Shown: piece by piece, positions 1 through 62,652 of the stretch
Position numbering within the stretch: the stretch's first letter is position 1
Layout: every line of letters begins with the position of its first letter
NCBI GenBank assembly: GCA_003152075.1
Contig: PLZG01000072.1
Location: forward strand, 1-62,652
Source of the DNA: a candidate division FCPU426 bacterium
GTDB lineage: Bacteria; Oederibacteriota; Muellerivitia; Muellerivitales; Muellerivitaceae
Reading direction: 5' to 3'
DNA length: 62,652 nucleotides
Program-made: the position numbers and the translations under genes
Notes under the pieces: model-generated
What the model was told of the DNA's origin: nothing
Databases searched by the model: none
What the model saw: the letters and a program-made list of their open reading frames with translations, nothing else

Positions 1-531
1 GTGCTGGGCGTCTGGTCCAGCTCCCAAACCTCGCTGTTGTTGAAGTCCGCCACATAAAGCCGGGTTCCCTGCTTCACAATGCCCCGCAGCGAGGAACCAA
101 AGGACGTTGATGTGATCGTCTTCACCAGGCTGTAATTGGACGCCGCCGAGAAAATTTCTATTTGACCCGGGCCAGCCTCGCCTACATAGAGATCCCCATT
201 CGTGTCAAAGCACACCCCCAGTGGCAGCCCCCCGGTTGACAGATTAGTATTAGTTGAAGAACTAATTTCGGTCAGTTGCACATAGTTCCCCCCCGCGTGT
301 CCAACGGCCAGGGTGGTTCCAGCGTTATTCACCGCAACGGCGTAGGGATTGGAAAGAGTGGAGAAAGTTTTTGTCCCAGCGGACATGCCGGGTAATTGAA
401 GCGTTTGGATCTGGTTGTTCGAGTTATCCGCCACAAATAAGGTGGACCCGCTAATGGCCAGCCCCGCGACCAAATTGAAGTTGCCCGCGCTTCCCGCCGT
501 CGCGGTGGCCACGACCAAACAACAATTCGGG
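1..531. repeat. Copy B of 1,716-nt-offset direct repeat (propeller 5)
   Basis: Aligns base for base with 1717-2247 at a constant offset of 1,716 nt (572 codons) with no indels seen. Only scattered substitutions separate the two copies, many at third codon positions. The copy is cut by the window edge, so its full extent is unknown. Confidence 0.9.
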
Positions 532-3500
532 GTGCTGATGGAAGTAGGCGTGTTCGTAGGGCTATTTGTTGGAGTCATCGTGGGAGAGTTGGTGGGTGTC
601 TTTGTAACGGTTAGAGTGAAAGTATTCGTTGGAGTTATTGTTTTGGCCGGAGTTTTCGTGGGTGTATTCGTCGGCGTCCTGGAAATTGTTGCTGTAAAGG
701 TTTTAGTTAAAGTGGAAGTTTTCGTGGGTGTATTGGTGATTGTGGGAGTTTTGGTTTTGGTTGATGTAAATGTTTTAGTCGGGGTTTTGGTAATGGTTGA
801 AGTATTTGTCTTTGTAAAGGTAGCGGTAGAAGTATTAGTTTTCGTGGGAGTAAAAGTTTTGGTCGGCGTATTGGTAATCGTGGGAGTAAACGTCCTCGTA
901 AAGGTTTTTGTAAACGTATTGGTGAAAGTAGGCGTGTTCGTTCTTGTAATGGTTGGAGTATTCGTGGGGCTATTGGTGGCCGTGGTGGTAAAGCTATTGG
1001 TCATCGTGGGGGTATTGGTGGGCGTATTGGTTGCGGTATTCGTAAAGCTCGGCGTTTTTGTCGGCGTTATCGTGGGAGAGTTGGTGGCCGTCGTGGTAAA
1101 GCTATTGGTCATCGTGGGGGTATTGGTGGGAGTCAGGGTCGGGGTATCGGTGGGCGTATTGGTTGCGGTATTCGTAAAGCTCAGCGTATTTGTCGGCGTT
1201 ATCGTGGGAGAGTTGGTTGCCGTCGTGGTAAAGCTATTGGTTATCGTAGGTGTATCGGTGGGTGTCAGGGTCGGGGTATCGGTGGGCGTATTGGTGGCAG
1301 TCGGCGTGAAGGTATTGGTGTGGGTAAGGGTCGGTGTTTTTGTAAAGGTAAAGGTCATCGTCGGGGTAATGGTGGGCGTATTGGTCGGTGTGTTAGTCGC
1401 CGATTTGGTTGAGGTAGGAGTGGCTATTCCACCGCAGGGGGCGATTTGGGCGATCTGGTAGGGCAACGTGGGCGACCCGGCGTAAATGTTTCCTTGCGAA
1501 TCCACCGCTACTCCCTGCGGGTTAAATCCTGTCGACATGCCACAAGGATGGTCGAGTATAAACAGTGAATCTGCCGCCCCTTGGGCTTTATATTCCACCA
1601 CCGAATTAGTGCCCGTCGACGCCACATAAAGATTCAAGGAGCCGTCCATGGACAGCTGGCTGGGATTCCCGATATTTCCCCCATTGATCACCGCCTGGGG
1701 CGCGCTGAAGTTATAGGTGCTGGGCGTCTGGTCCAGCTCCCAAACCTCGCTGTTGTTGAAGTCCGCCACATAAAGCCGGGTTCCCTGCTTCACGATGCCC
1801 CTCAACGAGGAACCGAAGGACGCGGATGTGATCGTCTTCACCAGGCTGTAATTGGACGCCGCGGCGAAAACCTCGATTTGACCCGGGCCCGCCTCGCCCA
1901 CATAAAGGTCCCCATTCGCGTCAAAGCATACCCCCAACGGCAGTCCCCCCGTGGACAGGTCCGTATTAGTGGAGGAACTCATTTCGGTCAGTTGCACGAA
2001 GTTACCTCCCGCGTGCCCGACAGCCAGGGTGGTTCCGGCGTTGTTCACCGCCACGGCGTAGGGATTGGAAAGAGTGAGGAAAGTCTTCGCCCCGGCGGTC
2101 AGGCCGGGCAATTGAACCTCTTGGATCCGGTTATTGACGTTATCGGCCACGAATAAAGTGGAGCCGTAGATCGCCAACCCGCCCACCACGTTGAAGTTGC
2201 CGGCCGAACCCGCCGTCGCGGTGGCCAGGACCAAGCAGCAATTCTGGGTCGGCGTATTCGTCACCGTATTCGTATAGGAATTAGTGGGGGTCGGGGTTAG
2301 CGTGTTCGTGAAGCTGGACGTATTGGTCGGCGTCATCGTGATGGAGTTGGTGGGGCTATCCGTGTCGGTGGGGGTGTCAGTCGGGGTATCCGTGGGGCTG
2401 TTGCTGGGCGTTGGCGTGAAGGTCGCGGTAAAGGTCGGCGTAAAGCTGTCGGTGAAAGTGCTCGTGTTGGTATTGGTAACCGTTGGGCTGTCCGTGGGGC
2501 TATCGGTGGCGGTGTTCGTGAAAGTGAAGCTATTGGTGGAGGTCGGCGTGGGGCTGTTGCTGGGTGTTGGCGTAACCGTGGCGGTAAAGGTCGGTGTAAA
2601 GCTGTTGGTGAAGGTCGGACTATTGGTCGGGGTGGCCGTCGGGGGGCAAATGGAAGTGTAGAGGGAGATGTTGATGAGGTTATTGGGTCCGGAACCTGTC
2701 ATGTCGGGCCAGCCGCCGTAAGCTTGGGTCTTTTGGACATAACTGCCAACACTTCCACCGCCATAGACCAGATAGCCATTGTCATACTGCGCGGCCAGCC
2801 AATAGACCTTCGCCGACACGTTTTGGGCCGGGATGGCGATGGCGTTCCATCCGTTCGTGACGATTTGGCTTCCCGATTGCGCCAATAGGGTCGTGATATG
2901 GCCGCTGGAATCCGAATCATAGAGCGCGACGTTGGCGTGGGTGGTTCCTGAGGTGTTGATATAGAAATCAATGGTGGAAACGGTCCCGGGGGAGGTAAAG
3001 GTGACCGAGGCGGCGGTCAGGAATCCGCTGGGGAGATTAGAGGCCTCAACGTTGGTATCCCCGTAAACACACACGGGGGTAAAGGTGGGGGTAAAGGACA
3101 AGGGGTTGGGGCTGTTGGTCGGGCTAATCGTGGGACTATTCGTTGGGGAATTAGTGATGCTGGGGGTTATAGTCGGGGTAAAGGTATTAGTGGAAGCATT
3201 GGTTGGCAGGGGGGTAAAAGTCGCGCAAGGCGGAATGATTCCGACCAAGTAAGGACTGGCGGTAGAACCGCCATAAATATTTCCTTGGGAATCCACGGCT
3301 ATACCCTGGGGATTAGTTGAGAAACCACATTTGTGGTCCATGACAAAAGGAGCACCCGGCGCGGATTGGGCGTGATAGACGATCAAAGAAGAGGCGCCCG
3401 TGGAAGCGACATAAAGGTTTTTCGCGGGGTCCATGGATAGCTCGGTCGGATTTGACAACGATCCCCCGCTGGCCACCACTTGGGGCGTGCCAAAAGTATA

Positions 3501-6500
3501 AGAACCCGTCTCATCCAACTCGTAAATAACGTTATTGGAAAAATCGGCCACATAGAGTCGATTTCCATTTTTCACGATCCCCCTGAGGGATGCGCTGAAA
3601 AGGACGGAAGTAATCGCCATCGGAGCCCCATAACTAGTTCCGTTCCAAGGGAAAATTTCCACCTCACCCGGGGACTGTTCCGCCACATAAACGTCAAAAT
3701 TACTGTCGACGGCCACGCCCATGGCCAAGCCCGCGGTTGATTTGCCGGCGAGTACGGAACCCGTACTGTCGAGTTTTTCAAAGAAATTAGCGCCCGACGA
3801 CCCGGCATAGAGGTACCCGCTTGAATCCGTCGCCAACGAGTAAGGTACGCCAAAGGAAAAATATCCCCCCGGCACAGGCGCCAAGCTCGGAATTTGGAGT
3901 TCTTGAATCTTGCTGTTCCCGGCGTCGGCCACGTAGAGGATATTGCCGCTGATGGCCAAACCGCCCACGATGTTGAAGTTCCCGCCAGGGCCCGCCGTGG
4001 CGGTCGCGGCAACCTGACAGCAAGTCGTGGAAGTCGCCGTGGGGGTAATGGTGGGAGTTACGGTCGGGGTGGGCGTGAGGCTATTGGTGTAGGTAAAGGT
4101 CGGGGTAATGGTTGGTGTATTCGTTATCGTGAGAGTGGGCGTGAGGGTTGGAACTCCAGTGGGGCACAGGCCAAATTTGTCCACCTGGGAATTCCCCAGG
4201 TCCGCCACGTACATGGACCCGTTCCCGAAAGCGATCCCCTCGGTTCCGTTGAAGGCTGGGCTCCCACTGGAAAAATTGCCTTGGAGGCCCCCGCTCGCGG
4301 TAAAGATACCCACCTCGCCGAATCCATCCGACACATAGACCAGGCTATTGGGACCGACCGCGATGAATTCGGCTGAAACGAGGTTACTGCCTTGGGTCGC
4401 GTCCCATTGGGCGATCTGTTTTCCGGTGGTGGGGTTGAAGACTTGAACCAATCCCGTGCCATAATCCGCCACATAGGCGTTTCCGGAGCTATCCATAGCT
4501 ACTCCCACAGGCTCCTCAAAATCACCAATTAAAGTCGTGGCGCTAGTGGTGCCCGCGATATTCTGTAATATCGGTCCCGTTGCCTGGCCGAATACTTCCA
4601 CCCTTTGGTTCACCTGGTCCACCACCACCACCGTCGTGGCGGCGTTGTTCACCGCGATCCCCGCGGGGGCCAGGAATTGCCCGACCAAGCTGCCGCCGGC
4701 AACGCCATACATCGTTCCCCAATTCCCGACCAAGCTGCCGCTGGTATTAAACACATCGACCTGATTATTTAACATGTCGGTCACATAAATGAGGTTGCCC
4801 CCGCCGACCGCGACTCCCATCGGTTGCCCCAACAGACCCGCCCCGATGGGGGTCCGGGGACCACCGGCGGCATTGAAGACATCCAGCTGGTTCGTGGAAT
4901 CATCGGCCACGTAAGCGTTCCCCGAGTTATCCAAGGCGACCCCATAGGGTTGGGCCGCAGGCAAGAAACCTGTTTGGGTGCAGGCAATGACCGTCGGCGT
5001 CACGGAAGGTGTCGCGGTGGGGGTCAGGGGAAAGGGATTGAAATAAATCATGACCCGGTTGCGGTTCGACTCCACCACGTAGAGGTTATCCGCGTCGTCG
5101 AAGGTTTCCGAATAGGAGAGGGGTCCGTAGTCCTGTAATTTACCGATGGGGGTGTCTCCCAGCCTAGGGTTCGCGAAAATCACCGGGAACCGGAAGCCCC
5201 CTTGGCCGTTCATGCCCACCACCATCCGGCTGTCATCCGAGTTGAAAGCGGGTTCGAAAGGCGCGTTCATCGCTTCCCCGTTGGAAGGGATATTGCCGTT
5301 CAAGGCGTTGAACGAAGTCCTGCCGAAAAGGCCGTCGGGGGGTATCCCGGGGTTCCCAAATTGGACCACACCGGTGGAATTGGCCAGGGCCGCCGCGGCC
5401 GCCAGGGTGCCCGCATCCCAACGCAACATCCGGCCATTGCCTTGGGTTTCCAGGGAATAATCCGAGACAAAAAGGTCCCCATTGTGGTCCAACACCACCG
5501 CCCCCGGCACGTTCAGGACATAGCGCGTCACCGTTCCCCCGGTGCAGCCGCATCCGCCGGGCCCGGCGTAGGGCGTGTAGGTTCCGCTGCCGTCGCAGCC
5601 CGTGGCGGTGGCGTTCGACTGGCCCAGGATGATATCCACCATGGGACTGGTGAGGGGATTGCGGATACGGAAGATCCGGCTGTTGATCGTATCAGTCGCC
5701 CAAAGGTAAGTCCCCGTCGGATCGACCGCGATGCCATCCACGCGGGTATTAAAGCTCACGGTCCCCCCTCCCAGGAGGGGAAGGGTCGTGGGAAGGATCT
5801 GGCCGGCGGGCTTGGCGCTGGTAAGCGGCAGGTTGAATATTTCGATCGTGTTCCCCCCATGAACGGCGAACAAATGGCCCATCCGGTCACTCTTGATGCG
5901 TCCATAGGAATTTCCGACGGAGAAATGGGGCTGACTGGCGCCGGCGTATCCGGTCTCGGGATTGCCGTTGGTCAGGCCCGAGGGGCCTCCCGCGGGCATG
6001 TCCCAATAATGAAGCCGGAGATGGTCCCCCACGATGACCTGGGTGACGGCTCCGGGACCCGGCACGACGGCCACCGCCACGCCTCCGGGCGACGCGAAAC
6101 CGACATCGCCGTAAAAATTGCCCATATAGAATTGGTCCGGGTTATATATCTGGAGGTCCGCGTCACGGGCGAACCCCGGCGTGGGCCCGGGGATGGGGGC
6201 CGGATAACGCCAAATGTCGGCGACGCCCTCATTGGGAACGGCATAGACATTTCCCGACTTGTCCACACCCACCCCGCCCGTGGGATTGCAGACTAGAAAG
6301 GTATGGGTGGTGTCGAGGCCGCTGCCGTCGGTGAAGGTCATGTTCTTGTCCCCCACCACGACCCCGGGGTTCACCACCGTTCCCGTACCCCCGGCACAGG
6401 CGTTGCCGACGGTCCCATTACTGGGGAGGTCGTGGCCCAAAACCTTGATCGCCGTCACGGCGGGAGCATCGGTGGGGTTGGGGGCCAACGAATAATCAAA

Positions 6501-7748
6501 ATGAAGAAGGACCAATTGATTATTCGTAAAGTCCGTCACCCAAAGGCCTTCCGTGACACCCGCGGTGTCCGGCGCGTCCCATTCCAGGCCGATGGCTGTA
6601 CCCACATATTGGTGGTAGGACAAAACATAGGGTTGTCCGTTGGTGTAAATGGGTTGGCCGCCGGTCGAATAGGAAGTCGGCCGGAAAACCAGGACCGGGC
6701 CCACCCCCACATAAACGTTCCCTTGGGCATCCACCCGCACCGAGTTGGCCGAGCCCACCGCGCACTGGGGACCCAAACCATGCCCGTCATTGGAGGTGAG
6801 ATCGATTTGTCCTAAAACCACATCGGCGTTCTGCTTGGGAATATTGTTATTGGCGGGATCGGTGGGAAATCGCACCACCCGATTGTTGGTGCAATCGGCC
6901 ACCCATAAATTTCCCCAAGCATCGATGGCCACCCCGGCCCCGCCCGCGGCTCCTTGAAAAAACCCGAGGGATGATCCGAGGGGCGAGTCGATCGGGTGAG
7001 GCGGGAGGCCCCCGTAAAAGAGGCCGTTGAAACTATTGGCGGTGGGCGCGGTTTGATTGTACCAATAGGAACTAAAATCCGGTTGTCCCCAAACGTGGGA
7101 AGCGGCTTGCCCGCTCGCGATGGGCGCGTCATACCGAAGGACCCGGTTGTTGTAATAATCGGGAACATAAAGGTTACCTTGGGGGTCAACTGCCATGCTC
7201 GCGGTGGATCCACCCTCGATCGAATGTTGGAAGAACCACATGCTGCCCAAGGTGTAAGCGTTGGGCGCGGGCCAGATTGGAAAGTTTTGCCAGTTCGAAT
7301 CCCCATTGTCACCCGAGTGGTTGAAGTCCTGTTGGCCCAGGACAATCTGGGCCCCTGTTCCGACCCCTTTTCCCGAGGGTAAAGTAGCGAGATTGACCCC
7401 CATAATCCGGTTGTTGCCCACGTCCCAGCTATAGAGAATATTATTTTTCATGTCACAAACCGAGCCGCTGGCCCCCCCGATCCTGAAGGCCACCGGTTCG
7501 CCGGGCGCGAGGCCCCCCTGGGCGAAAGCGGAATTATGGAATACATTTCCGGGAGGCGTGCCGTCCGATTGACCTAAAATCCTATCAGCCCAAAGGTCGC
7601 CGGGGGTTTCCCTTGGGACCGGCGTGCTTGGGCCCGGGGTTGGCGGCTGGGCGCTTAAAAGCCCTGGAAAAGGAAATAGAAGGGCGGCAAAGAGAACCGC
7701 CCTTCGCCAGCCATACCCTCTTCCCGATATACCTGAACAAAGGTTCAT
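1..7748 (-). CDS. Giant exported multi-propeller (NHL-type) protein with Thr-Pro linkers, partial
   Basis: An uninterrupted reading frame of 2,582 codons starts at ATG 7748 and leaves the left edge without a stop. I checked the frame at ten points from 7748 to 51 and it stays constant. The N-terminus is a signal peptide (Arg-Arg, hydrophobic AVLFAALLF, cleavage near SAQ). Residues about 40-910 are irregular NHL-like repeats with recurring LGQ and NLYV/VADxxNNR motifs. Residues about 920-1195 are a second propeller block, followed by a short TPT linker. A third propeller lies at 1243-1503, a jelly-roll-like module at about 1558-1700, a fourth propeller at 1837-2104 and a fifth from 2408. TPT-rich linkers of about 45, 54, 135 and 300 residues separate them. 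NHL propellers usually bind ligands or proteins; no catalytic residues are visible. Cell-surface or secreted location is inferred. A shared ECF-type promoter lies just upstream. The C-terminus, probably a sorting domain as in the protein at 10984-12234, is outside the window. Confidence 0.85.
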   Translation of the reverse strand, partial: MNLCSGISGRGYGWRRAVLFAALLFPFPGLLSAQPPTPGPSTPVPRETPGDLWADRILGQSDGTPPGNVFHNSAFAQGGLAPGEPVAFRIGGASGSVCDMKNNILYSWDVGNNRIMGVNLATLPSGKGVGTGAQIVLGQQDFNHSGDNGDSNWQNFPIWPAPNAYTLGSMWFFQHSIEGGSTASMAVDPQGNLYVPDYYNNRVLRYDAPIASGQAASHVWGQPDFSSYWYNQTAPTANSFNGLFYGGLPPHPIDSPLGSSLGFFQGAAGGAGVAIDAWGNLWVADCTNNRVVRFPTDPANNNIPKQNADVVLGQIDLTSNDGHGLGPQCAVGSANSVRVDAQGNVYVGVGPVLVFRPTSYSTGGQPIYTNGQPYVLSYHQYVGTAIGLEWDAPDTAGVTEGLWVTDFTNNQLVLLHFDYSLAPNPTDAPAVTAIKVLGHDLPSNGTVGNACAGGTGTVVNPGVVVGDKNMTFTDGSGLDTTHTFLVCNPTGGVGVDKSGNVYAVPNEGVADIWRYPAPIPGPTPGFARDADLQIYNPDQFYMGNFYGDVGFASPGGVAVAVVPGPGAVTQVIVGDHLRLHYWDMPAGGPSGLTNGNPETGYAGASQPHFSVGNSYGRIKSDRMGHLFAVHGGNTIEIFNLPLTSAKPAGQILPTTLPLLGGGTVSFNTRVDGIAVDPTGTYLWATDTINSRIFRIRNPLTSPMVDIILGQSNATATGCDGSGTYTPYAGPGGCGCTGGTVTRYVLNVPGAVVLDHNGDLFVSDYSLETQGNGRMLRWDAGTLAAAAALANSTGVVQFGNPGIPPDGLFGRTSFNALNGNIPSNGEAMNAPFEPAFNSDDSRMVVGMNGQGGFRFPVIFANPRLGDTPIGKLQDYGPLSYSETFDDADNLYVVESNRNRVMIYFNPFPLTPTATPSVTPTVIACTQTGFLPAAQPYGVALDNSGNAYVADDSTNQLDVFNAAGGPRTPIGAGLLGQPMGVAVGGGNLIYVTDMLNNQVDVFNTSGSLVGNWGTMYGVAGGSLVGQFLAPAGIAVNNAATTVVVVDQVNQRVEVFGQATGPILQNIAGTTSATTLIGDFEEPVGVAMDSSGNAYVADYGTGLVQVFNPTTGKQIAQWDATQGSNLVSAEFIAVGPNSLVYVSDGFGEVGIFTASGGLQGNFSSGSPAFNGTEGIAFGNGSMYVADLGNSQVDKFGLCPTGVPTLTPTLTITNTPTITPTFTYTNSLTPTPTVTPTITPTATSTTCCQVAATATAGPGGNFNIVGGLAISGNILYVADAGNSKIQELQIPSLAPVPGGYFSFGVPYSLATDSSGYLYAGSSGANFFEKLDSTGSVLAGKSTAGLAMGVAVDSNFDVYVAEQSPGEVEIFPWNGTSYGAPMAITSVLFSASLRGIVKNGNRLYVADFSNNVIYELDETGSYTFGTPQVVASGGSLSNPTELSMDPAKNLYVASTGASSLIVYHAQSAPGAPFVMDHKCGFSTNPQGIAVDSQGNIYGGSTASPYLVGIIPPCATFTPLPTNASTNTFTPTITPSITNSPTNSPTISPTNSPNPLSFTPTFTPVCVYGDTNVEASNLPSGFLTAASVTFTSPGTVSTIDFYINTSGTTHANVALYDSDSSGHITTLLAQSGSQIVTNGWNAIAIPAQNVSAKVYWLAAQYDNGYLVYGGGSVGSYVQKTQAYGGWPDMTGSGPNNLINISLYTSICPPTATPTNSPTFTNSFTPTFTATVTPTPSNSPTPTSTNSFTFTNTATDSPTDSPTVTNTNTSTFTDSFTPTFTATFTPTPSNSPTDTPTDTPTDTDSPTNSITMTPTNTSSFTNTLTPTPTNSYTNTVTNTPTQNCCLVLATATAGSAGNFNVVGGLAIYGSTLFVADNVNNRIQEVQLPGLTAGAKTFLTLSNPYAVAVNNAGTTLAVGHAGGNFVQLTEMSSSTNTDLSTGGLPLGVCFDANGDLYVGEAGPGQIEVFAAASNYSLVKTITSASFGSSLRGIVKQGTRLYVADFNNSEVWELDQTPSTYNFSAPQAVINGGNIGNPSQLSMDGSLNLYVASTGTNSVVEYKAQGAADSLFILDHPCGMSTGFNPQGVAVDSQGNIYAGSPTLPYQIAQIAPCGGIATPTSTKSATNTPTNTPTITPTMTFTFTKTPTLTHTNTFTPTATNTPTDTPTLTPTDTPTITNSFTTTATNSPTITPTNTLSFTNTATNTPTDTPTLTPTNTPTMTNSFTTTATNSPTITPTKTPSFTNTATNTPTNTPTMTNSFTTTATNSPTNTPTITRTNTPTFTNTFTKTFTRTFTPTITNTPTKTFTPTKTNTSTATFTKTNTSTITKTPTKTFTSTKTKTPTITNTPTKTSTLTKTFTATISRTPTNTPTKTPAKTITPTNTFTLTVTKTPTNSPTMTPTNSPTNTPTSISTPNCCLVVATATAGSAGNFNLVAGLAISGSTLFVADNSNNQIQTLQLPGMSAGTKTFSTLSNPYAVAVNNAGTTLAVGHAGGNYVQLTEISSSTNTNLSTGGLPLGVCFDTNGDLYVGEAGPGQIEIFSAASNYSLVKTITSTSFGSSLRGIVKQGTRLYVADFNNSEVWELDQTPS
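535..1432 (-). repeat. Long TPTxT linker with 132-nt higher-order repeats
   Basis: About 300 codons of Thr-Pro-Thr-x-Thr type sequence, coding strand minus, inside the giant gene. A longer unit recurs in frame: the block starting at 1023 reappears at 1155 (132 nt, 44 codons), and the segment encoding NSFTTTATNSPT recurs three times between about 970 and 1250. The opposite strand reads as an artefactual Val-Gly-rich frame. Likely an extended, possibly glycosylated spacer between propellers. Confidence 0.85.
1717..2247. repeat. Copy A of 1,716-nt-offset direct repeat (propeller 4)
   Basis: Near-identical partner of 1-531. Both encode the same propeller segment ending at the Asn-Cys-Cys-Leu-Val motif that starts each propeller. 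Constant offset and frame indicate a recent tandem duplication or gene conversion inside the giant gene. The match probably extends left of 1717 toward 1437, but its partner there lies outside the window. Confidence 0.9.
2250..2645 (-). repeat. TPTxT linker 3 of giant protein
   Basis: About 130 codons of Thr/Pro/Ser/Asn-rich repeats between the jelly-roll-like module (to 2650) and propeller 4 (from 2240). It uses more Asp-Ser-Pro-Thr and Thr-Asp variants than linker 4, so the linkers have expanded independently. Confidence 0.8.
2650..3075 (-). other. Jelly-roll-like module within giant protein
   Basis: Residues about 1558-1700 of the giant protein, starting at a Cys after linker 2. The order is a hydrophobic beta strand, STIDFYINTSG, VALYDSDSSG, a W-N-A segment, KVYWLAAQYD and a closing CPP. 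The same order (xYxG/ALYxDNGG, VYWLAxxxxN, terminal C-P) appears in the small lipoproteins at 29235-29813 and 53437-54081. No function is known; a carbohydrate-binding-like beta-sandwich is a guess. Confidence 0.6.
3075..3235 (-). repeat. TPTxT linker 2 of giant protein
   Basis: About 54 codons of Thr-Pro/Ser-Pro repeats (TNSPT, SPTIS units) between propeller 3 and the jelly-roll-like module. Confidence 0.75.
4025..4160 (-). repeat. TPTxT linker 1 of giant protein
   Basis: About 45 codons of TPTxT sequence joining the second propeller block to propeller 3, which begins with the Cys-Cys-Gln motif near 4014-4022. Confidence 0.75.
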
Positions 7749-7800
7749 AGGATACTTTCAACCTTTTCCCTGTTTTCTTCAAAAGACGGGTTCTTCCGTC

Positions 7801-7830
7801 TACTAGTCGTAAACTTTCATCTTTTATTCC
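7801..7830 (-). promoter_or_regulatory. Candidate ECF-sigma promoter of the giant gene
   Basis: On the minus strand the site reads GGAATAAAA, 8 bp, TTTACGACTAGTA. The same two blocks with the same spacing occur upstream of the ECF sigma gene (9387-9416). A GGAAT-type -35 followed about 16 bp later by a CGAC-containing -10 fits the known layout of ECF promoters. The start codon at 7748 is 53 nt downstream. Confidence 0.7.
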
Positions 7831-7926
7831 CTAAGTTCTCAAAAATTTTAAAAATAAATGGGTCAATATAAGGGTGATTTTTAAACGCGGAAAGAAAACG
7901 GGGAGACCAGCTTTCACGATAATCTA

Positions 7927-8784
7927 TTACTGGATTTGGATCGTCTTACTTTGGACGGTAGAACCCGACCTGACTTCGATCTTGTAGTAGCCCGGCGTGG
8001 CGGCTAAGCCATCCGCTAATTTCCCATTCCACTCAAAATCCCAATTTCCGGGGGACAAGTTGCCCCGGTATAAACGGGTGATTTCCTTCCCCTGAGTATC
8101 CAACACGCGGACCGCCAGGAAACCTAATTGGGATTGGCCCACAATCACGGAAAGGTTGGAGAAGGTTTGAGGAGGGCTTAAATCCACGTTAATCGGGGTC
8201 ACCACACGCTGAACCGGATTAGCCACAGGCGCGGTGGCTTGAAGCACTTGCCGGGACGGCGGGGAAACGGAATTTACCGGTGGAATTCGGGACATCGCCC
8301 TATCTTGAGGATTTTCCGCCACTGGATGATTTGAATGATCCGTTCCAGTACTCGGAGGAACCTCCGCCATAGGTTGCCGGCTTTGAGTGGCAAGGAAGGG
8401 TTTGACTAAACTATCCTTGGAAAGCGAAAGAGAAGCTTCTGTCTTCGCCATAGCGGTTGAAGAGGGTTTCCACAAAGCCATTAAATGACGGACCGTTTGG
8501 GGAGAAAAGAAATGAGTTCGCCAACCCAACCCAAGGGTGGCCCCCACCACGAACATGGCAGGCCAAAACCAGGGTCCCAAACCGGTTTTGGGTGGCGAAG
8601 AAGATGGCGGAGGATCGGTCCAGCGGGGCTTCGGTTCTGGGAAACCGTACCGAAGATAGGCTTGTTTCGCTGTTTCCTCGAATTTCAACGCGGCCTCGTC
8701 CGAATTCAATAGAGTGTCGCTTAAGGCCTGTTGTTCGGCTTCAGTCAGGTCGTCCCTGAAAAATTTTTCAACGAGGTCAGGCAT
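7927..8784 (-). CDS. Anti-sigma-factor-like membrane protein with FlgD/Ig-like C-terminal domain
   Basis: A protein of 285 residues. Residues 1-45 form an acidic helical segment (VEKFFRDDLTEAEQQALSD) like the cytoplasmic part of anti-sigma factors, but without the zinc HxxxCxxC motif. A single membrane helix lies at about 73-92 (WFWPAMFVVGATLGLGW). Then follow a Ser/Pro-rich periplasmic stretch and, at 220-285, a FlgD/sorting-like beta domain (VRVLDTQGKEITRL, NWDFEWNGK, PGYYKIEVRSG). Its start overlaps the end of the sigma gene by 8 nt, the usual sigma/anti-sigma layout. I infer that it holds the sigma factor and senses an envelope signal; the binding itself is not shown by sequence. Confidence 0.7.
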   Translation of the reverse strand: MPDLVEKFFRDDLTEAEQQALSDTLLNSDEAALKFEETAKQAYLRYGFPEPKPRWTDPPPSSSPPKTGLGPWFWPAMFVVGATLGLGWRTHFFSPQTVRHLMALWKPSSTAMAKTEASLSLSKDSLVKPFLATQSRQPMAEVPPSTGTDHSNHPVAENPQDRAMSRIPPVNSVSPPSRQVLQATAPVANPVQRVVTPINVDLSPPQTFSNLSVIVGQSQLGFLAVRVLDTQGKEITRLYRGNLSPGNWDFEWNGKLADGLAATPGYYKIEVRSGSTVQSKTIQIQ

Positions 8785-9349
8785 GGGAGCCCTCTCTCAA
8801 AGCGCTTAAAACTAATTGGCGAAGGGCTTCCTTACAACGGGATAAACGGGACATGACGGTGCCAATGGGAATTTTCAGTGTTTCCGCGATAGCCGCGTAA
8901 CTCTTGCTCTCGTCATCCCTAAGCTTGATGAGGCTTTGACAAGGGTCGCCCAGAGTTTCACGCTGGGTTTCGATCAACTGCATTAACCGGTGTTTTTCGG
9001 TGTCTTCCTCTTTTCGAAAATCATGTTCGATGGAAGAGGGGCCTATCAGGTTTTCCAGTTCCTCCTCCACGCGGACAATCTGGCGTTGCCGCTGACGAAT
9101 CCGGTCGTAACAAAGATTCATGCAAATCCGGAAAAGCCAATGGAAAAGGCTGGAGCGAAATTCGAATTCATGAAGCTGCCGGAAGACAGCCAGGAAGGCT
9201 TCCTGGGTCACATCCTCCGCTTCCGAATCCCCATAACCCAAAAGGTAGTAACAAGCCTTGCAAAGCCGGTCGCGATAGGTCAGAAAAAAATATTTCTCCG
9301 CCGTTTCATCCTTTGCCAAAAGTTTTTGGACCAATTCCCGGTCTTCCAA
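8777..9349 (-). CDS. ECF-type RNA polymerase sigma factor
   Basis: Codes for 190 residues. Region 2 spans about 20-90 and includes the DSEAEDVTQEAFLAVF helix and the FHWLFRICMNLCYDRIR promoter-melting helix. Region 4 spans about 130-182 with an SYAAIAETLKIPIGTVMSRL helix-turn-helix. The length is usual for ECF factors. The chosen start is TTG at 9349, preceded by AAGGGG at 6 nt; no in-frame ATG exists upstream before a stop. It is translationally coupled to the anti-sigma-like gene. Its own upstream region carries the same promoter motif as the giant gene, which suggests autoregulation and control of the giant gene. The exact ECF group is not assigned. Confidence 0.92.
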   Translation of the reverse strand: MEDRELVQKLLAKDETAEKYFFLTYRDRLCKACYYLLGYGDSEAEDVTQEAFLAVFRQLHEFEFRSSLFHWLFRICMNLCYDRIRQRQRQIVRVEEELENLIGPSSIEHDFRKEEDTEKHRLMQLIETQRETLGDPCQSLIKLRDDESKSYAAIAETLKIPIGTVMSRLSRCKEALRQLVLSALREGSHA

Positions 9350-9386
9350 ATCGAACCCCTTCAGGACTTCAAGTGATCTTTCATTA

Positions 9387-9416
9387 TACTAGTCGTAAAA
9401 ATCGAAGTTTTATTCC
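9387..9416 (-). promoter_or_regulatory. Candidate ECF-sigma promoter of the sigma/anti-sigma pair
   Basis: Minus strand GGAATAAAA, 8 bp, TTTACGACTAGTA, identical in both blocks and in spacing to 7801-7830. It lies 38 nt upstream of the TTG start. A TATAAT sequence overlaps its 3' end (minus strand, about 9383-9388), so a housekeeping promoter could also start here. The leader contains an out-of-frame 7-codon ATG ORF (9383 down to 9360). Confidence 0.7.
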
Positions 9417-9482
9417 AAACGAGAACCGCAATATAAGCCGCGCTAGACTTCCGGGGGTAAAACCAGCGGTTTTCATGAGTCT

Positions 9483-10994
9483 TTAAGGATTGGGAACCTT
9501 GAATTTTTCCAGCCATTCACCAAAAGCTTTATCGGAAGGCCTTAATTCCGAAACTTTCTCAAAACATTGAAGCGCATAAGCTTTCTTACCCAATTTGTAA
9601 TACACATTTCCCATATCCCGCCAGGCCAGGGCGTTCTGGGGGTCTTGTTTGACGGCTTCCTGGTAAAGCCGGATGGATTCCGCGTAATTCCCCTGAGCCT
9701 CCATGGCTTCGCCCTGCGCCGTAAAATCGGGGGCTAGATTAAACCGGACGGTCAGGCTGTTTTCAGGCGCTTTCGGCGTGTCTGGATTGAGTGCCCCTCC
9801 CATCGGTTGATTCGGCGGGGAAAGGGTCGAAGAAGCATCATGATTGGCGTCTTTTTCCTTACCGGTGGGTTCCATTGAATTTATCGATCCCTTTGAAAGC
9901 GAATGGTCTTGTGTCGGGACTGAGGAATTTTCATTTAATTTTACTGGATCCTTGCGGTTGTTTTCTGGGTTGAGGTTCGACTTTTTTCCAGGCGATTTAT
10001 TGGGCAAGACAACGTCGCTGGATGGGCTTGGTGCCGAGGTCTGAAAAGGATAGATCAAGCTGAAATGATGGGTATCACCCAGGTCTCCATTGGGCAAATA
10101 AGCGTAATCCAGGATGAACCCCGCCAATTTCACCCCGCCGCCAAACGAAAAACCATCATAGGACATTCCTTGAAGACTAGTTTGGTATCCACCCCGAATA
10201 AAAAATCGTGATTGGTAAGAAAACTCAATGCCTGATTGAAGAAAGTTCAAGTTATTGATTTCGAGTGAATCCCCAAGGCTGACCAAAATCCTTGTGGAAG
10301 AATCCAGATTTTCGGTCCAGGAGGCCCCACTTCTGAGTGTGGAAACGGCCGGGCCACTCCATGTTCCCCATCCAGCATAAAGATAATCCACTCCTAATTT
10401 GAATTCCCGAAAAAGATTAAAAAGAATTCCAAAATCGGGTGAAAAATACGATATTGCGTTGCCGGCAATAATTTGTTGAGAATAGCGAAGGGACGCCCCC
10501 ACGGAAAAATCTTTCAAAAGATTTATCCCTCCACCGCCTTGAAAAACAAATCGATTGGCCCCGTAACTACTGATTAAAGTCCCGGCTTCGTCACGGCCTT
10601 CCAGGGTTCCGGCATCAAAATAAGTGGCGGCAAATCCAACCCCCGTAGATTCGTTCATCGGCAAACCCAAAAGGATGGTTTGTTGAAAATTCCCGGCCCA
10701 TCCAAAATCACCGTGGATACCTAATTCACCCCACTTCAAACCGCTCAAACCGGATGGATTAAATAAGAGGGCTGAAGAGTCGTCGGCGATTCCTACATAA
10801 GCGGATCCTAAGGCGGCTCCTCGAGCCGAAAAAGTAAAATGATCCAGGGGGTTATATTGGCCGAAGGAGGTCTGCGTGGTTTGAACGGATTGAGCCAAGA
10901 GCGAAATGGGGAATATTAATAAATAAAACAGCATTGAAGCTTTTATGAGCGGCGTTTTAAATGGGCTTGAATGCACAGACCCCTCAATGAACAA
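9483..10994 (-). CDS. PorV/PorQ-like outer-membrane barrel protein with C-terminal TPR repeats
   Basis: Encodes 503 residues. An N-terminal hydrophobic signal (ASMLFYLLIFPISLLAQS) leads into a barrel-like domain at about 45-325. It carries the family hallmark ARGAALGSAYVGIADDSSALLFNPSGL and alternating Gly/aromatic strands (FIRGGYQTSLQGMSYDGFSFGGGV). Residues about 325-415 are a Pro/Ser/Asn-rich linker, and 420-503 hold two TPR units (EAMEAQGNYAESIRLYQEAVKQDP and the next). PorV/PorQ proteins of the type IX secretion system act as outer-membrane shuttles for cargo with C-terminal signals; this protein belongs to that broad superfamily, but an actual type IX role is inference. The start overlaps the end of the upstream propeller gene by 11 nt, so the two are probably cotranscribed. 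Confidence 0.8.
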   Translation of the reverse strand: MFIEGSVHSSPFKTPLIKASMLFYLLIFPISLLAQSVQTTQTSFGQYNPLDHFTFSARGAALGSAYVGIADDSSALLFNPSGLSGLKWGELGIHGDFGWAGNFQQTILLGLPMNESTGVGFAATYFDAGTLEGRDEAGTLISSYGANRFVFQGGGGINLLKDFSVGASLRYSQQIIAGNAISYFSPDFGILFNLFREFKLGVDYLYAGWGTWSGPAVSTLRSGASWTENLDSSTRILVSLGDSLEINNLNFLQSGIEFSYQSRFFIRGGYQTSLQGMSYDGFSFGGGVKLAGFILDYAYLPNGDLGDTHHFSLIYPFQTSAPSPSSDVVLPNKSPGKKSNLNPENNRKDPVKLNENSSVPTQDHSLSKGSINSMEPTGKEKDANHDASSTLSPPNQPMGGALNPDTPKAPENSLTVRFNLAPDFTAQGEAMEAQGNYAESIRLYQEAVKQDPQNALAWRDMGNVYYKLGKKAYALQCFEKVSELRPSDKAFGEWLEKFKVPNP

Positions 10995-12234
10995 TGGCGA
11001 ATTTCTTGATTTTAAGGCTATCGATTAAGCCCGAATCGTACTCAAGAACCACTTTATAGTAATAAAGACCCGGAGCGGTTTCAGAGAGGTTTAAAGGAGT
11101 AATTTGAACACCAGCCAACTTTCGATCGTTTATTTCAGCAACCACTTCCCTGTTTTGGTTCCAAACCTTGATTTTCACTTTCCCCGATTGGGCCATGGAA
11201 TAACAAAAAGTTGCATGATCACCCCTGACAGGGGAGGGATAGATAAAGGCCCCACCTTCCTGGGGAGGGTTAGCCCCCTGATAAAAAGGTGTCGGCGTGG
11301 GATATGCGAACAATGGGCAAAAAGCTATTTTTACCGCTTCCCAAGGGCTAGCTCCACTAGGTCCAGTTCGTGTCTCATAAACATTTCCACTTCCATCCAC
11401 CGCCACTCCTTGGGGGAAAAGGTTCAAAGTGACGCATTCATGATTTAAGGAAAATAGTGTTGGACTCAACCCTGAGTTGGCGGTAAATACAGAAATTTTT
11501 CCGGCCCCAGGAGAGGCTACGTACAGGTTGCCCAAGCTGTCCATCGACATTTGACAGGGATTGGTAACCCAAGAACTGTCAATAACGGTTTGTGGCGCTC
11601 CAAAATTGTAAGGTCCATTTTCATCCATTTCAAAAACCTGGCTGTTGGTATAGTCAGCCACGTAAAGCCTGTTTCCCTGTTTCACAACGCCCCTTAAGGC
11701 CGTACTAAAAACGGGGGAGGTAATGGTCTGCGCCAGGTTGTAATTGGTACCGTTCAATTGGAATATCTGCACTTCTCCGGGGATTTGTTCAGCGACGTAA
11801 ATATCCCCATTCGTATCCACCGCCACACCCATAGCCAATCCTGATGTTGGGAGGTAAGCCGTTTGTGTTCCATTAGTGTCGAATTTTTGGACTACGCCGC
11901 CGCCGTAATAACCCACATACAAATTGCCCTGCGGATCCGTCGTTAACGCATAGGGATTAGTAAGTCCAGTGATAGCTCCCCCTGGCACCGACGTTAGGCT
12001 GGGTAGGTTGAATTTTTGAATCTGGTTGTTGTTAAAATCAGCCACAAATAAGGTTGCTCCGCTGATGGCCAATCCCGCGGTAACATTAAAATTTCCCCCC
12101 GGTCCACTGGTAACTGTCTGGGCCATTTGACAACAAATAGGTGTGAAGGTACTGGTGGGTGTGGCTTGGGCTGAAGCCCAATAGGGTAATCCGAGGAAAC
12201 TAAGAAAAAATGCCGGAAAAATTAACCTTTTCAT
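10984..12234 (-). CDS. Exported single-propeller NHL protein with C-terminal sorting/FlgD-like domain
   Basis: A protein of 416 residues. The signal peptide is at 1-22 (FFLSFLGLPYWASAQA). A short TPT sequence and the CCQMAQTVT motif follow, then one beta-propeller at about 45-310 with repeated VADFNNNQIQKF, NLYVGYYGGG and RLYVADYTNSQV blades. It is clearly paralogous to propellers 3-5 of the giant protein. Residues 325-416 are a FlgD/type-A-sorting-like domain: FIYPSPVRGDHATFCY, KVKIKVWNQNREVV, APGLYYYKVVLEYDSG and a final basic/hydrophobic strand. This is the single-copy form of the giant protein's repeating unit and predicts how that protein may end. The downstream barrel gene overlaps it. 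Confidence 0.82.
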   Translation of the reverse strand: MKRLIFPAFFLSFLGLPYWASAQATPTSTFTPICCQMAQTVTSGPGGNFNVTAGLAISGATLFVADFNNNQIQKFNLPSLTSVPGGAITGLTNPYALTTDPQGNLYVGYYGGGVVQKFDTNGTQTAYLPTSGLAMGVAVDTNGDIYVAEQIPGEVQIFQLNGTNYNLAQTITSPVFSTALRGVVKQGNRLYVADYTNSQVFEMDENGPYNFGAPQTVIDSSWVTNPCQMSMDSLGNLYVASPGAGKISVFTANSGLSPTLFSLNHECVTLNLFPQGVAVDGSGNVYETRTGPSGASPWEAVKIAFCPLFAYPTPTPFYQGANPPQEGGAFIYPSPVRGDHATFCYSMAQSGKVKIKVWNQNREVVAEINDRKLAGVQITPLNLSETAPGLYYYKVVLEYDSGLIDSLKIKKFAIVH

Positions 12235-12433
12235 GTGTAAATACCTGGTGTCGGGAATAGAAATTCAACAAAGGAAGGCATTAATAAACGATATGCCAAT
12301 GGAATTTTCAAGAAAAATGGAATGAAAGAATGGGGCGAAAGGAATAACCGGCCCTTTGCCTATAGAAATGGTAAGCAAAAGCAGGAAATTATTCGAAAAT
12401 TAAAGCCATTTTGGTTTTTATAAAAATAAAATC

Positions 12434-13681
12434 TTACATATTCCCAATAACCGCCGTAGTGAATTCGGAGCACTTAACTTCTTTCGCCCCTTCCATCTGC
12501 CGCGCGAAATCGTAAGTCACCACTTTCTGGGAAATGGTCTTTTCGATGGCTTTCACGATCATGTCCGCGGCTTCCTGCCAGCCCATGTACTCCAACATCA
12601 TGACCCCGGAGATAACCACCGATCCTGGATTGACCTTGTCCAGGTTGGCGTATTTGGGCGCGGTGCCGTGAGTGGCTTCAAAAATAGCGTGGCCGGAAAC
12701 ATAGTTGATGTTACCGCCGGGGGCGATTCCAATGCCCCCTACTTGGGCCGCCAGGGCGTCCGAGAGGTAGTCCCCGTTCAAGTTCAGGGTGGCGATTACG
12801 TCGAATTCCTCGGCGCGGGTGAGGACCTGTTGCAGGGTAATGTCGGCGATGGCGTCTTTCACCAATACCTGGCCCGCGGGTGGCTTGCCCCCGCAATCAT
12901 CCCAACCGATGGCCTTGCCTTGAAACTCCTTTTTCACCAGAGCGTAACCCCAATCCCGGAATGCGCCTTCGGTGAACTTCATAATGTTTCCCTTATGCAC
13001 AAAGGTCACGCTCTTGCGCTTATGTTTTATGGCGAATTCAAGCGCCGCGCGCACCAGCCGTTCGGTGCCTTCCCGGGAAACGGGCTTGATACCGATCCCA
13101 GAGGTCTGAGGGAACCGGATATTCTTTACCCCCATTTCCTCCTGTAGAAACTTAATGATTTTTTTCGCCTCGGGTGTCTCTGCCTGCCACTCGATGCCAG
13201 CGTAGATGTCTTCAGTGTTTTCCCGGAAGATAATCATATCCACTTTCTCGGGATGCTTAACGGGGGATGGCACGCCCTTGAAATAGCGAACGGGTCGCAG
13301 GCAAACATAAAGATCCAACATTTGGCGCAAAGCAACGTTAAGGGACCGGATGCCGCCTCCCACGGGAGTGGTCAAGGGACCCTTGATACCTACCAGATAT
13401 TCTTTAAAAGCCTCCACCGTGTCATCGGGAAGCCAGTTTTGAAATTTGTCAAAAGCGGTTTGTCCCGCGTAAACCTCGAACCAGGAGATTTTTTTCTTTC
13501 CTTTATAGGCCTTCTCCACCGCCGCGTCAAAAACCCGGACCGAAGCCCTCCAAATATCCGGCCCCGTTCCATCCCCCTCGATAAAGGGAAGAATGGGATT
13601 GTCGGGAACTTTCAAAACCCCGTTCTGGATCGTGATTTTTTCACCCTTGGGCGGTTTGACGTTTTGATAGCTATAGGACAC
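12434..13681 (-). CDS. icd: NADP-dependent isocitrate dehydrogenase
   Basis: Makes 2-oxoglutarate and NADPH from isocitrate in the TCA cycle. The 415-residue protein matches the E. coli type I enzyme along its length: [13 protein letters not shown] with the substrate-binding (and, in enterics, phosphorylated) Ser, [64 protein letters not shown] and [12 protein letters not shown]. The loop after the coenzyme region is slightly shorter than in E. coli. Its product feeds, or is made by, the 2-oxoacid:ferredoxin oxidoreductase at the right end. It stands alone, with 126 bp to its upstream neighbour. Confidence 0.96.
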
Positions 13682-13808
13682 GGAAAAACTCCTTTGAGTG
13701 CGGAATAGTTTGGAAAAGCCGAATAACTATAGAGGTGGGCAGTTTAAAGCGGTGTCCGAAGGTCGTCAAGAATATGTAAGGATGTTATTCCAACTCAACC
13801 CAAGGGGA

Positions 13809-15098
13809 CTAATTGTCAGGAAGGTTTCGGAAATCCTCGGCCTTGAGTCCGTGTCTTTTCATTTTTCGTTGGAGTGTTTTCAAGCTCAAATCCGCCTGCT
13901 TGGCGGCTTCGCCCAACTTACCATGGGTTTTGGTGAGGATATCGACCAGATAGGTCTTTTCCGTGGAGTTAAGAAGGTCATCCAGCCTTTCCGTCTTCGG
14001 CGCGCAAACGTCCACGTCCAGTTTCTCGACGAGGGGCCCGGTGGCCAAAAGGCAGGCCCGCTCAATACGGGTTTCCAACTCCCGAATATTCCCCGGCCAG
14101 CTATAGGTCATCAATTGGCACATGGCCTCGGGTCCCAGCTTTTCAGCGGGTGACCCGGTCAGGACTTTATAGGTTTCAATAAAATGCTGGGCTAGAAAGG
14201 GAAGATCCTGTTTACGGTTCCTCAAAGCCGGTAAGCGAAGGATCCGGGAAGCGAACTTGTTATAGAAGTCCAGCCGGAGGGTTTCCTGATGAACGAGAGA
14301 AAGAATATCTTCGGTCGTGGCGGCCACGACTCGCGGGTTATCCCTGTCCGCCGGTCGAGAAAGTTTTTCCGCTATTTTCTTTTGGCTGGCCTCGCCCAAG
14401 TGACAGATGCCGTCCAAGTAAAGGGTGCCGCCTTTGGCCTTTTCCCAAGCACTTCCCTCGCCGAAAAGTCCGTCACAACAGTCACCTTTGGAGTTGTCTA
14501 CGCAATGGAAAACACGAAAAGGACCGTCCGCCTGCGAGCTTCGCTGGTGGAGTGCCCGCGCGAATGATTTCTTACCCGTTCCCTTCTCCCCCTGCAGCAA
14601 CACCGGTTGGTCATCTTCGGCCCATTGAGCCATGTTTTCGAAAACGAGACTATAGGTTTTGTCACGGCTTGAAATCTTGCCGGCTTTTTGGGGCAAGGCG
14701 GCCCCTTTAGACAGAGGTGTAATGTCCCTGACGGTTTCCACAGCGTATTCGATTTTCCCGTCGGACCCGCGGATGGGAAAGGTGGAGACCTCAAAATCAC
14801 GGTTAGCGCCATTGACCGCGAGAGTGCAGTAGGAAACCTGGGACTGACCCGCCTCAAAAACATTTTTCATCCCGCAGAAAAAACACTTCTCCTTGAAGCC
14901 ATAAAAAGCTTGGTGGCAGAAACGGCCTCGAAGCTCATTTAAGTTCACTCGAAGGTTTTTCAGGGAAACATCATTGGCGTAAACAACCCGGAATTGCGAG
15001 TCGATCACTTTTACGGAGTCGGGCATTCCGTCAAGAAGGCTTTGAAGAAAGGGAGCCTTAGTATAAAGAGCGGGCGGGCGAAATCGTCTGGGACTCAT
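13809..15098 (-). CDS. Sigma54-activator-like regulator (PAS, degenerate AAA+, Fis HTH)
   Basis: A protein of 429 residues. A PAS domain (about 15-125) contains a cluster of cysteines (CHQAF, then CFFCG). The AAA+ domain (about 150-350) has an intact Walker A (GEKGTGKKSFA). The GAFTGA loop needed to contact sigma54 is absent at its expected place (FGEGSAWEKAKGGTL instead), and Walker B reads LYLDGI where families have DE. The LTYSWPGNIRELE segment, sensor II and a Fis-type helix-turn-helix (LGEAAKQADLSLKTLQRKMKRHG) are kept. I infer a DNA-binding regulator that probably no longer activates sigma54. It lies 24 nt downstream of the coiled-coil gene at 15123, likely in one transcript. Confidence 0.85.
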   Translation of the reverse strand: MSPRRFRPPALYTKAPFLQSLLDGMPDSVKVIDSQFRVVYANDVSLKNLRVNLNELRGRFCHQAFYGFKEKCFFCGMKNVFEAGQSQVSYCTLAVNGANRDFEVSTFPIRGSDGKIEYAVETVRDITPLSKGAALPQKAGKISSRDKTYSLVFENMAQWAEDDQPVLLQGEKGTGKKSFARALHQRSSQADGPFRVFHCVDNSKGDCCDGLFGEGSAWEKAKGGTLYLDGICHLGEASQKKIAEKLSRPADRDNPRVVAATTEDILSLVHQETLRLDFYNKFASRILRLPALRNRKQDLPFLAQHFIETYKVLTGSPAEKLGPEAMCQLMTYSWPGNIRELETRIERACLLATGPLVEKLDVDVCAPKTERLDDLLNSTEKTYLVDILTKTHGKLGEAAKQADLSLKTLQRKMKRHGLKAEDFRNLPDN

Positions 15099-15122
15099 GG
15101 CGGCTAGGCCTATTCCCTTTTA

Positions 15123-15821
15123 TTAATTCTTCGAGATGGAGACGTTTTGGGATTCCAATTTAACAGCCGGTTTCTCAATGGCGGTCTTGAGCAGTTCAGG
15201 CTTTTCAGTGGCATGGCCCGTTCCCAAATGCTTCATTCTTTTTTTGCTATCCAACAGGTCCTTGCGGATTTGGGCCAGTTGATCGGCCAATTCCTGTTCC
15301 TCACCAAAAACCTCGATGGCTCTTTCCAAAAGCTTCAAGGTTTCCTGTTGGTAAGAAGCCTCTTTTTGGAGAATGGCCGAAAGTTCATGGGCGGTATTTT
15401 CTTCAGCGCCGCTCAAGTTCAAGGTGACGGGAATGCCGGTCAAATCAAAGAGCGTCTTGACTAGGGTTTGGTAATGCTTTTGGGCCATGGAAAGAAACTG
15501 CCAAACGGCCTTGATGGAATCTTCGTCGTCCTGCCCCACGTTAGCGGTGGCGCTGGCCAAGTGGATTACTCGGCGGTAGGAAACTTCCAGGATTTGGAAA
15601 AGGATAGCTGTCTTGCGCAGGGTGATCTTGCTGATATGCGTTTTGTTGTTCAGCATACCTTTGACTTCACGAACCTTGAACTCGCATTGCTCCAATAGTT
15701 CGCGATTCGCACGGGCATCCCGGGGACTAATCCGGAGGGCCCTTCCGGCCAAGTGCTGGACATCCTGGTGCAGGCGCTCAACGGTCTCAATAAGCTGGAA
15801 GAGGGAAAAATAGAAGTTCAT
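15123..15821 (-). CDS. Helical coiled-coil protein of unknown function
   Basis: The preferred start is ATG 15821, preceded by AGGAG at 8 nt; the frame can be extended to 15914 but that part has no supporting ribosome site. It gives 232 residues, almost entirely amphipathic helix (LIETVERLHQDVQHLAG, LKLLERAIEVFGEEQELADQLAQIRKDLLDSKKRMKHLG). There is no signal peptide or membrane segment. I do not recognise the family. Its place directly upstream of the PAS/AAA regulator suggests a partner or sensor role, but that is only positional. Confidence 0.65.
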   Translation of the reverse strand: MNFYFSLFQLIETVERLHQDVQHLAGRALRISPRDARANRELLEQCEFKVREVKGMLNNKTHISKITLRKTAILFQILEVSYRRVIHLASATANVGQDDEDSIKAVWQFLSMAQKHYQTLVKTLFDLTGIPVTLNLSGAEENTAHELSAILQKEASYQQETLKLLERAIEVFGEEQELADQLAQIRKDLLDSKKRMKHLGTGHATEKPELLKTAIEKPAVKLESQNVSISKN

Positions 15822-16179
15822 GATCTTGCTCCTGTTCTCTAAATTTAGGTTCTTAAATTGGGTGAATATTAGATTAATGGTTAAGTTTAAGGAGTATACC
15901 TCTTGTACCCTCATTTGAGTTACAAAAAATCAAAATTATCAAATAAACCCTTACATTTAAGGCTTTTTTAGTATTTTTAATGATAATCGATTACCTTTAT
16001 TCCTATCAAAATGAGTCATAATTGTCTAAAACATGTCAATATTTACACATTTTTTACATGGTTTTAGCCCCTTTTGAGGGTTTTTTTTGGCTTCTAACTC
16101 GATATCTTTCAGGCGCTTGCCTTTGACCCGTCCTTTTCCTGATGATGTCCCGGCTTAAATCCACTTTTCGAGGTGAACT
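15822..16179. other. Divergent intergenic region, AT-rich
   Basis: It separates the leftward coiled-coil gene from the rightward bcp gene and should hold both promoters. Visible structure is an imperfect inverted repeat AAAACATGT / ACATGGTTTT at about 16028-16064 and a short CCCT/AGGG hairpin followed by eight T's near 16070-16088. No gene is recognisable. Confidence 0.5.
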
Positions 16180-16632
16180 ATGCTTAAGGAAGGTCAAAAA
16201 GCTCCGGTCTTTATTTTGGACGATGACCAGGGCAAGAAGGTGTCGTTGGCGGATTTCAAAGGCCAAGACGTGGTTTTATATTTTTATCCAAAGGATATGA
16301 CCCCGGGCTGCACCCAAGAAGCCTGCGACTTTCGAGACAACTGGGGTGCCATTAAAAAGAAAGGCGCGGTGGTGCTGGGAGTGAGCGCTGACCCGGTCAA
16401 AAAACACGGCGCCTTCAAGGAAAAATACAAGCTGCCCTTCACGCTTCTCTCGGACGAGGACAAAAAGATGTTAAAGCAGTACAAGGTTTGGCAGAAAAAG
16501 AAATTCATGGGCCGGGAATTCATGGGCATCGTGCGGTCTACTTTCCTCATCGACAAATCGGGAAAAATTAAGAAGATTTGGTCGCCGGTCAGTGTCAAGG
16601 ATCACGTGAAAGAAGTTTTAGAGAATCTATAA
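16180..16632 (+). CDS. bcp: Thioredoxin-dependent thiol peroxidase (BCP family)
   Basis: Reduces hydrogen and organic peroxides in the cytoplasm with electrons from thioredoxin. The 150-residue protein is of standard length. The active site is visible as [12 protein letters not shown]: peroxidatic Cys within the DMTPGCT motif and resolving Cys five residues later, as in atypical 2-Cys BCPs. The conserved [19 protein letters not shown] and [12 protein letters not shown] segments follow. An AGGTG ribosome site precedes the ATG. It converges with the ferredoxin gene, with only 6 bp between the stops. Confidence 0.94.
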
Positions 16633-16638
16633 TTGAAG

Positions 16639-16986
16639 TTAGAGGGGATTATCGTTTGAACTAACTGGCTTCCGCCGGGGGTCGGTGATGGGAATGTAAT
16701 CTAATTTCACGTCGCCGTAAACCGAGCATTGGCAGGCCAAGCGGTAATTGGCCGCGGCTCCGACGGTTTTCAGGGTTTTTGTTTCCCTTTCGTTCGGCGA
16801 GGAGAGGTTTTCCAGCCCCTCCAAAACTTCCGTCATGCAGGTTGTACAAACCGCCCTTTCACAACGATATCGGATGGGCAGGTCGTAACGAAAAGTCGCG
16901 TCCACTAAAGTGTCATCGTAATCCACCTCGCAAGATTGTCCGGACTTGGGGAAAACGATCAGGATTTTGGCGGGTGGTTGTTCCAT
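16639..16986 (-). CDS. 2Fe-2S plant/adrenodoxin-type ferredoxin
   Basis: A small soluble electron carrier of 115 residues. The cluster ligands are visible as RCERAVCTTC (C-x4-C-x2-C) and a fourth Cys in YRLACQC. The fold is the usual beta-grasp (VFPKSGQSCEVDYDDTLVDA). It is 9 nt downstream of the membrane glycosyltransferase gene on the same strand. The redox partner is unknown. The short Pro/Ser tail after the last strand is variable in this family. Confidence 0.88.
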   Translation of the reverse strand: MEQPPAKILIVFPKSGQSCEVDYDDTLVDATFRYDLPIRYRCERAVCTTCMTEVLEGLENLSSPNERETKTLKTVGAAANYRLACQCSVYGDVKLDYIPITDPRRKPVSSNDNPL

Positions 16987-16995
16987 GACGCTTCC

Positions 16996-18123
16996 TCAAG
17001 CGACCCAATAATAAAGTGAATGGGCGAGGGTGAATAGCGCCTGAATCGGAAGACAAGCCAAGAGGTAATATTCGGTTTTGTCTTCGAATTTGACCGCCAA
17101 AAAAATAAAAAGTGGAAACAAAACCACCAGATACCTCATGTAAGAAGCGAAGTCCCCAGATAAGGCCGGCACCAAACCCAAAACGAGGGCATATAGGAAC
17201 AAGGACGGGCTCAATTTCTTTCGGGCGGAAATAAGCGTCCCCATGTAACCCGCAAACAACAACCGATTCAAAATCCCCGAATGCAGGCCGGTGATCGAGA
17301 AATCAGTTTTGATGAAATTGTTCACGAACCAATCCACCGGATGGAACAAATGAGCGGTGGAATAGTTAGTCAGAAAAAACTTTTCCGAATGGGCTGCGGC
17401 AAAAAAATCACCCGTGAGCAATTTCATGGTTTCCAAGTAAAGGCCGTAACCGGCCAGGAAGCCGACGGGGAGAATCCATTTAGTGAACCGGAAGCTCCTT
17501 CCCTTGAAATACTCCTTGAAATAAAGGCCTCCCAAAACCGGCGCCAATATTAAAAGCCCGGTGGGACGTGTCATTGACAGCAGAATCGCGCAAAGGACCG
17601 CTGGCCAAATGCGATTTTCTCCGGCGTAATAAAAAAGCGCCGTAGCTAAGGCCAAAAACAGGGATTCGGTATAAACCAACCCCAAATAAAAGCTCGCCGG
17701 AAAGACCAATAAAAAAAGGCAGGAATAATAAGCGGCACTCTCTCCATATTTCTTATGGGTAAAGCGGTAGAGGTAATAAATAGCGGCAAAGGTGAACAAA
17801 TGAGAGAGAACTAACCCCGCTACCAGGCTATTGTTCAAAAAATAGAAGCGGGAAACGTAAATCAAAAAAGGAAACAAGGGATAAAAAGCGTTGCTCATTT
17901 GTTCAGGAGCGTATCCATGGTCGGCAAGAAATAAATAATGCTGGGCGTCCCAAGTCCTAAGCGTGGCCCAAAAATCGACCGGCGGCGGCGATCCCATCGA
18001 ATTCAGTTGATAATTTTGGGTGTTGAAAGGAAGGAAATGGTAGCCCAGATAAATGAGAGCCAATATTGAGGCCTTTGCCATGGCCGTGATTTTAACCACT
18101 TTTTTCAGGCTGTAATCCATCAA
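16996..18123 (-). CDS. PIG-V-like integral membrane mannosyltransferase family protein
   Basis: A 375-residue protein with about nine hydrophobic helices. The first loop holds the family signature TWDAQHYLFLADHGY followed by AFYPLFPFL, as in GPI-mannosyltransferase II-like (GT76-type) proteins, and further on VYTESLFLALATALFYYA and MTRPTGLLILAPV. Bacterial members are thought to move sugars from polyprenyl-phosphate donors to extracytoplasmic acceptors. Donor and acceptor are not determinable here. Met-1/Met-2 are both possible starts. Confidence 0.78.
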   Translation of the reverse strand: MMDYSLKKVVKITAMAKASILALIYLGYHFLPFNTQNYQLNSMGSPPPVDFWATLRTWDAQHYLFLADHGYAPEQMSNAFYPLFPFLIYVSRFYFLNNSLVAGLVLSHLFTFAAIYYLYRFTHKKYGESAAYYSCLFLLVFPASFYLGLVYTESLFLALATALFYYAGENRIWPAVLCAILLSMTRPTGLLILAPVLGGLYFKEYFKGRSFRFTKWILPVGFLAGYGLYLETMKLLTGDFFAAAHSEKFFLTNYSTAHLFHPVDWFVNNFIKTDFSITGLHSGILNRLLFAGYMGTLISARKKLSPSLFLYALVLGLVPALSGDFASYMRYLVVLFPLFIFLAVKFEDKTEYYLLACLPIQALFTLAHSLYYWVA

Positions 18124-18252
18124 GGCTTTCCCTTTCCGTTATTAACCCAGGTCATTATAGGGCCCTTTCGGAGCTGTTCAACGAACCCTCCCGATTGATC
18201 ACGGTGGGTGCTTACCCGTAGAATACGGCCCATCCAAAGTCACGGGGTATCC

Positions 18253-18735
18253 ATGATCATTCTCCGCTTCATTCACCTCTTCGCCTTTATCTTCTGGTAC
18301 GGCACCCTGCTTTATTTCACTTTTATCCAGGCGCCGCTCCTTTTCACCAATCTCCCCCGGGAAGTCTTTGGGGAGGTCCAAAGCAAGCTCTTTCCCGCTT
18401 ACTACCTGATCAGTTACATCTGCGGCGCCTTCCTCGTGGTGACCTACCACCTGCTCCATCCCTTGCGGAATTATGTCACTCAGGACTGCGTGAAGATCAC
18501 CGCCCTTTGCCTGATGCTGTTATTTTCCCTGGGCCAGGGCCTTTGGATCGGCCCTAAAGTCGCGAAGCTTCGCTTGGAAAGGCAGGTCGCCGAACAGGCC
18601 AAGGACCAGCCGAAGACCGAATCCCTCCGGCTCGAATTCGGAAAAGCCCATGGGATTTCCAGTTTCTTTAATTTGATCGTGATTGTTTCAGGAACGGTAT
18701 ACTTGTTTTATTATTTTCGGGAAATGAGTCCGTAA
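18253..18735 (+). CDS. DUF4149-type small membrane protein
   Basis: The start is placed at ATG 18253 (MIILRFIHLFAFIFWYG), because a GTG 45 nt upstream would add a non-hydrophobic tail. The 160-residue product has four membrane helices, with a cytoplasmic charged loop (KLRLERQVAEQAKDQPKTES) before the last. The first helix with Phe-Trp-Tyr-Gly and the FTNLPREVFGEVQSKLFPAYY loop match the DUF4149/TMEM205-like family, whose role is unknown. Confidence 0.72.
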   Translation: MIILRFIHLFAFIFWYGTLLYFTFIQAPLLFTNLPREVFGEVQSKLFPAYYLISYICGAFLVVTYHLLHPLRNYVTQDCVKITALCLMLLFSLGQGLWIGPKVAKLRLERQVAEQAKDQPKTESLRLEFGKAHGISSFFNLIVIVSGTVYLFYYFREMSP

Positions 18736-18779
18736 ATTCCCACATTACTTTTCCGAATCCCTGAGGAATACCAATCTCA

Positions 18780-19928
18780 ATGAAAAGGATCCAAATTGTC
18801 GACTTAGTGAGGGCCGTGGCAATTCTTACTGTCCTCGCCCACCACTTGGGCTTTCATTATATTGTTCAGCCATCTTCTTCTCCCTTCCTGGCCTGGGCTT
18901 GGTACAAGATATGGGTCAATGGCGGTTTCGGAGTGACCATATTCTTCGTGGTTTCCGGTTTTGTCATTACCCGCCTGATTGCCTCCCAAGGCCGTCCCTA
19001 CGGCCTTTTTAATCCAGACTTAAGAGAATTCTACACAAGACGGGTCGGCCGCATCCTTCCGCTCCTGACGCTTATTTGTGTCGCCGGCATCATCATGATT
19101 TCTTTCTTTCCTAACCCTACCCATCCCTTTGAATATTGCTTTAAAAATCCCAAAGCTTTCTTTAGCGCTTCTTTTTGGCTTTCCATCATGACCTTCACCT
19201 TCTATTGGTACAAAATTTTGTGGCATTCGGCGGCTGCGGATTACGGACTCCATTGGGACTTGCTTTGGTCCCTTTCCGTGGAGGAACAATTTTATTTTTT
19301 CTACCCCTTCCTTCTCAAAAAACTTGGCGGAGAAAGGAACTTGCGTCTTTTCCTGGTCATTCTGATCTTTTTCCCACCCGTATTCGGCGCCTTGCACAGC
19401 TTTTATTTTTCCCATACAAGCATTCCTGTCTTGGGTAACTTGGGCCCATTTGCAGCTATCGCAATGGGTTGCCTTCTGTACCTGGCTACCGAACGTTTCA
19501 AGAATTACCTTTCGGGAAATAAAATGGCGGCTTTTCTTCTCTGTGGATTTGGACTGGCCATTTTTTTAAAGGCTTACCTGCATCAGGACTTCAAAGCCGA
19601 TATCCTCGGCCATCTATTCGGTGACGCTTTTATTACTTGGGGAGTGTTTTTCTTCCTTCTAGGCGGGCTTCACTTGGATTTTTTCAATTCCAAGCTTTGG
19701 GCTCCCTTGGCCCGGCCCGGAGTGCTGAGTTATGGCGGTTACCTGATTCATCCCACACTTCTTTACTTACTTTGGCCCTTTATGACAGGAAAAAATGAAT
19801 ATCTCGCGATTTTAATATTCATTCTTGGGACATTTGCCGTGGCACAACTTTCTTATCAATTTTATGAAGTCCCAGTCAATTTATGGGTCCGACGTGTTTT
19901 GGGCCGGCCTCACACGAGAAGAAACTAA
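18780..19928 (+). CDS. OafA/YrhL-type membrane acyltransferase
   Basis: A protein of 382 residues with about ten membrane helices. It belongs to the acyltransferase-3 family, which O-acetylates or acylates surface polysaccharides and lipids. Visible hallmarks are the N-terminal DLVRAVAILTVLAHHLG with the catalytic-type His, FFVVSGFVITRL, FYTRRVGRILPLL and LWSLSVEEQFYFFYPFLL. No SGNH extension is present. The next gene, a methyltransferase, begins 3 nt after the stop, so the two form one operon. Confidence 0.88.
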   Translation: MKRIQIVDLVRAVAILTVLAHHLGFHYIVQPSSSPFLAWAWYKIWVNGGFGVTIFFVVSGFVITRLIASQGRPYGLFNPDLREFYTRRVGRILPLLTLICVAGIIMISFFPNPTHPFEYCFKNPKAFFSASFWLSIMTFTFYWYKILWHSAAADYGLHWDLLWSLSVEEQFYFFYPFLLKKLGGERNLRLFLVILIFFPPVFGALHSFYFSHTSIPVLGNLGPFAAIAMGCLLYLATERFKNYLSGNKMAAFLLCGFGLAIFLKAYLHQDFKADILGHLFGDAFITWGVFFFLLGGLHLDFFNSKLWAPLARPGVLSYGGYLIHPTLLYLLWPFMTGKNEYLAILIFILGTFAVAQLSYQFYEVPVNLWVRRVLGRPHTRRN

Positions 19929-19931
19929 ACC

Positions 19932-20576
19932 ATGGCCATTTTCGAGGAACCTGTTCGCAAGTATCTTTACACCTTGGGCCAAATTGATCACCCCATCCTG
20001 AAAGAAATGCAGGCCTATGGAGAATCCAAAAAATTTCCTATTGTTAATTGTGAGGTAGGCCGGGTCCTATACCAATTGACCACTCTATCCAAAGCCAAGA
20101 AAGTTTTTGAGTTGGGATCGGGGTTCGGCTATTCCACCTTGTGGTTCGCCCTAGCCCTCCCGCCCAACGGCGTCGTCCACCATACGGACGGGGACCCGGA
20201 AAATACCAAACTGGCCAACCATTACTTCAAGAAAGCGGGCCTTTTAAGAAAGGTTCGGTTCCACACCGGTGACGCTATCGTCAGCCTGAACAAGACTCCT
20301 GGGAATTTCGATATCTACTATTGCGACATTGACAAGGATGGCTACCCCGACGCTTATAGGGCTATCGCCAAAAGGGCCAAACCCGGCAACCTTGTCCTCA
20401 CGGATAACCTTTTATGGTCGGGCAAGGTAGCCCAGGGCCAACCGGACAAAACCAAAGAGGCAATCCTGGAATACACCCGGCTCTTTTGGAAGGATAAGCG
20501 ATTCGCCTCCTCCATGCTTCCCATCCGTGACGGGGTGGGTTTTCACCTGCGCCTCAAATCTCCCCGAAAATTCTAA
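19932..20576 (+). CDS. Class I SAM-dependent O-methyltransferase
   Basis: A soluble 214-residue protein of the catechol/caffeoyl-CoA O-methyltransferase type. It has the SAM-binding motif I VFELGSGFGYSTLWFA, an acidic end of strand 2 (HTDGDPENTKLA), the metal/substrate motif DIYYCDIDKDGYPDA and TDNLLWSGKV. These families methylate hydroxyl groups using Mg2+. Its substrate is not indicated; coupling to the acyltransferase suggests surface or lipid modification, by position only. Confidence 0.85.
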   Translation: MAIFEEPVRKYLYTLGQIDHPILKEMQAYGESKKFPIVNCEVGRVLYQLTTLSKAKKVFELGSGFGYSTLWFALALPPNGVVHHTDGDPENTKLANHYFKKAGLLRKVRFHTGDAIVSLNKTPGNFDIYYCDIDKDGYPDAYRAIAKRAKPGNLVLTDNLLWSGKVAQGQPDKTKEAILEYTRLFWKDKRFASSMLPIRDGVGFHLRLKSPRKF

Positions 20577-20584
20577 GAAAACCC

Positions 20585-21688
20585 ATGAAGTACTCGCCTT
20601 TGGCAAATCATGGTTACCAGAATAGAAATGGACTAGCTTCTCCCGTTAAAGAGGCAAAAGAAATACGAAACTTCTACCTTCCCCCTTTGAAAAAGGGGGA
20701 CAAAGGAGGATTTAGCTTTTCTTTATTCGACAAAATCCCCCCTGCCTCCCTTTCCGAAAGTGGGATAAAACTAACGATTGGGTTTTTCCAAAGTCGAGCA
20801 ACGTATTTATTAATACTCTTTTTCTTTTGGGTCACCTTTCAGGCCCTGGCCGCTCCCGATTTTAGAAATCAATTCAACGGGGGGTTCCAACAAGGCGATT
20901 TTTCCGGAATGGAAGCCACCTTGAAGGATTGGGAAGCTTCTTGCCCAGACGACGTGGAGATGCTGGAAGCCTACGGCAGTTATTATTACAACAAAGCGAA
21001 GGAGGGCGGGCTCCCAAGCCATGATAAATTAATTCCCAGGGATGAGCTTGCCTTGGCGGGCAAGGCAGGAAAAATTTCTTTCCCGATTCGATTTGACCGC
21101 CAGGGAATGTTGAAGGCGGAAGATTATTGGAAAAAGGCGGTTCGCTTATACCCCTGGCGGCTGGACCTTTGCTTCTGGCTGGCCCACCTGTACCAGGACA
21201 TGGACAATTTCGAGGACCAGTACCAATTGCTGGCCGAATCCCTCCAATACGCGGACAAGCACCGCAAAAAATTGCGGTGGGAAAACAATACCGATCTTCC
21301 CGAAAAAGCCTCGAAACTTATACCCGAATCCCTGCAAAGTTTTGAGAACCATTATTTCGGTCAGCAAAAGATCGAAAGCGACGAAAAGGCTTTCCGGCTG
21401 GCGAAGTTGATTATTACTTTTTTTCCCAACCATCCTGCCGCCTACAATTCCATGGCGGCCTATTACTGGTACAAGAACGATTGGGAACACGCACTGAAAT
21501 ACTTAATCATTGCCAACCGTAAGGATCCCCAAGACAGCCTGGTCTTGAACAACATCGGCAACATCATGGTGAAATTGAACCAGAGGAAGGAAGCCAAGGT
21601 TTACTACCGGAAAGTGGTCAAACTGAATCAGGACGAGGAATTCGTGGCTAACGCCAAAAAGCGGCTGGAGGAATTGGGCGAGGACTAA
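20585..21688 (+). CDS. Exported TPR-repeat protein with repeat-derived N-terminus
   Basis: The frame gives 367 residues. The first 60 come from a palindromic intergenic element (20678-20760) and look non-native. A signal-like helix follows at about 74-90 (LLILFFFWVTFQALAA), then helical repeats: DVEMLEAYGSYYYNKAKEGG, a central region with WYKNDWEHALKYLIIANRKDP and SLVLNNIGNIMVKLNQRKEAKVYYRKVVKLN, recognisable TPRs. No ATG, GTG or TTG lies between the element and the signal helix, so either the long form is made or the original start was displaced. Probably a periplasmic or outer-membrane scaffold. Confidence 0.72.
   Translation: MKYSPLANHGYQNRNGLASPVKEAKEIRNFYLPPLKKGDKGGFSFSLFDKIPPASLSESGIKLTIGFFQSRATYLLILFFFWVTFQALAAPDFRNQFNGGFQQGDFSGMEATLKDWEASCPDDVEMLEAYGSYYYNKAKEGGLPSHDKLIPRDELALAGKAGKISFPIRFDRQGMLKAEDYWKKAVRLYPWRLDLCFWLAHLYQDMDNFEDQYQLLAESLQYADKHRKKLRWENNTDLPEKASKLIPESLQSFENHYFGQQKIESDEKAFRLAKLIITFFPNHPAAYNSMAAYYWYKNDWEHALKYLIIANRKDPQDSLVLNNIGNIMVKLNQRKEAKVYYRKVVKLNQDEEFVANAKKRLEELGED
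20678..20760. repeat. CCCCCTTTG-type palindromic element inside a reading frame
   Basis: Left arm 20678-20713 (CCCCCTTTGAAAAAGGGGGA, then CAAAGGAGGATTT) and right arm 20732-20760 (AAAATCCCCCCTGCCTCCC) form an imperfect inverted repeat. This sequence type is common between genes in many environmental bacteria. Here it sits in the 5' part of the TPR gene and is translated in frame. Confidence 0.65.
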
Positions 21689-21689
21689 C

Positions 21690-22595
21690 CTACGCCCAAA
21701 GGTTTTCGGGATAAACCTTTTGATCGATCAGTTTTTGGATACTTTCCTTTACCTTTTCCTTGTCAGCGGGATAGGTCACCCCAAACCACCGGTCTTTGGA
21801 GGAAAAAACCTGCACCTTCGCCTTTTTCTTCCGGATCAAGTCGTCTACCACCCTTGGAATGAGAAACTCGGACTTTTCCTCCTGGCCTCGCTCTTTCAAG
21901 AATCGCTTGAAAAGGCCGCCCAACTGGCCAAAAAGCGCCGGGGTGAAGCCCCACATATTCATGGAAACGATCTCGTTCCCCTCCAAGGGAGTTTTCTTCT
22001 CCCCTTCCAAGTAGTGGGCTTTCTTACCCGCCTTTTCAATGTGGGTCCGCTCCACCACCTCTCGCAGAGTTTTTGCCGGGCTGATCCGGCAGATACCCCG
22101 GGAAACGCTGCCATGTTCGGAAAGGGTATTTTTTAAGATAAACCCCACCATTCCGTAATCAGGCTTATCCATTTTTTTAAGTCCGTTTAAAAATTTTCCC
22201 AGGACCTTGAAGGAAGCGCGGCCATAGTAGTCGTCCGAGTTGATGGCGGCGAAGGGCTCGTGGATAGCGCCCTGGGCTACCCAAATGGCGTGGGCCGTTC
22301 CCCAAGGTTTTTGCCTTGTGGGTGATGCCCGGAAACCTTCCGGCACCATCCCCAGTTCCTGGAAAACATACCGCACGGGGACTTGGGATTCCCATTTCTT
22401 TCCCACGATCTTCTTGAAATCATCCTCGATGTCGTGACGGATGACGAAAACCACCTTCCCAAAACCACCCCGGAGGGCGTCGTAAACCGAATAGTCCAGT
22501 AGGGTTGTCCCTCCCGGACCCAATGCCTCCATTTGCTTTAAGCCCCCATAACGGCTGCCCATTCCGGCGGCCATGATAAGTAAAGTAGGTTTCAT
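21690..22595 (-). CDS. NDP-sugar pyrophosphorylase-type nucleotidyltransferase
   Basis: A 301-residue soluble protein with the nucleotidyltransferase A signature (LLIMAAGMGSRYGGLKQM, GPGGTTLLDYSVYDA), the nucleotide/sugar segment PWGTAHAIWVAQGAI and the metal-site motif AINSDDYYG. The family couples a sugar 1-phosphate to an NTP. It overlaps the galactokinase stop by 4 nt, so galactose 1-phosphate is the obvious candidate substrate, but that is inference; no galT or galE is nearby. It lacks left-handed helix repeats of GlmU-type enzymes. Confidence 0.82.
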   Translation of the reverse strand: MKPTLLIMAAGMGSRYGGLKQMEALGPGGTTLLDYSVYDALRGGFGKVVFVIRHDIEDDFKKIVGKKWESQVPVRYVFQELGMVPEGFRASPTRQKPWGTAHAIWVAQGAIHEPFAAINSDDYYGRASFKVLGKFLNGLKKMDKPDYGMVGFILKNTLSEHGSVSRGICRISPAKTLREVVERTHIEKAGKKAHYLEGEKKTPLEGNEIVSMNMWGFTPALFGQLGGLFKRFLKERGQEEKSEFLIPRVVDDLIRKKKAKVQVFSSKDRWFGVTYPADKEKVKESIQKLIDQKVYPENLWA

Positions 22596-23779
22596 CGTTT
22601 GGCCGCCCTGTCGTTCAGGAATTTCGCCCCGGTCGAGGGCGAGAAAACGTAATGATCGGGGGTCTTCCCCAGCCGCTTATGGTAGCCGTCCGCCACGAAA
22701 GAAACGAAGTTCCCGATGACCTGCTCGTCCTTAGGGATAAGGTGTATCGTACAGCCGCCAAAACCAGCCCCCGTCATTCGGGAGCCAACCTGTAAGGGAT
22801 GTTCCTGGGCCAAGTCAACCAGCGTATCCAGCTCGTGACAGCTAACCTCGTAATCATCCCTGAGGGATTCGTGGGATTCCCTGAAAAGCACCTTGATCCT
22901 CAGCCAGTTCTTGTTTTTCAAGGCCTCCACCGTATCCAGCACCCTCTGGTTTTCCGTAATCACGTGGCGGCAACGCTTCAGTACCACCTTATCCAATTGA
23001 CCTTGGTATTTCTCGAAATCGCGGAGGGAGACATCCCGGAGGGAACGGATGGAAGGCAGGACTTTCATCAATTGCCTCACCCCTTCCTCGCATTGGTGCC
23101 GGCGCTCGTTGTAGTCGGAAGAAGCCAGTTCCCTTTTAACTCCGGTGTTGAAAACCACGACCTTGTAATCCTGGCCCAAAGGCACCCAATCATGCTCCAG
23201 GCTCCGGCAATCCAGGAATAAGGCGTGGTCCTTGCCACCCATATAGGAAGCGAACTGGTCCATAATGCCGCACTGGACCCCCACGAACTCGTTCTCAGCC
23301 TGTTGGGCGAGGCGCACTAGGTCGAGGTCCTCCAGGTTGACGCCGAAAAGTTTTTCCAAGAAAACTGCGGAAACTACTTCCAACGCAGCGGAGGAACTCA
23401 ATCCCCCTCCTTGAGGCAGGTCACCCTTGATCACTGCCTCACAGCCGCCTAGGGTAATGCCGTTCTTCCTGAGGAGATAAGCCACCCCCTTAAAGTAATT
23501 GGCCCAGGGCCGACTAATGTCATGCCGGATCGCATCCAGGTGGAACTCGTCCTTTTGGTGGAAATCAGAGGAATAAAGTATGATTTTGGAATCGCTTCTT
23601 TTGCGGCCGGAAATCGCCACGCCTTTATCCACCGCCATGGGCAGGACGTATCCCTCATTGTAGTCTGTATGCTCGCCGATGAGGTTCACCCGGCCCGGCG
23701 CGAAAACCGTGATTTCTGGTTGGCCAATAAAGGCCTCGCTGAAACGTTCCTGGGTTTCTTCAGTAAGAGGTAGGGTCAT
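22592..23779 (-). CDS. galK: Galactokinase
   Basis: Phosphorylates galactose at C1 with ATP. The 395-residue GHMP kinase shows the galactokinase signature APGRVNLIGEHTDYNEGYVLPMA, the ATP-binding GDLPQGGGLSSSAALEV (GLSSSAA) and the catalytic-Asp region VGVQCGIMDQFASYMG. The C-terminal GHMP motif is GSRMTGAGFGGCTIHL. Its stop overlaps the nucleotidyltransferase start (ATGA), indicating translational coupling. It is the middle gene of a three-gene operon with the protein at 23797. Confidence 0.95.
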   Translation of the reverse strand: MTLPLTEETQERFSEAFIGQPEITVFAPGRVNLIGEHTDYNEGYVLPMAVDKGVAISGRKRSDSKIILYSSDFHQKDEFHLDAIRHDISRPWANYFKGVAYLLRKNGITLGGCEAVIKGDLPQGGGLSSSAALEVVSAVFLEKLFGVNLEDLDLVRLAQQAENEFVGVQCGIMDQFASYMGGKDHALFLDCRSLEHDWVPLGQDYKVVVFNTGVKRELASSDYNERRHQCEEGVRQLMKVLPSIRSLRDVSLRDFEKYQGQLDKVVLKRCRHVITENQRVLDTVEALKNKNWLRIKVLFRESHESLRDDYEVSCHELDTLVDLAQEHPLQVGSRMTGAGFGGCTIHLIPKDEQVIGNFVSFVADGYHKRLGKTPDHYVFSPSTGAKFLNDRAAKR

Positions 23780-23796
23780 AAGGAGAAGATTTTCAT

Positions 23797-24414
23797 TTAA
23801 TTCGCGGCCGGCGGCGGGTTGCGGCGTCTTTCATCCTCAATGTACCTCACAGCGGTGGTAAAACCATAAACGGGCGCGTCGATGAGGGCCTTGATATCGT
23901 TGGTCTTTCCGATTTTTTCGTAATATTCCATTACCCCGCCCAAGACCAACATTAAAAAAAAGAGGGAAGGTTCACTTAAGGTTCGGATGAGGTATTGAAA
24001 GAAGTAAATGACCGTGGCGGGATAAAAATGCCCCTCATCCCCTATGGGCAGGGTGAGTTCCCCCAAGCGGCCCTCGGGTTCCTGGATGAGCCGCAACACC
24101 ATGAGTTTTTCCGGCTTTTCCGGCAAAACCTCAATGAGGCTTTGGCCCTCTGCCATAATGGTGGGACGTTTTAGCCCCTTGGGGGTCACGGTGTCACCCA
24201 TGGCCGTTTGGATAAAACCCAGCAACATGGGAGCGTGCTTGTTTTCGCCCAACAAGAAAAGGACCTTGACCATGGCGAGAGAGAAAAGCTGAATGGCGTC
24301 CCGTTCCCTGGATACCTGGTCGGTTTCGGGGCTTTGGTAATCCACATAAGCCTTAAAGCGGCTTTCAAAAGCTACCCCCGCCACGCCGATTTCTTTTTTG
24401 GTTTCCTCAGACAT
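23797..24414 (-). CDS. Conserved-looking protein of unknown function
   Basis: Codes for 205 residues without a signal peptide. The sequence is mixed alpha/beta (VLFLLGENKHAPMLLGFIQTAMG; PEKPEKLMVLRLIQEPEGRLGELTLPIGD) with a hydrophobic stretch at about 140-163 (FFLMLVLGGVMEYY) that could be buried or membrane-associated. I do not recognise the family. It lies 17 nt upstream of galK on the same strand and is probably the first gene of that operon. Confidence 0.6.
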   Translation of the reverse strand: MSEETKKEIGVAGVAFESRFKAYVDYQSPETDQVSRERDAIQLFSLAMVKVLFLLGENKHAPMLLGFIQTAMGDTVTPKGLKRPTIMAEGQSLIEVLPEKPEKLMVLRLIQEPEGRLGELTLPIGDEGHFYPATVIYFFQYLIRTLSEPSLFFLMLVLGGVMEYYEKIGKTNDIKALIDAPVYGFTTAVRYIEDERRRNPPPAAN

Positions 24415-24420
24415 GAATAA

Positions 24421-24512
24421 CTACTTTCTCACCACGAAGTACGTAAAGTTCACGAAGTAAGAAGAAAATATTGATTTCAAGATTTTAAACTTCGTGTACT
24501 TCGTGGTAAAAA
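24421..24512. repeat. ACCACGAAG-type inverted repeat
   Basis: Left arm CACCACGAAGTACGTAAAG (24430-24448) continues with TTCACGAAG; right arm TTCGTGTACTTCGTGGT (24490-24507) is its complement apart from small mismatches. The whole gap between two minus-strand genes is this element. The arms themselves are made of a degenerate CACGAAG tandem. Similar sequences are frequent in unrelated bacteria. Confidence 0.75.
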
Positions 24513-24514
24513 CC

Positions 24515-25684
24515 TTAGTATTTAGGAACTGACGAATCAACCTGGTCGCTCCAGCCTAAGATTCCCCCCGCCACATTCACCAGGTTATTGAACCCCTGTT
24601 GTTTGAGAAAGTTGATGGCCTTCCGGCTGCGCACGCCGCTCTTGCAATGCACTACGATCTCCTTGCTTTTCAACTTATCCAACTCGTGGAAACGGTTGGG
24701 TAGTTGGGAGAGGGGAACCAGGGTGGAGCCCGGGATGCGGGCGATGTCGAATTCGTTGGGCTCGCGTACGTCAATGAGGGCAAAATCCCTTTTCTCATCC
24801 ATCATGACCTTGAGTTCCAATGGGGTGATCTCGTCCTTGGCTACGGCCACCTCCTTGGTCTGTGTTTCCTCCACCTTCATGCCACAAAACTGCTCGTAAT
24901 CAATCAGTGCCGTAATTGTCGGGTTCGTGCCGCAGATGGGGCAAGCCGGGTCCTTGTGTAGTTTCAAGTTACGGAACTGCATGTCCAACGAGTTGTAGAT
25001 GACGAACTTGCCGATGGCGGGCTTGCCCGCCCCCGTGATGAGCTTGATAGCCTCGGTAGCCTGAATGGCGCCGATAGTTCCCACCATGGCCCCCATGACT
25101 CCGCCTTCGGCGCAGGATGGAACCTCGCCCGGCGGGGGTGGCTCAGGATAAAGGCAGCGGTAGCAGGGACCCTCGGGCGTTTTGAAAACCGTCACCTGGC
25201 CGTCGAAGCGGAATATCGAGCCGTAGATGTTGGGTTTTTTCTGGAGTACCGCGGCGTCATTGGTGAGATAGCGAGTCGGGAAATTATCGGTCCCGTCGAT
25301 GATCATGTCGTAATCCTTGAGGATATCCATGATGTTGTCGCTCTTAAGGGCCACCTGGTAGGTTTTAACCGTGACGTCCGGGTTCAAGGCCTTCAGGCGC
25401 TTTTCGGCAACTTCCACTTTGGGTTTACCCACGTCTTCGGTGGTAAAAAGAATCTGGCGTTGCAAGTTGCTGGCGTCCACCGTGTCGAAATCAACTAGGC
25501 CAATGGTGCCCACCCCGGCTGCGGCCAGGTAAAGGGAAATGGGGCAACCCAGCCCCCCCGCTCCAACCACCAATACACGGGCGGCAAGCAGCTTTTTCTG
25601 GCCTTCCACTCCCACTTCGGGGAGCAGGATATGACGGGTATAGCGTTTGATTTGGTCTTGGTTCAGGTTCATGCGTTTCTCCAA
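24515..25684 (-). CDS. moeB: MoeB/ThiF-type sulfur-carrier adenylyltransferase fused to rhodanese domain
   Basis: A 389-residue protein. Residues 5-250 are an E1-like adenylyltransferase: nucleotide motif VLVVGAGGLGCPIS, DFDTVDASNLQRQ, MIIDGTDNFPTRY, and zinc cysteines in CYRCLYP and CPICG. Residues 285-385 are a rhodanese domain with active Cys in VVHCKSGVRSRKA. It adenylates the C-terminus of a ubiquitin-like sulfur carrier (MoaD/ThiS/CysO type), and the rhodanese supplies sulfur. The fusion is common. No MoaD/ThiS gene is nearby, so the pathway (molybdopterin, thiamine or cysteine) is open. ATG 25684 or the Met five codons in may start. Confidence 0.88.
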   Translation of the reverse strand: MEKRMNLNQDQIKRYTRHILLPEVGVEGQKKLLAARVLVVGAGGLGCPISLYLAAAGVGTIGLVDFDTVDASNLQRQILFTTEDVGKPKVEVAEKRLKALNPDVTVKTYQVALKSDNIMDILKDYDMIIDGTDNFPTRYLTNDAAVLQKKPNIYGSIFRFDGQVTVFKTPEGPCYRCLYPEPPPPGEVPSCAEGGVMGAMVGTIGAIQATEAIKLITGAGKPAIGKFVIYNSLDMQFRNLKLHKDPACPICGTNPTITALIDYEQFCGMKVEETQTKEVAVAKDEITPLELKVMMDEKRDFALIDVREPNEFDIARIPGSTLVPLSQLPNRFHELDKLKSKEIVVHCKSGVRSRKAINFLKQQGFNNLVNVAGGILGWSDQVDSSVPKY

Positions 25685-25689
25685 TTTTT

Positions 25690-25791
25690 CCCCCCTCTCC
25701 CTAGACGGGAGAGGGTCGGGGTGAGGGTGATAACGAGGCTTCCGGCTCTACCTACCCCTCACCCTTTCCCTCTCCCATGAGGGGCGAGGGT
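25690..25791. repeat. CCCTCTCCC-type inverted repeat
   Basis: Left arm 25690-25732 (CCCCCTCTCCC, GGGAGAGGG, CGGGGTGAGGGTGA) pairs with right arm 25751-25791 (TACCCCTCACCC, CCCTCTCCC, ATGAGGGGCGAGGG). Each arm is itself partly palindromic. It fills most of the gap upstream of moeB. A widespread intergenic repeat type, with no gene. Confidence 0.75.
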
Positions 25792-25860
25792 ATGTTTCAA
25801 GGCTAAACGTAGGAAAGGTATGATAAGAGGGCAAGAAGAGCTAAATCAACCTTTGTTCTT

Positions 25861-26322
25861 TCAAGCGTTTTGGGGGCCTTTTTCCAAATATTCCTTCAAC
25901 ATCCGCAAAGTTTCCAGTGCGCGGATCCGGTGCGACCCCGTGCCCAAACCTAATGCAAAATAAATCCGGGCCGGCCAGCCAGCCGGTTCCACCTTCATCC
26001 AATGGAAAGCCACTTGACAGCCATTTTGATCAGGCTCGATTTCAATCGCCGCGCGGCCCCTCAGGGGTTTGTCCAGGTACTCCATGAACAAGCGGCGGGG
26101 CGGTTCCATACCCGTAACCCTGAAGGAAAAAGAATATGACGGAAAGCCCATGACTTTAAAAATCACTTTCTGGTTCAGAAAAGCCTTGGATTCCCCTTCC
26201 CAAGATATTCCGATTCCCTTGCGCCATTGGGCCCTTAGTGCCCAGTCGGTTAAAGCCTCGTAAACTTTTTCCGGCGGCGCTTGGACGAAGAGGGAGTGGG
26301 TGGATTGAAAATAAGGAGGCAC
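25861..26322 (-). CDS. SRPBCC (START/Bet v1-like) domain protein
   Basis: A 153-residue single-domain protein. The N-terminal SLFVQAPPEKVYEALTDWALRAQWRKG and the later VIFKVMGFPSYSFSFRVTGMEPPRRL and QVAFHWMKVEP strands are characteristic of the SRPBCC superfamily, which binds hydrophobic ligands. Nothing identifies the ligand. It is divergent from mtnB, with start codons about 80 nt apart. Confidence 0.72.
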   Translation of the reverse strand: MPPYFQSTHSLFVQAPPEKVYEALTDWALRAQWRKGIGISWEGESKAFLNQKVIFKVMGFPSYSFSFRVTGMEPPRRLFMEYLDKPLRGRAAIEIEPDQNGCQVAFHWMKVEPAGWPARIYFALGLGTGSHRIRALETLRMLKEYLEKGPQNA

Positions 26323-26403
26323 GGGGTTCCTTTTGGGACACTTCAGGTTGCGGATTCTCTTTCCCTTGACGCAAGGGATAGGATACTGGTACTTTATTTG
26401 AAA

Positions 26404-27075
26404 ATGAAATCCATTTTAAAAGAAGCAAAAGTAAAGAAGACCTCTCCTTTCTCCCCCTCTTCCCAAAAAACCCGTGAATTACTCTGCGAATTATGCCGTA
26501 ATTTCTACGACCTGGGTTGGGCCTCGGGTACGGGCGGTGGCATTTCCATTAAAGATGGCGACCATATTTACATGGCCCCAAGCGGTGTCCAGAAGGAGCG
26601 GCTCAATCCTGAGGACATTTTCGTGTTGGACCTAGACGGCAATATCGTGGAAGAACCAGGCCGGGGCTTGAAGCTTTCCCAATGCGCTCCCCTTTTCATG
26701 CATGCCTACAAAATCCGTAATGCGGGGGCAGTCTTGCATAGTCACTCGGTCAACGCGGCTACCGCCACCATGCTGTTCGATAAATCCTTCCGCATCAAAA
26801 ACATGGAAATGCAAAAGGGCGTGGAAGGCTATGGCGCCTTCGACACCCTGGAAGTGCCCATCATCGAAAACACGGCTTACGAGTGCGAGTTGGCCGACTC
26901 GCTGGACGAGACGATCAAAAACAACCCCAAATCCCACGCGGTGCTCGTCCGGCGCCACGGGGTTTACGTTTGGGGCAAGGATTGGAAGCAGGCCAAGACC
27001 CACGCCGAGTGCTACGACTACCTTTTTGAGGCCGCAGGCCGGATGAAACAGTTGGGTATATCTTTAGAAAAATGA
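26404..27075 (+). CDS. mtnB: Class II aldolase-type methylthioribulose-1-phosphate dehydratase
   Basis: The start is taken as ATG 26404; upstream sequence in frame overlaps the divergent gene and its promoter region. The 223-residue protein has the class II aldolase fold: WASGTGGGISIKDGDHIYMAPSGVQKERL, the zinc-site pair VLHSHSVNAATATML and the third ligand in VLVRRHGVYVWG. MtnB dehydrates methylthioribulose 1-phosphate in methionine salvage. The next gene is acireductone dioxygenase, which supports this over fuculose- or ribulose-phosphate aldolases. A TTGACG at 26366 may be a -35 box. Confidence 0.9.
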   Translation: MKSILKEAKVKKTSPFSPSSQKTRELLCELCRNFYDLGWASGTGGGISIKDGDHIYMAPSGVQKERLNPEDIFVLDLDGNIVEEPGRGLKLSQCAPLFMHAYKIRNAGAVLHSHSVNAATATMLFDKSFRIKNMEMQKGVEGYGAFDTLEVPIIENTAYECELADSLDETIKNNPKSHAVLVRRHGVYVWGKDWKQAKTHAECYDYLFEAAGRMKQLGISLEK

Positions 27076-27076
27076 T

Positions 27077-27126
27077 GTAGGGGCGACATTCATGGCGCCC
27101 CAGGGCGTGATAAATCACGCCCCTAC
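27077..27126. repeat. GTAGGGGCG palindromic element
   Basis: GTAGGGGCG (27077) and CGCCCCTAC (to 27126) flank an inner GGCGTGATAAATCACGCC palindrome. It sits between mtnB and mtnD and would form a strong hairpin in their mRNA. A common repeat type, not a normal terminator, since no T-run follows. Confidence 0.7.
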
Positions 27127-27149
27127 AAAGATAGTTACAAGGAGGATGC

Positions 27150-27614
27150 ATGAAAGCAATCTGGTTGGATTCGGGCAAGAATATCACCGCAGAAGAGCTC
27201 AACGCCCAAGGCGTCACCTACGAACAGTTTGAGACCGACGAGACGAAGTACAAAGGGCCGCTAGAGGCCTTGATGAAAGAACGCGGCTACGTGACCATGG
27301 ACCAGGTAAAGATGTTTGCCGACATGCCCAACTTCCAGGCCCTCTGCGACAAGTTTGTGGGCGAGCACCTCCATACTGACGACGAGGTTCGCTTTCTTTT
27401 GGCAGGATCCGGTGTGTTCGAGATCCGCAGCCAAGACGACCGCTGGATGAAGGTCATCGTGGAACCCAGCGATTTCATCCTGGTGCCCGCCAACCGTTTC
27501 CACCGCTTCTACCTGACTGACGAGAAGAAGATTCACTGCGTGCGCCTGTTCAAGGACCAGTCAGGCTGGACTCCGCTTTACCGCAAGGATTTGGAAACGA
27601 CCGCCGCCAAGTAA
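27150..27614 (+). CDS. mtnD: Acireductone dioxygenase
   Basis: Oxidises acireductone in methionine salvage to the 2-keto acid precursor of methionine and formate (Fe form). The 154-residue cupin shows the metal-binding set: His, His and Glu in GEHLHTDDEVRFLL and the last His in NRFHRFYL. A strong AGGAGG precedes the ATG. It is the partner of mtnB; other salvage genes (mtnA, mtnC, mtnP) are not in the window. Confidence 0.94.
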   Translation: MKAIWLDSGKNITAEELNAQGVTYEQFETDETKYKGPLEALMKERGYVTMDQVKMFADMPNFQALCDKFVGEHLHTDDEVRFLLAGSGVFEIRSQDDRWMKVIVEPSDFILVPANRFHRFYLTDEKKIHCVRLFKDQSGWTPLYRKDLETTAAK

Positions 27615-27640
27615 AAACTCTTCTGGTATAATCAGCTGTC

Positions 27641-27674
27641 CTAGGGGCGGGTCCTTGACCCGCCCCTAATTTTT
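27641..27674 (+). terminator. Rho-independent terminator after mtnD
   Basis: TAGGGGCGGGT / ACCCGCCCCTA stem with a short CCTTG loop, followed by ATTTTTT. It lies 27 nt after the mtnD stop. Confidence 0.8.
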
Positions 27675-27713
27675 TGTCACGATCTCGAATCGTTTACTGG
27701 AGTTGAGAGCTTA

Positions 27714-28247
27714 ATGCCCCATTTTGTCATTTCACCCGATAAAAAAAGCCTCCCCGAGGGGCCCCGTCTAATGGATCACCTCCACCGCCGGGGCTTTCCC
27801 GTTGAAATTAACGTGAAGGGCACGGCCCAAAGTTGGAACGAGATCCGTTTTTACGAGGCCGGTCCCCCCGAACTGGAGTGTCTTCTTTCTTTTAATGAAA
27901 AAAATGGAACCCTGAAAGTATCGGTTTCCAATGATGCCTCTCTCGAAGCCAGGGACCTCCAAATGTTCCTGGTGGATTTACTCCTCAAGGAACTCGGTGG
28001 CCAGGTGGATAATACCGACACCCGGGAGCGTTATACCCCCAAGGAGTTCGCCGAAAAACTGAAAAAGCAATATGGCTCAACCCGGAACGCAAATGACTTG
28101 CTCTGGATAGTTTTTTCTTGGACCGTGGTTGTCGCCGGTGTCGCGATCTTTGTTCTCTCTCCTCAGTTTCATGGCTTGGTTTCCATCGTTGTAGTTCTCT
28201 CCCTTCTTAGCGCCGCCGGTTTGACCTATTCCCACTACAAACCATGA
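27714..28247 (+). CDS. Small two-helix membrane protein of unknown function
   Basis: Encodes 177 residues. Residues 1-125 look soluble and cytoplasmic, with alternating strands (RFYEAGPPELECLLSFNEKNG) and a helix (LQMFLVDLLLKELGG). Two membrane helices end the protein (LLWIVFSWTVVVAGVAIFVL and LVSIVVVLSLLSAAGLTY). Family not recognised. The stop overlaps the start of queG by 4 nt, so it is translated from the same transcript. Confidence 0.6.
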   Translation: MPHFVISPDKKSLPEGPRLMDHLHRRGFPVEINVKGTAQSWNEIRFYEAGPPELECLLSFNEKNGTLKVSVSNDASLEARDLQMFLVDLLLKELGGQVDNTDTRERYTPKEFAEKLKKQYGSTRNANDLLWIVFSWTVVVAGVAIFVLSPQFHGLVSIVVVLSLLSAAGLTYSHYKP

Positions 28248-29164
28248 CACCCGTCGAGCTGACCCAAAAACTTAAACAAAGGGCTTATGATTTGGGTTTT
28301 GAGTTGGCGGGAGCTACGCCCGCTTCCCCTTCTTCAAATTACCCTTCTTTCTTGGATTGGTTGAATCGGGGATACGCGGGAGAAATGGGTTATCTGGAAC
28401 GCCGAAAAGAGGAAAGGGGCAACCCCCAGCTTCTTTTGCCAGGAGCCAAGTCCATCTTCTGTGTGGCCCTGAGCTACAATCCCCAGCCCGAACACTACCC
28501 TCTTCTGGAGAAACACCCCATTTCCTGTTACGCCTGGGGGAAGGATTATCACGAAGTCCTGGGTGAAAAACTGAAAGTTCTCTGCGACTATCTTTCCAAG
28601 GAATTGGCTCCCGGATCCAAAGCCAAGTGGTATGTGGACACCGGACCCATCTTGGAGCGAAGCTACGCGGCCCTGGCGGGTTTGGGTTGGATTGGTAAAA
28701 ACACCCTGCTTTTAAACAAGAAATTCGGTTCCTTTTTGTTCCTGGGGGAAATCCTGACGGATGTTGAATTGCCCCAGGACGAACCTGTCGAAAACCTCTG
28801 TAAGACTTGCACCGCCTGTCTAGACGCCTGCCCGGTAGGTGCCCTGGAAGAACCAGGCCTCCTAAACGCAAATAAATGTATCAGCTATCTGACCCTAGAA
28901 CATCGTTCCGAATTCCCAGGGAAAGTTGAACTGCATGGTTACCTGGCGGGCTGTGACCTCTGCCAAACGGTTTGCCCCTATAACGCCAACGCCCCGGCTG
29001 GGCGAGAGGAATCTTTCCAGCCGCGTCCGGAAGTCCTGGAACTCACGGCTCAAAAAACCTCTCAATTTTCAGAAAAAGAATTCAAGGAATTCACGAAGAA
29101 TAGCGCGTTAGAGAGAATTAAATACCCAATGTGGAAACGAAACACCAGAAATCCCTCTTTCTGA
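28244..29164 (+). CDS. queG: Epoxyqueuosine reductase
   Basis: Catalyses the last step of queuosine synthesis in tRNA, reducing epoxyqueuosine with cobalamin and two 4Fe-4S clusters. The 306-residue protein has the N-terminal B12-binding region (YVDTGPILERSYAALAGLGWIGKNT) and two cluster motifs, CKTCTACLDACPVGAL and CDLCQTVCPYN. NKCISYLTLEHR supplies another conserved Cys. It is of the short form that lacks the C-terminal HEAT-like tail of some homologues. Confidence 0.93.
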   Translation: MTPVELTQKLKQRAYDLGFELAGATPASPSSNYPSFLDWLNRGYAGEMGYLERRKEERGNPQLLLPGAKSIFCVALSYNPQPEHYPLLEKHPISCYAWGKDYHEVLGEKLKVLCDYLSKELAPGSKAKWYVDTGPILERSYAALAGLGWIGKNTLLLNKKFGSFLFLGEILTDVELPQDEPVENLCKTCTACLDACPVGALEEPGLLNANKCISYLTLEHRSEFPGKVELHGYLAGCDLCQTVCPYNANAPAGREESFQPRPEVLELTAQKTSQFSEKEFKEFTKNSALERIKYPMWKRNTRNPSF

Positions 29165-29177
29165 ACCTCCACAAAAT

Positions 29178-29211
29178 AAAAAAGCCAAACCTTTCGGGCT
29201 TGGCTTTTTTT
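29178..29211. terminator. Bidirectional terminator between queG and lipoprotein gene
   Basis: AAAAAAGCCAA and TTGGCTTTTTTT form a stem with an 11-nt loop, with A-runs on one side and T-runs on the other. It serves converging transcripts from both sides. Confidence 0.8.
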
Positions 29212-29234
29212 ATTCAGGTCTAAGTTGAATCGAA

Positions 29235-29813
29235 TTACGGGCAGGTAGTTATGTAAATCGCGTTTGCGCCAGAGTTAGCTGTTCCCACAGGCATTGAATC
29301 GGGAAATACGCCCCAGGAATAAACTAAATACATTTCATTGCCAGGCGCGTTATAACCACCTGGAAAAGTATTGGAACCTAGTAAGGCCAACCAATAAACA
29401 GTTGCTCCGGAGGATGGTAAAAAAACGTTAGGCAAGTTAGCCGTATTCCATGACGAAGCGACGATATTTTGTGGGTTTGTTTCAATTATTAGATTTCCAG
29501 GAACGCCGCCATTATCTCCATAAACCGCAAAACGCACTTGACCCGTCACAGGACCGCTTCCGACATACATGGAAATACTGGTAGCAGTTGTACCCGTGAC
29601 TAAGGTGATAGGGGAAGTAAATATTTCATTTCCAGGATCCGAATAACTTAACCCTGCGGTGGAAGCCACACCACGACTTGTGGGCGAGGCGCAAAGCGGC
29701 GCAGGTGCAGCAGCAGGCGCCGCTGGAGCCGGAGTGGAACTGCAACCCATAAAATTGAAGCCGATCAACAAAACGAAACATCCAACCAACAAGAAGATAG
29801 GTAACTTTTTCAC
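29235..29813 (-). CDS. Lipoprotein with jelly-roll-like module
   Basis: The start is placed at GTG 29813, which follows GGAGG at 8 nt and gives a clean signal (VKKLPIFLLVGCFVLLIGFNFMGC). A longer ATG form from 29870 would put 19 extra residues before it. The lipobox FMGC predicts lipid attachment. A short Ala/Pro spacer leads to a beta-rich domain (ISMYVGSGPVTGQVRFAVYGD, ATVYWLALLGSN, final C-P). This matches the module at 2650-3075 of the giant protein in order and in key residues. Function unknown. Confidence 0.72.
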   Translation of the reverse strand: MKKLPIFLLVGCFVLLIGFNFMGCSSTPAPAAPAAAPAPLCASPTSRGVASTAGLSYSDPGNEIFTSPITLVTGTTATSISMYVGSGPVTGQVRFAVYGDNGGVPGNLIIETNPQNIVASSWNTANLPNVFLPSSGATVYWLALLGSNTFPGGYNAPGNEMYLVYSWGVFPDSMPVGTANSGANAIYITTCP

Positions 29814-29935
29814 AATCACACCTCCTGGAAATTTGCGACAAGGACGGGAGTAATTATCTTCCCATCCCAAAAAAGAACAAGCTAAATAAACGTTAAATTC
29901 CTTCGATTTCCCAATCGAATTTCAATTAGGATTAA

Positions 29936-30721
29936 TTAGTTGGGTGTCGGAATCTTCGGCACTAGGCCGATATCCACCCCTCGCATGCCAATGGCCCCAG
30001 CTTTTTGAACCTGCCCAAAGAAAACATCCAGCTTTTCCTTCAGCCATTTCAAATCGACTCCCATATATTGGGGCGGAAGTTGGGCCCATTTCTCGCAAGC
30101 CTTATCGTAAAGTCCCACGGCCCCGGTCCAATTGTCTTTCCGGAAATGCTCCACGGCTATGGCGGCCTGGATAAGGCCCTGATAATGAAGCCGTTCCTGT
30201 CCCTCGGCGGGATGCCAAAGATCCTCCAGCATTTCGTGGCACTCGAAATATTCCCCCGAGTTGAAAAGCCTAATGCCTTCCAGGTATTCGTGGGGATATT
30301 TCAAGCTGTCCAGAAAAACATCCCAATCATTCCTTTTTGAAAGTTCCTGGATCAACGTTTGGTCCGCGTCGGGGAATTTGTAGTTAGGCAGATCCTTGGG
30401 CACGACCCAAGCCAGGGCCTGGCATTCAATGGCTTTAGGCTCCCCCGACTTGTGGGAGCAGAAGAAAATGTTCAGCCTGACCGACCTTTGGGGATAGTGA
30501 TAAGTGAGGATTCGGAAGAAATGCTTTATCTCCACCTCAATATCCAGCTCTTCCTTTAGTTCCCGGATCACGCATTCTTCCAGGGATTCGGTGGGTTCTT
30601 TCTTGCCGCCGGGCAATTCCCAGAAACCACCGAAGGAATCATCATCCTTGCGCTGCGTAATAAGGAACTTGCCGTCCTTAAACACTAGCGCGGCGCCCAC
30701 TTCCAAAACGGATTGGCTCAT
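29936..30721 (-). CDS. Nudix hydrolase fused to DUF309 domain
   Basis: A 261-residue fusion. Residues 1-130 are a MutT-like Nudix domain with a complete Nudix box, GGKKEPTESLEECVIRELKEEL, and FWELPGGK before it; it resembles 8-oxo-dGTP pyrophosphatases. Residues 140-230 are a DUF309 helical domain with its hallmark EYFECHEMLEDLWHPAEG and HYQGLIQAAIAVEHF. The DUF309 function is unknown. It is the last gene of a six-gene minus-strand run starting at thyX, and overlaps the GIY-YIG stop by 4 nt. Confidence 0.85.
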   Translation of the reverse strand: MSQSVLEVGAALVFKDGKFLITQRKDDDSFGGFWELPGGKKEPTESLEECVIRELKEELDIEVEIKHFFRILTYHYPQRSVRLNIFFCSHKSGEPKAIECQALAWVVPKDLPNYKFPDADQTLIQELSKRNDWDVFLDSLKYPHEYLEGIRLFNSGEYFECHEMLEDLWHPAEGQERLHYQGLIQAAIAVEHFRKDNWTGAVGLYDKACEKWAQLPPQYMGVDLKWLKEKLDVFFGQVQKAGAIGMRGVDIGLVPKIPTPN

Positions 30722-31068
30722 TTCCTAACTCTTTTAAGACGGGATTTCTTTCGCCGTTTTTTTACTTGAAAAGACATTTTGGACTTTTTGCGAGGACGGG
30801 GCAAGACCTCCCCAGCGGCAAACCGAACCTTGCGGTGCTTCGGAAGCCTCTTGATCTGGTACTCGCGCCGCAATGCCGCTGAATAATCCGCCTGCGGTTC
30901 CTGGAACACCAATTTCACGGGCGCGTGGGTAGCGGTGTATTTACTGCCCTTGCCCGAATTGTGGGTTTCGATGCGTTTTTCCACATCCTTGGCGATGCCC
31001 GTGTAATAAGAACCATCCGCGCATTCGGCGATATAAAGGGACCAGGAATCCTTTGGCTCTCGCTTCAA
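30718..31068 (-). CDS. GIY-YIG domain protein (UPF0213-like) with basic tail
   Basis: A 116-residue protein. Residues 8-85 are the GIY-YIG nuclease fold as in the YhbQ/UPF0213 family: WSLYIAECADGSYYTGIAKDVEKRIETHNSG and ALRREYQIKRLPKHRK. The 35-residue C-terminal tail is strongly basic (PRPRKKSKMSFQVKKRRKKS), more than is usual, and may bind nucleic acid. Family members are DNA-binding or nuclease-like with poorly known roles. Confidence 0.85.
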   Translation of the reverse strand: MKREPKDSWSLYIAECADGSYYTGIAKDVEKRIETHNSGKGSKYTATHAPVKLVFQEPQADYSAALRREYQIKRLPKHRKVRFAAGEVLPRPRKKSKMSFQVKKRRKKSRLKRVRK

Positions 31069-31075
31069 AGAAACC

Positions 31076-31909
31076 TCAGTTCACGAACTCGATTTCACCC
31101 ACGGCGGGAATCAGCTTCTTCTGCTCACCCTGCTTGAGGAACTCCCGGATGGCCCTTTGGCCTTCCTCGCCCATATCCACGGTGCGGTCGTTCACCCACA
31201 TGCCCACGAACCGGTCCGCCACGTCGCGGGAAAGGCCGCGGCCGAAGGCCAGGGCGTAATCCAATGCTTCCTGGCGGTGGTCCAGGGAATATTGGATGGA
31301 TTCCTTCAATTGGCGGGAAACTTTTTTCTTCACGTCCTCCGGCAGGTCCCGGCGGATCGCGTTGACCCCCATGGGGAGGACCATCCCCATCTTCTCGAAC
31401 CACCACTCGCCCAGGTCCACGATCTTGTGGAGTCCCTTTTCCTTATAGGTCAACTGGCCCTCATGGATGATGAGTCCGGCGTCCACCGTTCCCTTCACCA
31501 CCTCATCCATGATCTGGTCGAAATTGACCAGGACTTCCTGGAAATCGGGGAAACAGAGTTTTAGGGCCAGGTAAGCGCTGGTCAGTTTGCCGGGAATGGC
31601 GATCCTCTTTCCCTTCAAGGAATCCATCGTAACCGGACTCTTGGCGATAATCATGGGGCCATAGTTCTTCCCAATGCTTCCCCCGTGGGTCAGGATGGCG
31701 TACTTGTCCTTCACGTAAGCGTAGGCATGGGCGGAAATGGCGGTCACTTCCATCCGGCCTTCCCTGGCCCACTCGTTGAGGGTCTGGATATCCTTAAGAA
31801 CGTGTTCATACTCAATGCCTTGGGTATCGAGCTTGTTTTTGGCGAGGCCGTAGAACATGAAAGCGTCGTCGGCGTCTGGGCTGTGGGCTAAACGGATTTT
31901 AGTGCTCAT
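31076..31909 (-). CDS. mqnD: MqnD-like futalosine-pathway enzyme (1,4-dihydroxy-6-naphthoate synthase family)
   Basis: Residues 1-277 resemble MqnA/MqnD proteins, which share the periplasmic-binding-protein fold: AHSPDADDAFMFYGL at the N-terminus, DIQTLNEWAREGRMEVTAIS, HGGSIGKNYGPMIIA, RIAIPGKLTSAYLALKL and VDAGLIIHEGQLTY. MqnD acts on cyclic dehypoxanthine futalosine to give dihydroxynaphthoate for menaquinone. The Glu of IIHE is kept. MqnA-like activity cannot be excluded, and no other mqn genes are in the window. It sits 7-10 nt from its neighbours in the operon. Confidence 0.8.
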   Translation of the reverse strand: MSTKIRLAHSPDADDAFMFYGLAKNKLDTQGIEYEHVLKDIQTLNEWAREGRMEVTAISAHAYAYVKDKYAILTHGGSIGKNYGPMIIAKSPVTMDSLKGKRIAIPGKLTSAYLALKLCFPDFQEVLVNFDQIMDEVVKGTVDAGLIIHEGQLTYKEKGLHKIVDLGEWWFEKMGMVLPMGVNAIRRDLPEDVKKKVSRQLKESIQYSLDHRQEALDYALAFGRGLSRDVADRFVGMWVNDRTVDMGEEGQRAIREFLKQGEQKKLIPAVGEIEFVN

Positions 31910-31918
31910 ATTGTCCTT

Positions 31919-32680
31919 TTACGCGGTTAGTGGTTCTAATATAGCCGAGATGACTTTTTGAGTATCGGTTAAATCGGGAAAGGCGTAATCCGGGTTTTCC
32001 GCTTTCAAATCCTCAATCGAATAGTTGCTGGTGGCCACCGCGATGGTTCGGACATTTAGATGCCTCCCGCAGCGCACATCATTGGGGGTATCCCCGATAA
32101 TGACGATATTTTTTCCGGTAAAATGCTGGCCCCTATGTTTTTGGGCGGCTTCCACCGCCCGACCCGGCAGTTCCTGCCTTTGTTTGGCGTAATCCCCAAA
32201 GGCCCCTGTTTTAAACTCAAAATACTCGTCCAACCCATGAGCGCTCAGTTTGATGCGGGCGCCTTCCTCGAAATTACCCGTCAATAGGGAAAGGAGGGCT
32301 TCCGGCCGCTTAGAAAGCGCCTCGAGAAGCTCCCGAATACCCGGTTTCAATTCAATCACGGCGGGATCGCCAAGGACTTTTCTCAGGCGGCCCAGATACT
32401 TTTCCCGAATGGCCGGCAGCATCCGGAAAATAACTTCTTCCGTGACCTTGGTTCCTTCCAAAAGCTCGAAAATAATTTGGGTATCGGTCTTTCCGCCGGG
32501 ACGGTACTTGTAGGCGTTGGCCCGGATTTTGGAGACCTCATGAAGAGAGTCCTCCATGAGTTTGACTTCTTCCATCCAAGCTTCCTCGATGGATTCGCAA
32601 AATGGGGGTTCCCAGGCGTTCCGTTTGGTGGAAATAAGAGTGCCGTCGATGTCGAAGAGGACGAGGTGGGTGGGTTTCAT
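31919..32680 (-). CDS. HAD-superfamily phosphatase
   Basis: A 253-residue cytoplasmic hydrolase. Motif I is LFDIDGTLIS (nucleophile and acid Asp), motif II LLSLLTGN, and motif IV IIGDTPNDVRCG. The helical cap follows motif I and begins RNAWEPPFCESIEEAWMEE. It looks like a phosphoglycolate-phosphatase-type member, but the substrate is unknown. It lies between the secreted protein (19 nt) and the MqnD-like gene (9 nt). Confidence 0.88.
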   Translation of the reverse strand: MKPTHLVLFDIDGTLISTKRNAWEPPFCESIEEAWMEEVKLMEDSLHEVSKIRANAYKYRPGGKTDTQIIFELLEGTKVTEEVIFRMLPAIREKYLGRLRKVLGDPAVIELKPGIRELLEALSKRPEALLSLLTGNFEEGARIKLSAHGLDEYFEFKTGAFGDYAKQRQELPGRAVEAAQKHRGQHFTGKNIVIIGDTPNDVRCGRHLNVRTIAVATSNYSIEDLKAENPDYAFPDLTDTQKVISAILEPLTA

Positions 32681-32699
32681 GGAAAAGAGGCCTTTTAAG

Positions 32700-33206
32700 T
32701 TATTTCAGGGTCTCGCCGTCAGTAAAGACAACCATGCGGGGGTACCAAAGCTGGCGCATCTCTTCCAACTTAAGCTTTTGGAATTTTTCCAGTTTCTCCG
32801 GCGTGAAACGGTCGGCACCGGCCTTCCATTCGATAGAAACCCTCTGCCCGGCGGGAACCAAGGCGGTGGTTTCCAGTGAAAGATCGCCGATATATTCCCC
32901 GAACAAGGTGGTGAAACGGACGATGCCCCGGACTCCCCGAATATCCTTCTTGGTCAGGTTCATCAGGCCGCACTTCAAGACGACCTTTTTTTCCTTTTGG
33001 TCGACCAGGCCCACCACGTCCCCGACAAGCTCCCCGCCCTTCTCATAGATCCAAAACTTGAGGGCCTTGTTCATGGCGGCTGTGTTAGGAGAAGAAATCG
33101 GGCTGGGTGTCGGTGTGGCTTTTTTCTTTGCCTTGGCCTTCGCCAATGACGGCGCGCTTCCAACCAAGGCCAAAACAATCAAAAATGCGAGGGCGTTTTT
33201 TTTCAT
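32700..33206 (-). CDS. Secreted protein of unknown function
   Basis: Encodes 168 residues with a clear signal peptide (KKNALAFLIVLALVGSAPSLAKA) and a short basic Pro/Ser spacer. The mature part (about 45-168) is beta-rich (GELVGDVVGLVDQKEKKVVLKC, SIEWKAGADRF), resembling the FxLYD/DUF-type Ig-like folds that compare 'voltage' of secretion poorly; I do not assign a family. It begins 3 nt after the thyX stop. Confidence 0.65.
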   Translation of the reverse strand: MKKNALAFLIVLALVGSAPSLAKAKAKKKATPTPSPISSPNTAAMNKALKFWIYEKGGELVGDVVGLVDQKEKKVVLKCGLMNLTKKDIRGVRGIVRFTTLFGEYIGDLSLETTALVPAGQRVSIEWKAGADRFTPEKLEKFQKLKLEEMRQLWYPRMVVFTDGETLK

Positions 33207-33209
33207 TGT

Positions 33210-34817
33210 TTAAATGACCCTTTGGTATTCGTTCAAATCTTTCTTCCAGACCACCACTCCACAGAACCGTTCCCCCTCGGGGCAGACCGGCTTGGTTCCC
33301 GCTCGGCTCCGCAAACCGCAGGGGGGGAGAAGCCACTTGCCGATGCGGGGATGGACTTCCCGAACCTGCTGGGCCTCGTCCAATGAGGCCTTCCAGATTT
33401 CTTCCTGGGCGTTGTAACAAAGCCGCATAGCGTGCTTGTGATGCAGGTTTAAGAGGTCGGCTGATTCGGTAAAGCGCACAGCCACGGCGTTGGGCAGGAG
33501 ATAAGAGGCGAACTCCGCTGAAACGCCTAATTTTCGTAATTTCACGATGTTGTCCCAGGTCTTCTCCATAATTTTCCCAAACTCTTTCTTCAGGGCTTGG
33601 TCTTGTTCCAAAAGTACCGGCACAAGGTAATCGGGCTCATCCAGGGTCAGCGCGTGAAGAATAGGCCGGGAAGCCGGAGTCATGCGGTGCCGCTGGTCCT
33701 GGGAATCTCCCGTGTGCGAAAGTTTCTTGCGGAAGGTGTAATGGGGATGGAAAAGGGCCCGCGTCAATTTGCTGTGCGTGGAAACATTCAAGGTTTCGCC
33801 CAGGTACTTGTTCTTGGAGGGGTCCAGGGCCAACAGGATGGCCTCGTCGTCGGACAAGGCCGAGGAAGGCAGGCCGAAAACTTCCCGCACCGAGTTGGCC
33901 AGCATTTTTTCGGCTTCCTTGGAATGGTCCACCAGTTTCGAGGTCCGTCCGCCCAACGAAGCGTCAAACTCCACCCGGAAATCCTTGTGCGTAGCGTCCG
34001 TAGCGTGAAAGTCCTCATACATTTGGACCTCGGCAGTGGCCTCAAAAGCCAGGGGCTGTTCCATAATGGCCCGGTACTCAGGGGCTTCGGCCAAGACCGC
34101 CTCAACCATCTTGCCAATAACTAACCGCTGTTCCAAAGGAGCGTCAAAGGTCTGGCAAAGCCTCCAGTAGCGAAGAAGGGTTAAGCCGGAGATGGTGTGG
34201 TAAAGATAGGCGAAGGTGGCCACCGGCAAAACGTACCGGGCCACTTCTTGGGATTTCTTTTGAACCGCCATGGCGGCCTTTTTACCCGCGAGGTCAGCGT
34301 GCTTGAAGCGGGCCTGGTATTCCCGGCCCACCAGCCCTTTTAATTTTTCGGTCAGGGACAGGTAAGCCTTGGTCTGGAATTCCACTGTGTCCCGGTAGAT
34401 CTGGGCGGCTGGGCCGGACAAGGGCGGCATGGCGATCTGGCTGGTATCCACCGTCACGTAACGCTGGGAGACCTGTTCGGAGTTATAGAAGGGATGGCTA
34501 TGAAGGAAGCTCCAGATGAACTGCCGGGAGACATTCTCCAGGGCAAACTGAAAATGAGCGTGTTGAAGGGTAGTGTGGTGCCCGGCCTTATAGATGGAGC
34601 GGGCCAAATCATCGCGCTTTTGGCGGCGGTCCTCTTGTTTTTCCTCATCCAACCCCTGTCCCCCCACCTGTTCGGCAGTAATAATGCCCTTGCTGGAATA
34701 GCAGGTGCGGGCGGTGGCAACCGCGTTGTCGAACGGTTTCGTGAAAGTATTCACCAGGGTGACTTTAGGCTCAGCGGATAAAAAAGACTGGGCTGGAGTT
34801 TCAATCAATTCAGGCAT
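33210..34817 (-). CDS. thyX: FAD-dependent thymidylate synthase, double-length form
   Basis: Makes dTMP from dUMP with FAD and methylene-tetrahydrofolate. The 535-residue protein is about twice the usual 220-260 and contains two ThyX-like halves. In the first, HHTTLQHAHFQFALENVSRQF leads to SEQVSQRY at 113-120, but the RHR triad before it is replaced by a longer WSFLHSHPF insert. In the second (from about 345), DSQDQRHR at 371-378 supplies an RHR-like set. Substrate residues may be split between the halves. A Cys-rich C-terminus (PPCGLRSRAG, VCPEGERFCG) is unusual. It is the first gene of the six-gene run. Confidence 0.85.
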   Translation of the reverse strand: MPELIETPAQSFLSAEPKVTLVNTFTKPFDNAVATARTCYSSKGIITAEQVGGQGLDEEKQEDRRQKRDDLARSIYKAGHHTTLQHAHFQFALENVSRQFIWSFLHSHPFYNSEQVSQRYVTVDTSQIAMPPLSGPAAQIYRDTVEFQTKAYLSLTEKLKGLVGREYQARFKHADLAGKKAAMAVQKKSQEVARYVLPVATFAYLYHTISGLTLLRYWRLCQTFDAPLEQRLVIGKMVEAVLAEAPEYRAIMEQPLAFEATAEVQMYEDFHATDATHKDFRVEFDASLGGRTSKLVDHSKEAEKMLANSVREVFGLPSSALSDDEAILLALDPSKNKYLGETLNVSTHSKLTRALFHPHYTFRKKLSHTGDSQDQRHRMTPASRPILHALTLDEPDYLVPVLLEQDQALKKEFGKIMEKTWDNIVKLRKLGVSAEFASYLLPNAVAVRFTESADLLNLHHKHAMRLCYNAQEEIWKASLDEAQQVREVHPRIGKWLLPPCGLRSRAGTKPVCPEGERFCGVVVWKKDLNEYQRVI

Positions 34818-34955
34818 GGACTCTCTTTAAGGGGTTGATTCGGTCGTTGGGGAGGTGAGGTGCGGTCATTTTAACCCAAAACGGAATTTTTGTTCTGTTT
34901 TTCAGAAACCTAAGGAAGCCAACCCGGGGTTTATAATGGGACAATACAAGAAAAA

Positions 34956-36869
34956 TTGGAAGAGGGCCTCATCATCTTGAATAAAATCGCGGTCAGCAGA
35001 AAAAGTCTTCAAAACTCTCCCCCTAAAGATACTCTGCCATGGTTTTGGTTACCCCTTATTTTTCTTGGCTCTTTTGGTGTTTATCTTTCGACCTTAGGCC
35101 CGGCGTTCATGGACGATGATTCGGCTGAAACCATCACGGCCGGGGTAACGCTGGGGCTCCAGCATCCTCCTGGCTATCCCACCGATGCTCTTTTAACCCA
35201 CCTGGCTTCCCTAGCCCCCCTTGGAAACCATTGTTTTAGGATCAATCTTCTCTCCGCCCTGTTGGCCTCCTTGGGTGTTTTACTACTGGCCATAAATATT
35301 TTTCTTCTTTTGAAAATCTTTGAGAAAAACCAAAAGTCACCCTTAGGAAAATGGCCATTAATTTTTTGCGCCTCGGCGGGAGGCCTGCTGCTAGCTTTTT
35401 CCAAAACTTACTGGGAAAAAGCACTGGGAGCCAAAGGAAGCATTTATCTCCTTCAAACCGTTATTCTCTTGGCCGTTCTGTACTGCCTTATCCGGCATGA
35501 ATCGGCCCCGCCGGGGAAAAACCCGAAAAGGGACAATAATGGTTCCTCAAAATGGTTTTATTCGGCCTTTTTTATTTTCGCGGCGGGGTTCACCAACCAC
35601 TGGGAAACCCAAATCGTCTTCCTCCCCTTTTTACTTTTTTTTGGGGTACAAACGGAGCGTCGCAAGGCCACCCTCCAAATCCCGGGCTTGAAGTCCCTGT
35701 CTTCCTTCTTGAGCTTTGGCCTGCTGGGGGTTTCGCCTTTACTTTATTTACCGTTGCGCGCCCACCTTTATCCCGTGTTGAACCTCGGCGCGCCGGACAA
35801 CCTCGTGAATTTCACCGCTGATATTTTCCGGAAGTATGTCTCCGGCCGGGAAGCCGGCCTCCTGGACACTTTTTTTCATTACCTCGAGGGGACTTCCAAC
35901 TACCAGCAACTTTCGGACCTTTTCTTTTCCATCGTCGACCGCCAGGGCCGCCATATCTCGGCTCATTTTTGGGAGGATTTGAAGGGACCCGCGCTCTTTT
36001 TCGCGGCTTGGGGCCTCTGGTATTGGCGGCGTACCAGTCAAAATAAACTTCTTTTAGTCCTTCTCTTGCCATTCTTACTGCTTTTATCAGCGCTTTGTTC
36101 AAAGTCATGGATCCCAGCGGGGCTCACCGGACGTTGGTACATGGACAACTTTCTCCTCCCAGGAAACTGGATAGTGGCCCTTTTGGCGGCCGTGGGTTTT
36201 TATTCCCTTGGAAATAAATTATCAAATCTTGGAAACGGGCCGTTTCCACGTATTTTGATGGCCTTGCTTCTATTTGTAGTTCCACTTCACTTGTGCCTTT
36301 TCAACTATCAGGCGATTGACGAGGAAAAGCAGGTCCTTCGTTTCGACTACGGAGCCAATTTGTTGAAATCCATTCCAAAAAACTCAATTTTTTTCTCAGA
36401 GGCCGAGGAAGACTATTTCCCTTTATACTATTTTCAAAACGTGGAAGTTAAACGCCTCGATGTCAAAATGATACCTACCTTTATTCTTTTTGAAACGTGG
36501 GGTGTGCGACAAATTCAAGATTTATATCCAACCCTGGGCTTAACGGCCGCATCAGGGGATTTTCCAGGCCAGATTGCCCGATTGACTTTCGCCACCTCGG
36601 AAATCATTGAAAAGAATTTAAATCACAACCCCATTTTTTTTTCCTACTTTGACGGGGCCCTGCACCGTTTCTACCTCTCGTCCCACCCTTCCCTTCTATT
36701 CCGTAAATCGGGGGTAATCTTTGAATTTGCGTCGCCCGAAGCCCCAAGAGGGCAATGGTTAGATTACGGCCAACTTCGAACCCGGCATTTCATGGATTGC
36801 CCCTCCAATAACCACGAATCTTTAAAAGGAATCCTGCGGGTTTATCAAGGGCTGGGGGTCGGCTCTTGA
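34956..36869 (+). CDS. DUF2723 polytopic membrane protein (O-mannosyltransferase-like)
   Basis: The frame gives 637 residues from TTG 34956; a second TTG at 34977 is possible. There are about eleven membrane helices in the first 440 residues, then a soluble region. The family motif is seen at the first extracytoplasmic loop: MDDDSAETITAGVTLGLQHPPGYP (acidic pair, then HPPGYP). DUF2723 proteins are thought to glycosylate surface proteins or lipids from lipid-linked sugars. A TATAAT at 34932 may belong to its promoter, but no -35 was seen. The next gene overlaps by 4 nt. Confidence 0.75.
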   Translation: MEEGLIILNKIAVSRKSLQNSPPKDTLPWFWLPLIFLGSFGVYLSTLGPAFMDDDSAETITAGVTLGLQHPPGYPTDALLTHLASLAPLGNHCFRINLLSALLASLGVLLLAINIFLLLKIFEKNQKSPLGKWPLIFCASAGGLLLAFSKTYWEKALGAKGSIYLLQTVILLAVLYCLIRHESAPPGKNPKRDNNGSSKWFYSAFFIFAAGFTNHWETQIVFLPFLLFFGVQTERRKATLQIPGLKSLSSFLSFGLLGVSPLLYLPLRAHLYPVLNLGAPDNLVNFTADIFRKYVSGREAGLLDTFFHYLEGTSNYQQLSDLFFSIVDRQGRHISAHFWEDLKGPALFFAAWGLWYWRRTSQNKLLLVLLLPFLLLLSALCSKSWIPAGLTGRWYMDNFLLPGNWIVALLAAVGFYSLGNKLSNLGNGPFPRILMALLLFVVPLHLCLFNYQAIDEEKQVLRFDYGANLLKSIPKNSIFFSEAEEDYFPLYYFQNVEVKRLDVKMIPTFILFETWGVRQIQDLYPTLGLTAASGDFPGQIARLTFATSEIIEKNLNHNPIFFSYFDGALHRFYLSSHPSLLFRKSGVIFEFASPEAPRGQWLDYGQLRTRHFMDCPSNNHESLKGILRVYQGLGVGS

Positions 36870-39157
36870 TAAAAGGCGGGGTTCGGGCTAAAAACCGTCT
36901 TCAAGAAATATTTCTCGGCGAGAACTCTTTTTCCTATTGGATTTACGGTTGCCTCCTCCTCCTCCTAGTCCTCGCTCTTTTCGGTGATATGTTGTTTGGA
37001 GGGGGTCCTTGGATCTTGTCCGATTTCACTTCCGACATGATCCCCTACTATCTTCCCGCGCGAGAATTCGGTTTTTCGGAATTGCGGCTGGGCCACATCC
37101 CTTTTTGGAATCCCTATGTTTATTCCGGAGCTCCCTTCTTTGCGGACCCCCAAACCGCGTTGTTTTACCCATTGAATTGGCATTTTTTATTTTTGACAAC
37201 GAAGACGGCCGTCAACTGGGGAGTAGCTTGCCACGTTTTTTTAGCGGGTCTTTTCCTCTATCTCTGGCTCGCCTATCGCAGGTTCGTCCCTGCGGCTTGT
37301 CTTTTGGGTGCTACGGTTTTTATGCTGGCGGGCCCGCACTTCCTCCAGGTTTCACAAGGTCACCTTTCCAATCTATGCGCTCTCAGCTGGACACCCTTGA
37401 TTTTTCTCGCCTTGGATGGCTGGAAGGACCACCGGTCGGCCCGATGGCTGCTCCTGGGAATCGGGGCCGTTTCCTTCCAAATTTTAGCGGGACATCCCCA
37501 ATACGTCTTTTACACCTTGGGAGGCGTCCTTCTTTATTCGGTGGGACACTTGGCCCCAATCCGGCGAAAAATAACTTTTCTTTCAGGCCTCGCCTTTTTC
37601 TACCTGGGCGCCTTTTGCCTGACGGCTATCCAACTTTTAACCAGTTGGACGGCGGGCCGCGAAACCCTGCGGGGGGAGGGCTTGTCTAGGAAAGTAGCTT
37701 CTACTTTCTTTTTGCCCGTAGAAAACATCCTCACCCTTGTCATGCCGCACATCTTCGGCGGCTCCGCTTCCTCGGCCTATTGGGGAAGGGGGACCTACTC
37801 CGAAGCCTGCCTTTTTGTGGGAGTCCTCCCCTTTGGCCTGGCCCTCTTGGGTTTCATAATGGATAAAAAAGGATCCCGGGTGGATGCCTGGATGGTTTTC
37901 ATCTCTTTTTTTTTCGCCTTAGGTTCCCAAACCTTCCTGTTCAATTTGTCTTACGATTGGATTCCTTTTTTTCGGAATTTTAGGGGTACCGGTAAGTTTG
38001 ATTTTTTGACCGTCCTCTTCTTGGCGGTTTTGGCCGGGTCGGGATTGAATCGGTTGATGAAAAAAAATAAAATTCCTTCCCTTTTCCCCAGTTTCATCTT
38101 GGGAACCGGGGCCTTCCTGCTGGCCATCGGCTTTTTCCTGGTCCTTTTACCCCTAAATATCCGGGAACAATTCCATCTCCCTTCCCATTCTTGGTTTGGA
38201 ATGGTGGAAAGCTTTTGTTATTTTGGTGGATTGAGCCTTTTCCTGGCTTTGATTCTGGTTGCGATTCAAAAAATCCGGAGAAAAGAAATCCTATTCTTGG
38301 CGCTGGCTTTCTTTGGGGTTGTGGAGCTATTTGTTTTCGCCAGGTCTCACCGGCCCTTTTTTGATATCCGTCAATACGAAGCGAGAAAAAACGCGCTTCA
38401 AAGCCTGTCCCGGGCTTATCCGGGGGATTACCGGATCACGACTCCCTTTGGGGACGCCGGAATCCAGGAAAGTTTTGACCTTTGGGGATTTAACCCCATG
38501 GTTTTGGGGCGGTACGCCCATTTGATCGCGGCCAGCCAGGATATGGAGACCGTCCAAATCGCTGGCGCCGTCAACATCGTGAAAACGCCTTCACTTTGCC
38601 TGGGTTTGCTCCGCTACCGCTACCAAATCCATGATGAATTTTCCGGGTTAAAAATCTATCCAACCCGTCTCAAGGAACTCCAACGGGCCCAATTCGTCGA
38701 TAACTTTCAAGTCTTCGGCAATGAACAACAAGAAGTCGGGGAAATAATGAAAATCGGTTTCGATCCGTCCAAGAAAATCATTTTGGAGTCCCTGCCCGAT
38801 CCCCTGCCCGAAAAATCCACCCATGCGGGAACGGTTCAAGTGAGCGACCTTTCCACTGATTTGATCGACATCCGGGCTTCCCTCGACCATCCCTCCCTGC
38901 TTTTGATCAGCGACAACTATGCCCGGGACTGGAAAATCAATCCCTTGGGAATCGACCGGCAAAAGGAATACAAGGTCATGCCCGCCGACTTAACCTTGCG
39001 GGCCGTTCCCCTTTCGGCGGGGAATCACCATTTTCAGATGGAATATCGCCCTAAAAGTTTCGATATCGGTAAAACCATTTCCGAATTTTCGTTTTTGGCT
39101 TTTATAACTTCCGTCTTCCTGGTTTTTAGGCCCCAGCGATGGAAAAGATTAGACTGA
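36866..39157 (+). CDS. YfhO-type polytopic membrane protein
   Basis: A 763-residue protein with at least twelve membrane helices and a large C-terminal extracytoplasmic domain (about 490-735). Typical of the YfhO family are the loop SDFTSDMIPYYLPAREF, GHIPFWNPYVYSGAPFFADPQTALFYPLNW, and the last helix. YfhO proteins are GT-C-like and linked to sugar modification of lipoteichoic acid or glycans in other bacteria. The start TTG overlaps the DUF2723 stop (TTGA), so the two are coupled and probably act in one glycosylation step, by inference. Confidence 0.78.
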   Translation: MIKGGVRAKNRLQEIFLGENSFSYWIYGCLLLLLVLALFGDMLFGGGPWILSDFTSDMIPYYLPAREFGFSELRLGHIPFWNPYVYSGAPFFADPQTALFYPLNWHFLFLTTKTAVNWGVACHVFLAGLFLYLWLAYRRFVPAACLLGATVFMLAGPHFLQVSQGHLSNLCALSWTPLIFLALDGWKDHRSARWLLLGIGAVSFQILAGHPQYVFYTLGGVLLYSVGHLAPIRRKITFLSGLAFFYLGAFCLTAIQLLTSWTAGRETLRGEGLSRKVASTFFLPVENILTLVMPHIFGGSASSAYWGRGTYSEACLFVGVLPFGLALLGFIMDKKGSRVDAWMVFISFFFALGSQTFLFNLSYDWIPFFRNFRGTGKFDFLTVLFLAVLAGSGLNRLMKKNKIPSLFPSFILGTGAFLLAIGFFLVLLPLNIREQFHLPSHSWFGMVESFCYFGGLSLFLALILVAIQKIRRKEILFLALAFFGVVELFVFARSHRPFFDIRQYEARKNALQSLSRAYPGDYRITTPFGDAGIQESFDLWGFNPMVLGRYAHLIAASQDMETVQIAGAVNIVKTPSLCLGLLRYRYQIHDEFSGLKIYPTRLKELQRAQFVDNFQVFGNEQQEVGEIMKIGFDPSKKIILESLPDPLPEKSTHAGTVQVSDLSTDLIDIRASLDHPSLLLISDNYARDWKINPLGIDRQKEYKVMPADLTLRAVPLSAGNHHFQMEYRPKSFDIGKTISEFSFLAFITSVFLVFRPQRWKRLD

Positions 39158-39224
39158 CTCCTCTTGCATCAAACCTTGGCCCAACCCTAAGATTGATGAG
39201 TTACCATTCATCCAAAGGAACCCC

Positions 39225-40649
39225 ATGTCCACCAAGCCGTCCAACTTAAAGGAATTAAAAGCCTCCGGTTACGGAGATTTCACCGTCAAGGAAGAGCTGG
39301 AGAGGAATCTTTTAAAGAAACTAAAGACCGGCCAGCCCCTTTTTCCCAAAATCCATGGTTTCGACGAGACCGTCATACCCCAGCTGACCAACGCGATCCT
39401 GTCCCACCATGACATTGTCTTCCTTGGGGAAAAAGGGCAAGCTAAGAGCCGCCTCATGCGCTCCCTGATTCAATTTTTGGATGAGGAAATCCCCGTCATC
39501 AAGGGTTGTGAGATCCACGACCATCCCTACCATCCCATATGCGCTTCCTGCCGAAAAAAACTGGTCGAGCATGGGGACAACCTGGAAATCGAGTGGGTCA
39601 GGCGTGAGGCCCGTTACGGCGAGCGGCTTTCCCCCGGCACCAAGATCGCCGACCTGATCGGCGACCTGGACCCGGCCAAGGTGGCCGCGGGCAATCCTTT
39701 GGCCAGCGAGGAAGCCATCCATTTTGGCTTGATCCCCCGGATGAACCGCGGCGTCTTCGCGATTAATGAACTTCCCGATCTGGAATACCTGGTGCAGGTG
39801 GCCCTGTTCAACATCCTGGAAGAGCGCGACATCCAGGTGAGGGGTTACCCCATTCGTTTCGACCTGGACCTGATCCTCCTCTTTACCGCCAATCCCGAGG
39901 AATACACGAGGGCAGGTAAGATCATTACCCAATTGAAGGACCGCATCGGTGCGGAGATCCGCACCCATTACCCGCTCACCAGGGACTTGGGAATTAAGAT
40001 CATCCAGCAGGAATCTCGTATCCCCAAGGACGATGAGGTAAAATTGGTAATTCCCTGTTTTATGACGGAAATTATCGAGCAGATCACCATCGAGGCCCGC
40101 AAGAGCCCCTACGTGAACCAAAAGTCCGGCGTGTCCGCCCGGCTTTCCATCGCCAATTACGAGACCATGATCGCCAACGCCCGTCGCCGCGCTTATATCT
40201 TGGGCGAGAAGGAAGCCGTACCCCGCATGTCGGACCTGAACTATCTTTACACCTCCTCCTCGGGCAAGATCGAGTTGGATCCTTTCCGCGAGGAAACGGT
40301 CAACGAGTTCCAGGTTTTCGGCAAAATTATGGACAAGGCCGTGGCCCAGGTCTTCAAGGAACAGATGGAAAAGGAACACCTTGAAATTAGCCTGCCCGAC
40401 ATGGCCGGCGATAAGCATATCCGCCTGTCCGAACTAACGCCTTCCTCCGAATACAAAAACGTCATTTCACAAATGCCACAAATTTGGGAACCCGTGCATC
40501 ATTTGACCGGTAAGGATTCGGAAATGGTGCAAGCCTCCTGCGTGGAATTCGTCCTGGAGGGGCTTCATCTTTCCGGCAAGCTTTCCCGGAGCAAGGTCGG
40601 CGAGATCTTCGACTACCAAACCCCGGCAACGGCAAAAAAGAAAAGTTAA
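39225..40649 (+). CDS. MoxR/magnesium-chelatase-like AAA+ ATPase
   Basis: A 474-residue cytoplasmic AAA+ protein. Walker A is FLGEKGQAKSRL; the Walker B region reads RGVFAINELPDLEYL with Asn in place of the usual Asp, as is normal for this subfamily. A CASC pair with nearby His residues (HDHPYHPICASCRKKL) looks like a zinc knuckle inserted after Walker A. Further on are NPEEYTRAGKIITQLKDR (sensor 1 and Arg finger). With the VWA gene 112 nt downstream it forms the chelatase/MoxR-type pair, which remodels or inserts metal into target proteins. The target is unknown. Confidence 0.85.
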   Translation: MSTKPSNLKELKASGYGDFTVKEELERNLLKKLKTGQPLFPKIHGFDETVIPQLTNAILSHHDIVFLGEKGQAKSRLMRSLIQFLDEEIPVIKGCEIHDHPYHPICASCRKKLVEHGDNLEIEWVRREARYGERLSPGTKIADLIGDLDPAKVAAGNPLASEEAIHFGLIPRMNRGVFAINELPDLEYLVQVALFNILEERDIQVRGYPIRFDLDLILLFTANPEEYTRAGKIITQLKDRIGAEIRTHYPLTRDLGIKIIQQESRIPKDDEVKLVIPCFMTEIIEQITIEARKSPYVNQKSGVSARLSIANYETMIANARRRAYILGEKEAVPRMSDLNYLYTSSSGKIELDPFREETVNEFQVFGKIMDKAVAQVFKEQMEKEHLEISLPDMAGDKHIRLSELTPSSEYKNVISQMPQIWEPVHHLTGKDSEMVQASCVEFVLEGLHLSGKLSRSKVGEIFDYQTPATAKKKS

Positions 40650-40741
40650 CTACCAAGGCACCAAGAAAATCAAAAGATTTTTCGAAACAATGATTAGGAT
40701 ATTATTTGCCTTACTTGGTGCCCTTGGTGTCTTGGTGGTTC
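40648..40741. repeat. ACCAAG-type inverted repeat
   Basis: Left arm CTACCAAGGCACCAAG (40650-40665) pairs with right arm CTTGGTGCCCTTGGTGTC (40714-40731) plus TTGGTGG. It is built of a degenerate CACCAAGG unit, in the same style as the CACGAAG element at 24421. It lies between the AAA+ and VWA genes. Confidence 0.72.
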
Positions 40742-40761
40742 AAATTGTTTTGAGGTGTTGA

Positions 40762-42510
40762 ATGATTACTCATGACTACTCCGAATGGCACGAGCCCGAA
40801 AAACCCCCTTTCACTGTGGAGGAACTCATTAACGCCGTGAAGGAATTGATGATGCAGTACCACGTTTCCTTCGACGAGGCCCTGAAACATCTGCAGGAAA
40901 AAGGCATCCCCTATAACCAGTTTCTCAAGGTGGGAGGCCTGGATGAGCTGATCCAGGGCTACTTGGACGAGCTCGACCGGCAAAAACAGGAAATTCTGGA
41001 AGGGCACCGCCTGGACGACCTCTTGAACAAGCTGGAGCAGGAAATCAGGCGCAAGTCCGCCGCCCTGGAGCAACAAATCTCCAAGTTGAAGGACAAAAAC
41101 CTCTCCGAGCGGTTGAAAGAGGGCCTGGAACAGCGAAACCCCTCTCTCCTTTACACCATGGATTGGCAGTTGTCCCGCCTGCAAAACAACAAAAACGACG
41201 AAGCCCGCCGGCAACTGCAGGAACTCATCCAACAAATCCAGCAAATGAATTCCCTGAGGGAGCTTTTTGAGGAACATCCCTTTACCGGCCAAAAATCATT
41301 GACCCCCGCCGAGGCCGAGCGGTTGAAAGAGCGTTTGAAAATGCTCGAGGAATTGGAAGAGCAATTGATGGATGCGCTGGAATATGGAGACCTTTTCAAC
41401 ATGGACCTGGAGCAATTGAGGGAAATGCTGGGGGAAGAAGCCGCCCAGGCCTTTGACGCCAAGCGGGATGAGCTTCGCCGCCAATTCACCGAGGCCCTGA
41501 AGGCCACCGGCGACGTGGATTACGACGAAGATACTGAGATTTACAAAATTACCCCGGGTGCGGCCCGCAAGATCGGCGAGAAGGCCCTGAAGGAGGTCTT
41601 TTCCCGCCTCTTTACCGACGGCATTGGCCGCCACCATGCCACTTACACGGGAGACGGGAACGTGGAAATGACCGTCACCAAGCCCTATGAGTTCGGCGAT
41701 TCCTTGACTTCCCTCGACCTGCCTTCCAGCCTTTTGAACTCGGCCATCCGTCAGGCTTCCGGCCCCCAAGGAACCCCAACAGGCCGCATCCAGATCGATA
41801 GTCGGGACTTCGTGGTGCACCAAACCAAGGGCGCCGCCTCAACAGCCATTGTCATGATGATCGACCAAAGCGGTTCCATGTCCCGCTTCGGCCGCTTTTA
41901 TAACACCAAGAAACTGGCCCTAGCCCTGGACGCACTGATCCGCACCGAATATCCCGAGGATAAATTGTATTTCGTGACCTTTTCCACCTTTGCCCGGCAA
42001 GTATCCGTCGGCGCCATCCCAGAACTGGCTCCCAAGCCCGTGACAGTCATGGGGGGCGCGGTCAATATGCGCATCGATTTTTCCAAGGAAGTGGACAAAC
42101 GCAGTAAGGACTTGATTCCCGAGCATTTCACCAACTTGCAAAAGGGCTTGGAGCTATCCCGGGTCCTGCTGGCCAACTCCGACACCAAAAACAAGAGCAT
42201 CCTGTTGATTACGGACGGCGCCCCGACAGCCTTTTATGAGGGTTCGTTCCTTTATTTGACCTACCCCCCCAATGAGCGCACTTACCAGCGCACCTTGCGG
42301 GAAGTGAAAATGGTAACGGACGAGAACATCACCATTAACACCTTTATGATGGGCAACGAGTACGACACAGGTTATTTTGGCGAGGACGAGTTTTTGGAAA
42401 AGATGCATAAGGTCAACAAGGGGCGTTTGATCTATCCCGCCCCCGACAAGCTGACCCAGTATGTTTTGAGGGATTACTTGGACGGGAAAAATAAGATTAT
42501 TCAAATTTAA
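40762..42510 (+). CDS. VWA-domain protein, partner of the AAA+ ATPase
   Basis: A 582-residue protein. Residues 1-250 are long charged coiled-coil helices (EELEEQLMDALEYGDLFNMDLEQLREMLG). Residues 365-560 are a von Willebrand A domain with the MIDAS metal site (MMIDQSGSMSRFGRF, DxSxS) and ITDGAPT as a further MIDAS segment. There is no signal peptide. AAA+/VWA pairs act together as chelatase-like machines in which the VWA part binds the target and its metal. The pair lies upstream of a UPF0145 gene and an MFS transporter. Confidence 0.88.
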   Translation: MITHDYSEWHEPEKPPFTVEELINAVKELMMQYHVSFDEALKHLQEKGIPYNQFLKVGGLDELIQGYLDELDRQKQEILEGHRLDDLLNKLEQEIRRKSAALEQQISKLKDKNLSERLKEGLEQRNPSLLYTMDWQLSRLQNNKNDEARRQLQELIQQIQQMNSLRELFEEHPFTGQKSLTPAEAERLKERLKMLEELEEQLMDALEYGDLFNMDLEQLREMLGEEAAQAFDAKRDELRRQFTEALKATGDVDYDEDTEIYKITPGAARKIGEKALKEVFSRLFTDGIGRHHATYTGDGNVEMTVTKPYEFGDSLTSLDLPSSLLNSAIRQASGPQGTPTGRIQIDSRDFVVHQTKGAASTAIVMMIDQSGSMSRFGRFYNTKKLALALDALIRTEYPEDKLYFVTFSTFARQVSVGAIPELAPKPVTVMGGAVNMRIDFSKEVDKRSKDLIPEHFTNLQKGLELSRVLLANSDTKNKSILLITDGAPTAFYEGSFLYLTYPPNERTYQRTLREVKMVTDENITINTFMMGNEYDTGYFGEDEFLEKMHKVNKGRLIYPAPDKLTQYVLRDYLDGKNKIIQI

Positions 42511-42525
42511 ACAAGGGAGGCAAGA

Positions 42526-42851
42526 ATGAACCACAACATGACGACCACATCGTTTGAGCTAACCGGTTACAAAATCATCCAGAATCTGGGGCGGTGCGGA
42601 GAATCATCGTGCGCTCCCGGTCCGTCATCGGCAACATCGGGGCCGGCATCCAGGCGATTTTTGGCGGAAATATCACGATCTACACGAACCTCTGCGAGAA
42701 AGCCCGTGAGGACGCCTTCGACATGATGATGAAACACGCCGAACAGCTGGGCGCTAACGCTGTTATCGGTGTGCGGTACGACGCCACCGAGCTCATGCGG
42801 GGCATTACCCCGGTTCTTTGTTACGGCACGGCGGTGGTGGTGAAGCAGTAA
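42526..42851 (+). pseudogene. UPF0145 (YbjQ-like) gene with single-base frameshift
   Basis: The start ATG 42526 follows AGGGAGG at 7 nt and reads [22 protein letters not shown]. After codon 22 the frame is lost. From 42594 the next frame gives [25 protein letters not shown] through [14 protein letters not shown] to the stop at 42851, which is the rest of a normal UPF0145 protein. One extra G in the run at 42588-42591 would restore a full 109-residue protein. UPF0145 proteins form pentamers and are annotated as possible heavy-metal-binding proteins. Either the gene is broken or the run was miscalled. Confidence 0.75.
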
Positions 42852-44084
42852 ATGACAAAAAAGTCCTTCCACGCGGATACGAAAATCGCCTTGGCCGTCT
42901 TCGTGGCGGCACTCGGCTACTTTGTCGACGCCTACGACATCATGTTGTTCTCCATTATCCGCACCAAAAGCCTGTTAGGAATCGGGGTTCCATCGGAGGA
43001 TGTTTTTAACCTGGGTATTGAGTTGTTGAATTGGCAGTTAGTGGGCATGCTTGTGGGCGGGGTTTTCTGGGGAATCCTCGGCGACAAGAGGGGCCGCCTT
43101 TCCGTGTTGTTCGGTTCCATCCTTCTCTATTCTTTCGGCAATATCGCCAACGGTTTCGTCCACTCGGTGGAGGCTTTCCGGTGGATGCGCTTCATCACCG
43201 GCGTGGGCCTGGCGGGTGAACTGGGCGCGGGCGTCACCCTGGTTTCGGAAATCATGTCCCGTACTTCCCGGGGCTGGGGCACCATGGTCATCGCCTCCGT
43301 GGGGGTGATGGGTGTGGTGGCGGCTTCCCTGGTAGGCCAAGCCTTTACCTGGCAAACCTCTTTTTTCGTGGGCGGTGGCATGGGGCTGGGGCTTCTAGTG
43401 CTTCGTTTGGGCGTGCTGGAATCGGGTATGTACCAGGCCCTCTCCAAAAAGAAAATCCGCCGAGGGGACTTTTTATCCCTCTTCTCTTCCTGGACCATGG
43501 CCCGGAAATATTTCCGGCCCATCTTCGTGGCCCTTCCCGTCTGGTACATCGTGGGGGTCCTCATGACCTTTTCCCCGGAGATTGGAAAGGCTTTGGGCTT
43601 GGCCACCCCTCCCGAGGCGGGACAGTCCATCTTTTACGCTTACATAGGTTTGACAACTGGGGATTTCATCAGCGGAAGCTTGAGCCAACTCCTGAGGAAC
43701 CACAAAAAAATTATCGCCTTCATGCTGGCACTCAACTGCCTTTTCATCGGCGTTTATCTTTTATGGGGCGGTATTTCCCTTCCGATTTTTTACGGTATTT
43801 GCGTCTGCCTGGGTTTTTCCGCCGGCTTTTGGGCTGTCTTGATGGTTTCCTGCGTCGAGCAATTTGGGACCAACCTCCGGGCGACCGTTTCCATCACCGC
43901 GCCCAATTTCGTCCGGGGCTCGGCGGTGATTCTCACCCTGGTCTTCAAGAAGCTAACCCCCATCGTGGGGACCGTACCAGCCGCCGCTTGGGTGGGCGTG
44001 GCCACCATGGTCCTGGCCTTCCTGGCCCTGCGAAACCTGGAAGAAACCTATGGCAAGGACTTGGATTATGTGGAGCCGGTTTGA
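42852..44084 (+). CDS. MFS transporter (sugar/organic-acid permease type)
   Basis: A 410-residue inner-membrane protein with 12 helices. The N-terminal ALGYFVDAYDIMLFSII and the loop WGILGDKRGRLSVLFGS (motif A) fit the phosphate/metabolite:H+ symporter branch, as does RWMRFITGVGLAGELGAGVTLVSE. No substrate can be assigned. It starts directly after the UPF0145 stop, with no gap, so it is probably expressed together with that gene. Confidence 0.86.
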   Translation: MTKKSFHADTKIALAVFVAALGYFVDAYDIMLFSIIRTKSLLGIGVPSEDVFNLGIELLNWQLVGMLVGGVFWGILGDKRGRLSVLFGSILLYSFGNIANGFVHSVEAFRWMRFITGVGLAGELGAGVTLVSEIMSRTSRGWGTMVIASVGVMGVVAASLVGQAFTWQTSFFVGGGMGLGLLVLRLGVLESGMYQALSKKKIRRGDFLSLFSSWTMARKYFRPIFVALPVWYIVGVLMTFSPEIGKALGLATPPEAGQSIFYAYIGLTTGDFISGSLSQLLRNHKKIIAFMLALNCLFIGVYLLWGGISLPIFYGICVCLGFSAGFWAVLMVSCVEQFGTNLRATVSITAPNFVRGSAVILTLVFKKLTPIVGTVPAAAWVGVATMVLAFLALRNLEETYGKDLDYVEPV

Positions 44085-44100
44085 ATGTGTCGCAGTTTGG

Positions 44101-44261
44101 TGTCATTGCGAGGAGCGTCATTCATTGGTGTTAGCGACGAAGCAACCTCAGTTTATGGGTATTAAATACGCCTTTTGAAGTTGGTTTGCGTTCCGTTATA
44201 AATCGAAAACAACCCATGAACTGGGGTTGCTTCGTCACAAAATTCGTTCCTCGCAATGACA
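44101..44261. repeat. TGTCATTGCGAGG long inverted repeat
   Basis: The left arm begins TGTCATTGCGAGGAGCG and ends GACGAAGCAACCTCAG (44101-44152). The right arm is CTGGGGTTGCTTCGTC, then CGTTCCTCGCAATGACA (44221-44261). The arms are complementary apart from a few mismatches and enclose about 70 bp. Sequences of this type are common non-coding mobile-like repeats in many bacteria. No transposase is in the window. Confidence 0.8.
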
Positions 44262-44349
44262 AATTGATACGCCACCCTGTTTTGTTGACGTGAGCTTTGA
44301 GACTAGATTATGGTAGGAGTCTATTCCTTTAATTTAAAAGGAGTCTTTC

Positions 44350-46194
44350 ATGAACGTTCTTCCCCTGATTCTCACCGCCCTCTTGGTCATGGTCATCGCC
44401 TACCGCTACTACAGCGCATTTCTGGCCGCCAAGGTCGTGGTCTTAAATGACCACCGGAGAACTCCTGCCCACGTCTATAACGACGGCCACAATTACCTGC
44501 CCACCAATAAGTGGGTGCTCTTGGGCCACCACTTCGCCGCTATCGCCGGGGCGGGTCCCTTGATCGGCCCCGTTCTGGCCGCCCAATTCGGTTATGTCCC
44601 CAGTTTTCTTTGGCTCTTGATCGGTGTCTGCCTAGCCGGGGCCGTTCACGACTTCATGATCCTGGTGGCTTCCACCCGCCGCAAGGGCAAGTCGCTGGTG
44701 GAGATTTTGCGCCACGAGATAAGCCCCTTGGCTTCCACAATGGGAGCCATCGCGATCTTTATCATCCTCATCGTGGCCCTGGCGGGCCTGGGCATGGCCG
44801 TGGTGAACGCCTTGAAGGATAGCCCCTGGGGCACCTTTTCCATCGCCATGACTATCCCCATCGCCTTTTTCATCGGTTGGTGGATGCGCAAGACTCCCGG
44901 CAAAATCGGGGCCGCCAGCGCGGTGGGTGTAGCCTTGGTGTTCCTCGCGGTGGTCTTTGGCAACCAGGTCCCCGGTTCCGCCCTGGCCCCCTATTTTTCC
45001 TATTCCCGGGAAGGCGTCATTTGGGCCATCGCCCTTTATGGTTTTGTGGCCTCCGTATTGCCGGTTTGGATGCTCCTAACTCCCCGGGACTACCTGAGTT
45101 CTTACATGAAGGTGGGCACTATTGGAGCCTTGGTCGTCGGCATTATCCTGGTGCATCCCTATCTCCAAATGCCGGCTTTCGGTTACGTCTCAGGAGGTGG
45201 TCCCATCATTCCAGGTAAGCTCTTCCCCTTCGTCTTTATCACCATCGCCTGCGGGGCCATTTCAGGTTTTCACGCCCTGGTTTCTTCCGGCACCACCCCC
45301 AAGATGATGGATCGGGAGTCTGACGCACGCCTCATCGGCTACGGTTCCATGCTCATGGAAGGGCTGGTGGGTATCGTGGCACTGCTTTCGACCTGCTCCC
45401 TCTTCCCGGGCGATTATTACGCCATCAATCTTTCTCCGGAAAAGCTTCAGGCCTTAGGGATAAGTCCCGTACATCTTCAACAATTGTGCCAGGCCGTGGG
45501 GGAAAACGTGGCGGGTCGGCCAGGGGGAGCCGTGTCGCTGGCGGTGGGGTTCGCCCAAATTTTCTCGGGAATCCCCGGTCTAGAAAGCCTTATGGGTTAC
45601 TTCTACCACTTCATGATCATGTTTGAGGCTCTCTTTATCCTCACCACCATCGATGCGGGTACTCGGGTGGCTCGGTTTTTGGTACAGGAATTCGGAGGAC
45701 GCTTTTGGAAACCCTTTGAAAATCCTAATTGGATTCCCGGGACTCTTCTTTCCACGGGTCTCGTGGTGTTCCTTTGGGCTTATTTTATCTGGACCGGCAC
45801 GGTTTCCACCGTTTGGCCCATGTTCGGCACGGCCAATCAGCTCTTGGCTTCCATAGCCTTGGCGGTGGCCACCAGCGCCATCATCAATACGGGAAGGGTA
45901 AAATATATCTGGGTGACCCTAATTCCCATGTTGTTTGTGGCGGTCACCACCCTTTCAGCCTGCTGGCTCAATATCACGGATAACTTCCTACCGTTGGCCG
46001 CCGCCCACCCGGAAAAAGCGGGCCAGGCCTACCTAAACGTGGGGATGACCGCAATTATCATGGTCTGCGCCGTGGTAGTTTTATGGGAGTCTTTCCACCG
46101 CTGGTATCAAATTCTAGTCCTAAAAAAACACCCCAAGGCGGTTCACGACTCCGCCCACAAGGGCCACGAACTGCCGGAGTATGGCTGCTGCTAA
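44350..46194 (+). CDS. cstA: Carbon starvation protein A family transporter
   Basis: A 614-residue inner-membrane protein with about 16 helices. The family hallmarks are at the N-terminus (TPAHVYNDGHNYLPTNKWVLLGHHFAAIAGAGPLIGPVLAAQFG) and later FHALVSSGTTPKMM and the MFGTANQLLASIAL segment. CstA proteins take up peptides or pyruvate under carbon limitation. The start follows an AAGGAG at about 9 nt. It is preceded by the long inverted repeat. Confidence 0.93.
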   Translation: MNVLPLILTALLVMVIAYRYYSAFLAAKVVVLNDHRRTPAHVYNDGHNYLPTNKWVLLGHHFAAIAGAGPLIGPVLAAQFGYVPSFLWLLIGVCLAGAVHDFMILVASTRRKGKSLVEILRHEISPLASTMGAIAIFIILIVALAGLGMAVVNALKDSPWGTFSIAMTIPIAFFIGWWMRKTPGKIGAASAVGVALVFLAVVFGNQVPGSALAPYFSYSREGVIWAIALYGFVASVLPVWMLLTPRDYLSSYMKVGTIGALVVGIILVHPYLQMPAFGYVSGGGPIIPGKLFPFVFITIACGAISGFHALVSSGTTPKMMDRESDARLIGYGSMLMEGLVGIVALLSTCSLFPGDYYAINLSPEKLQALGISPVHLQQLCQAVGENVAGRPGGAVSLAVGFAQIFSGIPGLESLMGYFYHFMIMFEALFILTTIDAGTRVARFLVQEFGGRFWKPFENPNWIPGTLLSTGLVVFLWAYFIWTGTVSTVWPMFGTANQLLASIALAVATSAIINTGRVKYIWVTLIPMLFVAVTTLSACWLNITDNFLPLAAAHPEKAGQAYLNVGMTAIIMVCAVVVLWESFHRWYQILVLKKHPKAVHDSAHKGHELPEYGCC

Positions 46195-46236
46195 TGGGTT
46201 TATTGATTCAAGTCCAATCCGGAGACGAATACATAT

Positions 46237-46758
46237 ATGAAAAAATCTAAATGTTTTCTTTTGGCTTTTTGGGGGATGTTTTTAATCGCCGGTAATCTTT
46301 TGGCAAATCAAAATATGTTCGCAATATATTTGCCGGCTGAAAGTGTTGGCTCTTATGGAGAATTGAAAAAAGATGTCCAGCATGTAAAATTGAGATCCAC
46401 GCCCATTCTTTCTATCCCCGATATTATTTCCTACTCAAGAAAAAATCATGAAATAAAAATTACTTCGAACGCCTATAATCGGCTGATCGCAATGAAGAAA
46501 TGCACGCCATTTATTGTTTGCCTTGGAAGAAAAAGGCTTTATGCAGGAGCATTTTTTATGGGGATTGAATCATGGCCTTTTAACGGTGTTGTTATTTGTA
46601 CGTTGTGTCCTTCTTTTAAAACCCACCCAAAAATTGATTACAATGCAATTCAGTTACAGCTGGGTTACCCAACGGCGGAATATTTTAAAGGAAATGATCC
46701 ACGACCAAATCCAAGTCTATTCCAAGTATTGGAAAAAGCCGGGAAATTAAAAAACTGA
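46237..46758 (+). CDS. AT-rich orphan secreted protein
   Basis: Encodes 173 residues with a signal peptide (CFLLAFWGMFLIAGNLLA). The mature part has several cysteines (KCTPFIVC, ICTLC) and no family I recognise. The codons are clearly more AT-rich than those of the flanking cstA and DUF4337 genes, which suggests recent acquisition or weak selection. It ends 7 nt before the stop of the converging gene. Confidence 0.6.
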   Translation: MKKSKCFLLAFWGMFLIAGNLLANQNMFAIYLPAESVGSYGELKKDVQHVKLRSTPILSIPDIISYSRKNHEIKITSNAYNRLIAMKKCTPFIVCLGRKRLYAGAFFMGIESWPFNGVVICTLCPSFKTHPKIDYNAIQLQLGYPTAEYFKGNDPRPNPSLFQVLEKAGKLKN

Positions 46759-46765
46759 AAAAAAT

Positions 46766-47305
46766 CTAACCCAACAACCCCATCACGAAAAAGACCACCC
46801 CAATCCCCCCGAAGCCCATACTGACAAACCAAAAAGCCCGTTTGCGGGTTAAAGCCGCGATAGCCCCTACCGCGATGGCCACCTGGAAGAAAGTCACGGC
46901 CCGGGCCAAAATCACATGATGGTTTAAATGGGCTTCGGAATCTTCCGAATCGTTCTCGGCTTCCTTTTTTATCTTTTCCTGGTCTTCCTTGTATTGTTTT
47001 ACCTTTCCCTCATCCTTCGGGCTAATCGAGCGGTGCTGGGCCTTCAGCAGCTCAACCTTCATATCCAATACGGCAGCCTTGATACCCTTGGCCTGGTAAA
47101 AAGCCCATTGGTCGGAGGATTTAATTCGCTCGATCATGGCCTCATTGGCGTGATGGCCTGCCAGAAGGGCGGACACGGCGGCAAACGCCGCCAGGAGCGC
47201 GGAGCTTAAGGCCACCCCCATCACCCACTTCTCACCGGACTCATGGGCGTGGTGTTCCATATGCTCGTGCAAATGCTCGGTCGGGACTTCGATTTCTTCT
47301 GGCAT
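46766..47305 (-). CDS. DUF4337-type membrane protein
   Basis: The start is set at ATG 47305 (MPEEIEVPTEHLHEHMEH), after AAGGAG at 6 nt. The product has 179 residues: a His-rich N-terminus, a first membrane helix (MGVALSSALLAAFAAVSALL), a long charged helical region, and two more helices (FFQVAIAVGAIAAL, FWFVSMGFGGIGVVFFVMGLL). This matches the DUF4337 family. Function unknown; the His cluster could bind metal. Confidence 0.75.
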   Translation of the reverse strand: MPEEIEVPTEHLHEHMEHHAHESGEKWVMGVALSSALLAAFAAVSALLAGHHANEAMIERIKSSDQWAFYQAKGIKAAVLDMKVELLKAQHRSISPKDEGKVKQYKEDQEKIKKEAENDSEDSEAHLNHHVILARAVTFFQVAIAVGAIAALTRKRAFWFVSMGFGGIGVVFFVMGLLG

Positions 47306-47340
47306 ATCGGCTCCTTTCGGTTTATCAAAAAATCCGGGCA

Positions 47341-47369
47341 AAAAAAAGGACGAGCTAAGCTCGTCCTTC
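47341..47369 (-). terminator. Terminator of the desaturase gene
   Basis: On the minus strand AAGGACGAGCT and AGCTCGTCCTT form an 11-bp stem with a one-base loop, followed by a run of T's. It lies 30 nt after the desaturase stop and just before the DUF4337 start. Confidence 0.8.
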
Positions 47370-47398
47370 TAAATAAATAACTCTTCCCATCTTGAACC

Positions 47399-48331
47399 TT
47401 AAGCGGTGACTTCCTTTTTTACACCCTTCGCTTCCTGATAAATTTCCTTGGGGTGAGTCTTGATATCCCATACTAGGCCAAACCAGGAGAAAACCCTCAA
47501 GACGTAATGGGACATGTCGATTTCCCACCAGTAAATTCCCTGGCGTTCCGAGTAAAGGTAACGATGGTGGTTGTTGTGCCAGCCCTCCCCCATGGTGATA
47601 AGGGAAAGGATGAAGTTATTTTTGCTTTGGTCCCCGGTCTCAAAACGCTTCGTGCCCAACAAGTGGGACAGGGAGTTGATGGTAAAGGTCCCGTGATAAA
47701 GAAGGGTAGTGGAGGTGAAAAAGCCCCAGCAAAGCATCTGCAGGCCGTTGGTATGAAGGGAGGGCGCGGTGTGTTCCAAGAACACGCCAAAGAAAAAGAT
47801 ACTGGCCGCCAGCACGAAAGGAGCGACGCCGTGGTATTTGTTGATCCAACGAAGCTCGGGATACTTAACCAAGTCCTTTACCGCTTCCTCGTTCGTCGGG
47901 TTGTATTTCTTGGAAAGGATCCAACCCACATGGGACCACCAAAGGCCCCTTAAAATCGGAGAGTGGATATCATCCTCCGTATCCGAAAACTTGTGGTGAT
48001 GGCGGTGGTGAGCGGCCCACCAAAGGGGACCTTGCTGGCCGGAGGAAGCCCCCCAAAAGGCCAGGACGAACTGGAAGAAACGGCTGGTTTTGTAAGTGCG
48101 GTGAGAAAAATAACGGTGGTAAGCCCCCGTGATGGCGAACATTCTGGCGTAATACATGAAGAAGCACATGGCAATGGCGGCCCAACTGAAGCCGGTCAAA
48201 AAGGCCAGGATTCCCACCACATGAACCAACAGGAACGGAATAGCGCCCTTCCAATCCATTTCCTCGCCCCGGTTTAAATGCCAAGAAATCCGTTGGATCA
48301 AGGATTTATTTTTAAGATCAACTGTTTGCAT
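47399..48331 (-). CDS. Fatty-acid (acyl-CoA delta-9 type) desaturase
   Basis: An integral-membrane di-iron oxygenase of 310 residues that introduces a double bond in saturated acyl chains. The three His boxes are visible: GAYHRYFSHRTY, HHRHHHKFSD and GEGWHNNHHRY. The four membrane helices are as in stearoyl-CoA-type desaturases. It needs O2 and an electron donor, which argues for aerobic or microaerobic life; no dedicated ferredoxin or cytochrome b5 domain is fused. It stands alone, with 435 bp upstream. Confidence 0.92.
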   Translation of the reverse strand: MQTVDLKNKSLIQRISWHLNRGEEMDWKGAIPFLLVHVVGILAFLTGFSWAAIAMCFFMYYARMFAITGAYHRYFSHRTYKTSRFFQFVLAFWGASSGQQGPLWWAAHHRHHHKFSDTEDDIHSPILRGLWWSHVGWILSKKYNPTNEEAVKDLVKYPELRWINKYHGVAPFVLAASIFFFGVFLEHTAPSLHTNGLQMLCWGFFTSTTLLYHGTFTINSLSHLLGTKRFETGDQSKNNFILSLITMGEGWHNNHHRYLYSERQGIYWWEIDMSHYVLRVFSWFGLVWDIKTHPKEIYQEAKGVKKEVTA

Positions 48332-48766
48332 AACTAAAACACCTCACAATTTTTTTATTAAGGGATGGGTAAAACCCATTGAAAAGAATTCAAAGAGGGC
48401 CGAAATCCTTGCACGGATAGGGCCACAGTCCCAAGAAGACGCGCCTTGACAGGGCCGCATCCATTCCAACTACCTCAATTATACATCCGACTCCGCTTGA
48501 GAATAACCCCTAAAATGCGGCCTTCTTTCCTTTTTCGGCATTGAGGCTTTTCCTTCTCTCAGAGGGAAATAAACTTGCTGAAATTGACGGAAAATTCAGG
48601 GCAATTCCAAAATTAACGGTGATTTTCTTTCGAATTCATGTATTCCTATTAAATCACCCTGTTTGAATCATCCTTTCAAAAAAGAGGGTATCCAATTCAG
48701 TAGTTTCAATTTAAGGTCGGGACGAATTAAAAACACCCCTCTTTTTAAACATAAAACGAGGATTAT
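48332..48766. other. Intergenic region upstream of the desaturase
   Basis: A 435-bp stretch between two minus-strand genes. I see no coding sequence, repeat family or strong hairpin. An AT-rich part near 48600-48760 and the first 60 bp next to the desaturase are where its promoter should lie. Confidence 0.4.
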
Positions 48767-50038
48767 TCAAAGGTCCAATCCAAAGCATTTACCCACGGCC
48801 ACACCCGACTTCACCGCATCCTCATGGGAGCCGTAGCCAAAATAGCTTCCGCAAAAATAAGTGTGGTTCATGCCGTTCAATTTGTGCAAATCCAACTGGG
48901 TTTCCACCGCCGCCCTCGTGAAGGTTGGGTGGGTGTAATAAATTTCCTTTAGGATATGTTGTTGGGGAATCGGCCGCACCCGGTTGTGGGTCACAAAATA
49001 CTGGGTGGGGGTTTCCAAGCCCTGCAGCCGGTTCATGTGATAAGTAATGGAAACGGGTTGGGATTTGGTCCGGTCCGTTTCCCGGGTGTAATTCCAGGCG
49101 GCCCAAGCCCTTTTCAAGGGGGGCATAACGTCTATATCCGTATGAAGAACAACATTGTTTTTTTGGTACTTCCAGGGAGAAAGAAGTTTTTGTTCCTCCT
49201 CGGAAGGGTCCGCCAGCATGGCTAGGCTTTCGTCCGCGTGGCAAGCCAACACCACTTTATCAAAACTTTCCTCCTTGCCCCCCTTTGTCCGGAGAAGAAT
49301 CTGATTTTCTTGACGTTTCACCTCTTCTACCGGCTCCTTCACCCGGACCCGGACAACCATGGTCTTCAATAGCGTCCTGATATAACTATGGCTTCCCTCC
49401 ACCACCGTTTGCCATTGGGGCTTTTTCTTCGACCCTAAAAGCCCGTTGTTCTGCAAAAATTCGACGAAAATTTCAGCTGGAAAATCCATGATATCCATTA
49501 CCGAAGAGGACCAAATGGCCGATCCAAAGGGAACAAGAAAATCCTGGATGAACCGTTGGGAAAAACCTTCTCCCTCCAAATATTGGCCCAAGGTTATTTG
49601 GTCGAGCAATCCCGCCGCCAAATCTTTCTTCGCCTTTCGATTGAACCAGGACATTTCTCGAAGTGTCATCCAGAAGGAACTATTCCAAAGATTGGAACGC
49701 TGGGCGAACAGACCATTGAGGTTCGCGCCCGAGTATTGCAACCCGCTCTTCTCATCGTAAAAGCTGAAGGATATGTCGCAGTTACGAACCGAAACTTTTA
49801 ATTGCCTTAATAGCTCATGAAACGCGGGGTATGTTTTTTCGTTCAGAAGAACGAACCCGGTGTCCACGGGTGTCCATTTTTCGGGCCCACTGGGAATGAC
49901 AATGGTGTTGGTGTGTCCACCCACATTAGCGTTTTTTTCGAAGAGGGTGACTTTGTGTTGCCGTTGGAGGATGTAGGCGGCCGTCAGGCCGGCCACCCCG
50001 GTCCCGATGACAGCGATATTTAAAGGAGTGTCGTTCAT
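48767..50038 (-). CDS. FAD-dependent amine-oxidase-like oxidoreductase
   Basis: A 423-residue protein with the dinucleotide motif IAVIGTGVAGLTAAYILQ at the N-terminus and FEKNANVGGHTNT as the second FAD segment. The C-terminus FCGSYFGYGSHEDAVKSGVAV is the closing FAD motif. It is of the COG2907 type often found with cyclopropane-fatty-acid and lipid genes. The substrate is not known. The nearby desaturase suggests a lipid role, by position only. Confidence 0.82.
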   Translation of the reverse strand: MNDTPLNIAVIGTGVAGLTAAYILQRQHKVTLFEKNANVGGHTNTIVIPSGPEKWTPVDTGFVLLNEKTYPAFHELLRQLKVSVRNCDISFSFYDEKSGLQYSGANLNGLFAQRSNLWNSSFWMTLREMSWFNRKAKKDLAAGLLDQITLGQYLEGEGFSQRFIQDFLVPFGSAIWSSSVMDIMDFPAEIFVEFLQNNGLLGSKKKPQWQTVVEGSHSYIRTLLKTMVVRVRVKEPVEEVKRQENQILLRTKGGKEESFDKVVLACHADESLAMLADPSEEEQKLLSPWKYQKNNVVLHTDIDVMPPLKRAWAAWNYTRETDRTKSQPVSITYHMNRLQGLETPTQYFVTHNRVRPIPQQHILKEIYYTHPTFTRAAVETQLDLHKLNGMNHTYFCGSYFGYGSHEDAVKSGVAVGKCFGLDL

Positions 50039-50168
50039 GGCAGAAGGTCTTCAAACCTTTCCTGAATCTGGAAAGGAACATTTTATTCAATTCATGGGGG
50101 ACGAATGAAAAATAACATCTTCCAATAAAAGTTAATCTGGATTCATTGGTTAAATTTGGCAAAGAGCC

Positions 50169-51083
50169 TTATTTTTTGGGCGTTCCTGACCCCATTGTAA
50201 TCAAAACCACCGCCCCCACAATCAATCCTGCCGCCAAACAAACGGGTGGAGTTACGGATTCTCCCGCCAAGAGCCAGCCTAGAAAAACCGCGATGACGGG
50301 GTTCACGAAAGCATAGGTGGAAGCCAAGGCCGGGGTGGCCTTTTGAAGTACCCAAATGTAGGAGGTAAAACCCACCAGGGATCCGATAAGGGTTAGATAA
50401 ACCCAAGCTCCACCGGAATGAAGGGTGATATTGGAAAAGTGGAATTGGGATTCTTCCCCTAAAAGAAAACCCACGCCCATCTGCATAACCCCGCCGGTCA
50501 GCATCTCCATGGCCGTGGCCAATAGGGCCGAGGAAGGCAATGCCGCCGTACGGGCGTAAAGAGATCCATAGGCCCAGGCCAGTGAGGTTCCCACTAAAAG
50601 TAGGGAACCCCAGGTCTCCACAGGGCTGGCCCCGACCTCACCTTTCGAAAATACCAATAAAACTATGCCTGATAATCCCAGTCCTATCCCGACCCATATC
50701 TTCCAACCCGGCCTCTCCCCTCCTTTCCAAACCCATTGAAGCAGGGCAATCCAAAGGGGCACGGTGCCCACCAAGAGGGCGGTGACACCCGAAGAAACTC
50801 TTTGCTCAGCCCAGCTGACCCCCCCATTGGCCACGACCAGCAGGAAAAAGCTGATGTGCGCCGTCGATTTCCAATGGACCCAGGTGGGCCGGGAAGCCCC
50901 GGTCAAGCGGGAAAAAACGTACAAAAGAAGTCCTGCGGTGATGAACCGGGTTCCGGCCATGAAAAAAGGGGGGATGGTTTCAATGGCAAAACGGATGCCT
51001 AGGTAGGTGGATCCCCAAACCACATAAACCGAGCCCAAGGCCATCCAAACGCTTAAAGGATAGGTTTTCTTTTGGCTTTTCAT
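50169..51083 (-). CDS. DMT/EamA-family transporter
   Basis: A 304-residue inner-membrane protein with ten helices in two EamA repeats, the first starting WMALGSVYVVWGSTYLGIRFAIETIPPF and the second with SLLLVGTSLAWAYGSLYARTAA and FVNPVIAVFLGWLLAGE. EamA proteins export amino acids or other metabolites. No substrate can be inferred. Its start is divergent from the PAS membrane sensor. Confidence 0.86.
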   Translation of the reverse strand: MKSQKKTYPLSVWMALGSVYVVWGSTYLGIRFAIETIPPFFMAGTRFITAGLLLYVFSRLTGASRPTWVHWKSTAHISFFLLVVANGGVSWAEQRVSSGVTALLVGTVPLWIALLQWVWKGGERPGWKIWVGIGLGLSGIVLLVFSKGEVGASPVETWGSLLLVGTSLAWAYGSLYARTAALPSSALLATAMEMLTGGVMQMGVGFLLGEESQFHFSNITLHSGGAWVYLTLIGSLVGFTSYIWVLQKATPALASTYAFVNPVIAVFLGWLLAGESVTPPVCLAAGLIVGAVVLITMGSGTPKK

Positions 51084-51149
51084 GGTTTCCCCAGCGTCTT
51101 AAGATAGACACACATTGATGAGTAGTTGAAAATTGGCGTTAAGGCTACC

Positions 51150-52118
51150 ATGAACGAACTACAGCAAGCCACTCCGCAGGTTAAAAAGAACATTTTCCTC
51201 ATTCGAGCCCTTTTAGCCCTCACCTTCTTCAGTTTCGCCTTTTTCTTCACCCAGGCCCATCCAGACCAAAAAAACAACGCCTTGGCTTACATTTTCACCC
51301 TGGCCGCCACCTTTATCCCCTTTTATTTCATCCAGGAGGAAAAATTCCGGCAGGTTCATTTTCAATATATTGTTTTTTCCATGGATTTCGTCTTCTTGTT
51401 GGTGGGGCTCTATCTTTTCGACCATTTGGAAACCAACCTTTTGATTATCATTTTCCTGACTTTCTTTATCTCAGCCATGAGCCAATCTATAGGGCGCAGT
51501 ATTGTCGTGGCCATAGCCGTCATAGGCATGTACCTTTACCTGATTTATTATAAAAGTGACGTTTTCAACTATATGGACCCTTTTCTCCTCCTTTCCTGCG
51601 TTTTGCTTTTCGTCGTGGCAATCCACTCGGGCTACCTGGCTTTTCGGACCGTTCAAGATGAAAAAGAGTTGGTGGAATTGGCGAAAAAAGCCCGCCTATT
51701 AACCGAAAAAGTGAAGGAAGGGGACCAAATGGCCTTGAATTACGCGGCCACTTTGAAGAATGTTTTGGATACCCTTCCTATCGGAGCCATCGCGGTTTCC
51801 ATTGAGGGAAACACCATTTTTGTGAATGCCCGGGCCGGTAAAATTCTGGAAATGAACCCCAAAAGCCTCACGAACGTCTATCTTTTCATGAAGGATTCCC
51901 CTTTGGGCGATATTGGGGAATTAATGGCCCAATCCCTCAAAAACCGTCAGGATCTGAAGCGGGAATATCTGGATACCAATTGGAAAAACAAAAGAAAAAG
52001 GTTTCGTCTGGATAGTTCCGCCGGCACTACCCCTTCTGGCCAAGCCTGGGGAACCTTGTTTTTATTGCAGGAATCGCCTCTCGCGGACTCTCCAACGGAT
52101 AAAACCGTTGCAACATGA
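51150..52118 (+). CDS. Membrane protein with PAS sensor domain
   Basis: The start is placed at ATG 51150 (MNELQQATPQVKK), preferred over a TTG 24 nt upstream. The product is 322 residues: six membrane helices up to about residue 175, a short coiled coil, and a PAS domain at about 195-300 (VLDTLPIGAIAVSIEGNTIFVNARAGKIL). There is no kinase, cyclase or GGDEF output after the PAS. It may form part of a split signalling system, or the output partner is encoded elsewhere. Confidence 0.75.
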   Translation: MNELQQATPQVKKNIFLIRALLALTFFSFAFFFTQAHPDQKNNALAYIFTLAATFIPFYFIQEEKFRQVHFQYIVFSMDFVFLLVGLYLFDHLETNLLIIIFLTFFISAMSQSIGRSIVVAIAVIGMYLYLIYYKSDVFNYMDPFLLLSCVLLFVVAIHSGYLAFRTVQDEKELVELAKKARLLTEKVKEGDQMALNYAATLKNVLDTLPIGAIAVSIEGNTIFVNARAGKILEMNPKSLTNVYLFMKDSPLGDIGELMAQSLKNRQDLKREYLDTNWKNKRKRFRLDSSAGTTPSGQAWGTLFLLQESPLADSPTDKTVAT

Positions 52119-52500
52119 GCTTTTTCAACTTATCCACATTTCAAATATCGTTATAACCGCTGTCGTTATCGATTTACTTTCATTCCTTTCGTCCCAAAAA
52201 ACTCGGTACGTTTTATGCGTTGGAAATATTTCTTTTTACCACAATTTTTTCTTGAAGGAATCGGCTCTCGGGAGAAAGATAGTCTTGGTCGCACCGTAAA
52301 TCAAAGTTGGGCCACTAACAAAACAATCACAAAAGATTGGGTGAGCCCCTTGATCTCCGCCTTGCCGGAGCGTGCGGCCTTTTTATTTCCGGTTCCCAAT
52401 TAAATATGAAAAGCCGGAAATAACCCTGAGCGAGCCGCAATGGCGAGTCGAAGGGTCTTTGTTAGGTTGTACCCTTCTGACTTTTATTCCCGCCGTACCC
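52119..52500. other. Intergenic region with hairpin and repeat
   Basis: A 382-bp gap between converging genes. It holds a hairpin at 52383-52423 (TTATTTCCGG / CCGGAAATAA) and the repeat at 52424-52457. Small open frames here have no ribosome sites or homology I can see, so no gene is called. Confidence 0.5.
52424..52457. repeat. CCCTGAGCGAGCCGC-type short repeat
   Basis: CCCTGAGCGAGCCGCAATGG followed by CGAGTCGAAGGGTC. Its inner GAGCGAGCCGC / GCGAGTCGAAGGG halves resemble a widespread intergenic repeat in bacteria. It directly follows a hairpin at 52383-52423. Confidence 0.55.
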
Positions 52501-53355
52501 CTAAAACAACCTCTCAAACTTCTGAAACGAATAACCATCCCAGTCACAAACAGGAAGATAACCAATCTTTTGGTAAATGTTATTAGAGGTGGGATTTAAT
52601 AAATCAGAGTAAAGAACGCAGAATTTTTTTCCCGAATCCAATAGTCTTCGGCTTAAAGCCGCAACTAAATTGGAAGCAAACCCCCTTTTCCGAAGTCCCG
52701 CGGGGGTGTAAACCATGTTAATTCGCGCGCCATTAGTGGTAACGCTGGCGTATCCCGCCATGGCCCGGGTTTCACTTCCCGTTTCCCAAATGAACAATCT
52801 TTTTTCCCGAAGATAACCTTCTATCAGGGCCTTTTCGTCGATTTGTTCGGGAGCCTTTATTTCCAACCGGAATTGATGGCACCAGTGGGTTAATAGATCT
52901 AGATCTTGCGGTCCGGCTTCTCTCATGACTCCTGGAGCGGGAGGAACTGGCTGGACCTTTTCCACTTTGTAGAGCCTGACGGACATTTCCAGAACGGCTT
53001 GAAGACCCTGGCTGTTCCAAGCCCGGATAAAACTGGGCATGATTTCTTGCGGACCATAAACCCCAGGAATATCTGGAAAAGATTTTTTTACTTTTCGAGC
53101 CAAAGTCAATATGGCCTCGGACTCCATGTGAGTAAGACTCAGTTTGTAAGGGGGTGTCCAAAATGCCGCGCCGGAAACCACCTTATCCTTTTTGACGACC
53201 CAAAAATGACTTTCCGGACGTTGGTCAAGGGGTTTTCGCCCGATATTCTCAGCTGTCCCAAGTATGGAGTTATTTTGCGCCTCGTTTTGTTCCAGCCAAG
53301 GGCCGGCCATCTTCAGGAATTTTTCAGGGGATAAGTTGGCGCTGATCGAGACCAT
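52501..53355 (-). CDS. GNAT-family N-acetyltransferase
   Basis: A 284-residue protein. The C-terminal half is the acetyl-CoA-binding GNAT fold: INMVYTPAGLRKRGFASNLVAALSRRLL (the R/Q-x-x-G-x-G/A-like loop reads RKRGFA), then NNIYQKIGYLPVCDW. The N-terminal half (about 1-135) is a degenerate GNAT-like region, as in the FR47-like and YkwB-type subfamily. The substrate is unknown. Confidence 0.83.
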   Translation of the reverse strand: MVSISANLSPEKFLKMAGPWLEQNEAQNNSILGTAENIGRKPLDQRPESHFWVVKKDKVVSGAAFWTPPYKLSLTHMESEAILTLARKVKKSFPDIPGVYGPQEIMPSFIRAWNSQGLQAVLEMSVRLYKVEKVQPVPPAPGVMREAGPQDLDLLTHWCHQFRLEIKAPEQIDEKALIEGYLREKRLFIWETGSETRAMAGYASVTTNGARINMVYTPAGLRKRGFASNLVAALSRRLLDSGKKFCVLYSDLLNPTSNNIYQKIGYLPVCDWDGYSFQKFERLF

Positions 53356-53436
53356 ATTATTCCTTCAGGAATATTTTAATTCCGTTTCAGTTGTCGAGAT
53401 TCATACAAACCGGAGTTGTTGAATACCCATCCCTCT

Positions 53437-54081
53437 TCACGGATGGCAGGTATCCATGTCATAGGACCAGGGCGCGCCCGCGGCGGAGGTCCCTCCCGGT
53501 GTTGGGAAAGGATTGGGGAAATGACCGCTAACGGTAAAATTGAGGGCTGAATTGGAGCTATTTTGGTTGGGCTGAAATTGGACCGAGGAATGAATCGCCA
53601 GCCAGTAGTTTCCAGGCCCCGTCAGTGAAAAACCCGTCGGAGTAAAACTGTAAGTAGAGGGCCCGGAGGCAGTGAAGGCCCTCGGGCCGGAAATAAAAAT
53701 AACGGACCCCGGGTAATTGGAGCCGTTATCGGTATAGAAGGCGATTTCAAGGTTGTTCCCTGTCCCCGTTGCGCTGGCCGAGCTGACAGCAACCGTGACC
53801 GCGTCAGGGTTGGAATTAACCCCGAGCGTAAACTGGTCTACATAGGTGTAATTCGCCGCGACGGTGGTAGTGGCGCTGGATGTTACGCTTAAAATGACGT
53901 GCGTGGCGCAAACTACCGGCGTATTGGAAGATGTGGGCGTTACGGTGGGTGTATTGGTGGGTGTGTTGGTAGGAACAGGCGCCGGAACGGTCGGGTTGTT
54001 ATTGTTGACGCTGCAAGACTGAAGGCCGATGAAAACCCCAAGCCCGGCCAGCAATACAAAAACGATAATTTTCTTTCGCAT
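53437..54081 (-). CDS. Lipoprotein with TPT linker and beta-rich module
   Basis: A 214-residue protein. The signal peptide ends in the lipobox LQSC (KIIVFVLLAGLGVFIGLQSC). A TPTNTPTNTPTVTPT spacer leads to a beta-sandwich-like module (about 60-214) with ATTTVAANYTYVDQF, LEIAFYTDNGS and GNYWLAIHSS, ending in a Cys. The middle of the module resembles those in the lipoprotein at 29235 and the giant protein. A surface lipoprotein is likely; the function is unknown. Confidence 0.72.
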   Translation of the reverse strand: MRKKIIVFVLLAGLGVFIGLQSCSVNNNNPTVPAPVPTNTPTNTPTVTPTSSNTPVVCATHVILSVTSSATTTVAANYTYVDQFTLGVNSNPDAVTVAVSSASATGTGNNLEIAFYTDNGSNYPGSVIFISGPRAFTASGPSTYSFTPTGFSLTGPGNYWLAIHSSVQFQPNQNSSNSALNFTVSGHFPNPFPTPGGTSAAGAPWSYDMDTCHP

Positions 54082-54204
54082 AAAAAAACCTTTAAATGGA
54101 ATGAAAAGGCTTTAAGGAGATTTTATTATATCATTCAACTTGGATGGTGCTTTAAAGTTCAAAATCTACTATCCCATCTGAAAAGTTGAGGATAATAGGA
54201 CCCA

Positions 54205-55494
54205 ATGAAAAATATCTTGTTCCTGGCTTTAACTGTTTCCCTTGCCCTTCCCCAATTAGTAAAAGCCCAATGTTCCCCCGTTAACGCCCAGATTTGCGAG
54301 TCCGGGGACGATACCACCCAAGTTTGGGTAAATGGCTCCTACTTGGGGAAAAAGGATTACTGCGACCAGCGGTCTGGCTGCGATGAATCTAAACTTTGCT
54401 TTCCCATCCCCTTGGACAAGCTCTCTGAGTCAAATGTTTGCATCGCCATCGAGACAACCAATATAAACCCCGTAGGGGTTTTTAGTTCCTGGGAATTGGA
54501 AGTTACCTGCACTGGAGGCAGGCCTTTTATCGTCAATAACGAAAATCCCGCTCATGCGGGGGTTTCCCTTTATTGGGATCCATCAGGGGGAGGCACCTGT
54601 GGACTAGGATCGCCTCCTCCCTTGGATGCAAAAGGAAATCACTGGACGGATTTAAACTATAACCTCGGATCAAATCTCTTCACGCTAACCGGCGATCAAG
54701 TCACGGGCCCAACCTGGACCACCGCACAAATCAAGAATATCCAAACGGGCGTGGTGATTCCCTTTGTTTCCTACGATGCAAGCGGCACCGGTTCAGGACC
54801 CCAAAAAGGTTGCGGCGTCCTTTACTGGCGCCAAATCACTAAGCTACCGGTCTGGATTCCCACCGCGACGCCGACAGTTTATTATCCGCCTACCCGTATC
54901 TTTACCTCCACGCCCACCGAGGCTCCCCCACCCATTATCCCCACCGACACCCCAACACCCCGGCCCATACCTACCGCCACCCCAAGACATAGGCCCAAAC
55001 TCCGCTTGCTTCCAACTCCCATTCCAACACCCAACATAAAGTATGTACCAAGTCCCCAGGTTCGCCGATACAAGCTTCAACCGACGGCAACCTTTGTTTA
55101 CCGCCGCCCAACCCGAACCCCAACACCTATACCATTCATAATGTGGAAACCTACACCAACTTTTATATTCAAAAAACTAACACCGATCCCCACCTGGCTC
55201 CCTCGTTTGGATATGGCCCACGCTATTGTTTTCCAGACCCCGCCTGTGGAAATTTACGTAACTTTTGCCGATGGCCCAGGCCGGTATCAATTGGAATTAG
55301 TGGGGACCCAGGGAAATCCATTGCGGATGATCTTTGACCGAGAGATCGTGGGGGAAGGGGATGCTTGGGTGACTTGGGATGGAAAAAATGAAAAAGGCCA
55401 AGATATGTCGCTGGGACAATACTTCGTTATTTTCTACAAGGACGGAAAACCCTTGAGGAGTATTTCGGTTTTCAGGTCAAAGACGGGGCAATAA
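54205..55494 (+). CDS. Exported Cys-rich protein with Thr-Pro linker and FlgD-like domain
   Basis: A 429-residue protein with a signal peptide (LFLALTVSLALPQLVKA). The N-terminal 220 residues are Cys-rich (CSPVNAQIC, CDQRSGCDESKLC, VTCTGG) and contain a PEGA-like strand (QVWVNGSYLGKKDYCD). Residues about 220-330 are a Thr/Pro/Arg-rich linker (TPTPRPIPTATPRHRPK). Residues 340-429 are a FlgD/sorting-like domain (RYQLELVGTQGNPLRM, AWVTWDGKNEKGQDM, LGQYFVIFYKDGK). The layout (exported core, linker, FlgD-like end) matches the protein at 10984. Confidence 0.72.
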   Translation: MKNILFLALTVSLALPQLVKAQCSPVNAQICESGDDTTQVWVNGSYLGKKDYCDQRSGCDESKLCFPIPLDKLSESNVCIAIETTNINPVGVFSSWELEVTCTGGRPFIVNNENPAHAGVSLYWDPSGGGTCGLGSPPPLDAKGNHWTDLNYNLGSNLFTLTGDQVTGPTWTTAQIKNIQTGVVIPFVSYDASGTGSGPQKGCGVLYWRQITKLPVWIPTATPTVYYPPTRIFTSTPTEAPPPIIPTDTPTPRPIPTATPRHRPKLRLLPTPIPTPNIKYVPSPQVRRYKLQPTATFVYRRPTRTPTPIPFIMWKPTPTFIFKKLTPIPTWLPRLDMAHAIVFQTPPVEIYVTFADGPGRYQLELVGTQGNPLRMIFDREIVGEGDAWVTWDGKNEKGQDMSLGQYFVIFYKDGKPLRSISVFRSKTGQ

Positions 55495-55509
55495 ACTGCG
55501 TTTCTTTAT

Positions 55510-55785
55510 TTAAAAGAACCCCCCAATAAAAACCACGATCAATCCCGTGATCAGTAGGCCGTCCGCGATTTCATGGTTCCAGCCCGGCTTTGAGCGGTTT
55601 TGGGCCAATTTCATGACATAAATATTCCACGCCAACGACAAAAACAAAACCACGCAGCCAAAACCGATGGTGGAAGAAAATTGGAATAGTCCGAATTGGG
55701 TAAGCGAGAAAAGCGCAATGAAAAGCGCCATAACAATACCAATGGAATATTGGCGCCAATGGATGGCCGAATCTAAATTAGGCAT
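55510..55785 (-). CDS. Small three-helix membrane protein in the sdh operon
   Basis: Encodes 91 residues with three hydrophobic stretches (IGIVMALFIALFSLTQFGLF, IGFGCVVLFLSLAWNIYVM, GLLITGLIVVFIGGFF). It follows sdhB by 12 nt on the same strand and is probably cotranscribed. It could be an extra membrane subunit of the complex, but no heme or quinone residues are obvious. Family not recognised. Confidence 0.55.
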   Translation of the reverse strand: MPNLDSAIHWRQYSIGIVMALFIALFSLTQFGLFQFSSTIGFGCVVLFLSLAWNIYVMKLAQNRSKPGWNHEIADGLLITGLIVVFIGGFF

Positions 55786-55797
55786 GATTATAAGCTC

Positions 55798-56529
55798 TTA
55801 TTTTCCGAACACTTTGTTCCAGAGGATTCGTAGGGGGTCGTAATACTTGTCCACGACTCGTTCCTTGAGAGGAATGATGGCGTTATCCGTGATATGGATG
55901 GATTCAGGGCAGACTTCCGTACAACATTTGGTAATGTTGCAAAGGCCTATCCCATGCTCATTTTTTAACAAGGCGGTGCGGTCCAAGGCGTCAATAGGAT
56001 GCATTTCCAGGCTGGCAATCCGGACGAAAAACCGCGGGCCGGCGAATTTAGCCATTTTGTCATGGTCCCTCAAAACGTGGCAGGTATCCTGGCAAAGGAA
56101 GCACTCGATACACTTGCGGAATTCCTGCACCCGATCCACGTCTTCCTGTTCCCAATGCCAATCGGCCCCTTCTACGGGGGTAAAGGGCGGAATGCGCTTG
56201 TTAATTTCGTAATTAAAAGAAACGTCGGTGGCCAGGTCCTTCATGATGGGGAAAGTCTTCATGGGCATTACGGTGATAATTTCATCCTCTTTAAACTCGT
56301 TCATGCGGGTCATGCACATAAGACGGGGCTTACCGTTGATTTCGGCGCTGCAGGAACCACACTTACCTGCCTTACAATTCCAGCGGCAGGCCAGGTCGGA
56401 GGATTGGGTCGCTTGGATCTTATGGATGACGTCCAGCACGACCATGCCTTCCTCGGCCTGGACGTTGTAATCCTTCAGTTGCCCACCTTCCGAGTTTCCC
56501 CGGTAGACCCTCATATGAACTTTACCCAT
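55798..56529 (-). CDS. sdhB: Succinate dehydrogenase/fumarate reductase iron-sulfur subunit
   Basis: The electron-transfer subunit between the flavin and the quinone. In 243 residues, the 2Fe-2S set is CRWNCKAGKCGSC...C at about 60-80; the 4Fe-4S set is CIECFLCQDTCHV and the 3Fe-4S set CNITKCCTEVCPE in the C-terminal half. An AAGGAG ribosome site precedes the ATG. Operon order in the direction of transcription is membrane subunit, flavoprotein, this gene, then the small membrane protein. Confidence 0.94.
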   Translation of the reverse strand: MGKVHMRVYRGNSEGGQLKDYNVQAEEGMVVLDVIHKIQATQSSDLACRWNCKAGKCGSCSAEINGKPRLMCMTRMNEFKEDEIITVMPMKTFPIMKDLATDVSFNYEINKRIPPFTPVEGADWHWEQEDVDRVQEFRKCIECFLCQDTCHVLRDHDKMAKFAGPRFFVRIASLEMHPIDALDRTALLKNEHGIGLCNITKCCTEVCPESIHITDNAIIPLKERVVDKYYDPLRILWNKVFGK

Positions 56530-56564
56530 TTAAAACTCCTTCAAAAGAAAACTATGAGCTGTTT

Positions 56565-58439
56565 TTAAGCTTCTCCCCTTAACTGCTTCAGAACTTCGGG
56601 TTTCAACATATGGGCGTTGATGAGTTCTGCTTCCAGTTCCTTGGGGATCTGGGGCAGATCTTCCCTCACCACTTCCATCTTGTCGCCCTTCTGGCGAACC
56701 ACTACTCGCTTCTTGGCGAAATCCTTGGAATACCCCGTAAAGTCGGTGCGGGTATGGCCCCCGCGGGATTCCTTGCGTTCCTTGGCCGCCCGGACAATAG
56801 CTTCACCCACCGCCAGCATGTTGCGCAGGTCCAGCGCCACGTGCCAACCGGGGTTGAACATGCGGTTGCCTTCGGCGGTAACCTTTTTGACCCGCTCCTT
56901 CAAGCCTTCCAGGTCTTTCAGGCATTGATCCATGGTGGGTTCTTCCCGGAACATGCCCGCGCCCTTTTCCATAATGTGCTGCAAATCGGCCAGAATCTTG
57001 TAGGAAACTTCCCCGCCTTGGTTCTCAAAAGGCTGGTTCATTTCCTTGTTCAATCCGGCCAGCTTGGACTCGTCGATCTTTGGGAAATCCCTCAGCTTTT
57101 TTGCATAGATGGCCGCGTGCTCACCCGCCAGCTTGCCGAAGACTACCAGGTCGGAAAGGGAATTCCCGCCTAGCCGGTTGCTTCCATGCATCCCTGCGGC
57201 GCATTCGCCAGCGGCAAAGAGGCCCGGAACGTTGGACATTTGGGTCTCGGGGTCGACCTTCACACCACCCATCATGTAATGGCAGGTGGGGCCCGTTTCC
57301 ATGGGAACCTTGGTGATATCCACGTCCGCCAATTGCTTGAACTGGTGGTACATGGAGGGAAGCTTTTTCTTGATGTCTTCCGCGCTGCGGTGGGAAGCGA
57401 TATCTAGGTAGACGCCACCGTGTTCCGTTCCGCGGCCTTCCTTGATCTCATTCCACAGGGCCCTCGCCACCACGTCCCGGCTCATCAACTCCGGGGGCTT
57501 GCGTTCCTTGACCGTCTCTTCCTTCACGCCATCAATGACAACCTTTTTAAACCAGGCATCGGCCTCTGCTTCGGTTTCGGCGTACTTCCCCTGGTACTTG
57601 GCGGGAATGTATTTAAACATGAACCGTTCGCCCTGGTTGTTTTTGAGAACCCCGCCCTCGCCCCGGACACCCTCAGTGATGAGAAGGCCGCGAACGGAAG
57701 GAGGCCAGACCATGCCAGTGGGATGGAACTGGATATATTCCATGTCGGCCAGCTCGGCCCCCGCCAGGTAGGAAAGTCCAAAACCATCCCCCGCGCATTC
57801 CCAGGAGTTGGAATTGATAAAGTACAGTTTGCCGATGCCGCCAGTGGAAATGACGATGGACTTGGCCTTGAAAAGGACCGGCCGGCCTGTCTCGCGGAAA
57901 TAACCGTAGGCCCCGGCGATCCTGTCGCCATCCTTCATGAGGGAGTAAATAGTGCATTCCATATGCACCTCGATGCCGGAATGAACGCCCTTGTCCTGCA
58001 GGGTGCGGATGAGTTCCAGCCCCGTGCGGTCGCCCACATGGGCCAGGCGCTTGTAGGTATGCCCGCCGAAATGGCGAACGTTGATGTTGCCCTTGCCGTC
58101 GTTGGTGCGGTCAAACACCGCTCCCCATTTTTCTAATTCCCTCACGCGGTCAGGCGATTGCTGGGCGTGGATTTGCGCCATGCGCCAGTGGTTACCCAGG
58201 TTGCCGCCGATCATGGAATCCACGAAGTGCTGCTGCCAGGAATCACGGCTATCCACAGTGGCCAACGCAGCCGCGATGCCGCCCTCGGCCATGACCGTGT
58301 GGGCCTTGCCCAGGAGGGATTTGCAGACAAGCCCGGTTTTGCATCCCGCCGCTGAGGCCTCAATGGCGGCTCTTAATCCCGCCCCGCCGGCCCCAATGAC
58401 CAGAACGTCATACTCAAAGGATTGGTAGTTATCGCTCAA
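56565..58439 (-). CDS. sdhA: Succinate dehydrogenase/fumarate reductase flavoprotein subunit
   Basis: Interconverts succinate and fumarate. The 624-residue protein has the FAD motif VLVIGAGGAGLRAAIEAS and KAHTVMAEGGIAAAL, with the His that covalently holds FAD. FHPTGMV and the arginine region (RESRGGHTRTDF) belong to the active site. The start is TTG 58439 with GAGGTG at 7 nt; the ATG just before it runs into a stop. Either direction of the reaction is possible; with menaquinone, fumarate reduction is favoured, by inference. Confidence 0.95.
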   Translation of the reverse strand: MSDNYQSFEYDVLVIGAGGAGLRAAIEASAAGCKTGLVCKSLLGKAHTVMAEGGIAAALATVDSRDSWQQHFVDSMIGGNLGNHWRMAQIHAQQSPDRVRELEKWGAVFDRTNDGKGNINVRHFGGHTYKRLAHVGDRTGLELIRTLQDKGVHSGIEVHMECTIYSLMKDGDRIAGAYGYFRETGRPVLFKAKSIVISTGGIGKLYFINSNSWECAGDGFGLSYLAGAELADMEYIQFHPTGMVWPPSVRGLLITEGVRGEGGVLKNNQGERFMFKYIPAKYQGKYAETEAEADAWFKKVVIDGVKEETVKERKPPELMSRDVVARALWNEIKEGRGTEHGGVYLDIASHRSAEDIKKKLPSMYHQFKQLADVDITKVPMETGPTCHYMMGGVKVDPETQMSNVPGLFAAGECAAGMHGSNRLGGNSLSDLVVFGKLAGEHAAIYAKKLRDFPKIDESKLAGLNKEMNQPFENQGGEVSYKILADLQHIMEKGAGMFREEPTMDQCLKDLEGLKERVKKVTAEGNRMFNPGWHVALDLRNMLAVGEAIVRAAKERKESRGGHTRTDFTGYSKDFAKKRVVVRQKGDKMEVVREDLPQIPKELEAELINAHMLKPEVLKQLRGEA

Positions 58440-58469
58440 TTCATTTCACCTCAAAAAATTTTTAACCGA

Positions 58470-59330
58470 TCAGGTCGCGGCCCCAAAGATATGGCCGATC
58501 TTATTGATAAACCCGAAAAAACGGACGTCGTGCCAGACGCCCATGGCGCACATACGGATGTAGAAATCCGTGAAACCTACCCACAACATGGAAACCAAGG
58601 CCCATTGCATATGCCTCTCATTAAGTTTCGTTACCACGCTCCACAAGGCGAAACGAATGGGATTATTCTTTTTTACCCGCAGAAAATCCAACCCTCCCCC
58701 CACCAAATGCCGGAAAGCGTGACAACCCAGGGTATAGCCACCCAATAGGTAGGCGTTCAAGGCCATGACAATCGTGCCCACGCCCACGCCGAATTCCTTC
58801 GGCCCTAAATTCGAGTGATTATCTGGCCCAATACCGTTGACCGGCCACATCATGGCCAGGATGGCGTCCCAGGAAAGGACGAAGATGAAGAGGAGCGCTA
58901 CATAAAAAAAGTAGCGGTGGATATTTTGGAAGATGAAGAACTTTGACTCGCCCTGGTACTTGACACAGGACTCCCCCACGGCACAGCCGGGTGGATCCAT
59001 GAAGATGGAGCGGTAATAGGCCTTGCGATAGTAATAACAGGTTCCACGGAAGCCAGCGGGGGCCCAGAGAACCAAAAGCGCGGGAGTGGCCAACCAGGCC
59101 GGAAGCTTATGGAGCCAGTCGGGGTTGAAAAAAGGGGAGAACATGGGGGAAAGGTAGGGCCCATATTCATAATAGGCCTTGCCATTCGGTCCATAGGGGT
59201 TCAAAGCTGCCCAGGTGGCGTAAACCACGAACCCACCGAAGAGGCATTGGTAAAAAAGCGGCTCCAGCCACCAAGCGTCCTTACGTAAAGTGACACCTAA
59301 TCCCCGTTTTGTCCTCACATCCATTGCCAT
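58470..59330 (-). CDS. sdhC: Large cytochrome-b-type membrane subunit of succinate dehydrogenase
   Basis: A 286-residue protein with five or six membrane helices. It contains conserved His residues on helices (IFQNIHRYFFY, GCHAFRHLVGGGLD) that could bind heme b. It is larger than the usual single SdhC (about 130) or FrdC (about 250) and has a loop GCAVGESCVKYQGESKFF with cysteines. It anchors the complex and probably reduces or oxidises the quinone. The gene is first in the operon, 30 nt before sdhA; GGAGTG precedes the ATG. Confidence 0.82.
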   Translation of the reverse strand: MAMDVRTKRGLGVTLRKDAWWLEPLFYQCLFGGFVVYATWAALNPYGPNGKAYYEYGPYLSPMFSPFFNPDWLHKLPAWLATPALLVLWAPAGFRGTCYYYRKAYYRSIFMDPPGCAVGESCVKYQGESKFFIFQNIHRYFFYVALLFIFVLSWDAILAMMWPVNGIGPDNHSNLGPKEFGVGVGTIVMALNAYLLGGYTLGCHAFRHLVGGGLDFLRVKKNNPIRFALWSVVTKLNERHMQWALVSMLWVGFTDFYIRMCAMGVWHDVRFFGFINKIGHIFGAAT

Positions 59331-59397
59331 AAGTCACTCCGAAAAATGAAGAAAGTAAGTTTCTTAATTATTCATTTTCAATTATTGCGTTGCGAAA

Positions 59398-60390
59398 CTA
59401 CAACTTCAGACTGGAGCTATGTCCCGGTTCTGCCTTTTCCCCGGGATTGATGTAGGTCTTAGAGAAATTAACCGCGATAGCCCCCTCGGCAAAACCGGTG
59501 GCGATCAAGTCCAGCTTTCCGGGATGGGTTACGATATCCCCCGCCGCGTATATCCCGGGAACATTGGTTTCCATTTTGGGGTTTACGGGGATTTTATTCT
59601 TTTCCAGGTTGATTCCCCAATCCTTCAGGAAGGAGAGGCTGGCCTGAAAACCAAAATTCAGAACCACAAAATCCATGGGTAGTGTTTCCTCCGCCATGGT
59701 GTGATTTTCATAAATAACCGCTTCCTCAACCTTACCATTACCTTTAACGGTTTTTAATTCGTGCCACAATTTAATTTCAACCTTTGAGACCTTCAGTTTT
59801 TGAACCGAGGATTCGTGCGCGCGAAATTCATCCCGCCGGTGAACCAGCGTGACCTTGGAAGCGATTGGTTCCAGCATCAGTGCCCAGTCCAGGGCCGAAT
59901 CCCCTCCGCCGACGATCAAAACCCGTTTCCCCTTGAAGGGTTCCAGGGAAAGGACCCCATAATTGACTCCTTTACCTTCGTAGGGAACCAGTTCGGGATT
60001 CGGATGCTTTTTGGGAGTAAAGGAACCCATCCCGAGTGCAAGAACCACGGCTTTTGTAAAATGCTTATTTCCCTTATCAGTAGTCATTTCAAACACATTG
60101 TCCGTGGGACGTTTAACCAAAGTTAAAACTTTCTCCCCAAGGATAATAAGGGGATGAAATCTCATAAGCTGTTCTTCCAGATCCTGGCAGAGTTTTTTCC
60201 CCGATATCCGGGGAAACCCGGCGACATCAAAAATATCTTTTTCGGGATACATGGCGGAAACCTGGCCGCCAAGAGCCTCCATGGAATCGATAATCTTGCA
60301 TTTCATGCCGCGAAGACCCGCGTAAAAACCCCCGAACATTCCGGTTGGCCCGGCCCCAATAATCGTCACATCAAAAATGTCTTCAGCCAT
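59398..60390 (-). CDS. Thioredoxin-reductase-like ferredoxin-NADP+ reductase
   Basis: A 330-residue flavoprotein. FAD motif VTIIGAGPTGMFGGFYAG is at the N-terminus, and the NADPH motif RVLIVGGGDSALDWALML with VHRRDEFRAHE at about 155-195. The CxxC redox pair of thioredoxin reductases is absent, as in the YumC type of ferredoxin/flavodoxin-NADP+ reductases. The C-terminal VPGIYAAGDIVTHPGKLDLIATGFAEGAIA closes the FAD site. It links the nearby polyferredoxin and 2-oxoacid oxidoreductase to NADPH, by position and family. Confidence 0.88.
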   Translation of the reverse strand: MAEDIFDVTIIGAGPTGMFGGFYAGLRGMKCKIIDSMEALGGQVSAMYPEKDIFDVAGFPRISGKKLCQDLEEQLMRFHPLIILGEKVLTLVKRPTDNVFEMTTDKGNKHFTKAVVLALGMGSFTPKKHPNPELVPYEGKGVNYGVLSLEPFKGKRVLIVGGGDSALDWALMLEPIASKVTLVHRRDEFRAHESSVQKLKVSKVEIKLWHELKTVKGNGKVEEAVIYENHTMAEETLPMDFVVLNFGFQASLSFLKDWGINLEKNKIPVNPKMETNVPGIYAAGDIVTHPGKLDLIATGFAEGAIAVNFSKTYINPGEKAEPGHSSSLKL

Positions 60391-60546
60391 GGGAATCCTC
60401 CCGTTTCACAACGATTTTACGGACGAATTGGTCAAGACTTTACTGAGTAAAAGCAAACCCTTTTATGATTTTAAACATAAAAGGTTTTCAAACGAAAAAA
60501 CGAACCGGAGGTTCGTTTCCTGCAAATTAAAATGGAAAAGCACCGC

Positions 60547-60993
60547 TTAACGAGGATTAGGCTGGTAACTCATGAGCTCAGCGGGACGTTCGACGGTGAT
60601 GCTTCCCTTGATGCAAACAGTCTCGCAAAGCTTGCAACTGACGCATTTTTTCTCGTCCACGACGGCGATCTTGAAGAATTCGGGATGGTTGGTGCGGGGC
60701 TGCATGGAAATACAATCGAAGGGACAGATATCCACGCAAAACTCGCAGGCCGTGCAGGTAACCGGGTCTACTTTGGCTTTCGGAATGGCCAGGGGCTTGA
60801 TCTTTTGGACCGTATTACCCTCGGGATTAATGATGGCCTCAACTGGGCAATAGATGCCGCAGACACCACAATCGATGCAAAGAGATGGATCGATATGGAA
60901 AATGGATTTCTTTTCACCTGCGATGGCTTCGGTAGGACATTTCACGGCGCAGAGCGTGCAACCGATGCAATTATCCAGGATGACATGTGGCAA
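60547..60993 (-). CDS. Polyferredoxin with four 4Fe-4S motifs
   Basis: A 148-residue soluble ferredoxin. Four CxxCxxCxxxC motifs are seen: CIGCTLCAVKC, CIDCGVCGIYC, CTACEFCVDIC and CVSCKLCETVC. This is twice the number in ordinary bacterial ferredoxins. The gene lies between the ferredoxin-NADP+ reductase and the korB gene, so it is a candidate electron carrier for both, though a terminator separates it from korB. Confidence 0.86.
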   Translation of the reverse strand: MPHVILDNCIGCTLCAVKCPTEAIAGEKKSIFHIDPSLCIDCGVCGIYCPVEAIINPEGNTVQKIKPLAIPKAKVDPVTCTACEFCVDICPFDCISMQPRTNHPEFFKIAVVDEKKCVSCKLCETVCIKGSITVERPAELMSYQPNPR

Positions 60994-61051
60994 GGCGGTT
61001 CCTCGAACAACAATTTTAACCCGCTTATTTAATCAAAAGGCCTGAAAAAAG

Positions 61052-61083
61052 AAAAGGCCCTTCTTGTTTCAAGAAGGGCCTTT
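61052..61083 (-). terminator. Terminator of the kor operon
   Basis: AAAAGGCCCTTCTTG / CAAGAAGGGCCTTT stem (14 bp) with a 3-nt loop; in minus direction it is followed by a T-rich run. It lies 23 nt after the korB stop. Confidence 0.85.
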
Positions 61084-61105
61084 GTCGTCTTTCTTGGTTT
61101 AAAAC

Positions 61106-62002
61106 TTAAACGTACTCTTCAATCAACTTTTTGCGTTGTTCCGCCGTTAAACCCAACTTCTTCGTTTTGGACAAGCCCGCGCCCTGAAGGGCCGGGTCCG
61201 CCGCGTCGATGGAAGGCTTGGGTTCGGGATCTTTATAGAAAACTCCGATAGGAATCTGGGCGCCCCATTCCTTGGAGCGTTCCATGCCCGATTTCCAATC
61301 GGTGGGGTTATGGCCCTTATCCTCAAGCTTGTAAACGCGCTCTTTGAACCAGCCAAAGGTGTTCTGCTTGTTAAAGGTAACGCAAGGCGAGAACACGTCG
61401 ATGAAAGCGAAACCCGGATATTGGATCGCCTGGGTATAGAGACTCTTCAAGTGGTTGATGTCGCCGGAAAACCCGCGCGCCACGAACCCGCATCCGGCGG
61501 CCAGCGCCAGGGCGATGGGGTTCAACTGCCCCTCAGGATTTCCGTTGGGCGTCGACTTGGTCTTCATGCCCGGCTCGGAAGTCGGTGAGGTCTGGCCCGT
61601 CGTCAGTCCATAGATCTCGTTGTCCATGACGATGTAGGTCATGTTGACGTTACGGCGCATGGAATGGATGAAATGCCCCTGGCCGATACCGAAGCCGTCA
61701 CCATCTCCGCCGACCGCGATGACGGTCATCTCATGGTTGGCCATCTTGGTGCCGGTGGCGACCGGCAAGGAACGGCCGTGAAGGGAATGCATACCGTAGG
61801 ACTTGAAGAATCCCGGCAGGTTGGACGAGCATCCGATTCCCGACACCACCATCAATTGCTCGTTGGGAATGCCCAGTTCGCCGCAGGCGCGCTGTAGAAC
61901 GGTCAAGACCCCGTAGTCCCCGCAACCTGGACACCAATCGGGCGGGATTTCCGGTTTGTAAAGTTTCGCGTCCCTGGGTGCTGCTATTACCGCTGTCGCC
62001 AT
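61106..62002 (-). CDS. korB: 2-oxoacid (2-oxoglutarate):ferredoxin oxidoreductase, beta subunit
   Basis: The thiamine-diphosphate-binding subunit, 298 residues. It has the cluster and TPP motif WCPGCGDYGVL, VSGIGCSSNLPGF, and the TPP-Mg motif GGDGDGFGIGQGHFIHSMRRN. HSLHGRSLPVATGTKMAN is typical of the 2-oxoglutarate and 2-oxoacid group. The enzyme makes reduced ferredoxin and succinyl-CoA from 2-oxoglutarate, or the reverse. The alpha subunit lies directly upstream. The C-terminal basic tail is a little longer than usual. Confidence 0.92.
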   Translation of the reverse strand: MATAVIAAPRDAKLYKPEIPPDWCPGCGDYGVLTVLQRACGELGIPNEQLMVVSGIGCSSNLPGFFKSYGMHSLHGRSLPVATGTKMANHEMTVIAVGGDGDGFGIGQGHFIHSMRRNVNMTYIVMDNEIYGLTTGQTSPTSEPGMKTKSTPNGNPEGQLNPIALALAAGCGFVARGFSGDINHLKSLYTQAIQYPGFAFIDVFSPCVTFNKQNTFGWFKERVYKLEDKGHNPTDWKSGMERSKEWGAQIPIGVFYKDPEPKPSIDAADPALQGAGLSKTKKLGLTAEQRKKLIEEYV

Positions 62003-62052
62003 AATTTCCTCCTAAGGTTGCCTCCCCTTCCGGGGAGATGAATAACTATTGT

Positions 62053-62652
62053 TTAGTGCGTCGACGAAGTGGACATAACTCCCGGACCCGGTGGGTGCGG
62101 GGTGCGCCAACCCGGCTCTAACGATTCGGACTCGACAATCTTTTTACCCTTGAGGACGTCCTTGATCCCCGCTACCACGTGCTTGGGCTCAAAGGGTTCG
62201 CCATCATATTTGCGCACATTCCCGGTGGCGGTAATGCCTGTCTCGGCTCGCAAATGACGGGCGAACTGTCCCGACTTGTTCATTTCCACGACGATGATGT
62301 GCTTCTTGTTCTTCAAAAGCTCGGTGATTTCCTTCTCTTGGAAAGGTATCAGGTACTTGACCGAAAGGTGGTTGCACTTGATTCCCTCTTTATTCAACCT
62401 CTCGACAGCCTCACTAGCCGCACCGTAGGTGGAGCCGTAGGTAACGATCGTGGTATCGGCGTCCGCCGCGCCTTCCAGTTTCGGCTTCGGTAGGGCGTTC
62501 AAAACTCCCTGCATCTTACGCTCGCGTTTATCCACGACCCTCTTTCGGGTGACCGGATCGGTGTAAACGTCCGAGATGGTAACGCCGTCATCGTCATGCT
62601 CGTCCGTGGCCGAAACATAGAGATGGTTCGGCAGTCCGGGAATGGCCCGGGG
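62053..62652 (-). CDS. korA: 2-oxoacid:ferredoxin oxidoreductase, alpha subunit (partial)
   Basis: The C-terminal 199 residues; the start is beyond the right edge. The frame continues in from 62652 through LPNHLYVSATDEHDDDG and ISDVYTDPVTRKRVVDKRERKM, typical of KorA. Then come TIVTYGSTYGAASEAVERL and VVEMNKSGQFARHLRAETG. With the beta subunit this makes the two-subunit form. It lies 50 nt from korB and is probably cotranscribed. Confidence 0.9.
   Translation of the reverse strand, partial: PRAIPGLPNHLYVSATDEHDDDGVTISDVYTDPVTRKRVVDKRERKMQGVLNALPKPKLEGAADADTTIVTYGSTYGAASEAVERLNKEGIKCNHLSVKYLIPFQEKEITELLKNKKHIIVVEMNKSGQFARHLRAETGITATGNVRKYDGEPFEPKHVVAGIKDVLKGKKIVESESLEPGWRTPHPPGPGVMSTSSTH

Follow-up and report, generated by a model that had tools for sequence, protein, structure and literature searches.

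The RpoE/RseA and SigW/RsiW pairs combine a sigma factor made of regions 2 and 4 only, an adjacent gene coding for a membrane protein and a promoter of their own located just upstream. In Clostridium thermocellum, many paralogous and self-activating SigI/RsgI pairs are present, and promoter variants mark the secreted-protein genes that belong to each of them (PMC6056542). The paralogous SigI factors of cellulolytic clostridia are told apart by the -35 element (PMC6056542). In Porphyromonas gingivalis, the PorXY-SigP system ties an ECF sigma factor to PorV-type secretion and to the signalling protein PorA (PMC7712824).

The locus described here lies in a window of 62,652 nucleotides, which is the whole stretch of DNA that was analysed, from a bacterium of the candidate phylum FCPU426. 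It shares with RpoE/RseA and SigW/RsiW a sigma factor with regions 2 and 4 only, an adjacent gene for a predicted membrane protein, a candidate promoter just upstream, a -35 element (GGAAT) close to GGAAC and, in some members, a CGTC-like -10 element (PMC8103513). In contrast to these pairs, the N-terminus of the membrane protein has no anti-sigma domain recognised by Pfam or NCBIfam, a FlgD-like Ig domain makes up the outer portion of this protein, and several paralogues with separate -10 elements appear to drive giant secreted proteins. Like SigI/RsgI, the locus seems to belong to a set of paralogous self-activating pairs with promoter variants for their own secreted proteins. SigI is, however, another type of sigma factor with a SigI-C domain and -35 specificity, whereas ECF factors with a constant -35 element are found here and specificity appears to sit in the -10 element. 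The link to PorV-type secretion is reminiscent of PorXY-SigP, although in P. gingivalis a two-component system activates one sigma factor, while here several putative sigma/anti-sigma pairs adjoin the secretion and cargo genes and a cargo-like domain is part of the putative anti-sigma factor itself. Unlike in FecI/FecR cell-surface signalling, Pfam gave no FecR match in the membrane protein and detected no TonB receptor in those genes of the modules to which it was applied. In open-licence papers, nothing closer than P. gingivalis was found for a FlgD-type anti-sigma factor or for a link between ECF factors and PorV secretion in the phylum, and the search of such papers gave no description of an ECF set with constant -35 and identity-bearing -10 elements.

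The favoured reading, to which a probability of roughly 85% is assigned, is that two sites of the window are promoters of the sigma factor encoded at 8777-9349, and that this factor heads one of about seven modules whose specific -10 elements limit cross-talk. The promoter at 9387-9416 would drive the sigma/anti-sigma operon, resulting in self-activation, and the promoter at 7801-7830 would drive a giant exported gene. The membrane-bound anti-sigma factor would hold the sigma factor until its Ig domain senses a signal outside the cytoplasm, and the freed sigma factor would then transcribe its own operon and the genes of its secreted proteins. About seven such self-activating ECF/anti-sigma modules would act in parallel, with a common -35 element and module-specific -10 elements, and would control a PorV-like secretion set as well as giant proteins of the beta-propeller type. 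Owing to the -10 elements specific to its module, each sigma factor would activate its own gene and those of its secreted proteins, while cross-talk would stay limited.

Genes and two-part sites of the window

The sigma factor gene (8777..9349, minus strand) starts with TTG and codes for a protein of 190 aa. Pfam detected Sigma70_r2 at residues 22-89 (1.2e-13) and Sigma70_r4 at residues 138-178 (6.8e-07), and TIGR02937 was matched above its cut-off (1.1e-25). Regions 2 and 4 only, separated by a short linker, correspond to ECF group IV, and SigW is the closest relative of solved structure in the PDB. No SigI-C domain was matched by Pfam or NCBIfam, which gave ECF-type regions 2 and 4 only. The next gene (7927..8784, minus strand) shares 8 nt with the sigma gene and codes for 285 aa with a FlgD_ig match (2.3e-08). 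In its AlphaFold model, a short helical N-terminus is followed by a helix (73-92), a disordered linker and a confidently modelled Ig domain (212-284, pLDDT above 90); helix 73-92 is predicted to span the membrane. A gene with such a predicted helix adjoins and overlaps the sigma gene in the relatives as well. Neither Pfam nor NCBIfam recognised a known anti-sigma domain in this protein, its N-terminus included. Its probable role as the anti-sigma factor of the adjoining sigma factor is therefore deduced from position, conservation and architecture.

The three remaining genes are also located on the minus strand. The open reading frame at 3..7748 encodes at least 2582 aa of a giant exported NHL beta-propeller protein (NHL 1.1e-47) with T/P-rich linkers; since the window begins at base 1 of contig C111, the gene runs off the contig end. 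The gene at 9483..10994 codes for an outer-membrane protein with TPR repeats, which passes the PorV-family model NF033709 marginally (8.5e-26; 91.3 bits for a cut-off of 90), and a PorV/PorQ-family gene recurs beside most of the sigma relatives. The gene at 10984..12234 encodes a secreted NHL propeller (6e-15) with a C-terminal sorting-like domain. Its Por_Secre_tail match is weak (0.0025, below cut-off), and its AlphaFold model gave Foldseek matches to NHL propellers and PorZ.

An earlier note on this DNA had described the same two-part site twice on the minus strand, with differing spacers and at 38-53 nt from start codons. This was reproduced exactly. The motif GGAATAAAA-N8-TTTACGACTAGTA is present with 0 mismatches at 7801-7830(-) and at 9387-9416(-). 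The first copy lies 53 nt ahead of the giant ORF, which starts with ATG at 7748, and the second 38 nt ahead of the sigma ORF, which starts with TTG at 9349; the spacers are not alike (GATGAAAG vs. CTTCGATT). The candidate -35 elements (GGAATAAAA) cover 9408..9416 for the sigma gene and 7822..7830 for the giant gene, and the candidate -10 elements (CGACTAGTA) cover 9387..9395 and 7801..7809, respectively, all on the minus strand and all as exact matches. No third copy was found in the window at up to 3 mismatches, for which the chance expectation is none, and no further copy in the 4.10-Mb assembly at up to 2 mismatches. Raising the limit to 3 mismatches genome-wide yielded one extra match, C88:15429(+), which was dropped because it lies antisense within a small coding sequence and is probably due to chance.

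A PWM was derived from the sites upstream of the sigma genes of 23 relatives, leaving out the window's own sites, and it ranked both window sites at the top with a score of 23.5 each. The next score in the window was 18.3, and the best one in 30 first-order Markov shuffles was 18.9. As stated before, a comparable site is absent ahead of 12234 and from the rest of the window. The site scoring 18.3, at 16003(-), was not included since the shuffles reach 18.9. This stretch (15974-16003, minus strand) reads GGAATAAAGGTAATCGATTATCATTA, lies about 60 nt ahead of ORF 15123-15914 and looks like the CATTATTTA class, within the range of the shuffles. Scans of the region 7500-12700 for housekeeping sigma-70 promoters and for terminators gave results no higher than shuffles.

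Conservation and placement in the family

The sigma relatives comprise 24 genes, the window's own counted, from seven genomes of its family. At least six further relatives with 39-56% identity are encoded in the window's genome (G000), and more occur elsewhere in the family. Comparison of the twenty kb surrounding most of them revealed that the sigma and putative anti-sigma genes recur in the company of PorV-like genes and of genes for giant or propeller proteins. At one of the compared loci (L048, G002 C79), several short ORFs repeating RFIPARAGN and SPHVRGT were noticed at about 5200-7760, and they resemble a translated CRISPR array.

The hexamer GGAATA was found within 150 nt upstream of 23 of the 24 sigma genes, compared to 1.5 on average and at most 6 in shuffles and to 1/24 on the other strand. 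One of the 23 displays a GGAATA just 10 nt from the start together with a second one at the usual place, and the single sigma gene lacking it carries GGAAGA. While the -35 element is constant (GGAATA, usually followed by A), the -10 element differs between paralogues. The general ECF promoter consensus (AAC in the -35 and CGT in the -10 element) is not followed, as GGAATA stands in 23/24 and (A/T)CT forms the -10 core, with CGTC in the -10 element of some members only. The -35 element typical of the studied ECF factors is GGAAC, where GGAAT is found here. Of the two blocks described in the earlier note, GGAATA and an (A/T)CT core are conserved in the relatives; the TTTA at the start of the second block is common to both window sites, but not to the family. 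The functional -10 element of the window sites is thus probably about CGACTAGTA.

The relative of the same genus (G001, locus L043) has sites ahead of both the sigma and the giant gene, and CGTCTAGTA is found at both, versus CGACTAGTA in the window. Sites ahead of both genes also occur in G002 and G004, which represent two other genera and in which the [A/T]CT core is shifted by one base farther from the -35 element at both. The giant-gene site is retained at loci L043, L047 and L051. Together with the 23/24 count, these relatives support the previous proposal that the site is an ECF promoter and that the sigma factor at 8777-9349 would control itself and the giant gene.

The placement of the sites over the whole genome was also considered. 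The pattern GGAATAAA-N14,15-NCT gave 72 matches versus 32 for the reversed pattern. With gene starts taken from simple ORF calling and no gene finder, 14 of the 24 matches with an ACT core lay between genes and no more than 200 nt from a start, compared to 4/39 for other cores (Fisher p 9e-5), which fall mostly inside ORFs. The well-placed ACT-core matches are mostly located ahead of genes for ECF factors, exported T/P/S-rich proteins and lipoproteins. The motif is hence not scattered over the genome irrespective of start codons. Across eight genomes of the family, GGAATAAA-N14..16-CACTA was matched 27 times (reversed control: 2), and among 31 other genomes of the phylum 7 times (control: 13). 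Full-length relatives of the putative anti-sigma factor were present in 7/8 family genomes, and outside the family only partial matches were found, mostly to the Ig domain. Enrichment of the motif and the putative anti-sigma factor are thus confined to the same family limits.

Pairing of -10 elements and alternative explanations

The larger picture, which the earlier note had missed, is that the window appears to hold one of about seven paralogous modules with a -10 element particular to each. In the window's genome, exported or lipoprotein genes located beside a paralogue tend to bear the -10 element of that paralogue. Five distinctive -10 elements are seen as such pairs, each counted twice: CGACTAGTA (the window), CATTATTTA, CCCACTAAC, CTCTAAG and CACTATA. 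A further pairing (CACTAGA/CACTGGA) is looser. The -10 elements of the targets matched that of their own sigma gene at 8.0 of 11 positions, compared to 5.64 when loci were permuted, and 10 of 20000 permutations reached the observed value (p ~0.0005); these counts take in a few automatic matches which are probably due to chance. The spacers matched at 3.1/10 positions versus 2.6/10 expected, which is no better than chance, so that the -10 pairing does not stem from a recent duplication of DNA. It is thus the -10 element, and not the spacer, that the sigma gene and the neighbouring exported gene have in common.

Several other loci of this genome carry related sites. L041 (G000 C3, 5236-19491) contains a more distant ECF factor (34% identity) at the head of a comparable module. 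Two large exported proteins, of Kelch or T/P-rich type, belong to this module, its sites are of the CGTCTA type, and the region upstream of the ECF gene nearly reaches the contig end. Lipoprotein-like genes whose products have T/P-rich linkers (L140, L143, L149, L153 and L154, at C8:7928, C33:3608, C89:8754, C93:3700 and C93:4704 of G000) have a CACTATA-type site in common and may together represent the regulon of the sigma factor at C89:6165.

The most serious alternative is that the promoters are real and the paralogous sigma factors read each other's sites, forming one network. It is given clearly less credit than insulated modules, though a substantial share. The -35 GGAATA is identical in all paralogues, and pairing is loose in G002, G004 and G006, where targets resemble the sites of other sigma factors as well as those of their own. 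Moreover, a CGTCTAGTA site lies near the distant C3 sigma factor of G000, though the window sites read CGACTAGTA, which suggests that near-identical -10 elements can serve different sigma factors. Against a common network, the pairing in G000 reaches the maximum seen among the permutations, and the distinctive CATTATTTA, CTCTAAG and CCCACTAAC are each confined to one locus. A second alternative, in which the two-part motif is the operator of a separate DNA-binding regulator and no sigma promoter, is considered very unlikely: any conserved bipartite site could be an operator, but the motif lacks palindromic symmetry, its -35/-10 geometry, orientation and distance to the start are those of an ECF promoter, it stands ahead of the sigma gene itself in 23/24 relatives, and it is enriched only in the family carrying this sigma group. 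The least credible proposal is that the sigma promoter was recently duplicated and that the giant-gene site is a functionless remnant of this event. The presence of two exact copies 1.6 kb apart in one locus speaks for it, whereas the differing spacers and the retention of the giant-gene site in G001, G002 and G004 speak against it.

Based on these comparisons, we infer that the sigma factor at 8777-9349 reads the two window sites and that the paralogous modules are insulated by their -10 elements. The region of the sigma factor that might account for this was investigated by comparing the paralogues, with regions 2 and 4 assigned according to general knowledge. Region 4 shows almost no variation in its recognition helix, while a stretch of region 2 is variable, which is the pattern that a fixed -35 and a variable -10 element would lead one to expect. 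The sole sigma factor with EPRSTL in this stretch is the one with CATTATTTA promoters. Region 2 is the part which reads the -10 element, with a flipped -10 base recognised by the L3 loop (PMC8103513). Differences in the -10 element correlated with those in region 2 (r 0.50), but the partial correlation was 0.13 and was reached by 333 of 5000 permutations; the spacers, too, correlate with sigma protein distance. Co-variation was therefore rejected as direct evidence of specificity, as it is not separable from general relatedness, and is retained as a lead only.

Possible secretion link and significance

The Ig domain of the putative anti-sigma factor was compared by hhalign with the C-termini of the secreted proteins. 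A probability of 93.7% was obtained with the giant proteins and of only 5% with the small propellers, while the C-termini of giant and propeller proteins are related to each other (98.3%). With Foldseek, FlgD ranked first for this Ig domain and type IX cargo domains ranked lower. A frame of 1988 aa at C39 gave a partial SprA-like match, TIGR04189 being matched in four pieces, the best with 107 bits, below the cut-off of 200. Two open frames near 122 kb and 188 kb of G011 C40 (6372 and 10753 aa), very large even for the phylum, also terminate in FlgD-like domains.

In P. gingivalis, PorA attaches to PorV through a C-terminal domain of the cargo type and has an effect on signalling by SigP (PMC7712824). 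This precedent, the kinship of the Ig domain with the giant C-termini, the PorV-family protein and the partial SprA-like match make a cargo-mimicking anti-sigma factor conceivable. According to this idea, which is regarded as speculative and rather unlikely, the putative anti-sigma factor would sense the secretion state, its outer Ig domain imitating the C-terminal sorting domain of the secreted proteins and competing for the PorV-like protein of the module. Given the 5% obtained with the small propellers, the idea leans on the giant C-termini (93.7%) and on the Foldseek matches. If true, each module would gauge the export of its own giant protein and tune its sigma factor accordingly, which would represent a new way of coupling gene expression to protein export.

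The modules described here would constitute a naturally occurring collection of ECF switches that work in parallel, several per genome, with a fixed -35 element and a -10 element that seemingly carries their identity. The avoidance of cross-talk by duplicated sigma factors becomes directly testable with such a set, which also provides candidate orthogonal promoter pairs. It further offers a first hypothesis on how an uncultivated phylum regulates its giant surface proteins.
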